IMG/VR virus record: IMGVR_UViG_3300045256_000143
Location: 1 to 30,756 of that record
From: a virus
DNA length: 30,756 bases
Reading direction: 5' to 3' (one strand)
The notes beneath the pieces were generated by a model. It saw nothing but the letters and a program-made list of their open reading frames with translations. It searched no databases and had not been told where the DNA came from. Below, one piece after another: positions 1 to 30,756 of this stretch (the first letter of the stretch is position 1; the number at the start of each line of letters is the position of its first letter). Both the position numbers and the translations under genes were made by a program.

Positions 1-110
1 CGTAGGCTTTGCGCAGCTCGACGATGCGCGGATAGGGATCTTGCGGCGCCTGCGGGTCTTCGCTGTTGGAGAGGCCGTTGTGTCCGCCGGCCAGCCACGG
101 GTCTTCGTAG

Positions 111-451
111 ATCACGGGCGCAGCGCCGGACGGCCGCAAGAAGCAGGTGGGTTTGAAAACAGCGTTGCGGGGTTTGCCGACACTCTGCGCGACCGATCGG
201 AAATCGCCGTACAGCGAAGCGGGGTATCAAGCGCAGACAGAGACGCGATCGAAGCCGCTGCGCGATACACTGGTGCATTCGACTGGGCACCGCCTGACGC
301 CGGTCTTTGCGGAATGGTGGATGGGGTTTCCGCTCGGGTACAGCGCATCAAAGGCTTGGGCAACGCGCAAGTGCCGCTCGCGGCGGCAGCCGCGTGGATC
401 GCGCTCGGCGGCGGCGAAATCATGATTGACGCCGAGGCGGTGCGCGCGTGA
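111..451 (+). pseudogene. C5-cytosine DNA methyltransferase, C-terminal part, frameshifted
   Basis: This is the end of a phage-type C5-cytosine DNA methyltransferase, an enzyme that methylates cytosine, usually to evade restriction. The third forward frame reads LPTLCATDRKSPYSE, RSKPLRDTL, then RLTPVFAEWWMGFPLGYS, matching the block just before the C-terminus in many phage enzymes (P-x-F-x-EW-x-MG-x-P-x-G). The expected final block, KGLGNAQVPLAAAAAW, follows in the second forward frame. One base appears to be missing near 347: restoring an A gives the continuous join GYSAIKGLGNAQVP. The second-frame stop TGA (449-451) overlaps the GTG of the next gene, so that frame is the true end. The third frame has an in-frame TAG at 108-110, and no methyltransferase-like sequence is clear left of it. 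The catalytic N-terminal part is not in the window. It may be a decayed gene or a sequencing error. Confidence 0.62.
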
Positions 452-1146
452 GCAAATGGGCCGAGCGCATACCCGAGCGCGTAAAGGTCTCGGAAGCTTG
501 CCGTTTGACCGGGCTTTCCAAACGAACCTTGCAGGCCGCCGCAGCCCGTGGCCTCATTCCCGGTGCCGCTAAGCTGCTCGGTCAATGGACCTTCGACCGC
601 GCCCGCTTGGCCTTCTGGATCGTCCAGAAAGAGGGAGACGCGTGCCAGACAATCTATTCCGGCGCGGCGAAACGTGGTGGGGCGGGTGACGTAGTGTGCC
701 CGCCCTGTTGCGCTTTTCAACAACGAAAGTGGACAACAAAGGATCGCACCATGCCCAAGACCCTGAACCTGCCGGACGACGCGCTTCCGGTCATCGAATT
801 CCTGCGCTCGCACGGGCGGGGCGATTTCGTGACCGTCGTCGAATCGCTGACCGTCAAAGCGATGATCGGCGAGCCGATGCGCGAACCGCGATGGGTAAGG
901 AAGCTGCTGCGTGAGCTCGGCGTCAAAAGCGACGAAGACGTCGTGCGCGACATCTATTCGCGCGATCAGCTGGCCGGTCGCAACCCGAATTCAATCGTCG
1001 TCGACGAGCTCGTCGGCTTTCCCGTCGTCAGCGAACCGTCCTTGCCGCCGGATACCGCGAAGTGGGTTGGTTTCGCGTCGCCCCGCCCGCGCGTCACGAC
1101 CGAACCGCCGCCCCGTGAGCCTTGGAAACCGGAAACACTGCTTTAG
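448..1146 (+). CDS. Excisionase-like helix-turn-helix protein read in frame into a second small hypothetical protein
   Basis: The ORF opens at GTG 448, overlapping the methyltransferase stop in a GTGA junction. Residues about 12-55 (VKVSEACRLTGLSKRTLQ, then QWTFDRARLAFWI) look like the winged helix-turn-helix of phage excisionases and MerR-like regulators, which bind DNA. The stretch after it (GAAKRGGAG, then CPPCC) resembles the ragged tail of such small proteins. At 751 an internal ATG opens a compositionally different segment (MPKTLNLPDDALPVIEFL) that I do not recognise. This ATG has its own leader, AAAGGATCGCACC, matching leaders found at other starts in this window. The likely ancestral state is two genes, 448-about 740 and 751-1146, whose intervening stop has been lost; a real fusion cannot be excluded. 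The HTH assignment is moderately sure; the function of the second part is unknown. Confidence 0.6.
   Translation: MSKWAERIPERVKVSEACRLTGLSKRTLQAAAARGLIPGAAKLLGQWTFDRARLAFWIVQKEGDACQTIYSGAAKRGGAGDVVCPPCCAFQQRKWTTKDRTMPKTLNLPDDALPVIEFLRSHGRGDFVTVVESLTVKAMIGEPMREPRWVRKLLRELGVKSDEDVVRDIYSRDQLAGRNPNSIVVDELVGFPVVSEPSLPPDTAKWVGFASPRPRVTTEPPPREPWKPETLL
738..753 (+). promoter_or_regulatory. Ribosome-binding leader deciding an internal start at 751
   Basis: AAAGGATCGCACC directly precedes ATG 751. The same AGGATCGCA-x-x-CC-ATG arrangement precedes ATG 7949 and ATG 6347 on the minus strand. This supports 751 as a genuine translation start inside the longer ORF. Confidence 0.5.
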
Positions 1147-1156
1147 CCGCGCCGCG

Positions 1157-3613
1157 GTGCGCGCCGTGCACGACGAAATCCCGCTGCAGCTGCAGGCGCT
1201 GGCCGATGCAGGCTTCCTCTCGGAACTGCTGCCGATCATCCCGCCGGACGCCGAGATATCGGACGCGAGCCGCGCGCCTGAACGCATCCTCTCGAAACGC
1301 GGCAAGATCCCTGGTCGCTGGTCGCCGAACGGCTGGGTGGGCTTCGGCGACTGGTCTGCGTGGGCATCGCGTCAGAGCGATATCGAGCGCTGGCGCAGAT
1401 GGCCGGACCTCGGCATCGGGATCCAGACGCGCCGCCACCCGGCGATCGACCTCGACGTCGACGGCGACGACGCCTTGACGGCTGCGCTGCGCGCCGCAGC
1501 GGGGACGGTATTCGGACCGCTGGCCTGGCGCACCGTCGAAGGCCGCTCGCGCGCCCTGACGGTCCTCTCCGCGCCGCTAGGCGGCATCCGCAAGCGGGTG
1601 CTGCTGTTCAGGCGCGCGGACCAGGATCCGCCGCACCGGATCGAAATCCTCGGCGAAGGGCAGCAGTTCGTCGCCTACGGGTCGCACCCCAAAGGCGGGC
1701 GCTACGTTTGGGATACCGAGCTCGCCGACTTCGCGGGTCTGATGGGGCTGCCGGAAGCGACACCCGAAAAACTTGACGCCTTCCTGGCGCTCGCCGCGGC
1801 CGAGATCGAGCGCGCGGGCTATCAGATCGTCATGGGCAAGGGCGCGACCGGCGACGCAACCGACGCGGCTATCGTCGATCAGGCGGGGCTGCAGGCGCCG
1901 TCGATCGCCGCCGTCAGGGACGCGCTGGCCAAGCTGCCGAACACGCGCGACGCGTTCCCGTCTTACGACGATTGGTACAAAATGTGCCGCGCGATCCGCG
2001 GCGCGACCGAAGGGCTCTCCCCCGCCCCCGGCGAGATCGAAACCGGGCTCGATCTGTGGCTTGCCTGGTCGGCGCAGGACGCCGAGCACAGCGACGCGCT
2101 CGCGATCGAGAAGTGGGAGACGAGCGAGCCGCCGCACAAGATCGGCTGGCCCTGGATCGCCGAACAAGCGCGCGTGCGCGGGTACAACGACGCGGTGCAC
2201 GTGTTCGGTCCGGTCGCCGAAGATGCTCGGGACGCGGACACAGGCGCGGCGTTCGGCGGTGAAGACGAAACGCTGCGGCCGGACGCGGAAGCGTACAACG
2301 CCGCCGTCGAGGAAATGTTCGATCAATTCGTGTGGGTGCACGAGCTCGACTGCGCCGCCGACGCCCGCACGGGTTCGCTCTACAACCGCCAGCAATTCAA
2401 CATGCGGTTCGCGATCATCGGCCCGCCGACCAAGACGCAGGAGTGCGCCTGGGCGCGGTGGTCCGCCTCGACGCAGCGGCGCAAGAGCGTGGAGCGGCTG
2501 ACCTACCGGCCGGGCGGGCCGCGCTTCATGATCGAAGCGGGCGCGACCGCGCTCAACACATGGAGCCCGGGCGACCTGAACGTGCCGAGCGAGGCGGTCG
2601 ACGATTTCGACGTGCTGCCCTGGCTCGCGCATGCGGAATGGCTGCTGCCGGATCCTCGCGAACGCGGCCTGGTGCTCGACTGGATGGCCTATGTGCTGCA
2701 GCACCCGGGCGAGAAAGTGAATTGGGCGCTGCTCATCGGAAGCGACATGCAGGGCACGGGCAAAGACACGCTGTTCGAACCGGTGCGCGAAGCGCTCGGC
2801 CGCGCGAATGTGCGGGTGATTTCAGCGGAAACGCTCGATTCGCAATTCACCGGATGGGCCGCCAACTGCCGCGTCGTCGAAGTGCAGGAAGTGCATTCGT
2901 TCCATCGCAGGGAGACGCTGCAGAAGCTTAAGCCCTATGTCGCCGCGCCGCCGGAATATGTGCGGGTGAACGAGAAGTTTCAGCGTCCGTACGACGTGCC
3001 GAACATCGCGGCTTTTCTCATGTTCACCAACGAGCGGGACGCGGTGGCGATCGACACAGGCGACCGGCGTTTCTGCGTGATCTGGTGCGACGTCGAGCCG
3101 AAAGGCGAGGAATACTACACGGCGATTCACGCCTGGTATCGCACGGGCGGGGGCTTGGGCCTGGTTGCGCGCTGGCTGCTGCAGCGGGATGTTTCGGCGT
3201 TTCCGGCGAAGGGCCGCGCGCCGGCCACGGCCGCAAAGGAGATGATGCGGAAAGCGACCGGCAACGCGCTTGAACAATGGCTGGCCGATCAGCTCGACGA
3301 AGGCGGGCGGTGGGAGCGGTTGTCCCTGCTGACGCATGCCGAGATCGAAATCGCAGTCCCGAGCGATATCCGGCGCCGGGTGGCGGTCAACGGCAAGACG
3401 ATCGCCCGGGCGGTCGATCGCGTCGGCGGTGCGAAGCTGATCCACGCCTGGCGCTGCGGCGAGCCCCCGCAAGGCATGGAGGCGGGACTCGAGCTAGCCG
3501 AGCGCAGCAACCTTTACGGCTTCAAACGCGTGTCGATGCTGCGTCGCTTGGTCGATGAGGACGATCACGGGGCCGTCCGACGTGCTTATTGGGGTGAGCG
3601 CCGTCGCGCCTGA
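1157..3613 (+). CDS. Bifunctional primase-polymerase / SF3-type helicase
   Basis: This is the replication protein that would prime and unwind phage DNA. Residues about 40-220 look like a primase-polymerase (Prim-Pol) domain: GWVGFGDWSAW, the acidic metal-binding strand IDLDVDGDD near residue 97, and GSHPKGGRYVW near 175. A middle segment (YDDWYKMCRAI and WPWIAEQARVRGY) resembles the PriCT linker of such proteins. The C-terminal half is an SF3/DUF5906-like ATPase with a Walker A at about 528-538 (GSDMQGTGKDT), a Walker B-like VVEVQEV, and a sensor-like MFTNERDAVAIDTGDRRF. The length, about 818 residues, suits a phage primase-helicase fusion. The frame is open upstream, but that part is only a shadow of the previous gene. 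GTG 1157 is the first start after its stop at 1146; GTG 1115 and GTG 1166 are alternatives. No strong Shine-Dalgarno settles the choice. Function is confident, start uncertain. Confidence 0.9.
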   Translation: MRAVHDEIPLQLQALADAGFLSELLPIIPPDAEISDASRAPERILSKRGKIPGRWSPNGWVGFGDWSAWASRQSDIERWRRWPDLGIGIQTRRHPAIDLDVDGDDALTAALRAAAGTVFGPLAWRTVEGRSRALTVLSAPLGGIRKRVLLFRRADQDPPHRIEILGEGQQFVAYGSHPKGGRYVWDTELADFAGLMGLPEATPEKLDAFLALAAAEIERAGYQIVMGKGATGDATDAAIVDQAGLQAPSIAAVRDALAKLPNTRDAFPSYDDWYKMCRAIRGATEGLSPAPGEIETGLDLWLAWSAQDAEHSDALAIEKWETSEPPHKIGWPWIAEQARVRGYNDAVHVFGPVAEDARDADTGAAFGGEDETLRPDAEAYNAAVEEMFDQFVWVHELDCAADARTGSLYNRQQFNMRFAIIGPPTKTQECAWARWSASTQRRKSVERLTYRPGGPRFMIEAGATALNTWSPGDLNVPSEAVDDFDVLPWLAHAEWLLPDPRERGLVLDWMAYVLQHPGEKVNWALLIGSDMQGTGKDTLFEPVREALGRANVRVISAETLDSQFTGWAANCRVVEVQEVHSFHRRETLQKLKPYVAAPPEYVRVNEKFQRPYDVPNIAAFLMFTNERDAVAIDTGDRRFCVIWCDVEPKGEEYYTAIHAWYRTGGGLGLVARWLLQRDVSAFPAKGRAPATAAKEMMRKATGNALEQWLADQLDEGGRWERLSLLTHAEIEIAVPSDIRRRVAVNGKTIARAVDRVGGAKLIHAWRCGEPPQGMEAGLELAERSNLYGFKRVSMLRRLVDEDDHGAVRRAYWGERRRA

Positions 3614-3695
3614 TCGCGCAATTCGGCTTGGTGGGTGACGCGCGGGAAGCAATTTCCGCGCGTTTTGCGTTTTCGGGTTTGGTATCCGTGACGGC

Positions 3696-4067
3696 TTGGC
3701 ACTGATCCTGGCACTGATCGGAATCGGTGTTTTCGCCGCCAACACAAAGGGGTACCAAGTACCCGCGAACGGCTTGGCACTGATGCGTTTAGTATCCGTG
3801 CCAGGAATCTCACAGTGGTTACAAAGACTTATGGCGTTTTTGGCACGGGTACCAGGTTTTCGGCCCATTAAGGGCTCTGGCGCGTGCGCGTGCGCGTGCG
3901 CGTGCGCGTGCGCGTGCGCGTGCGCGTGCGCACATGAAATGTCATAGTTGGTCAAAAATCGGTGCTCAGTGCCAAAAATCGCGTAAGTATCTGTTTTTCA
4001 AACGTAATTCTTGGCACGGATACTAAAACTTTGGCACGGATACTAAAGATCAGTGCCAAAAATCGCG
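3696..4067. repeat. Repeat family B, core TTGGCACTGA
   Basis: A perfect tandem pair differing only in the first base lies at 3696-3707 and 3708-3719; a third copy is at 3774-3784. Two inverted copies at 3966-3983 and 4050-4067 share the identical 18-mer TCAGTGCCAAAAATCGCG. The family shares TGGCAC with family A, so one protein may read both with different affinity. Confidence 0.75.
3880..3936. repeat. Tandem CGCGTG hexamer, 57-bp alternating purine-pyrimidine tract
   Basis: Eight perfect copies of CGCGTG run from 3881 to 3928. With the flanks, strict purine/pyrimidine alternation holds from 3880 to 3936. Such tracts favour Z-DNA under negative supercoiling and also vary in copy number by slippage. 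It sits between the inverted and direct iteron copies. Whether it acts in replication or is only a microsatellite cannot be told from sequence. Confidence 0.85.
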
Positions 4068-4156
4068 CAAGCGGTTGTATTTACACGGTAATTCCTGGCA
4101 CGGGTACTAAAGCGGTATTATGTTACCTCACGAGCGAGAAAATGCCGTGCGAAATT

Positions 4157-4373
4157 AAGGAGACGGCGCCGTATTTGGTACCCGACACTGTGCAACGGCG
4201 GCAAGGAGACGGAGCTTGAAAAAGGAGACGGGGCGAGGCACAACAGGGCTGCGCAACGCCGGCGGTTTTGGCCGCGATCCTCTCCCGCCGGCGACGCGAA
4301 GCAGCCCTCAAAGGCTCACGCCCTGTCTGTCGCTTGGCCGCGGCGGCAGGGCGTTTTCGTTTCAAGGAGACGG
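4157..4373 (+). repeat. Four copies of the decamer AAGGAGACGG
   Basis: Identical decamers start at 4157, 4203, 4222 and 4364. AAGGAGAC is a strong Shine-Dalgarno-like sequence. The last copy lies just upstream of GTG 4383 and is a plausible ribosome site for that gene. The first three are not followed by a convincing ORF, so they may be decoy ribosome sites, remnants of lost small genes, or binding sites for an RNA-binding protein. Confidence 0.7.
4318..4362 (+). terminator. Candidate rho-independent terminator
   Basis: An 8-bp stem, ACGCCCTG (4318-4325) with CAGGGCGT (4347-4354), closes a 21-nt loop and is followed by TTTTCGTTT. The loop is long and the stem short, so strength is doubtful. 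It would stop plus-strand transcripts from the origin region before the gene at 4383. Confidence 0.4.
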
Positions 4374-4382
4374 AGGAAGCCC

Positions 4383-4709
4383 GTGCGGACCGTGACGGAT
4401 ATCGGCAGGTGGTATCGCGGCTTGGCGAGCCTGGCGGCGGGCTTGGTGCTGTTGTTCGGCCCGCCTGTCGCGCTGGCGTGGTTCGCCATGCTTCTGAACG
4501 CCTGGACGGACGGTTACTCGGGTACACTGCTCGTCGTCGGGTTCGGGTATTGGCTCGCGCTGATTTTCTTCGACATGCGAAATGTCGAAGCGGGCGAGTT
4601 TGTTCGCCTGCAGGTTCGGGTTACGGAATTGGAAGCGCGGAACGCCAAGCTCATGAAGCTGGTTGGCGTACTTACGCGCGAAGACCCGGGAAAAATAATA
4701 CCGCCCTAA
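4383..4709 (+). CDS. Small two-helix membrane protein with C-terminal coiled coil
   Basis: I do not recognise a family. The 108-residue product has two hydrophobic segments, about residues 12-39 (LASLAAGLVLLFG, then VALAWFAMLL) and 46-64 (GTLLVVGFGYWLALIFF). A charged, heptad-like tail follows, about 70-98 (VRLQVRVTELEARNAKLMKL). It should sit in the inner membrane with the tail on one face. The start is GTG 4383, preceded by AAGGAGACGGAGGA; the frame is open further upstream but without an attractive start. It stands alone on the plus strand between the candidate origin and the convergent minus operon. A membrane anchor for replication, a superinfection-exclusion protein or a holin-like protein are all possible; none is shown by the sequence. 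Confidence 0.7.
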   Translation: MRTVTDIGRWYRGLASLAAGLVLLFGPPVALAWFAMLLNAWTDGYSGTLLVVGFGYWLALIFFDMRNVEAGEFVRLQVRVTELEARNAKLMKLVGVLTREDPGKIIPP

Positions 4710-4728
4710 GGACGTGCCTTAGGGCGGT
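4700..4728 (-). terminator. Strong terminator of the minus-strand operon, overlapping the plus-strand stop codon
   Basis: A perfect 12-bp stem (ACCGCCCTAAGG with CCTTAGGGCGGT) closes a 5-nt loop. Read on the minus strand it is followed by ATTATTTTT, a good U-tract. On the plus strand only two T follow, so it works mainly for the minus operon ending at 4820. The TAA of the plus gene (4707-4709) lies inside the stem. Confidence 0.85.
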
Positions 4729-4819
4729 TCGCGATCAGTCGGATTCAAGCCCGTGCGCGTAGCGGCTTCGTTCGGCCGTAGGGCGCGCGGGCGTCGTCAG
4801 CAGACCTTGCGTGTTAGGC

Positions 4820-5182
4820 TCACGCCCGTTCGGTCAGGAATGCGCGCAGCTTGGCGTGCTGCGCCGGGGTGCATTCCAGCGTGAGGCGGAAGACGTTGCG
4901 CAGCGCGCGATACTCTTCCCGCAGGACCAGCGGCCCCGCGCTGACTTCCGGGGCAGGCGCAGACGGCGGCACGGCAGCCCGCGCGGGGCGGCGCTCCGGT
5001 TTCGTATTGGGCTTCGGCGCGGGCTGTAGGGCGGGGACGACGGTCATCCGCGTCCCGCCGTTGAACAGAATGTCTCCGCCGCCCGAACGCATGAGGCGTT
5101 GGATGCGGTCCATCAACGCGACGACGCGCGGGTCGTCATCGGCGGGAAGGTCGGTGGCTTCGATGTGGAGTGACTTAGGCAT
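4820..5182 (-). CDS. Hypothetical protein, last gene of the minus operon
   Basis: This 120-residue product is not recognised. It opens MPKSLHIEATDLPADDDPRV, has a proline- and alanine-rich linker in the middle (about residues 55-80), and ends in a likely helical segment (LREEYRALRNVFRLTL). The start at 5182 is chosen because AAAAGGAAG lies just upstream and because the sequence before it, though open, looks like untranslated leader. It is the only gene after promoter P2 (5379-5408) and is followed by the strong terminator at 4700-4728, so it can be expressed as a single-gene transcript. An acidic N-terminus with a basic linker is compatible with a small regulator or a binding inhibitor, but this is a guess. 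Confidence 0.7.
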   Translation of the reverse strand: MPKSLHIEATDLPADDDPRVVALMDRIQRLMRSGGGDILFNGGTRMTVVPALQPAPKPNTKPERRPARAAVPPSAPAPEVSAGPLVLREEYRALRNVFRLTLECTPAQHAKLRAFLTERA

Positions 5183-5378
5183 GGTCTGTCTTCCTTTTGA
5201 GAGGATCACCAGCGAGCGGCGCTGGTGCCGGGTGCTCAAAACACGGACAGAGTCGTGCGGCCTTCTTTCCCTTGCGGGTATTGTATCCGGCCACACCCGG
5301 CGCATGAGCGCAGGGCACAAAAATAGCCGCGTGCGGGCGGCTACCGCTCTGTCTTGGTGTTTTGAAGCACCAAGTAAA

Positions 5379-5408
5379 GCTATAGCCGATTAGCGGGGTA
5401 CTTGTCAA
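5379..5408 (-). promoter_or_regulatory. Promoter P2, sigma70-like, with internal operator-like element
   Basis: On the minus strand, TTGACA (5408-5403) is followed after 18 bp by TATAGC (5384-5379). The spacer begins with AGTACCCCGCTAA (5402-5390), identical to an element in promoter P1 at 8018-8006. A repressor there would block polymerase. It would drive the gene at 5182-4820, leaving a leader of about 190 nt. Confidence 0.6.
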
Positions 5409-5494
5409 CGCGCGAGCGCGATCGAGTAGGCGATCGAGGCGTAAACGGCGAAGAGGATCAGCGAAACGACGATGACGGCGTGGCGCGGGTTCAT
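5405..5494 (-). CDS. 29-residue single-span membrane microprotein
   Basis: ATG at 5494 overlaps the stop of the upstream gene in an ATGA junction, so translation would be coupled. The product, MNPRHAVIVVSLILFAVYAS and nine more residues, is almost one hydrophobic helix with a basic N-terminus, so it should span the inner membrane with its N-terminus inside. The stop codon TGA lies within the -35 box of promoter P2. No family is recognised. Similar tiny membrane peptides are common in phage accessory operons and often modulate a membrane complex. The overlap and the clean hydrophobic pattern argue that it is real; it is too short for most gene finders. Confidence 0.55.
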   Translation of the reverse strand: MNPRHAVIVVSLILFAVYASIAYSIALAR

Positions 5495-5973
5495 GGCGCT
5501 ATCGCTTTCCAGAATTCGGCGCTTCCCGCTTTGCGCGCACCCCAATGCGCAACCCGGGCAAGCGCGGTGTCGCTGTCATCTTGCGGGGTTTGCCGGCCTT
5601 CGGATTCGTCGTTGCAATCGTAGTCGATGACGATGACGCGGAGGGGCGTTCCGTCCTTGCAGAACACGTCTTGCACGACTCCGCCTTCAAGGACGACGGC
5701 CACGGTTTCGATGGTGGTTTTCGCAAGCAGGCTCGATTCCTCAACTACGTCGTCGGCCGCGGGCCGAAAACGATCAGCGAGCGTGGCGCATTGCGCGGCC
5801 TTGACGCGCATCGTCGCCAGGTCGTCGTCGTCGTAATAGCTTGCTTCGTATTCATCGTTGAATATGTCTGCCAGCCGCTCGGCTTCGTTTTCTAGCGCTT
5901 CGCGGATTAAAACCTTTTCGGTCCAGCGGAGAGGCGGCAGCGCCACGGCTAAAGCTTTGCTGTGTTCAGTCAT
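5491..5973 (-). CDS. Hypothetical acidic protein of the ardC operon
   Basis: This 160-residue product is not assigned a function. It has a helical N-terminal half (LIREALENEAERLADIFNDE, then an acidic YYDDDD run near residue 48). A beta-rich C-terminal half contains VLEGGVVQDVF and RVIVIDYDCND, a pattern met in small phage and plasmid proteins of unknown role. The strong negative charge would suit a DNA-mimic or inhibitor, but that is inference. ATG 5973 follows GGAAGGAAATTGATCC, a good ribosome site, 3 nt after the stop of the upstream gene. Its own stop overlaps the start of the 29-residue microprotein. Confidence 0.75.
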   Translation of the reverse strand: MTEHSKALAVALPPLRWTEKVLIREALENEAERLADIFNDEYEASYYDDDDLATMRVKAAQCATLADRFRPAADDVVEESSLLAKTTIETVAVVLEGGVVQDVFCKDGTPLRVIVIDYDCNDESEGRQTPQDDSDTALARVAHWGARKAGSAEFWKAIAP

Positions 5974-5976
5974 GGA

Positions 5977-6165
5977 TCAATTTCCTTCCTGCGGTGCGAG
6001 CTCGGGCAACAGCAGGTGCAGAACGCGTGACGCGACCAGCGCGCCGGCGTCCCACGATTCCGCGTCCCAAACTTTCAGGTTTCGGCGTTCGGCGTTGCGC
6101 CGCGCGGCGTCGTGCCCCGCGGCGCTGGCGATGCGCATCGCCTCTTCGGCTGTCAGGGTTTTCAT
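5977..6165 (-). CDS. Small hypothetical protein
   Basis: This 62-residue product is not recognised. It begins MKTLTAEEAMRIASAAGHDA and appears mostly helical. ATG 6165 is chosen because it overlaps the stop of the upstream gene (ATGA); the frame is open further upstream, but that part lies under the neighbouring gene. AARRNAERRNLKVWD gives a basic middle. It is part of the tightly packed minus operon and precedes the 160-residue acidic protein by 3 nt. Confidence 0.7.
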   Translation of the reverse strand: MKTLTAEEAMRIASAAGHDAARRNAERRNLKVWDAESWDAGALVASRVLHLLLPELAPQEGN

Positions 6166-6347
6166 GCTTGGGGTTCCTGATCCAATTCGGCCAGGTCGAC
6201 CCGCTGCATGTTTCCGCACGTGTCGAAAACGTCGAACACGTTGGCGGTCGAGCCCGGGCGGCGCATCAAGCCCCACGCTTCTCGCGCCGCGGCCTCTGGG
6301 GTTTCCGCGTCTACGTGGATTTCCCATGTAACGAAAAAAGTCTGCAT
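6162..6347 (-). CDS. Small hypothetical protein
   Basis: The 61-residue product opens MQTFFVTWEIHVDAETPEAA and contains AAREAWGLMRRPGSTANVFDV. This resembles a widespread kind of small phage and plasmid protein with a beta-strand, an amphipathic helix and a terminal strand; its role is unknown. ATG 6347 is preceded by AGAGGATCGCAAGCC, nearly the same leader as that of ardC (7949), so it probably starts a second translation block in the operon after the 100-bp gap. Its stop overlaps the next start. Confidence 0.75.
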   Translation of the reverse strand: MQTFFVTWEIHVDAETPEAAAREAWGLMRRPGSTANVFDVFDTCGNMQRVDLAELDQEPQA

Positions 6348-6413
6348 GGCTTGCGATCCTCTTAGGGTTTCCGACTTGGCATCGTCAGGCGGCGCGGAGT
6401 CACCATCGCCGCG

Positions 6414-6439
6414 ACACTCTCCGCGCGTGCGGAGAGTGT
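6414..6439 (-). terminator. Intercistronic hairpin in the minus operon
   Basis: A perfect 11-bp inverted repeat (ACACTCTCCGC with GCGGAGAGTGT) surrounds a 4-nt loop, just after the stop of the gene at 6448. There is no U-tract on the minus strand, so it is more likely a leaky terminator, an attenuator or an RNA-stabilising end than a full stop. The gap 6348-6447 holds no convincing gene. Confidence 0.4.
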
Positions 6440-6447
6440 TTCGCCGG

Positions 6448-6672
6448 TCAGCTCGCCACGTCTTGGTAGTCGTGGAGGAAGTTTCCGATGGCCCACGCTC
6501 CGCGTTTGCACGCGGCGGCGTAGTCTTTGCTAAACCGGTTTGCGTCGTCGCCCGGCTGGAAATAGGCGGTTTTTCCCGTGTTGTTGAATCGCAGGGTTAC
6601 GCCGCCAGCCCAATCACGGTAGACGGTCCACCAAAGCCCCTTGTCGGCCAGGTGCGCGTGCTTGTTTTCCAT
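6448..6672 (-). CDS. Small hypothetical protein
   Basis: This 74-residue product has several aromatic residues (LWWTVYRDWAGGVTLRF, then TAYFQPGDDANRF) and a helical end (YAAACKRGAWAIGNFLHDYQ). I read it as a small compact alpha/beta protein of unknown function. ATG 6672 comes 3 nt after the stop of the upstream gene. It is the last gene before the hairpin at 6414-6439. The context beside an antirestriction gene makes an anti-defence role possible, but no motif shows it. Confidence 0.75.
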   Translation of the reverse strand: MENKHAHLADKGLWWTVYRDWAGGVTLRFNNTGKTAYFQPGDDANRFSKDYAAACKRGAWAIGNFLHDYQDVAS

Positions 6673-6675
6673 GGC

Positions 6676-6978
6676 CTACTCCAATTCGTTCGCGGCGTAG
6701 AAGTCGCGCAATTCGTTCGCAATTGCGGCCTGTTCGGCGCGCGATAGAGATTCGAATGCCGCAAGGTCCGGTCGGTCGCCAAACGTCCGTGCGATCAGCA
6801 CGGCGCTTGCGCGCTTGCGCAGGTAGGATCGCAACGCAAGGCCGGACGGTATGTGTGAAACGGTCCACGTTTTACCGCTCGGAATCGTGCGGTGCACGCA
6901 AAGGCATCCGTGCGTTACAGCGGCGACCGGAATCGGTTTGTCGGCGTTCATTTTCGGTTTGAATTTAATGCGTTTCAT
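6676..6978 (-). CDS. Hypothetical protein following ardC
   Basis: This 100-residue product is not recognised. It starts with a lysine-rich stretch (MKRIKFKPKMNADK), has a likely beta-rich core (GKTWTVSHIPSGLALRSYL) and a helical end with LSRAEQAAIANELRDFYA. The SHIPSG-x-A pattern recurs in small proteins of conjugative plasmids and phages. ATG 6978 overlaps the ardC stop (ATGA), so it is translationally coupled to ArdC and made in similar amounts. This suggests that the two act together or at the same stage. Confidence 0.75.
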   Translation of the reverse strand: MKRIKFKPKMNADKPIPVAAVTHGCLCVHRTIPSGKTWTVSHIPSGLALRSYLRKRASAVLIARTFGDRPDLAAFESLSRAEQAAIANELRDFYAANELE

Positions 6979-7949
6979 CGGTCGGGCCCTCCCGTTCGAG
7001 CGGCGAGCGCGGCGGAGTATTCGTCCGCTGCGCTTTCGTCGTCTTCGGTTTCGCTCGCCCCGTGCAGGTACGCGGCGGCCTTTTCGGCAGCCGCCGCGGC
7101 CGAGAAAAGAGCTTTCGGGTGGTCTTCGAAAAGCTTGATCCAGGACGCAATATAGCTCGCGTGGTCCGCCCGCTCATGGTTCGGTATTTCCAGATCGGCG
7201 CAGAGATACGCAGCGCCCAGTTCGGCGGTTAGTTCTTCGAAGGCGTAGTTTGCACTGCCGAATCGAGTCATGGGCTTGAAACGATCAAGGCGTGACGCGT
7301 GGCCCGTCCAGTGCGTCAGCTCGTGCAGCAGTGTTCCGTAGTACGCAGAAGGCGTTTTGAACGATACGCGCGCGGGCATGCACACTTGGTCAAAGGCGGG
7401 GATGTAGTACGCGCGCCCGTCTGTGCTGTCGCCGATGTGCGCGCCGGTTGCGCGGGCGAAAGCTTCCGCCGCTTCATAGCGTTCGAATTCGCTCGGCAGC
7501 TTCGGCGCGGCGTTGGCGATGTAGCGTTCCGGCAGGTTGTCGCATTGCTCGGCGTTGAAAACGGTGTAGGCGCGCATGAAGGGAACGGTTTTCGTTTCGC
7601 CCGTGCTGGCGTCGCGCACCTTGGAGAATTTCCAGAAGCTGACGGGCGTCCCTTTTTCGCCCTTGCGCACACTGCCCTTATCCGCCAGCGCTTGGCGGAA
7701 GGTGAGCCAGTAGCGGCTCTTGTAGCCCTTTTGACGGGCGCGCAGCATGAGCCAGAACACATTCGCACCCCGATACGGTTTGCCGGTTGAGCGCAGCGGG
7801 CGCAGGAAGCCGCGCAGCGAATCGGCGGCGTTGATGGCAGTTCCTGCATCCCATTTCGGCGACCACGGGCGGGCGCCGTTGCGCAATTCGTCGAGAATAG
7901 CGGCGGTAATCTCTTGATAGGCTTCGGTTTTGGTTTGGCTCTTTGCCAT
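6975..7949 (-). CDS. ardC: ArdC-family antirestriction protein with zincin-like metallopeptidase domain
   Basis: The 324-residue product begins MAKSQTKTEAYQEITAAILD. Its N-terminal half carries the ssDNA-binding domain typical of ArdC and TraC-primase-type proteins (GTAINAADSLRGFLRPL is unusual, then YRGANVFWLMLRARQKGY and KGEKGTPVSFWK). The C-terminal half has the metallopeptidase motif HELTHWTGH at about 209-217, with the third zinc ligand expected in AFEELTAELGAAYL about 25 residues later. Known ArdC proteins bind incoming single-stranded DNA and protect it from restriction and related defences. ATG 7949 is chosen over the longer frame (8024) because AGAGGATCGCAAACC lies directly before it and the longer form would begin inside the promoter. 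It heads the minus operon from promoter P1. The RGFLRPLRSTGKPY linker seems to carry a short insertion relative to the usual form. Confidence 0.9.
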   Translation of the reverse strand: MAKSQTKTEAYQEITAAILDELRNGARPWSPKWDAGTAINAADSLRGFLRPLRSTGKPYRGANVFWLMLRARQKGYKSRYWLTFRQALADKGSVRKGEKGTPVSFWKFSKVRDASTGETKTVPFMRAYTVFNAEQCDNLPERYIANAAPKLPSEFERYEAAEAFARATGAHIGDSTDGRAYYIPAFDQVCMPARVSFKTPSAYYGTLLHELTHWTGHASRLDRFKPMTRFGSANYAFEELTAELGAAYLCADLEIPNHERADHASYIASWIKLFEDHPKALFSAAAAAEKAAAYLHGASETEDDESAADEYSAALAARTGGPDR

Positions 7950-8002
7950 GGTTTGCGATCCTCTGGTAGGTTGGGTGTTGCGTTGGCCCGCAACAGGTGT
8001 CG

Positions 8003-8031
8003 ACGTTAGCGGGGTACTAAACAACAGTCAA
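8003..8031 (-). promoter_or_regulatory. Promoter P1 of the ardC operon, with operator-like element
   Basis: On the minus strand, TTGACT (8031-8026) is followed after 17 bp by a weak TAACGT (8008-8003). The spacer and the first bases of the -10 box hold AGTACCCCGCTAA (8018-8006), the 13-mer also present in P2. On the plus strand the element extends to GGGTACTAAA, which is the end of iteron 4096-4111. Confidence 0.5.
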
Positions 8032-8062
8032 GCAACATGTAAACAACAAAGGGAGTTGGCAT

Positions 8063-8608
8063 ATGGGCGGCGCTCTAATAACGCAACCCGTTGAAAACCT
8101 TACGGAATTAGAAGAAAAATTCGTCGATGGGCTTTTCGACGGATTGTCGGCAACAGAAGCCGCGCGCAACGCAGGATACGGATCGCCCGGCACGGAAGGC
8201 CCGCGCATCGCCAGACGCCCGCGTGTTCAATTGGCTTTGCGAACCGCGTTGCTCGCACGTGTGGACGTCGAACTGACGCCGCTAGCGCTCGATACCCTGC
8301 GGGACACGTTGAACGCGGCTCCCGAACAGGTAAGCCATAGCGTCAAAATCAAAGCCGCTGAAACAATCCTCCGGTTTTCCAGCTTGGCGAAGCAGAATGA
8401 ACCAAAAGCGCCGGAAGAATTGGAGAAATCCCGCGTCCCGAACATGGACGATCTGAAACGTGTCGAGGCAATGCTTAACCAGGTGATCGCCGAAATGTCT
8501 AAACCTATGATAGAACTGGATAATTCCGGTCCGGCTCGGGATGTGGACAATTCTTTGCGCCCCCCGAACGATATCGAAAACGACGAAGCCGTTGATATAT
8601 TTGGCTAA
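8063..8608 (+). CDS. terS: Terminase small subunit
   Basis: The 181-residue product has the usual small-terminase start: LTELEEKFVDGLFDGLSATEAARNAGYGSP at about residues 13-42, a helix-turn-helix that recognises the packaging site, then RVQLALRTALLARVDVELTP and a helical oligomerisation region. It would bind phage DNA and hand it to the ATPase TerL. ATG 8063 follows AAAGGGAGTTGGCAT, a good ribosome site. It starts the plus-strand late operon, back to back with the ardC operon. Unusually, TerL does not follow directly: a fibre module of about 2.9 kb lies between the two. The C-terminal tail, with PPNDIENDEAVDIFG, is acidic, as in regions that contact TerL. Confidence 0.8.
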   Translation: MGGALITQPVENLTELEEKFVDGLFDGLSATEAARNAGYGSPGTEGPRIARRPRVQLALRTALLARVDVELTPLALDTLRDTLNAAPEQVSHSVKIKAAETILRFSSLAKQNEPKAPEELEKSRVPNMDDLKRVEAMLNQVIAEMSKPMIELDNSGPARDVDNSLRPPNDIENDEAVDIFG

Positions 8609-8684
8609 CCTCTGCCCCGGTAAGGGAGAGAAGCGGTCTCTTGATCGGCGCGACGCGGCGCGGCCAGCGCAGCCAGGCCCGCAG

Positions 8685-8706
8685 CCCGGGGTCGACCCCC
8701 GGGGGT
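8685..8706. other. Nested GC palindromes downstream of terS
   Basis: GGGGTCGACCCC (8688-8699) and ACCCCCGGGGGT (8695-8706) are two perfect, overlapping 12-bp palindromes. They lie in the 246-bp gap between terS and the fibre gene, which holds no evident gene. They could be part of a terminator, a cleavage or packaging site beside terS, or an operator. No function is shown. Confidence 0.45.
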
Positions 8707-8854
8707 ACACCCGCGCGCACGCGCGATTTTGCCTATCCCTTTTTCCGACAAAATTTTTGCATTTTCAGAAAGTTGGTACCCAAATCAGCGCTTTGTTGCG
8801 TTTGATCCACAACCAAGTTACCTTCCGCGCAACACCCGAACCCCCGCGCCCGCG

Positions 8855-9964
8855 ATGCCGCAGCCTCCCGCATACAGCCGCCAGGCGAATTTTACGCAGT
8901 GGTCGATCGACAACCCGTCGACTCCGCACCAAGGCGTTTCGATCGACGCGGAATTCAACGCGGTGAAAACCACGGTCGACGCGACGCTGGTCAATCTCGC
9001 CAAGATCCAGCGTGACGACGGCGCCGTCGCGAATAATTCGATCGGGCCGGATCAGCTTTCCAACGAGCTCGTGCTCGGCTTTCGCTCGGTGACGAATTGG
9101 GCGACCGCGACGGCGTATGTCGCGCGCGACGCGGTGTGGGTGAACGGCCGCACGCTGTACCGCTGCCTCGTCAGCCATACGTCGGCGGCGAGCTTCGCAA
9201 CCGACCTGGCGGCCAACCGCTGGCAGGTGATCGCCGATTACGCGCCGATCGTCGCGAGCGAAGCGACTGCGGTTGCCGCCGCTGCGACTGCGACGTCCGC
9301 TGCAAATTCCGCGACCGCGGCGCTGGCGACGTTTCAGGGGATTTATCGCGGCGCGTTTGCCGGCAGCCCCGCGGGGCCCCACGATCCGGGCGATCTTTAT
9401 TTCGATACGATCGCCAACGAGATGCGGGCGCGGAACGCGGGAAATTCGGCCTGGGTGAGCATCAACGCGGTCGTTCTCGGCCCCGCGCGCGTGACCGCGG
9501 CGGACACGACGAACGATTTTCTAAACCCGAAGCTTCTGGTCGCCGGCGGGTTGATCTCGAAAGCGGTCAACAACCCCGGCGCCAACGAGACGCTGACCTT
9601 CACACTCGATGAAGCGAGCGACGCGGAGATCGACGCCGGCGCGAACGGGACGAAGGTTGTGACCCCGCGCCGGGCCGCCCGCATCCGCGGGCTGCCGGTG
9701 AGCGTTCAGACCGCGAATTTCAACATCGTCGACGGGTTCGAATACATCGTCGACTGCACCGCCGGAAACGTGACGGCGACCCTGCCGGGATCGCCTGCGA
9801 CGACGTTCCGGGGCAGCATCGTCAAGCTTGGTGCGAACCGGCTGACGCTGGCGCGCAACGGCAACAAGATCATGGACCTTGCCGAGGATCTGGATGTCAC
9901 GGCGCGCTACGACGCGTTCGACATTCGGTGGCCCGGCGCCGGACACGGGTGGTTGACGGTATGA
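8855..9964 (+). CDS. Tail fibre / receptor-binding protein
   Basis: The 369-residue product starts with the virion-attachment domain common in podovirus fibres: residues 12-35 NFTQWSIDNPSTPHQ then GVSIDAEFNAV, followed by LAKIQRDDGAVANNSIGPDQL. Residues 79-128 form a small carbohydrate-binding-like module (VTNWATATAYVARDAVWV, then SHTSAASFATDL) resembling chitin-binding CBM5/12 repeats. An alanine-rich stalk (131-159) and a beta-rich distal part with FQGIYRGAFAG and PGDLYFDT follow. It should attach to the tail and bind the host surface. ATG 8855 is chosen because the conserved domain begins right after it. The frame is open upstream to TTG 8729, and no good Shine-Dalgarno is seen. Its stop overlaps the next gene by ATGA. 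Confidence 0.8.
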   Translation: MPQPPAYSRQANFTQWSIDNPSTPHQGVSIDAEFNAVKTTVDATLVNLAKIQRDDGAVANNSIGPDQLSNELVLGFRSVTNWATATAYVARDAVWVNGRTLYRCLVSHTSAASFATDLAANRWQVIADYAPIVASEATAVAAAATATSAANSATAALATFQGIYRGAFAGSPAGPHDPGDLYFDTIANEMRARNAGNSAWVSINAVVLGPARVTAADTTNDFLNPKLLVAGGLISKAVNNPGANETLTFTLDEASDAEIDAGANGTKVVTPRRAARIRGLPVSVQTANFNIVDGFEYIVDCTAGNVTATLPGSPATTFRGSIVKLGANRLTLARNGNKIMDLAEDLDVTARYDAFDIRWPGAGHGWLTV

Positions 9965-10575
9965 GCAACCGCGCACAATTTTTCCCCGGCAGCGGGCTTC
10001 ACCTTCGCGATTTTCGCGATATGCCGAAGCACCAGACCTACAATCTGCTCGGGCCCGGCGGCGGCGATCTGTACGGCCCGAATTTCGACGGTTGGACCGA
10101 AATCAACAACCGCGGGATCGTGAATTACACGGGGTTTTCGACCAACGTCTGGAAAACGATTCTGAACGTCAGCGGCGGCCCGGGTTGGATGTCGGGAATC
10201 GTCTGCCCGAAGACGCCGAACAGCACAGACACGATCGATGTTCGTGTCACGCTCGACGGTTCGGTTTTGACGTTCTCGCAAAGCGCGGAAAGCAACTCCG
10301 GTTTGTATATCGGTCACGCACTGCCCGGCAATTTTTTCACTACGGCCGGTGGCGCGTCTCGATCGCCGAACCTCAATGCGGCGCGTAATCGAAGCACATT
10401 CGATTCGTGGAACGGGGACAGCATTCGGGCGGTCCCGGTGGCGGCGTGCCTGTCGATGGGCGTGTCCCTGGTGCGCTTCGAACAGTCTCTGCTGGTCGAA
10501 ATTCGGGCCAGTAACGGCGTCGGCACGACCGGCGATTGTCATTCCGGCGTCCTCTACCAGATGCGCGGCGGGTGA
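9961..10575 (+). CDS. Probable fibre-associated virion protein
   Basis: This 204-residue product is glycine-, asparagine- and serine-rich and looks all-beta (GPGGGDLYGPNFDGW, IDVRVTLDGSVLTFSQ, SGLYIGHALPGNFF). No enzyme motif is visible. ATG 9961 overlaps the fibre stop (ATGA), so it is coupled to the fibre gene. I infer a second fibre component, a fibre chaperone or a distal receptor-binding tip. There is no C-type-lectin-like variable repeat, as would be expected if it were the target of a diversity-generating element. Confidence 0.7.
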   Translation: MSNRAQFFPGSGLHLRDFRDMPKHQTYNLLGPGGGDLYGPNFDGWTEINNRGIVNYTGFSTNVWKTILNVSGGPGWMSGIVCPKTPNSTDTIDVRVTLDGSVLTFSQSAESNSGLYIGHALPGNFFTTAGGASRSPNLNAARNRSTFDSWNGDSIRAVPVAACLSMGVSLVRFEQSLLVEIRASNGVGTTGDCHSGVLYQMRGG

Positions 10576-10581
10576 TGAACC

Positions 10582-10983
10582 ATGCCGACGATCGAACGCA
10601 TCGACGGCTTTAACGGCCAACCGACGCCCGGCGTACCGATACAGCCGGGCGACGTCGTTCGGGTGACGGACGGCGCGACGGTGATCGAGTATGTCGAGCC
10701 GGTTCCGAGCGATCCGCCAGCGCGGTCGCGACGACTCGATGGCGACGACATTCTTAAACTGTTCGTGACCTCGGGCGCGCTCACGCCCGACGCGGCCGGC
10801 GCCATGTTTTGGTCGCCGGAAATGGCGTTTTGGCGCGGGGTGATCCTGACGCAGAAAGACAAGGTGCGGAAGGAATCGCCGGATACCGCGGCATGGCTGC
10901 AAGCGATGATCGACGCGAATTTTCTGACGAACGTGCAGCGCGCCGCGTTCCTGGCGGCCTGGCCGATGGAGCCGGCGCCATGA
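10582..10983 (+). CDS. Hypothetical protein of the fibre module
   Basis: The 133-residue product has a beta-rich start (PIQPGDVVRVTDGATVIEYV), a proline linker, and a helical C-terminal half (DILKLFVTSGALTPDAAG, then WLQAMIDANFLTNVQRAAFL). The GDVVRVTDG-x-x-VIEYVEP start is found in small phage proteins near fibre genes; the role is unknown. It follows the previous gene by 6 nt and overlaps the next one by ATGA. A fibre assembly helper is a reasonable guess. Confidence 0.7.
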   Translation: MPTIERIDGFNGQPTPGVPIQPGDVVRVTDGATVIEYVEPVPSDPPARSRRLDGDDILKLFVTSGALTPDAAGAMFWSPEMAFWRGVILTQKDKVRKESPDTAAWLQAMIDANFLTNVQRAAFLAAWPMEPAP

Positions 10984-11249
10984 AGAAGCCGCTTCACCTT
11001 CTGGTTCGGGATTGGGCCTACAATGTCTTCCTGTCGTGGTCGCAGGCGTACAACGCGGCGACCGGCGGCGACCCTGACGAGAGCACGTCGTCGGTCATCG
11101 GCAAGACCCTGCGGGCGGGCAAGCCGCTGCGTCGCGATCACATCGTGATTTTCGCGATCGTGTCTCTCGTCGTGCCGAACCATTTCTACCGGTCGATCGA
11201 AGACGACGAAGGCGGCAATAGCGCCAAGCTGCGAAAGGAAATCGTATGA
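10980..11249 (+). CDS. Small hypothetical protein near the lysis-like gene
   Basis: The 89-residue product contains VRDWAYNVFLSWSQAYNAATGGD, a glycine/aspartate patch (GGDPDESTSS), then a hydrophobic stretch HIVIFAIVSLVVPNHFY that is weak for a membrane helix. I do not recognise its function, although the NAATGGDPDES pattern resembles small proteins found beside lysis genes in other phages. ATG 10980 overlaps the previous stop and its own stop overlaps the next start, so it is locked into the same translation chain. Confidence 0.7.
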   Translation: MKKPLHLLVRDWAYNVFLSWSQAYNAATGGDPDESTSSVIGKTLRAGKPLRRDHIVIFAIVSLVVPNHFYRSIEDDEGGNSAKLRKEIV

Positions 11250-11488
11250 TGCCGCCGTCGAATGACGAATTGCACACGCGCGTTTCCGTGCACGAAGCGG
11301 TTTGCGCCGAGCGTTACAAAGCCATCGAAGCGTCGATTACCGACCTGCAGGCGCAGATCAAGACGTCCGCCGAAGGTATGCAGGCACAGATCAACGCGAT
11401 CCAGTCGACCATGAAGCGTGTCGCCTGGGGCGTCGCCGGCGCGTTCGGCGGGATCGCGATCGAGCTCGCGAAAAGCTTTTTGAGCTGA
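11246..11488 (+). CDS. Holin-like small membrane protein with N-terminal coiled coil
   Basis: The 80-residue product has a soluble, heptad-like first part (SVHEAVCAERYKAIEASITD and AQIKTSAEGMQAQINAI), then one hydrophobic helix near the end, about residues 58-78 (RVAWGVAGAFGGIAIELAKS). This plan resembles XhlA/haemolysin-type accessory holin proteins, which sit in the inner membrane and help release endolysin. No endolysin is seen in the window, so the lysis role is inferred from topology alone. It begins ATGATG at 11246, overlapping the previous stop. Confidence 0.6.
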   Translation: MMPPSNDELHTRVSVHEAVCAERYKAIEASITDLQAQIKTSAEGMQAQINAIQSTMKRVAWGVAGAFGGIAIELAKSFLS

Positions 11489-11493
11489 CGCCC

Positions 11494-13083
11494 GTGTCCG
11501 CGCTTCTCGCCGATACGATGCAATTGGAGCGGCTGCGCGAGCAGCACCGCGACATTCGTCGTCAGATCCGCTTTCGGGAAGCGCACGACGATCTGCTGAC
11601 CTTTACCGAAGTGACGATGCCGGACCCCGAGGATCCCGATGATCCTCTGAAAACCGATTATCGCTCGTCGCTCTTTCACCGTTCGCTGGCAAACGCCCTG
11701 CAGCGCGTCGAACAGCGGCTCATTCCGTATCTCGCCATCTGCTGCCCGCCGCGCCACGGCAAGAGTGAGCTGTCTTCGCGCCGCCTGCCCGCCTGGTTCG
11801 CCGGCCGTCATCCGAGTTGGCACGTGATGATGGGCACGTACAACGAAACTTTCGCCGCCGACTTCGGCCGCGACGTGCGCAACATCATGCAGTCGGACCG
11901 CTACGGTCGCATTTTCCCCCGCGCGCGCCTGCAGAAAGGATCCGCGGCGTCGGACCGCATGCAAACGACGCTTGGCGGCATGCTGGCTTTCGTCGGTCGC
12001 GGCGGCTCGATCACCGGCCGCGGCGCGCATTTGATGATCGTCGACGACCCGCTGAAAAACAGCGAGGAAGCCGACAGCCCGGGTATCCGTGACGATCTGT
12101 GGCGGTGGTTCATCCGCGACGTGCTTTCGCGGCGCATGAACGATCGCTGCCCGGTGATTATCATTCAGACGCGGTGGCACGAGGACGATTTGGTGGGCCG
12201 GATCACCGATCCGAAAAACCCCCATTACCGTGCGGATTTCGCCAAGCAGTGGCACGTCATCAACATTCCCGCGCTGGCGGAAGCCAACGACCCGTTGGGG
12301 CGGCAGCCGGGCGAGCCGCTATGGCCCGAGCAGTTTGGACGTCAGTATTTCCTCGAATACAAGGCCGCGGATCCGCGCGGTTTTTCGGCGCTCTATCAGC
12401 AGCGGCCGAGCCCGGAGGAAGGGACGCATTTCAAGCAGGAAATGTTCGTCGAATACATGCCGCATCAGAAGCCGGCGAACCTTCGCTTGTATGTCGGCAG
12501 CGATCACGCGCTCGGCACCAAGCAGCAGAACGACCGGACGGCGATCGTGCTCGGCGGGCTCGACGAAGACGGCGTGTTGTGGCTCGACGAAAATTGCTGG
12601 TGGCAGCGCGCGCAGACGCACCACGTCGTCGAGCAAATGCTTTCGTTCCAGAAGCAGCACCACCCGATGCTGTGGTGGACCGAAGACGATCACATCACGC
12701 GCGGCATGGGGCCGTTTCTGCTGAAACGCATGCAGGAAACGAGCACCTTCATCAGCTTGAAAACGCTGACCGCGCACGCCGACCCCATGAAAAAGGTTTC
12801 GCCGTTTCATGCGCGCATGGCGATGGGCATGGTCCGGTGGCCGGCGTGGGCGCCGTGGTACCACGAGGCGCGCACCGAATTGCTCAATTTCCCGCAGGGC
12901 ACGCATGACGACTTCGTGATGGGCTGCGCTGCGCTCGGCCGCGGGCTCGCCGAAATGGTGTCGGCTGCGCCCCCGCCGACGAAACAGCGCGGCCCGGTGA
13001 CGGGTACGCTCGGCTGGGTGAAGGCGGCGTCCGAACAGCGCAAAAAGTTCGCTGAACGATTCTCGTTGCGTGGAGGCTTTTGA
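11494..13083 (+). CDS. terL: Terminase large subunit (packaging ATPase and nuclease)
   Basis: The 529-residue protein powers DNA packaging and cuts the concatemer. Walker A CCPPRHGKSEL is at about 83-93, Walker B LMIVDDP near 180, and the coupling motif IIQTRWHEDDL at about 223-233. The C-terminal RNase H-like nuclease has YVGSDHALG near 333, WWTEDDH near 393 and HDDFVMG near 471, supplying the acidic metal ligands. This is the Terminase_6 type. GTG 11494 is taken as the start, 6 nt after the previous stop; ATG 11518 is an alternative. The Shine-Dalgarno is weak for either. Its TGA overlaps the portal ATG as TGATG. Packaging type (headful or cohesive ends) cannot be read from sequence alone. 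Confidence 0.93.
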   Translation: MSALLADTMQLERLREQHRDIRRQIRFREAHDDLLTFTEVTMPDPEDPDDPLKTDYRSSLFHRSLANALQRVEQRLIPYLAICCPPRHGKSELSSRRLPAWFAGRHPSWHVMMGTYNETFAADFGRDVRNIMQSDRYGRIFPRARLQKGSAASDRMQTTLGGMLAFVGRGGSITGRGAHLMIVDDPLKNSEEADSPGIRDDLWRWFIRDVLSRRMNDRCPVIIIQTRWHEDDLVGRITDPKNPHYRADFAKQWHVINIPALAEANDPLGRQPGEPLWPEQFGRQYFLEYKAADPRGFSALYQQRPSPEEGTHFKQEMFVEYMPHQKPANLRLYVGSDHALGTKQQNDRTAIVLGGLDEDGVLWLDENCWWQRAQTHHVVEQMLSFQKQHHPMLWWTEDDHITRGMGPFLLKRMQETSTFISLKTLTAHADPMKKVSPFHARMAMGMVRWPAWAPWYHEARTELLNFPQGTHDDFVMGCAALGRGLAEMVSAAPPPTKQRGPVTGTLGWVKAASEQRKKFAERFSLRGGF

Positions 13084-15257
13084 TGGACGGTCTAACCGAA
13101 ACGCCCATGCAGCCTGCGGCAGAGCCGAGCGCGACCGCGATTCAACGCGAGCCTGTCGACAACGGCGAGTCCGACGCGAAGCTGGTCGAGGAAATCATCG
13201 CTGGCGTGAAGCGCGCGAAAAAGAAATGGGCGGACGATTTCGCCGCCATGCGCGACGACATGCGTTTCGCTCTTGGGCTGCAGTGGGACGGCCAGACCGA
13301 ATTGCGCAAGGAAAAGCGCGTCGTCATCAACCTGGTGCAGCGCCATCTGCAGCAGCAGACGGCCGCGCTCTACGCCAAGAACCCGAAGGCCGCGGCTTAC
13401 CGGCGGAAGCGTCTCGACTTCGCGATTTGGGATGGCACGCCCGAGTCCGTCATGGCCGCGCAGCAGGACGCCGCCGTGAAAGCCCCCGCGTATGACGCCG
13501 CGGTGCAGGCCGCGACGTTGCAAGGTACGCCGGCGCCTGCGCCGCCCGCGTCGCTTGCGCTCTTGCAGGATCTGCAGCAAGGCATGCTGTACCGGAAGCA
13601 GATCGCGGGGCTCGCGCAGACGCTCGAAATCCTTTTCGAGTACAGCATCGGCGAACAGCAGTCGCCCGCGTTCAAGCGGCGCGCGAAACGGCTTGTGCGC
13701 CGGACGAAGACCTGCGGCGTTGGATATATCGAGATCGACTATCAGCGCGCGTTCGGGAAGCGCCCCGATACGGTCGCCAAGCTCGACGACTACACGCAGC
13801 GCCTGGCGAAGATCGAGCAGCTGCGCGCCGATATTGCCGATGGCGAAGTCGATCCGGCCGCTTCGCAGGTGGCCGAGCTGCAGGCCGCGATTACGGCGTT
13901 GCAGGCGGAACCGGAAATCGTTTTGCGCGAAGGGCTCGTGTTCGATTTCCCGAAGGCGACGTCGGTTATCCCGGACGAATTTTGCACATCGCTCGACGGG
14001 TTCGAAGGATGCAAGCGCGTCGCCAAAGAAATTCTTATGACGCCCGATGACGTCAAGGCGACCTATGGCGCCGACGTCGGAAAGAATTTTCAGAAGCACT
14101 CGATTTCCCAGGCCGGTCAGATGGAAATGCGTTTCGAAAACGAAACGCCTCGGTACGGCGATATGGTGTGCGTGTGGGAAGTCTATGACCGTTCGACGGG
14201 CCTGAAATACGTCGTCGCGGACGGCCACAAAAATTTTCTGAAAGCGCCGGCCGCGCCGGAAGTCACGGTCGAAGGGCTTGTCCCGATTTTCGCGTTGATG
14301 TTCAACGAGCTCGAAACGGAAGCCGGCGTCATTTCGCCGTTCCCGCCGAGTGACGTCACCCTGCTTCGCTCGCTGCAGAAGGAATTCAACCGCACGCGCG
14401 AATCGCTTCGTCAGCACCGGTACGCCTCCCGCCCGCTGTACGGCGCGGCGCCGGGCAATTTCGACGAAGGCGAACAGCACAACATGGCGACGCACGCCGC
14501 GCACGACGTCATTGTGCTGAAAACGCTCGCCGGCGGCGGCAAAGTCGACGACATACTGCAGCAGATCAAGAAAGCCCCGATCGACCCGAACGTGTACGAA
14601 GTGCAGGGCCTGTACGACGACATGAATCGGACGGTCGGCACGCAGGAAGCCAACCTCGGCGGCACGTCGAACGCCACCGCGACCGAAAGTTCGATCGCCG
14701 AGTCCAGCCGCATGGCGTCGCTGTCGTCCAATGTCGACGACCTCGACGATTGTTTCTCCGCGGTCTTCCGTGCAGCGGGGCAGGTGCTTCTGGCCAATAT
14801 GCCCCGCGAGCAGGTGGTGAAGATCGTCGGGCCTGGCGCGGTTTGGGTGGAGCTCTCGCGGCAGGAAATCGCGGAAGAAGTGTTCCTGCAGGTTGAAGCC
14901 GGGTCTTCCGGGCGCCCGAGCAAAGCGCAAGACCTTGCGAATTTCGAGCGCATCGCGCCGTTCATGCTGCAGATGCCGGGCGTCAACCCGTCCTGGCTGA
15001 CGCGCTACATCATCAAGATCCTCGACGATCGCGTGGATCCGGTCGACGCCATCTTGGAAGGCATGCCGTCGATAACGCAGCTGAACGCCGCAAAGCAGCC
15101 CGGTACGGGCGACCCCGCGACGGATCCGAACGCCCAAGGCGAGAAGGGCGGCGACAACCAGAAAAAGTCGCAGCAGACGGACAACAATCAGCGTGCCGGC
15201 TTCCCGGCGGGCAACGTGATCCGCTACGACGCGCGCGGCAACAGGATGGCCGCATGA
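13083..15257 (+). CDS. Portal protein
   Basis: The 724-residue product is the dodecameric ring at the capsid vertex through which DNA enters and leaves. Typical portal blocks are visible: AKKKWADDFAAMRDDMRFALG, VVINLVQRHLQQQTAALYAKNPK, a long stretch with a helical insertion (AKIEQLRADIADGEVDPAAS), NRTRESLRQHRYASRPLYG, and MNRTVGTQEANLGGTSNATAT, the region that usually lines the channel. The C-terminal tail is glutamine- and asparagine-rich. Its length is in the podovirus portal range. ATG 13083 overlaps the terL stop (TGATG). Position directly after terL confirms the role. Confidence 0.9.
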   Translation: MDGLTETPMQPAAEPSATAIQREPVDNGESDAKLVEEIIAGVKRAKKKWADDFAAMRDDMRFALGLQWDGQTELRKEKRVVINLVQRHLQQQTAALYAKNPKAAAYRRKRLDFAIWDGTPESVMAAQQDAAVKAPAYDAAVQAATLQGTPAPAPPASLALLQDLQQGMLYRKQIAGLAQTLEILFEYSIGEQQSPAFKRRAKRLVRRTKTCGVGYIEIDYQRAFGKRPDTVAKLDDYTQRLAKIEQLRADIADGEVDPAASQVAELQAAITALQAEPEIVLREGLVFDFPKATSVIPDEFCTSLDGFEGCKRVAKEILMTPDDVKATYGADVGKNFQKHSISQAGQMEMRFENETPRYGDMVCVWEVYDRSTGLKYVVADGHKNFLKAPAAPEVTVEGLVPIFALMFNELETEAGVISPFPPSDVTLLRSLQKEFNRTRESLRQHRYASRPLYGAAPGNFDEGEQHNMATHAAHDVIVLKTLAGGGKVDDILQQIKKAPIDPNVYEVQGLYDDMNRTVGTQEANLGGTSNATATESSIAESSRMASLSSNVDDLDDCFSAVFRAAGQVLLANMPREQVVKIVGPGAVWVELSRQEIAEEVFLQVEAGSSGRPSKAQDLANFERIAPFMLQMPGVNPSWLTRYIIKILDDRVDPVDAILEGMPSITQLNAAKQPGTGDPATDPNAQGEKGGDNQKKSQQTDNNQRAGFPAGNVIRYDARGNRMAA

Positions 15258-15673
15258 CCGACGAAGATATTCAAGTCGAAGTCGGCGGCGTTCCTCGGGC
15301 GGCATTTCCACCAGGCACGCCGCCCGAGATCATCGACGCTGTCGTGCGTCGTGATTTTGCGGAACCGGACCGCGTGGGTGAAACGTTGGCGCTCGACCAA
15401 GCGCGGAATGACGCCATCGCAGCGTTGGCGCAGCAGGTCGCGACGATGCAGGTCCAGATGGCGCGGATATCGCAGAGCCTCAACGCGGTTTCAGCGTCCA
15501 TCCAAAATTCTGCGAACACCGTTGCCGGTAGCGTAGAGGCTTTGACCGATCAAATCGCTGTCGCCAGCGAGTTCATCGTTTCAGCTTTGACGGCCGAGAA
15601 GAAGCTTATCCGAGACGATAAAAATAAGCCGGTCGGCCTGCGTGTCGTGTTCAGCGAAGGACAAGCGACATGA
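15254..15673 (+). CDS. Small coiled-coil protein, paralogue 1
   Basis: The 139-residue product has an N-terminal part with FPPGTPPEIIDAVVRRDFA, then a long helical region with alternating hydrophobics (AALAQQVATMQVQMARISQS, then SIQNSANTVAGSVEAL), and ends in SEFIVSALTAEKKLIRD. The C-terminal block reappears in the next gene. The FPPGTPPEIID start resembles segments found in phage head or portal-adjacent proteins. ATG 15254 overlaps the portal stop (ATGA). I infer a minor head or internal protein; function unknown. Confidence 0.7.
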   Translation: MTDEDIQVEVGGVPRAAFPPGTPPEIIDAVVRRDFAEPDRVGETLALDQARNDAIAALAQQVATMQVQMARISQSLNAVSASIQNSANTVAGSVEALTDQIAVASEFIVSALTAEKKLIRDDKNKPVGLRVVFSEGQAT

Positions 15674-15688
15674 TCACCGCCGCCGCGA

Positions 15689-16018
15689 ATGATTCAGGAG
15701 GCGCCAACCATCGAGCAAACGCAGCGCGAAGAAGCGCTATTGAACGATCAGGAGCGCAACCAATCCATCGCGCAAGTTGCTTCACAAATCGCGGAACTCT
15801 CTTCTGCGATCGCCGAAATGAGTTCGATGATTGCGCAGCTTGCACAGGCGCAGCAGCAATCGTCACAAATCGTCGGCGCTCATATTGCCGAAATGTCGGA
15901 TCAGATCGGCATGGCGACGGAAATGATTGTTCGCGCTCTAACTGCGCCGAAGATGTTGACCACGGACGAGAAGGGTCGTCCGAACGGTGTCAGGACGCAA
16001 CAGAGGCTCGACGCATGA
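15689..16018 (+). CDS. Small coiled-coil protein, paralogue 2
   Basis: The 109-residue product is almost wholly helical (IAQVASQIAELSSAIAEMSS and MIAQLAQAQQQSSQIV) and ends TEMIVRALTAPKMLTTDEKG, clearly related to the end of the previous protein (SEFIVSALTAEKKL). It lacks that protein's N-terminal domain. ATG 15689 is used. A perfect AGGAGG lies inside the first codons and is followed 8 nt later by ATC rather than ATG, so the ancestral start may have been there. The two genes look like a local duplication. Confidence 0.65.
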   Translation: MIQEAPTIEQTQREEALLNDQERNQSIAQVASQIAELSSAIAEMSSMIAQLAQAQQQSSQIVGAHIAEMSDQIGMATEMIVRALTAPKMLTTDEKGRPNGVRTQQRLDA

Positions 16019-16047
16019 CGATTTTTTTTGGGGCGGAGTATTTTGCG

Positions 16048-16470
16048 ATGATTTTTGCTTGCCGATACATCATCGCCACCGGCGACCTGGTTTCTATCGA
16101 CGGCGCGCAGCGCCTCAATGCCGAAACGCTCGCCGCGCGCGGAGAGGCTTACGGGCCCGATTTCGCCGCCTATCCGCAGCCGGCCTGGGCCTGGAACGCG
16201 GCGACGAAAACGCTCGACGCGCTTGCGGCGACCCGTGTTGCGCGGATCAGCCCGAGCGAGTTCATCGCGCGCTTCACGCCCGCCGAACTGCGCGCGGTCT
16301 ACACCGCCGCGGAGATCAACGACGATCTGTTTTACGCGGTGAAGCGGATGGAGACGGCGCGCGAGTACATCGATCTCGATGACGCGGCGACCGTGCAGTA
16401 TCTCGGCGCGCTTGAGCAGGGCGGCCTGCTCGCCGCCGGTCGCGCGTCGCAGATCCGAGGGCTCGTCTGA
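16048..16470 (+). CDS. Hypothetical structural protein
   Basis: The product (140 residues from 16048) begins MIFACRYIIATGDLVSIDG and contains QPAWAWNAATKTLDALAATR, then ARFTPAELRAVYTAAEINDD. The mix of a small beta N-part and a helical end is seen in phage tail-fibre-adjacent proteins of unknown role. Two starts compete: ATG 16015, which overlaps the previous stop, and ATG 16048, which has GGCGGAG upstream. I prefer 16048. Between them lies a run of eight T followed by four G, a possible slippage site. Its stop overlaps the next start (TGATG). Confidence 0.7.
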   Translation: MIFACRYIIATGDLVSIDGAQRLNAETLAARGEAYGPDFAAYPQPAWAWNAATKTLDALAATRVARISPSEFIARFTPAELRAVYTAAEINDDLFYAVKRMETAREYIDLDDAATVQYLGALEQGGLLAAGRASQIRGLV

Positions 16471-16805
16471 TGGCGACGCGCAACGTCGATGCAAACCTCG
16501 CCTCGGGCGGCCATACGGTCGGCACGGCCTGGACCACGCTCGCGACGAACACCACGGCCGGCACCTACGAGTTCTATCTCGACCTCACGAACCTTGCCGA
16601 TGGTGACCGCGTCGAGGTCCGCGTCGAAAAGATCATCCGCGCGGGCGGCTCGTACCGCGTGACCGACATCATCGGCATCGACAACGCGGTGACGCGCGTC
16701 GGCCTGTTCTCCTACGCGCTGACCAACGTCGACGGGCTGCGGATCAGTTTCCGTCAGACTCTCGGCACGGCGCGTTCCTACGATTACGCGCTCTGGACCG
16801 TCTGA
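16470..16805 (+). CDS. Small beta-sandwich-like virion protein
   Basis: The 111-residue product has TLATNTTAGTYEFYLDLTNL, ADGDRVEVRVEKIIRAGG and LRISFRQTLGTARSYDYALW, a regular beta-strand pattern typical of small phage capsid- or tail-decorating proteins. Relatives with the TYEFYLDLTNLADGD block are common in tailed phages but lack a defined role. The start ATG 16470 and the stop at 16805 both form TGATG junctions, so it is coupled to both neighbours. I infer a surface or fibre component. Confidence 0.7.
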   Translation: MATRNVDANLASGGHTVGTAWTTLATNTTAGTYEFYLDLTNLADGDRVEVRVEKIIRAGGSYRVTDIIGIDNAVTRVGLFSYALTNVDGLRISFRQTLGTARSYDYALWTV

Positions 16806-17623
16806 TGTTTCTGCCGCACGCAAACACCGTTGTCGAAGTTCTCGACGGCAGCAACTGGAACGGCGTGGCGGTCACGTCGAATGCCGGTTCGACGAACACG
16901 AAAGGCAGCTATTCGACGATCGGCACGACGAGCCAGCGCTACGACGGTTTCACGCTGAACCTCGCCTTTCCGGGCGGCGCCGTGCGCGCGATCTTCGACG
17001 TGGCGATCGGCGCTTCGAACACGATCATCGCGCAGGACATCTTCGTCGACATGAATTCGGCGGGGTCGACACGCGGCGGCTTTGCGATGTTCATTCCGGT
17101 GCGCGTGCCTTCGGGCGTCGACATCAAAGTGCGGTGGCAGGTCAGCGGCGGTCTGAACCAGGTCGCGCGCGTCACCATCGTCGGCTGCTGCTACGGGCTC
17201 GACGGCGGTTTGAGCTTTCGCCGCGCGATCGGCCTCAACAGCCTGACCGGCACGACCCGCGTGACGAGCGCGACCGTGCAGCTGAACGGCGCGTCGCCGA
17301 GCACCACCGGCTGGCAGCAGGTGATCGCAAGCCTGGCGAACGATATCGGCGGCGTCATCCTCTGCCCTTCGAACGAGGCCAACAGCGTCGGCCAGGTGAA
17401 CAACGATCTGATCCGCTACGACCTCGGCATGGGCGCGAGCGGCGCGGAGGCGCAAATCCTCGGCGGTCATCTCGTCGGCACCGTGACGGGCGGCATGGTG
17501 ACTTCAGGCATCGCCTTTTATCCGCTCGCCGTGATGGCCGGGAAGCGCCTTGCCTGGCGGTGCCGCGGCCCGAACGCGGCGACGGGGCACCAGGGGCTCG
17601 GCGTCGTCGGGCTTGAACGATGA
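16805..17623 (+). CDS. Beta-rich virion protein
   Basis: The 272-residue product is rich in glycine, serine, threonine and asparagine with regular beta segments (YDGFTLNLAFPGGAVRAIFD, VPSGVDIKVRWQVSGG, NDIGGVILCPSNEANS). No catalytic motif is seen. The composition resembles tail or fibre proteins. It begins with TGATG overlap and ends in an ATGA overlap with the next gene, so it belongs to the same translation chain. Function unknown beyond a probable place in the particle. Confidence 0.7.
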   Translation: MFLPHANTVVEVLDGSNWNGVAVTSNAGSTNTKGSYSTIGTTSQRYDGFTLNLAFPGGAVRAIFDVAIGASNTIIAQDIFVDMNSAGSTRGGFAMFIPVRVPSGVDIKVRWQVSGGLNQVARVTIVGCCYGLDGGLSFRRAIGLNSLTGTTRVTSATVQLNGASPSTTGWQQVIASLANDIGGVILCPSNEANSVGQVNNDLIRYDLGMGASGAEAQILGGHLVGTVTGGMVTSGIAFYPLAVMAGKRLAWRCRGPNAATGHQGLGVVGLER

Positions 17624-18636
17624 GCCGTATTCGTTGGCAGCTACCGTTTTATTTACCGGCGGGATCGCTACCGCCGCCAAGCGTATCCGTGGCAGCTTTA
17701 GCTGCCGCGCAGGAGGAAGCGGAGATGTTGTTACTTCGTAAAAACACGGCGGGCCAACGGGTGTTTTTTGGGCTGGTCAACGCCACAAGCGGCGCAGCCG
17801 TCACGGGGGCTAGCGTGACGGGGCAGCGCGCGATCGACAGCGGCGCGCAGGCGGCGATCACCGGCACGATCGCGGAAATCGGTAACGGACAGTATCGGGC
17901 CGATCTGAGCCAGGCGGACACCAACGGCGATTTCATCGGGTATCTTTTCACCGCGACCGGCGCGGTGCCGGTTTCCCGCTTTGCCCGGACGACCAATGCT
18001 GACCTGTTGGACGGCGTGCGCCTCGGCCTTACCGCACTCCCCAACGCTAATGCGGGAGCGGCGGGCGGGCTGCCGACCGGCAATGCGAGTGGGCAAGTGA
18101 CCGTGGCGTCGATCGTCACCGATGGCGTCAGCGCCGCGGCGTTCTCACAAGCCGCCGCCGATAAGGTCTGGGCCTCGGCCACGCGCAGCCTGACGGCGGC
18201 GGTCACGGTCGGCACGATCAACGCCAACGTCATCACCGCGGCCAGCTTGGCGACCGATGCAGGCGACGAGATCGCAGCGGCCGTGTGGGGGGCGGCGGCG
18301 CGAACGCTGACGGGCAGCGTCACCGTGTCAGGCTCGGTTGCGGTCGGTTCGATCGGCAGCGGCGCCATCGACGCCGCGAGCATCGCCGCCGCCGGGGCCA
18401 ACAAAATCGCCGATCACATTTGGCGCCGATCCATCGCCAGTGTTGAGGCGTCCGGCGACGGCGACGCCTACAGCGTACGCTCTCCGTTGCAGGCCCTTCG
18501 GAAGCTGATCAACCGCGTGCGCGTCAATGCCGGGGCTTTGGAAATCTACAAGGAAGACGATACGACGATCAGTTTGAGCCAGACGCTCACGACCAATCCG
18601 GCGGCAGAACCGATCGTCGAGGCGAACACGGTCTAA
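17620..18636 (+). CDS. Structural protein with repetitive Ala/Thr/Val-rich middle
   Basis: The 338-residue product has an N-terminal block (LLLRKNTAGQRVFFGLVNAT, then IGNGQYRADLSQADTNGDFI) that resembles an immunoglobulin-like module common in phage fibre-adjacent proteins. A long low-complexity middle carries repeated beta units (TRSLTAAVTVGTINANV, TGSVTVSGSVAVGSIG), perhaps a fibrous stalk. A C-terminal block with IWRRSIASVEASGDGD and LQALRKLINRVRVNAGALEI is also widespread in phage proteins of this kind. ATG 17620 overlaps the previous stop. Confidence 0.72.
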   Translation: MSRIRWQLPFYLPAGSLPPPSVSVAALAAAQEEAEMLLLRKNTAGQRVFFGLVNATSGAAVTGASVTGQRAIDSGAQAAITGTIAEIGNGQYRADLSQADTNGDFIGYLFTATGAVPVSRFARTTNADLLDGVRLGLTALPNANAGAAGGLPTGNASGQVTVASIVTDGVSAAAFSQAAADKVWASATRSLTAAVTVGTINANVITAASLATDAGDEIAAAVWGAAARTLTGSVTVSGSVAVGSIGSGAIDAASIAAAGANKIADHIWRRSIASVEASGDGDAYSVRSPLQALRKLINRVRVNAGALEIYKEDDTTISLSQTLTTNPAAEPIVEANTV

Positions 18637-18640
18637 GCGC

Positions 18641-19108
18641 GTGGATATCCTCAGCCTCTCCGGCGTATGGCCGAGCGGCGGGCCTTCCAGCGCTGCGCCC
18701 CAGCCGGGCCTGACGGTTTTACAGCTTCAAGGTGTTTGGATCACCGGCGGGTCGACCGGGCCGCCGCCCGATCCAGAGCCGCAAGCGACCACGAAATGGA
18801 GCGGAGGGGCGCGGCGCCCTTGGGGCGTCAGCGTTCGCCGCGTCAAGCTGGGCGCGCAGTTCGAGCCGACAGCTTCGGCGGTAGCGCTCCGCGCGCGTTT
18901 GGCGCAGGTACTGTCCCGCGCGCCGAAGCCGCCCGCGCCCCTGCCGGAAGCTGTTCTACCGCCTACCGGGATTGTAACCCTCGCGGGCGGGCTTTTTGTA
19001 CCGGACAGCGGCCAGCCTGCTCTGATTTTTCCACCGCCGCCGCGCCGAGCCGAGTCCGTTTTGGAGTACGACGAAGCCTTAGAACTTCTGTTGCTCTTAA
19101 GCGGCTAG
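18641..19108 (+). CDS. Proline-rich hypothetical protein
   Basis: The 155-residue product opens with two related units, LSLSGVWPSGGPSSAAP and LQLQGVWITGGSTGPPP, an internal short repeat (L-x-x-GVW-x-x-GG). A proline-rich middle follows, and the end is LEYDEALELLLLLSG. I do not recognise the family. The start GTG 18641 lies 4 nt after the previous stop. It is the last gene before the scaffold leader, so it closes the first block of the late operon. Confidence 0.6.
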   Translation: MDILSLSGVWPSGGPSSAAPQPGLTVLQLQGVWITGGSTGPPPDPEPQATTKWSGGARRPWGVSVRRVKLGAQFEPTASAVALRARLAQVLSRAPKPPAPLPEAVLPPTGIVTLAGGLFVPDSGQPALIFPPPPRRAESVLEYDEALELLLLLSG

Positions 19109-19146
19109 CTGTTGTGCTTATCAACACCCCGTGTTACACGAATCAT

Positions 19147-19172
19147 GCAGCGTCGTGAGACGCCGCAGCCCT
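19147..19172 (+). repeat. 26-nt hairpin leader, copy 1 (before scaffold)
   Basis: A 26-nt sequence starting GCAGCGTCGTGAGACGCCGC is identical at 20305-20330. It folds as GCAGCGTC-GTGA-GACGCCGC with a GTGA tetraloop and one mismatch. In both places it ends exactly 16 nt before the ATG, of scaffold and of capsid. This fits a translation control or RNA processing element. Confidence 0.8.
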
Positions 19173-19188
19173 CGGATGGAGACGCTAA

Positions 19189-20283
19189 ATGAGCGGCGCA
19201 GCAGCCGCCGGGGAATCGTCAACCCCGGATAACTCGGCAGATACGGGCGCATCGGCAGCGGTGGAAACCGCCGCCGGTACGCTTTCGACGGACGCTAACA
19301 CCGCGCCATCGTCCGACGCGGGTACTGACGCAAAGCAGGCCGAAACGCAGCAAAGCACGCTCGATATCGTGCGGAGCGTTGTCGCGAAAGGCCCGGAGAA
19401 ATCGTCAGGCTCCGATACCGCGAAACCAGGTTCGACGGACCCGGCCGCCGCTTCCAAGCCCGAAGGGCAAGGCGCAGCGGGCGACCAGGATCCGCCTCCG
19501 TTTCACGAACACCCGCGCTGGAAAGCCGTTCTCAAAGAACGCGACCAGGCGACCGAAAAAGCGACTCAGCTTTCGGTCGAAGTCGAACAGCTTCGCCCGG
19601 CCGCTGCGCAAATGCAGCGTATTGACAAGTTCATGGTCGACAACGGCCTGACGTCGGACGATGTGGTCGAAGGCTATCGAGTGATGGCGCTGATCCGAAA
19701 CGATCCGGCGCGCGCTCGGGAAGCACTGCAGGCGTTGATCGACGATATCGACGCGGCCACCGGCGAAACGCTGCCGGCGGACCTGCAGCAGAAAGTCGAA
19801 GCCGGTGTTTTGAACGAGGACGACGCGCGCGAGATTTCACGAGCTCGCGCCGCGGCCAACGCCGCAACGCAGCGCGCCACTGAAACCGTCCAGCAGGTTC
19901 AGGCGCGCGAGCAGGCGACGGCCGTTGCGAATTTGCGCCGCGCCATCGACGCCGAAATCGGCGCGTGGGAAGCGCAGATCGCGCCCAAGGATCTGGATTA
20001 CGTCGCGGTCAAGAAACCGTTTGTCCTCGCCGAAGTCACGCGGATCGTGACGCAGGAACGAGGCGGCAAGCCGCCCGCATCTGCGCAGGAAGCGCGAGAT
20101 ATTTGGGTGAAGGCGTACGACGCCGTGACCGAGAAGCTGCGCGGGTTGAAACCCGCAGCCCCCGCTCCCGCCCGTCAAGCTCCTGCACCAACGCGAACGG
20201 CAAACGCGACCGCAGCCGCTCCCGAAAAGGCGCGCTCGACGCTCGACATTGTGAAGCAAGTCGCGAGCCAGCGCCGCCGGTAG
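19189..20283 (+). CDS. Scaffold protein
   Basis: The 364-residue product is charged and largely helical, as expected of a podovirus scaffold that shapes the procapsid and then leaves. Disordered, alanine/serine-rich ends flank a core with HPRWKAVLKERDQATEKATQ, a coiled coil about 118-145 and a second helical block (TQRATETVQQVQAREQATAV). The motif STLDIV occurs near both ends (56-61 and 350-355), followed by basic residues at the C-terminus (SQRRR), a usual capsid-contact tail. ATG 19189 has GGATGGAGACGCTAA before it. Position directly before the capsid gene supports the call. Confidence 0.82.
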   Translation: MSGAAAAGESSTPDNSADTGASAAVETAAGTLSTDANTAPSSDAGTDAKQAETQQSTLDIVRSVVAKGPEKSSGSDTAKPGSTDPAAASKPEGQGAAGDQDPPPFHEHPRWKAVLKERDQATEKATQLSVEVEQLRPAAAQMQRIDKFMVDNGLTSDDVVEGYRVMALIRNDPARAREALQALIDDIDAATGETLPADLQQKVEAGVLNEDDAREISRARAAANAATQRATETVQQVQAREQATAVANLRRAIDAEIGAWEAQIAPKDLDYVAVKKPFVLAEVTRIVTQERGGKPPASAQEARDIWVKAYDAVTEKLRGLKPAAPAPARQAPAPTRTANATAAAPEKARSTLDIVKQVASQRRR

Positions 20284-20304
20284 GGAACGGCTTCAAACCG
20301 CAAC

Positions 20305-20330
20305 GCAGCGTCGTGAGACGCCGCAGCCCT
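20305..20330 (+). repeat. 26-nt hairpin leader, copy 2 (before capsid)
   Basis: This is identical to 19147-19172, with the same 16-nt spacing to the start codon. Sequence between hairpin and ATG differs (TTGAAGGACTCCTGTC here), so only the hairpin is conserved. Confidence 0.8.
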
Positions 20331-20346
20331 TTGAAGGACTCCTGTC

Positions 20347-21396
20347 ATGCCGTTTACCGCGCAAGAGCTCGACAACATCATGAATGCAAGCCTCGATCAC
20401 TTCATTCGAGGCAAGCCGGTTCTACAGTCGATTCAGGACCGCCCCACGCTCGAAACTTTCGTCCGCAACCAGAAGAAATTCGGCGGCGGTCGAGGCGAAA
20501 TCAAAAAGAACGTGAAAGGCGAATACACGACGCAGTTCGCCGGTTACACGCACGACGATTCGGTCGGGTACAGCAACCCGGCGAACATGAAGCAATTCAC
20601 CCAGCGCTGGTTCGAATTGCACGCCGGTATCCAGGTCACGTTCACCGAGCTTAAGCAGAACGGGATCACCGTCGTCGATTCGATGGCCGGCGAAGAAACC
20701 GCCGAAGCCAGCGACCGCGAAATGTTCGAATTGTCGAACATTCTCGACGACAAGTTGGAAGACATGCGCGAAGGCGCGCAGCGCTCGTTCAACAACATCT
20801 TCTGGATGGACGGTACGCAGTCGGCGAAAGTCTTCGGCGGCATCATGTCGTTGATTACCGACAACCCGACGACGGGCGTCGTCGAAGGGCTCGACCGATC
20901 GGTGCATACCTGGTGGCGCAACCGCGCGCTTACCGGCGGCAACCGCATCACCGCCAACACGTCGTTGCAGACGCTGACCAAGACCCTGCGGTCGGAAGTG
21001 CGTCAGCTGCGCCGGTTCGGCGGTCGGCCGAGCGTGTGGGTCGCCGGTTCGCGCTTCATCGAACGCCTTGAAGACGAAGTGCATGAAAAGGGCACTTACA
21101 CGCAGGAAGGCTTCACCAACAAGGGCAAGACCGATATCGGCATGGCCGTTATCAGCATGAAGGGCGTCGGCGACTGCCTGTACGACCCGACGCTGGACGA
21201 CCTCGGCCGCTCGAACTTCGCCTACTTCTTCGACCCGCGCCACCTCTACCTGATGGCGATGGACGGGGAAGACATGAAGCAGCACAACCCCGCGCGCCCG
21301 CCCGAGAAATACGTGCTCTACCGCGGCCTGACCTACACCGGGTGCTTGGTGGCGGACAAGATGAACGTGCACGGCGTCTACGAAGTGACTCCGTAA
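20347..21396 (+). CDS. Major capsid protein
   Basis: The 349-residue protein forms the shell. The blocks LDNIMNASLDHFIRGKPVLQ, FTQRWFELHAGIQVTFTELK, FNNIFWMDGTQSAKVFGGIM and HTWWRNRALTGGNRITANTS are those of HK97-fold capsid proteins of podoviruses. WVAGSRFIERLEDEVHEKGT and the C-terminal YVLYRGLTYTGCLVADKMN also fit. Its length is typical, without a protease domain or an obvious cleavable prodomain, consistent with a separate scaffold. ATG 20347 has GAAGGACTCCTGTC before it. It is set apart from its neighbours by non-coding spacers, as befits the most abundant product. Confidence 0.9.
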   Translation: MPFTAQELDNIMNASLDHFIRGKPVLQSIQDRPTLETFVRNQKKFGGGRGEIKKNVKGEYTTQFAGYTHDDSVGYSNPANMKQFTQRWFELHAGIQVTFTELKQNGITVVDSMAGEETAEASDREMFELSNILDDKLEDMREGAQRSFNNIFWMDGTQSAKVFGGIMSLITDNPTTGVVEGLDRSVHTWWRNRALTGGNRITANTSLQTLTKTLRSEVRQLRRFGGRPSVWVAGSRFIERLEDEVHEKGTYTQEGFTNKGKTDIGMAVISMKGVGDCLYDPTLDDLGRSNFAYFFDPRHLYLMAMDGEDMKQHNPARPPEKYVLYRGLTYTGCLVADKMNVHGVYEVTP

Positions 21397-21415
21397 GCCG
21401 GCGACACGCCGGTTT
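21395..21415 (+). other. Hairpin directly after capsid gene
   Basis: AAGCCGGCG-ACA-CGCCGGTTT folds into a compact stem with a 3-nt loop; the 3' arm ends in three T. It begins at the capsid stop codon. It may be a partial terminator or an RNA-stabilising 3' end that raises capsid mRNA. Confidence 0.5.
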
Positions 21416-21450
21416 AGCGACTTCACTTCTCGCAGAAAGGATTTTCGATC

Positions 21451-22350
21451 ATGTCTTTCACCGTTCTTCCTGTCGTCGTTCTTGCGTCCGCAGTGGCGCA
21501 GAGCGGCACCATCACGTTCAGCTATCCCGCGGGGAAAACCCGCGGGGATTTCGTCGGCGCCGGTCGCCATCTCATGACCGCGCTGCAGGCGACGTACCGT
21601 TCGCCGGTCGATTTCACCGTCGCGCTGAACGCGACGACGGTTGTAGTGACCTGGCAGCGTTCGTCTTCGCTTCCGGCGGGTACGCAGGTTCGCCTGCAAC
21701 TCGACGAAGCGGGCGAGTATCCGCACCAGCAAGACCCCGCAGCGCTTGAAGCGATTCCGAACGTCAACGGCACGACGTCTGTTGAAATCGACCTCGGTAC
21801 GCCGATCGCTACGTCGACGACGGCGATCCGTGCCGCGGCGGCGCTCGCCGCCAACACGAATGCGCTGACGTCGACCTACGTCAACGAAGTGCCGCGCAAC
21901 GTGACGATCAACTCGTCGGCTTCGGAAACGCTCACGTTCGTCGTGCGCGGCTTCGATGTATTCGGCAACGCTATGCGCGAAGATCTGGCGATGTCGGCGG
22001 CGACGGCTGTCGTCGGCGCCAAGGCGTTCGCGCGTGTTACCGACGTTCGAACGACCGGCACGCCTTCGGGCAACATTTCGGTCGGTGTCGGTAGCGTGCT
22101 CGGGTCGAACGTGCATATCCCGAGCGCAGGGCATGTCGTCCGCGCGTTGGTTAACAACGCGACGGAAGGCACTGCGGGCACGGTGACGGCGGGCCTCTCG
22201 CCGCTGTCTGCGGCCACGGCATCCAACGCTGACGTGCGGGGCACCTACACGCCGCACTCGTCGTTGGTCCCGGACGGGACGCGCGCCTACAAGCTGTTGG
22301 CGCTCATTCCCGATCCGACCTTCCGCGGCGTTCCGCAGTTCTCCGCGTAG
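21451..22350 (+). CDS. Decoration- or cement-like virion protein
   Basis: The 299-residue product follows the capsid gene, where podoviruses often carry a capsid-decorating protein. It is beta-rich (SGTITFSYPAGKTRGDFVG, VDFTVALNATTVVVTWQ, RLQLDEAGEYPHQ) with a second half that includes TSTYVNEVPRNVTINSSASE and TGTPSGNISVGVGSVLGSNV. No enzyme motif is visible. ATG 21451 is preceded by AGAAAGGATTTTCGATC, a good ribosome site. The role is inferred from place and composition. Confidence 0.72.
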   Translation: MSFTVLPVVVLASAVAQSGTITFSYPAGKTRGDFVGAGRHLMTALQATYRSPVDFTVALNATTVVVTWQRSSSLPAGTQVRLQLDEAGEYPHQQDPAALEAIPNVNGTTSVEIDLGTPIATSTTAIRAAAALAANTNALTSTYVNEVPRNVTINSSASETLTFVVRGFDVFGNAMREDLAMSAATAVVGAKAFARVTDVRTTGTPSGNISVGVGSVLGSNVHIPSAGHVVRALVNNATEGTAGTVTAGLSPLSAATASNADVRGTYTPHSSLVPDGTRAYKLLALIPDPTFRGVPQFSA

Positions 22351-22362
22351 TCACCAACGTAA

Positions 22363-22386
22363 CCGGCGGGGCGCGCGCCCCGCCGG
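22363..22386 (+). other. Perfect 24-bp GC palindrome between virion genes
   Basis: The two 12-nt arms CCGGCGGGGCGC and GCGCCCCGCCGG are exact reverse complements. No U-tract follows. As RNA it would form a very stable hairpin after the decoration-like gene, probably to protect the upstream mRNA or reduce read-through to the less needed downstream genes. Confidence 0.65.
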
Positions 22387-22406
22387 CTCAACCCAGGAGT
22401 GGATAC

Positions 22407-22892
22407 ATGCAGTGGTGCACGTGCACGGTTCGGCTCGGCGGCAGCCGCGATCATGAAGTGGTCGGAAAGATCGTCACCATCCCCGAGCTGTTGCTTTTGA
22501 AGTCGATCCACGGCGACGAAGCCGTGGTGAACATCGTCCCTTGCGACGCTCCCGAGCAGTTCGACCCGGAAGGGGCGCCGATCCCGTACGTCGCTTCGGA
22601 AGAACGCACGCGGCTTGAACTGCTGTACGGCCCGGAGACGGTCAAAGACATCTTCCCCGACCGTTTCGCCACGCTGCCGACCTCGCTCAAACAAGCGGGC
22701 CTGGATCCGGCTTCGCAGGCCAAGACCCTGCGGGAAAAGGCGCAACAGATGCTCGCCGACGCCGAACGCCTCGACGCCACCGGCGACGAAGCGGAAGCCT
22801 CGATCTTCGGTGAAGACGAAGAACTTGCCGCGCCGGTCGCTAAGCCGGTCGGTCGGCCGCCGAAGTCCAACGCCAATCGAAAGGCCGCGTAA
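22407..22892 (+). CDS. Hypothetical head-region protein
   Basis: The 161-residue product has an N-terminal beta part (CTCTVRLGGSRDHEVVGKIV), then PELLLLKSIHGDEAVVNIVP, a helical region (TLREKAQQMLADAERLDATG), and a basic tail with GRPPKSNANRKAA that looks like an AT-hook-type DNA-contact segment. Proteins with the same plan are found between capsid and adaptor genes in podoviruses; the role is unknown. ATG 22407 follows CCCAGGAGTGGATAC. The stop overlaps the next start (TAATG). Confidence 0.7.
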   Translation: MQWCTCTVRLGGSRDHEVVGKIVTIPELLLLKSIHGDEAVVNIVPCDAPEQFDPEGAPIPYVASEERTRLELLYGPETVKDIFPDRFATLPTSLKQAGLDPASQAKTLREKAQQMLADAERLDATGDEAEASIFGEDEELAAPVAKPVGRPPKSNANRKAA

Positions 22893-23092
22893 TGAACGAC
22901 ACCACCGATATTTTCGACGACGTGCCCGCCGCGCAACCCGCGCAGATGGAGCCGGTCGATAACGATCTCGTCTCTGTTTTCCGTGCGCTTTCGTACTTTG
23001 AAATCGAAACGGAGAGCGGCGTCGTGCGGGTTGAGGAAGGCGCTTTCTTCGTCACGCTTCCGACCGGCCGCGTGCACGTCCTCCAAGGCTGA
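22892..23092 (+). CDS. Small acidic hypothetical protein
   Basis: The 66-residue product is acidic (MNDTTDIFDDVPAAQPAQ, then SYFEIETESGVVRVEEGA) with a beta-rich second half. The family is not recognised. ATG 22892 overlaps the upstream stop, which argues it is real despite its size. It lies between a head gene and the adaptor-like gene. Confidence 0.62.
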   Translation: MNDTTDIFDDVPAAQPAQMEPVDNDLVSVFRALSYFEIETESGVVRVEEGAFFVTLPTGRVHVLQG

Positions 23093-23098
23093 TTGCGC

Positions 23099-23785
23099 AT
23101 GGCGCGCGGCGTTTCGCTCGGTGAGCTCATTCGCGACGTGAAGCTGGAAGCGGGCATGTCTGGCGAGCCCGCTTTCGGCGTCAACGTGCGCGATACGATC
23201 GTGCGAAAGCTGCGCTCCGTTCAGCAGGAGCTTTACGACGAATTCGATTGGCCGTTTATGCGCGGCGACTTCGACAAGGACATGGCGGCCGGGCAGCGGT
23301 ATTACGATTTGCCGACCGGACTCGTCCTTGAATCGGTCGACTGCGTTCAGGTGCGATGGGATGCGCAGTGGTTTCCCGTCAAGCGCGGCATTTCGGAAAG
23401 TGACTACAACGCTTACGATAGCGAGCTTGACGTCAGAAACGATCCCGTATTGAAATGGGACGTTTACGGCACCGCGCAGTTCGAAGTCTGGCCGGTTCCG
23501 GCGTCCAGTACGACGAAGATCCGCTTTACCGGCCGTCGTGCGTTGCGCCCGCTTCTGGCGGACGCCGATACGTGCGACCTTGATAGCGACATGCTGATCC
23601 TCGCGGTCGCGGCTGAAATCGCGCCAAAAGAGAAAAAACGTGAGCTGGCGGGCCGCGCGTTCAAGCGCAAGGCGATTATGACGGGCCGCGTTTCGCCGAC
23701 GAAGTTCAATCTGAACGGCAAGCCGATCGAGCCCGAGCGCGAACGGCGCCCGCTCGTGGCTTACGTCAACCGCAACGACCCGTGA
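23099..23785 (+). CDS. Head-tail adaptor-like protein
   Basis: The 228-residue product begins MARGVSLGELIRDVKLEAGM and carries VRKLRSVQQELYDEFDWPFM, the block seen in many podovirus proteins that lie between capsid and tail nozzle genes and are thought to bridge portal and tail. AGQRYYDLPTGLVLESVDCV and WDVYGTAQFEVWPVP form its beta core, and KKRELAGRAFKRKAIMTG is a basic helical end. ATG 23099 is used; TTG 23093 is just upstream in the same frame. It precedes the nozzle gene by 1 nt. The exact match to P22 gp4 or T7 gp11-type adaptors cannot be decided here. Confidence 0.72.
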   Translation: MARGVSLGELIRDVKLEAGMSGEPAFGVNVRDTIVRKLRSVQQELYDEFDWPFMRGDFDKDMAAGQRYYDLPTGLVLESVDCVQVRWDAQWFPVKRGISESDYNAYDSELDVRNDPVLKWDVYGTAQFEVWPVPASSTTKIRFTGRRALRPLLADADTCDLDSDMLILAVAAEIAPKEKKRELAGRAFKRKAIMTGRVSPTKFNLNGKPIEPERERRPLVAYVNRNDP

Positions 23786-23786
23786 C

Positions 23787-25841
23787 ATGCCCTATTTTCT
23801 CGTTGAGAATTTTTCGGCGGGTCTGGACGGGCGACGCTCTATCCTCGCCCAAACGCCGGGTTCGCTCGCGGCGTGCACCAACGCGCACGTAACCAGCGGC
23901 GGCGAGATCGAAAAGCGCAAGGCGTTCGTCGCTAAATACACGTTGCCCGCGGGCACTTTCGGTCTTGCGCAAGCGCGAAACATTCTGACCGTTTTCGGTA
24001 GCGACCCGCCGCCGTCCGTGCCGTCCGGCGTGCAGTACATGCGGATCGAGCACCCTTCCGGCCTGCCGCTCGCGCGCGTGTCCATGGCCGAAGTTTTCAA
24101 CGGCAAGATTTACGCTGTCGGCGTCTATTCGGACGGCTCGGTGCACCATTTCTACGACGGCGTACGCGTCGGTGACTGGTTCGACGGCCGTGCGCGCGGC
24201 GGCTTTACGGTTGCCGGCGGCTCGCCGTCGAACCAGGCAGCGCGCGGTAGTTTCACGATCAGCGGCGGCACGTCGAATCCTGGCGTCAACCGCATCACGG
24301 CGGTGAATGTCGGCGCGGTCGATGTGCTCGGCGCAGCGGTCAACTGGACGACGAGCAACGAGGCGACGGCCGCGCTCGTCGCCGCGCAGATCAACGCTTT
24401 CACCAGCAGCCCGAATTACGTCGCCACGTCGAGCGGCGCGACGGTGACGATCATCGCGTCACTCCCCGGCACCGCGCCCAACGGCCTCGCGATCACGCCG
24501 GTCCTCGGCGGCAACGTCACGGTAAGCCTGGCCGGCGCTATGGCCGGGGGCACGGGGCGCAACGCGGTGACGGCGATCACCGTCAACGGTGTGAACATTC
24601 TCGGCACCGAAACCGATTTTGCGGTGTCGAACAGTTTCACGGCCGCGCTGATCGCGAGCCGCATCAACACGACGTTTTCGTCGCCGGAATACACCGCCGA
24701 AGCGGCGGAATCGACCGTCAACATTTTGGCCGAAGCGGCTGCCGGTGCGGGGCCGAACGGGTTTTCCGTGCAGGTGACGACGGTCGGCGACGTCGTAGTT
24801 TCGAACCGGCGCGACATGGCGAACGGCGTCACCAGCGCAACCGCGTTCACGCCCGGTACGGTCGTCAAGACGATCGACGAGAAAATGTACGTCCTTTCCG
24901 GGTCGCTCATGCACTTTTCGAAGCTGAACGACCCGACGAAGTACCAAACCAGCGAGATCGGCGCGGGCTTCGTCAACATGAACAACCACGCCGGCGGGTC
25001 CGAGGAATTGACGGCGATCGGCCGCTACTACAAGGCGGTCGCCGTGTTCGCGCGCAACGCGATTCAGGTGTGGGCGGTCGACCCCGACCCGGCGGAAAAT
25101 GCGAAGGCGCAGATCATCGAAAACGACGGTACGGCCGCGCCCCGCTCCGTGCTCGGCTACGGCCAGAATGCGGGCGATCTGATCTATCTCGCCAGCGACG
25201 GCGTGCGCGAATTGCGGGCGCGCGACAGTTCGAACCTCGGCACGACCGGCGCGGTCGGGGCTCCGATCAACCCGCGCCTTAAAGCCTACCGCAAAACGCT
25301 TTCGACGCCGGTCATCGAAGCGGCGGTCGCCGCGATCGAGCCGAGCGAAAAGCGTTTCCTGTTGGCGATCGGCGCGAAGGTCTACGCTCTTTCCCGTTTC
25401 ACGGAATCGCAGGTTTTCGCCTGGTCCGAATACGAGCCGGGCTTCGCCGTCTCCGATTTCACCAGCGTGCGAGATCAGCTTTACGTCCGGTCCGGCAATA
25501 CGATCTACATCTACGGCGGCGACGACGGCGACACGTACGATTCCAGCCCCGTCACCGTCGTTATCCCGTACCTCACCGCCCGCGCGCCGGCGACGTTCAA
25601 GCACATGACCGGCTTCGATATCGCCGTCGAGGGCGAATGGAAAATCGAGATCAACACCGAACCGGATTCACCGAACACGTGGCAGACGCTCGGCACGGTC
25701 TACGCGCAGACCTTCACCAAGCAGGCTTTCCCCAACATCGGCGAGACGACGCACGCCGCCCTTCGGCTGACCAACGCCAAACCCGGCCCGGCGAAAATCA
25801 CGACGATTGCCATCCACTACGAAGCCGATGAAGCTGCTTGA
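23787..25841 (+). CDS. Tail nozzle / stabilisation-type protein with duplicated inserted domain
   Basis: The 684-residue product has the start of podovirus tail nozzle or stabilisation proteins (MPYFLVENFSAGLDGRRS, then TPGSLAACTNAHVTSGGEIE), a beta-propeller-like core (EELTAIGRYYKAVAVFARNA, GDLIYLASDGVRELRARD) and a C-terminal part with FKHMTGFDIAVEGEWKIEI. Residues about 168-255 and 259-348 are two diverged copies of one domain (NRITAVNVGAVDVLG and NAVTAITVNGVNILG starts; PNGL and PNGF ends), at an offset of about 91 residues. These look like immunoglobulin-like or adhesin domains inserted into the nozzle. ATG 23787 follows the adaptor stop. Confidence 0.8.
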   Translation: MPYFLVENFSAGLDGRRSILAQTPGSLAACTNAHVTSGGEIEKRKAFVAKYTLPAGTFGLAQARNILTVFGSDPPPSVPSGVQYMRIEHPSGLPLARVSMAEVFNGKIYAVGVYSDGSVHHFYDGVRVGDWFDGRARGGFTVAGGSPSNQAARGSFTISGGTSNPGVNRITAVNVGAVDVLGAAVNWTTSNEATAALVAAQINAFTSSPNYVATSSGATVTIIASLPGTAPNGLAITPVLGGNVTVSLAGAMAGGTGRNAVTAITVNGVNILGTETDFAVSNSFTAALIASRINTTFSSPEYTAEAAESTVNILAEAAAGAGPNGFSVQVTTVGDVVVSNRRDMANGVTSATAFTPGTVVKTIDEKMYVLSGSLMHFSKLNDPTKYQTSEIGAGFVNMNNHAGGSEELTAIGRYYKAVAVFARNAIQVWAVDPDPAENAKAQIIENDGTAAPRSVLGYGQNAGDLIYLASDGVRELRARDSSNLGTTGAVGAPINPRLKAYRKTLSTPVIEAAVAAIEPSEKRFLLAIGAKVYALSRFTESQVFAWSEYEPGFAVSDFTSVRDQLYVRSGNTIYIYGGDDGDTYDSSPVTVVIPYLTARAPATFKHMTGFDIAVEGEWKIEINTEPDSPNTWQTLGTVYAQTFTKQAFPNIGETTHAALRLTNAKPGPAKITTIAIHYEADEAA

Positions 25842-26322
25842 ACCGACACCCGACGCTATTCGCCACGTCGCGCGCGGCATGCGCGATCTCGATCGCGAAG
25901 AAATTTTCTGCCAGCGCGATGACGACGACCCGGACGCACTGGCGGCCGAAGTCCTTTCCGGTTGGGGCCCGTACTACTTCGTGGCCGCAACCCCTGCGGG
26001 CGAGCCGGCGGCCGTCGTCGGCGCGACAAGGCTCTGGCCCGGCGTGTTTTCGGCGTGGATGTTCTCAACACCAAGGGTTGATATCATCAACTTTTCGCTG
26101 ACGCAGTTCATCAAAACCGCTATGATCCCGGGCGTCGCAGCCCTTGGGGCGCACCGGTGCGAGGCGCTTTCCATGGCGAGCCATACCGTGGCGCACCGGT
26201 GGCTCGAATATCTCGGCGCCGAGCGGGAAGCCGTTCTCCGGCGCTATGGGCGTAACGGCCAGGATTTTTTCGTCTACCGGTGGGATCGGGCCGATGTGCA
26301 AGTCGAAGGTTCGCCAGCCTGA
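25828..26322 (+). CDS. GNAT-like phage protein
   Basis: The 164-residue product begins MKLLEPTPDAIRHVARGMRD and has AEVLSGWGPYYFVAATPAGE, PAAVVGATRLWPGVFSAWMF and CEALSMASHTVAHRWLEYLG, then YGRNGQDFFVYRW. The order of strands and helices matches phage GNAT-fold proteins that commonly sit between tail nozzle and internal virion genes. Whether it is a working acetyltransferase is unclear: no canonical acetyl-CoA loop (R/Q-x-x-G-x-G/A) is evident. ATG 25828 overlaps the nozzle gene by 14 nt. Confidence 0.75.
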   Translation: MKLLEPTPDAIRHVARGMRDLDREEIFCQRDDDDPDALAAEVLSGWGPYYFVAATPAGEPAAVVGATRLWPGVFSAWMFSTPRVDIINFSLTQFIKTAMIPGVAALGAHRCEALSMASHTVAHRWLEYLGAEREAVLRRYGRNGQDFFVYRWDRADVQVEGSPA

Positions 26323-27259
26323 CATATCGGCGCAGCAAGCCGAAGCCGCCCGCCAGCGCGAGGAAGAACTTCGCTTGGCCGAGGAACGCCGGCAGCAAGA
26401 TCTGGCCCGTTGGGAACAGCAGCGCGCCGCCGACCAGGCGCGCGCCGATGCACAGATCGCCGCACTCACGAAGCTGCAGCAGGACCAACAGGCCGCCGCG
26501 CTCGCGGCACAGCAACAGCAGCAGGCGGCCATGGAGGCGATGGCTGCCCAGGCGGCGGCGGATCGCGACGCCGAGCGTCAGCGCCAGGCGCAAGAGCGCG
26601 CACAGCAGGAAGCCCGTGCGCAGCAGCGCGCCGCGGCGCAGCGCCAGTATGCGGATGGGCGCTCGGCCGCGATCGGCAACGCGCAGGATCAGATCAACGC
26701 GGCGTTCGGCGGGTTCAACGACGATTTCTTCAACCGGTTCGCCGAAGATTTTCGAAGCTACTACACGCCGCAGCTTTCGCGCTCTTTCGACGACGCGACG
26801 AAACGCGTGACTTTCGGCCTCGCGCGCACCGGCAACCTGGACAGTTCCGCGGCGGCCGACGCGTACGGCCGTCTGGCCGAGCAGCGCGCCGGGGCGGAAG
26901 CGGATATCGCCGCCGGGGCTCGCGACACGGCCAACCGCTTCCGGTCGGATATCGACAACCAACGCCGCGCGCTGCAGTCGGAAGTATTCAGCGCGCTTTC
27001 GCTCGCGCCGCCCATGAACGCGGACGATATCAGCGCCGATTCGGCTTTGGGCGGCATTTCGAGCGCGCTCGGCGACGTGGGCGGGCGCGCGGCAGCCGCG
27101 GCCCGTGGCATTCAAGCGCCGCAATTCGGCGCGTTTAGCGACCCGTTCGCCGGTATTTCCGTGCCGGGCCAGCGCTCAAGCGGCCGATCCGATTTCACGT
27201 CGCTTCTCGGCAGCATCAACACCGGAACGCCGCGAACCGCGGCGCGGATCGTGCGGTAG
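26294..27259 (+). CDS. Internal virion protein with Gln/Ala-rich coiled coil
   Basis: The 321-residue product starts MCKSKVRQPDISAQQAEAAR. Residues about 14-125 are a near-continuous helix rich in glutamine, alanine and charged residues, then a globular part with AFGGFNDDFFNRFAEDFRSY and KRVTFGLARTGNLDSSAA. This is the plan of podovirus internal or ejection proteins that are pushed into the host with DNA. The FNRFAEDF segment is typical. ATG 26294 overlaps the previous gene by 29 nt and lies before the coiled coil; the longer frame upstream is a shadow. Confidence 0.75.
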   Translation: MCKSKVRQPDISAQQAEAARQREEELRLAEERRQQDLARWEQQRAADQARADAQIAALTKLQQDQQAAALAAQQQQQAAMEAMAAQAAADRDAERQRQAQERAQQEARAQQRAAAQRQYADGRSAAIGNAQDQINAAFGGFNDDFFNRFAEDFRSYYTPQLSRSFDDATKRVTFGLARTGNLDSSAAADAYGRLAEQRAGAEADIAAGARDTANRFRSDIDNQRRALQSEVFSALSLAPPMNADDISADSALGGISSALGDVGGRAAAAARGIQAPQFGAFSDPFAGISVPGQRSSGRSDFTSLLGSINTGTPRTAARIVR

Positions 27260-27262
27260 TCC

Positions 27263-28555
27263 ATGGTCGCAGCAGCTCTCGCCGGCGGCGCAGCCGCAAC
27301 CATTCTCGGTGGAATCTTCGGATCGAGCGCCGCGAAGAAGGCCGCCCGTGCGCGGCAGGCGGCGCTGAACCAGCTGACCGACCTGCAGCGTCGGGAATTC
27401 GATTTCCGCGCGGCCGAAACCCGCGCGGGGATGCAGCGGACGGGCGCACTGCAGGACCAGGGTTACGCCGCCGGCGCAGCCAATGAAGCCGCCACCTTTG
27501 ACGATATCCTGGCGCAGATCCGCGCCGGCTTCGACGAGCAGCTGGCGTTGGACGACGGCGCTTTCGGCCGTTCTATCGGCGCGCAACGCGAAACGGCCGA
27601 TCAGATGCGGGCCGCACGCGGCGGACGCAACGTCGTCCAGGATCGCGCCCGTAGCGCGTATGACGCCGCCATCGGCGCGGAGAACGCCCGCCAGGCCGGT
27701 TTCCGGTCCGCAGCGGAAGGCGCGGCAGGTGACACGATCGCGCGCAGCGGCTCGGGCGGGTTTGCAACGGACCGTGCGAGCGCCGTCGCGCAGCGCCTGG
27801 CTGACCTGGCTGTCGCGGTGTCGTCCGGCGTGCCGGCGGAAAATCTCACCACCACTTCATCGCTCGCGCCGCTTGTGCAGGCCGAAATGGCGAAACGCAT
27901 TTCCGCGGGTCGCGAGCGCGCGATGCAGATCGCCGGCGCCGGCGCGAACCTCTCGGGCTACAGCGACGCTTTCGACGCCGGCGGGCGACGGATCGCCGAT
28001 CTTGGCGACCGCCTGACCGCGTTGGATCTGCAGGCTCGCGCGTCCGCTTCGGCGCTGCCGGCCGAAATGCAGGCGCAGCAGGCGATTTACCGAAACGCCG
28101 CGGCCAATGCCGACGACACCGGCAGCATGTTGAGCGCCAATCTCGGCGATCGTCTGTCGCTGATCGACAGCGACCGCTCCGCGCGAGGCGATATCAACCA
28201 GCGTTTCCGCTCGGGCATGACCGATATCATCGGCCAGCGCGGCGACCGAAACGCGCAAATTCTCGGCAATTTCTACGACCGGTCGCTGACTTCGGAAAGT
28301 GACTACACCGGTGAGCGGATCGGCGCGAGCCAGAGCTACGAGAACACCAATCGCGAGCTCACCAACTACCAGATCGGCAACACGACCGGTTCGAATTTTC
28401 TCGGCGACATGCTTTCGACGATCGGCCCGATGGCCATGTCGGCCGGCATTTCACAAGGCGTCGGTACGAAGTTGTCGAACCTGTTCCGCACGCCGTCGCT
28501 CGGCGGCACGGTGCGGACGGGCGCGCGCTCGCCGCTTGTCGCAACGATCGGTTAG
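27263..28555 (+). CDS. Internal virion / ejection protein
   Basis: The 430-residue product starts with a hydrophobic glycine-rich helix (AAALAGGAAATILGGIFG), as in phage internal proteins that may enter the membrane. A helical middle follows (ARQAALNQLTDLQRREFDF, AKRISAGRERAMQIAGAGAN), and the end holds TGSNFLGDMLSTIGPMAMSA, a second hydrophobic patch. No enzyme motif is visible. ATG 27263 lies 3 nt after the previous stop. Its place between the coiled-coil protein and the next ejection protein supports a role in forming the channel for DNA entry. Confidence 0.75.
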   Translation: MVAAALAGGAAATILGGIFGSSAAKKAARARQAALNQLTDLQRREFDFRAAETRAGMQRTGALQDQGYAAGAANEAATFDDILAQIRAGFDEQLALDDGAFGRSIGAQRETADQMRAARGGRNVVQDRARSAYDAAIGAENARQAGFRSAAEGAAGDTIARSGSGGFATDRASAVAQRLADLAVAVSSGVPAENLTTTSSLAPLVQAEMAKRISAGRERAMQIAGAGANLSGYSDAFDAGGRRIADLGDRLTALDLQARASASALPAEMQAQQAIYRNAAANADDTGSMLSANLGDRLSLIDSDRSARGDINQRFRSGMTDIIGQRGDRNAQILGNFYDRSLTSESDYTGERIGASQSYENTNRELTNYQIGNTTGSNFLGDMLSTIGPMAMSAGISQGVGTKLSNLFRTPSLGGTVRTGARSPLVATIG

Positions 28556-28564
28556 GAGGGGGCT

Positions 28565-29728
28565 TTGCCGCGCGCATATTCCATCGCCAGCAACGGTTTC
28601 GGCGTCGCGCCTCTGCCGCGCGTGCCCGCGTCCGACTCGATTGGCGGCGCCTTCGGTAACGTGCTCGGCGCGCTCGTGCAGCGCGCGGCTTACGACCCGA
28701 ACACGGATCCCGACGCCCAGCGCGCCGCGCTGTATGACGCGCAGCGGCAGGAGATTACGCGGCGGCAGGATGGTTTGCAGGCGCTCTCCGCGGCGTTTCC
28801 GAATCTCGACTTTTCGCCGGAAGGAATCCGCGAAGGGCAGCGCCAGGCGGCAGCCGCGCTTGCGGCGGGCGTGCCGATTTCCGAAATCGCCAACGCGTTC
28901 CTGTTCAACGTGAGCAATGGCGGCGGCAGCGAAGAAGCGATCCGCCGCGCGTCGGCCGGCGCAGGTAAAGGGCCGCTCGGTCCCGATCAGTCTTTCACGA
29001 CGGCAGGACAGACCGCGATCCGCGAAGACAACCAGCGCCAGGATACCGATATCTGGAATTTGCGCGAAAACGCGCAGACGGCGCGGAACCGCTACACGAC
29101 GGACGTCACGGCCGCGACCTCGATCGCCAACAACGAGGCGGATAACCGGCAGTCGGACACGAACAACATTCGCGACAACCAGGCTCGGGTCGATATCGCG
29201 GGCCGGACGCCTGTTGAAGCCGCCGCAAATTCATCGGTGTTCTTCGCGCCGAACGATCCGCGCGCGGCGTCCGTGCCCGTGCAAGCGCCGGGCGCGCCGG
29301 GCGGCGGAAAAACCGTGGGAGTCGATTTCGGCGACATGGCAAAGATCGACGGCGAAATCAACATGCAGCTAACCGGCGACGCCACGACAAGCGTCATGGA
29401 TCCCGGACTGCAGGCGCGGGTCCGCAGCCGCGCGAGCGCGCTCTACCGTGGCGGCGCGGATCCCGCAGGCGCGGTCGCACAAGCGCTTTCCGAGACGGTC
29501 GATGTGCAGCGCGAAGGGTCTTGGTGGCCCGGGCCTTCGACGATCGTTACGCCGAAAGCCGCGCCGGCGGGTGCTGCGCCAAGCGCCGCGTCCGCGCAAG
29601 CGCCTGCCCGGAACGGTGGGATTCCGCAGGGCGCGATCGACGCTTTGAAAGCCGATCCGAACCTGTCGAAAGACTTTGACGCGAAATACGGGCCGGGATC
29701 CGCGGCGCGCGTGTTGGGCGGGGCGTGA
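28565..29728 (+). CDS. Internal virion / ejection protein
   Basis: The 387-residue product begins at TTG 28565, which has an excellent AGGAGGGGG just upstream; no ATG fits better. The N-terminal part, with [20 protein letters not shown] and a helical [20 protein letters not shown], resembles phage internal proteins. The middle is hydrophilic and asparagine/glutamine-rich. The C-terminal end, [20 protein letters not shown], recalls the short linker motif common at the ends of virion proteins in these phages. Its stop overlaps the next ATG (TGATG). Confidence 0.72.
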
Positions 29729-30756
29729 TGGCGAATTTCTTCGACCGGTTCGACCCCCCTGCGGAGCAGCCCCGCCGCAACTTCTTCGATCAGTTCGACG
29801 AAGCGCCGCCGGCGCCGAGCGACGTCATGGCTGGGAGCAGTTTTGCCGGGCAGCAGCTGACGGCGGCCGAGCGCAGCCCGTGGGAGCGCGTGACCTCGAC
29901 TTTCGCTGACGCCGTACGTCGCGGCCCGGTGATTCGCGGCTTGCGGGCGGGCGTCGCCGGCGCCCTGAACCAGAGCGATTCGCCCGACGCTCAACGCCTG
30001 GCGCAGCAGGTGGTCGAAGGCGAGCGCGAGCGCCGCGCGCAGTACGAAATGCAGGCGGCGTCCGACCCGTTCTATGCGGCAGGCGACGGCCTGGTCGACA
30101 AAGTCATCGCCGGCGCTGCGACGCTCGCGGGTGCGCTCGCGGGCGGCGCTGCCGATCCGCTTGTCGTCGCGACGCTGCCTGTCACCGGCGGGTCCTCTCT
30201 CGTCAGGCAGATGGCGACGCAGGGCGCGCTGAATCTCGGCTACGACGCCTTGGCGCAGGGCGCCGATGTGACGTCGGGCGTACAGGACCAGTTCAGCCCC
30301 GAGCAGTCGGCCGTCTCGACGGCGCTCGGGGCGCTTTTCCCGGTGCTCGGCCGCGCCGGCGGGGCGGCCATCGAAGGCGTCCGCAATTTCCGTACGCGCG
30401 AAGCGGCGCCGCCTGCCGCGCCCGCGGCCACGCCCGAACCGCTCGCCCTGCCGTCGCCGGAAACCGCCGTGCGAACCCCGGCCGAGCAGGAAGCCGCGCT
30501 GCAGCGGCAGATGCGCGAACCGGCGCTCGACGACCGCCGTCGCGCCGACACGGAAGCCAACGCCAACACGACCGGACCGGCGAAAATTTACGTCGACGCC
30601 CGAGGCGAAGCGCGCACGTCCGACGTATTGCCCGAAACGTCGACGACGCTTTCCGCGCGCACGGGCGAGAATGTCGAACAGCTGGTGGAGGAACAATTTG
30701 CGCTTCCCGCCGACACGTTTCGGAATCTTCCCGGCGACGCGAAAGAGCGGATCGTC
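29728..30756 (+). CDS. Large internal virion / ejection protein, partial (N-terminal 343 residues)
   Basis: The frame is open to the window end. It starts [20 protein letters not shown] and has two copies of NFFD-x-FD (residues 3-9 and 18-24), a signature of the N-terminus of large podovirus ejection proteins. A hydrophobic, glycine/alanine-rich region (about 112-150, with VIAGAATLAGALAGGA) may form a membrane passage. Such proteins often carry a lytic transglycosylase domain further on, which cannot be seen here. ATG 29728 overlaps the previous stop. Confidence 0.78.
   Translation, partial: MANFFDRFDPPAEQPRRNFFDQFDEAPPAPSDVMAGSSFAGQQLTAAERSPWERVTSTFADAVRRGPVIRGLRAGVAGALNQSDSPDAQRLAQQVVEGERERRAQYEMQAASDPFYAAGDGLVDKVIAGAATLAGALAGGAADPLVVATLPVTGGSSLVRQMATQGALNLGYDALAQGADVTSGVQDQFSPEQSAVSTALGALFPVLGRAGGAAIEGVRNFRTREAAPPAAPAATPEPLALPSPETAVRTPAEQEAALQRQMREPALDDRRRADTEANANTTGPAKIYVDARGEARTSDVLPETSTTLSARTGENVEQLVEEQFALPADTFRNLPGDAKERIV

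Follow-up and report, generated by a model that had tools for sequence, protein, structure and literature searches.

The window, by which we mean the whole 30,756-nucleotide stretch analyzed here, is the IMG/VR virus record IMGVR_UViG_3300045256_000143, and its late region is podovirus-like (Table 1). The major capsid gene was identified by its match to a major head protein PHROG, and its product matches the capsid of a Microcystis phage at 42.5%. The ORF ahead of it had no family match in PHROGs or Pfam, but it adjoins the capsid gene on the 5' side and is homologous to the ORF found at the same place in relatives (28% in contig L365 and 33% in contig L380), which makes it the probable scaffold gene. 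Other parts of the window hold a match to a known small RNA family, an ArdC-like gene that probably encodes an anti-restriction protein, and a group of repeats near a GCGCGT tandem repeat (around 3880-3927) that could be a replication or regulatory site.

Table 1. Features of the window, with positions counted from its first nucleotide
Feature	Position	Strand	Remarks
Repeats	3788-3846, 3966-4027, 4050-4111		Two direct 62-nt copies (81%); one related inverted copy, about 59 nt
sRNA-Xcc1 (RF02221), Rfam match	5219-5301	-	63.6 bits, E 1.8e-9; early region
ArdC-like protein	6975-8024	-	ArdcN and MPTase-PolyVal
Terminase	11302-13083		Late region
Portal-like	13080-15257		Late region
Copy 1, hairpin	19147-19166	+	GC-A-GCGUC-GUGA-GACGC-C-GC; 8-position stem, A.C mismatch at position 6; GUGA loop at 19155-19158; model R1 44.3 bits
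Copy 1, linker and Shine-Dalgarno region	19167-19181	+	AGCCC linker, then GGAUGGAG; family consensus UCCC-GAUGGAG
Probable scaffold, gene behind copy 1	19189-20283	+	364 aa; position and homologues in L365 and L380
Copy 2, hairpin	20305-20324	+	Identical to copy 1; GUGA loop at 20313-20316; model R1 45.5 bits
Copy 2, linker and Shine-Dalgarno region	20325-20338	+	AGCCC linker, then GAAGGA
Major capsid protein, gene behind copy 2	20347-21396	+	349 aa; phrog_9953, 2.4e-43
SU10-type adaptor	at 23093		Late region

The same 26-mer, GCAGCGTCGTGAGACGCCGCAGCCCT, stands in front of both the scaffold and the capsid gene. Its two copies (19147-19172 and 20305-20330) are identical, and each ends 16 nt before the ATG, as the original prediction had stated. 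A repeat search of the window extended the match to 34 nt at 91% identity, and a 25-mer with up to three mismatches was found only at these two places, against an expectation of 0.00 in shuffled sequence; the plain core GCGTCGTGAGACGC with three mismatches was uninformative in this G+C-rich window. The hairpin with a GUGA cap that had been proposed for the 26-mer was also recovered by folding: ((.(((((....))))).)), at -11.7 kcal/mol and with a z score of -3.1. We rejected an intrinsic terminator, which would be a G+C-rich hairpin with a U run behind it, as the hairpin here runs into AGCCCU and a Shine-Dalgarno sequence.

The repeat is not confined to this phage: a second contig (L001), whose capsid belongs to a different family, has the same 24-mer ahead of its capsid gene and a variant of it ahead of one other gene. 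It is instead an example of a more widespread element. The layout recurs in many IMG/VR phage contigs that are unrelated to one another: a stem with a conserved mismatch (A.C or C.C) is capped by a loop and followed by the UCCC linker, by a Shine-Dalgarno sequence of the GAUGGAG type and by the start codon. Scanning viral contigs for GCGTCGTGAGRCGCNGC gave at least 119 stretches, and 60 of 99 distinct sites were closely followed by an ORF that has a Shine-Dalgarno sequence of the GGA type; the list also contains chance matches in coding sequence, which we set aside. We defined the family by a model, R1, consisting of an 8-position stem, a GNGA, GUGAY or GGAY loop, UCCC, a GAUGGA-type Shine-Dalgarno sequence and a start codon. 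Both window copies fit this family, with the next best place in the window scoring 11.5 bits.

Scanning and covariation both speak for the stem, and because the alignment used for covariation was partly selected for pairing, the stronger evidence is a scan in which the stem was left unspecified (GTGANNNNNCGC...TCCC...GATGGAG). Stems of at least 4 pairs were present in 81 of 83 non-redundant matches located before an ORF, compared to 1 of 10 matches without an ORF. In the alignment, 7 of the 8 stem pairs showed changes on both sides, and the covariation score was 0.486, whereas shuffles gave 0.183 (0 of 500 reached the observed value) and slid registers gave 0.05-0.11. G-U pairs are kept, and the stem sequence is free while the loop and the mismatch are conserved. 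Two loop classes could be distinguished, one with a GUGA loop and an A.C or C.C mismatch at position 6, and the other with a GUGAY loop and C.C at position 5. Nearly all copies keep a mismatch at position 5 or 6, and in just 5 of 175 are all 8 positions of the stem paired.

The loop is similarly restricted. When the stem was fixed and the loop left free, the 30 loops retrieved were GTGA (14), GGAT (6), GGAC (4), GAGA (4) and GCGA (2), with no others. A scan by geometry, which accepted any loop of 3-6 nt across 1.1 Mb of carrier genomes, returned recurrent loops that were mostly members of this set or triloop readings of the pentaloops, alongside scattered single loops; in the reversed control, none of the 20 matches had a family loop. 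A CsrA/RsmA site was considered and rejected, in that most loops, including both window copies (GUGA), have no GGA and the GGAY loops are a minority.

Downstream of the hairpin, the tail also recurs where it was not asked for. Linkers retrieved with no tail specified contained CCC in 51 of 60 cases, compared to 40% in shuffles, and the commonest Shine-Dalgarno sequence among them was AGAUGGAG. Long linkers hold a self-contained hairpin, often with a similar loop, and mostly leave about 12 unpaired nt, as do short linkers; therefore, the distance in space between the leader hairpin and the Shine-Dalgarno sequence appears to be kept. Tandem versions of the leader, in which the first hairpin adjoins a second one whose loop is GTGA or GCGA and whose stem differs but is paired, were seen at eight loci (L034, L036, L062, L074, L105, L150, L153 and L210).

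What follows the element is mostly a protein that is made in large numbers. Among 137 non-redundant downstream proteins, the commonest were major head proteins of several unrelated families (Phage_capsid, 24; P22 coat, 8; Phage_capsid_3, 6), tail sheath, tail tube or major tail, scaffold and cement proteins, and the genes, which also encode decoration proteins, are mutually unrelated. Model R1 had a match in 29 of 30 records, with 1-4 matches per record, the weakest of which are possibly due to chance. In one myovirus-like phage (G019), the genes with a copy in front encode a structural protein, the capsid, the sheath and another virion protein, and the geometry scan found an additional GGAU-looped copy in it. 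A second carrier (G027) has copies before the capsid, a small protein and a major tail protein, and a third (G003) before a capsid, a protein without an assigned function and a tail-fibre-like protein.

We also asked how the element is distributed among phages that share the window's capsid. A search with a capsid octapeptide gave no relatives, although a profile search did retrieve them. None of 80 capsid relatives (44-63% identity) had the element before the capsid gene, and two, L365 (1859-1893) and L380 (1851-1886), had it before the homologous scaffold gene and not before their own capsid genes. The cultured relatives RHph_N65 and Mae-Yong1326-1 are without it. The original prediction had been made to depend on whether relatives that share the gene order conserve the structure, and the outcome is mixed: the element is absent at the capsid gene and present at the scaffold gene in these two phages, while many unrelated phages have it. 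Given that these relatives lack the element at the capsid gene and two of them have it at the scaffold, its gain and loss do not follow the capsid lineage, and given that the closest capsid relatives do without it, capsid expression does not generally depend on it. The scaffold site of L380 is informative about structure, as its stem, ACGAU/AUCGU, corresponds to GCGUC/GACGC in the window while the GUGA loop and the GAUGGAGACGCUAAAUG tail are shared, and this is evidently a compensatory change at an orthologous site. Between this change, the pairing in the free-stem scan, the covariation and the restricted loops, the earlier proposal that selection maintains an RNA hairpin here is strongly supported.

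Cultured phages and bacterial genomes yielded few copies. Five blastn queries made from the element consensus found no site in approximately 50,000 isolate phage records; two had no match and three had weak, short ones (best E 0.3). Model R1, applied to bacterial genomes under strict filters by which weak matches are lost, matched 5 of 385 alphaproteobacterial genomes, 1 of 398 from Pseudomonadota and 0 of 297 from Acidobacteriota. Two of the six alphaproteobacterial matches (L432 and L435) were chance-like, lying within coding sequence. At another (L431), the element precedes a small gene followed by apparent HK97-type capsid, protease and portal genes, an arrangement that looks prophage-like when the sequence is read by eye. 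A scan of named bacterial contigs gave 7 matches, of which one, L130 in a named MAG, is a clear member and the other six were judged by their context to be chance or uncertain. Finally, one carrier phage encodes GcrA (PF07750), an alphaproteobacterial regulator. Because of the one clear prophage-like locus, the MAG match and this gene, Alphaproteobacteria are likely to be the hosts of at least part of the carriers. Three acetic acid bacteria (Acetobacteraceae; L127, L128 and L131) have an AAAGGCGGCGTCGTGAGACGCCGCC hairpin 23 nt before an ATG; it is fully paired, has no UCCC-GAUGGAG and is probably unrelated to the family.

How might such an element act? Its orientation is fixed to the gene, and its position is fixed relative to the Shine-Dalgarno sequence and the start codon. 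No conserved promoter was found upstream, where no position 5' of the stem carried more than 0.32 bits of information, and a phage late-promoter element was rejected for want of conserved upstream sequence at a fixed distance. Since there is no such promoter and the stop of the upstream gene lies at a median distance of 40 nt from the element, we infer that it acts within the transcript rather than as DNA. No gene family was present in more than 12 of 24 carrier records (ORFs of at least 60 aa, BLASTP), and in the same comparison we found no phage RNA-binding protein common to the carriers, although a small one could have escaped. As no gene common to all carriers was detected, a reader supplied by the host is likelier than one supplied by the phage. 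We therefore lean, with somewhat better than even confidence, toward a family of cis-acting, structured RNA leaders in uncultured tailed phages, to which both window copies belong, located between cistrons on the 5' side of the ribosome binding sites of high-copy virion genes and read by a host factor. That factor could be the ribosome or a protein associated with it, or else the mRNA-decay machinery, and it would raise or time the translation and the stability of the tagged cistron within the late polycistronic message. The element probably controls the output of heavily made virion proteins. A role as an insulator that keeps the Shine-Dalgarno sequence open is unsupported, as that sequence is predicted to be slightly less accessible than in control genes (0.29 versus 0.38).

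A host-read leader is not the only way to account for these observations. The hairpin could instead mark, or survive, an endonuclease cut and then protect the 5' end of a high-copy cistron, in the way of the hairpins between cistrons of bacterial operons. Its place between cistrons, with a short distance to the upstream stop and no promoter signature, would suit such a role, as would the stable stem with its conserved mismatch and the high-copy cistrons behind it. However, a decay barrier needs neither a strict position relative to the Shine-Dalgarno sequence and start codon nor a conserved UCCC-GAUGGAG tail, and the identity of the loop would require a specific nuclease, so that we regard RNase processing as unlikely. 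It is also possible, if slightly more doubtful, that the leader is a translational timing switch, in which pairing between the UCCC linker and the GGA keeps the Shine-Dalgarno sequence closed until, late in infection, a factor binds the GNGA/GGAY hairpin and thereby opens that sequence. The excess of CCC in linkers, the below-control accessibility, the self-contained hairpins inserted between UCCC and GGA, and the pairing of CC with GG of the Shine-Dalgarno sequence by RNAalifold all point in that direction, but these CC:GG pairs never covary and are hence unproven, the helix would be only 2-3 bp, and no common phage gene emerged from the 24 carriers as a candidate for the late factor.

The remaining explanations are much less probable. 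An autoregulatory operator bound by a virion protein (scaffold or capsid), in the manner of the RNA-phage coat operators, had been among the original suggestions, and two identical copies before scaffold and capsid would be expected of it. Yet many capsid, sheath, tube and decoration genes that are unrelated to one another follow the element, often several of them in the same genome, and the window's capsid relatives lack it before their capsid genes; because unrelated proteins follow it, it is not a private autoregulatory site, and an operator linked to one protein family is strongly disfavored. A DNA-level element (a late promoter, a protein site or a recombination boundary) that is palindromic by chance would explain occurrence at gene boundaries in unrelated phages, but not the fixed orientation, the retained G-U pairs, a free stem sequence beside a conserved loop and mismatch, or a tail fixed to the start codon, and we give it very little credence. 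We think just as little of a mimic of the tip of 16S rRNA helix 36 that would recruit the ribosomal protein normally bound there. An alphaproteobacterial genome (G373) contains TGTCGTGAGATGTTGGGTTAAGTCCCGC exactly, in what we take to be the h36-h37 part of its 16S rRNA, and this stretch shares GUCGUGAGA with the window copies and has UCCC later on. The resemblance of the window loop and flanks is nevertheless a weak lead, because other copies differ, having GGAY, GAGA, GCGA or GUGAY loops and different stems, and because the spacing is not the same.

Hairpins in phage leaders are themselves familiar. The MS2/R17 coat operator and the T4 gene 32 leader are likewise small hairpins with a conserved loop near the ribosome binding site of a structural or late gene, but each is bound by one phage protein and regulates one or few genes, whereas the leader here precedes unrelated virion genes in many phages and combines a freely covarying stem with a GNGA/GGAY loop and a fixed UCCC-GAUGGAG tail. 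The lambdoid boxB has a short stem and a GNRA-like tetra- or pentaloop; its pentaloop is recognized by shape, and it forms part of the nut sites for antitermination, which have a boxA beside the hairpin and act with an N-type antiterminator of the phage, without being tied to start codons. We found no N-like gene common to the 24 carriers, a comparison in which small N-like peptides could be missed. Stabilizing intercistronic hairpins such as those of Rhodobacter puf also favor high-copy products within operons, although they are not one family of sequence and loop and do not stand at a fixed distance from the start codon. Rfam 15, whose families include cis-regulatory motifs derived from phages and metagenomes, gave no match at either window copy or at the element in L148, L142, L183, L195, L080 and L240 (E up to 1), and the available portions of the open literature, including PMC2864571, yielded no description of the element. 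A leader hairpin is of a known kind, but as far as can be told there is no earlier description of a single covarying family that unrelated high-copy virion genes have in common across many phages.

Differences in output between neighboring late genes of double-stranded DNA phages are poorly explained outside a few models, and a covarying tag makes the question testable. In viral contigs that lack annotation, the leader signature also offers a means of predicting which genes encode capsid, sheath and tube proteins, and in alphaproteobacterial hosts the leader itself may prove useful as an expression part. More tentatively, we suggest that it is a portable RNA module that marks high-copy virion cistrons, is read by a conserved host factor, possibly the ribosome, and was acquired independently by podo-, sipho- and myovirus-like phages. 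If this is true, there would be a shared post-transcriptional code for late genes in phages whose hosts are missing from isolate collections.
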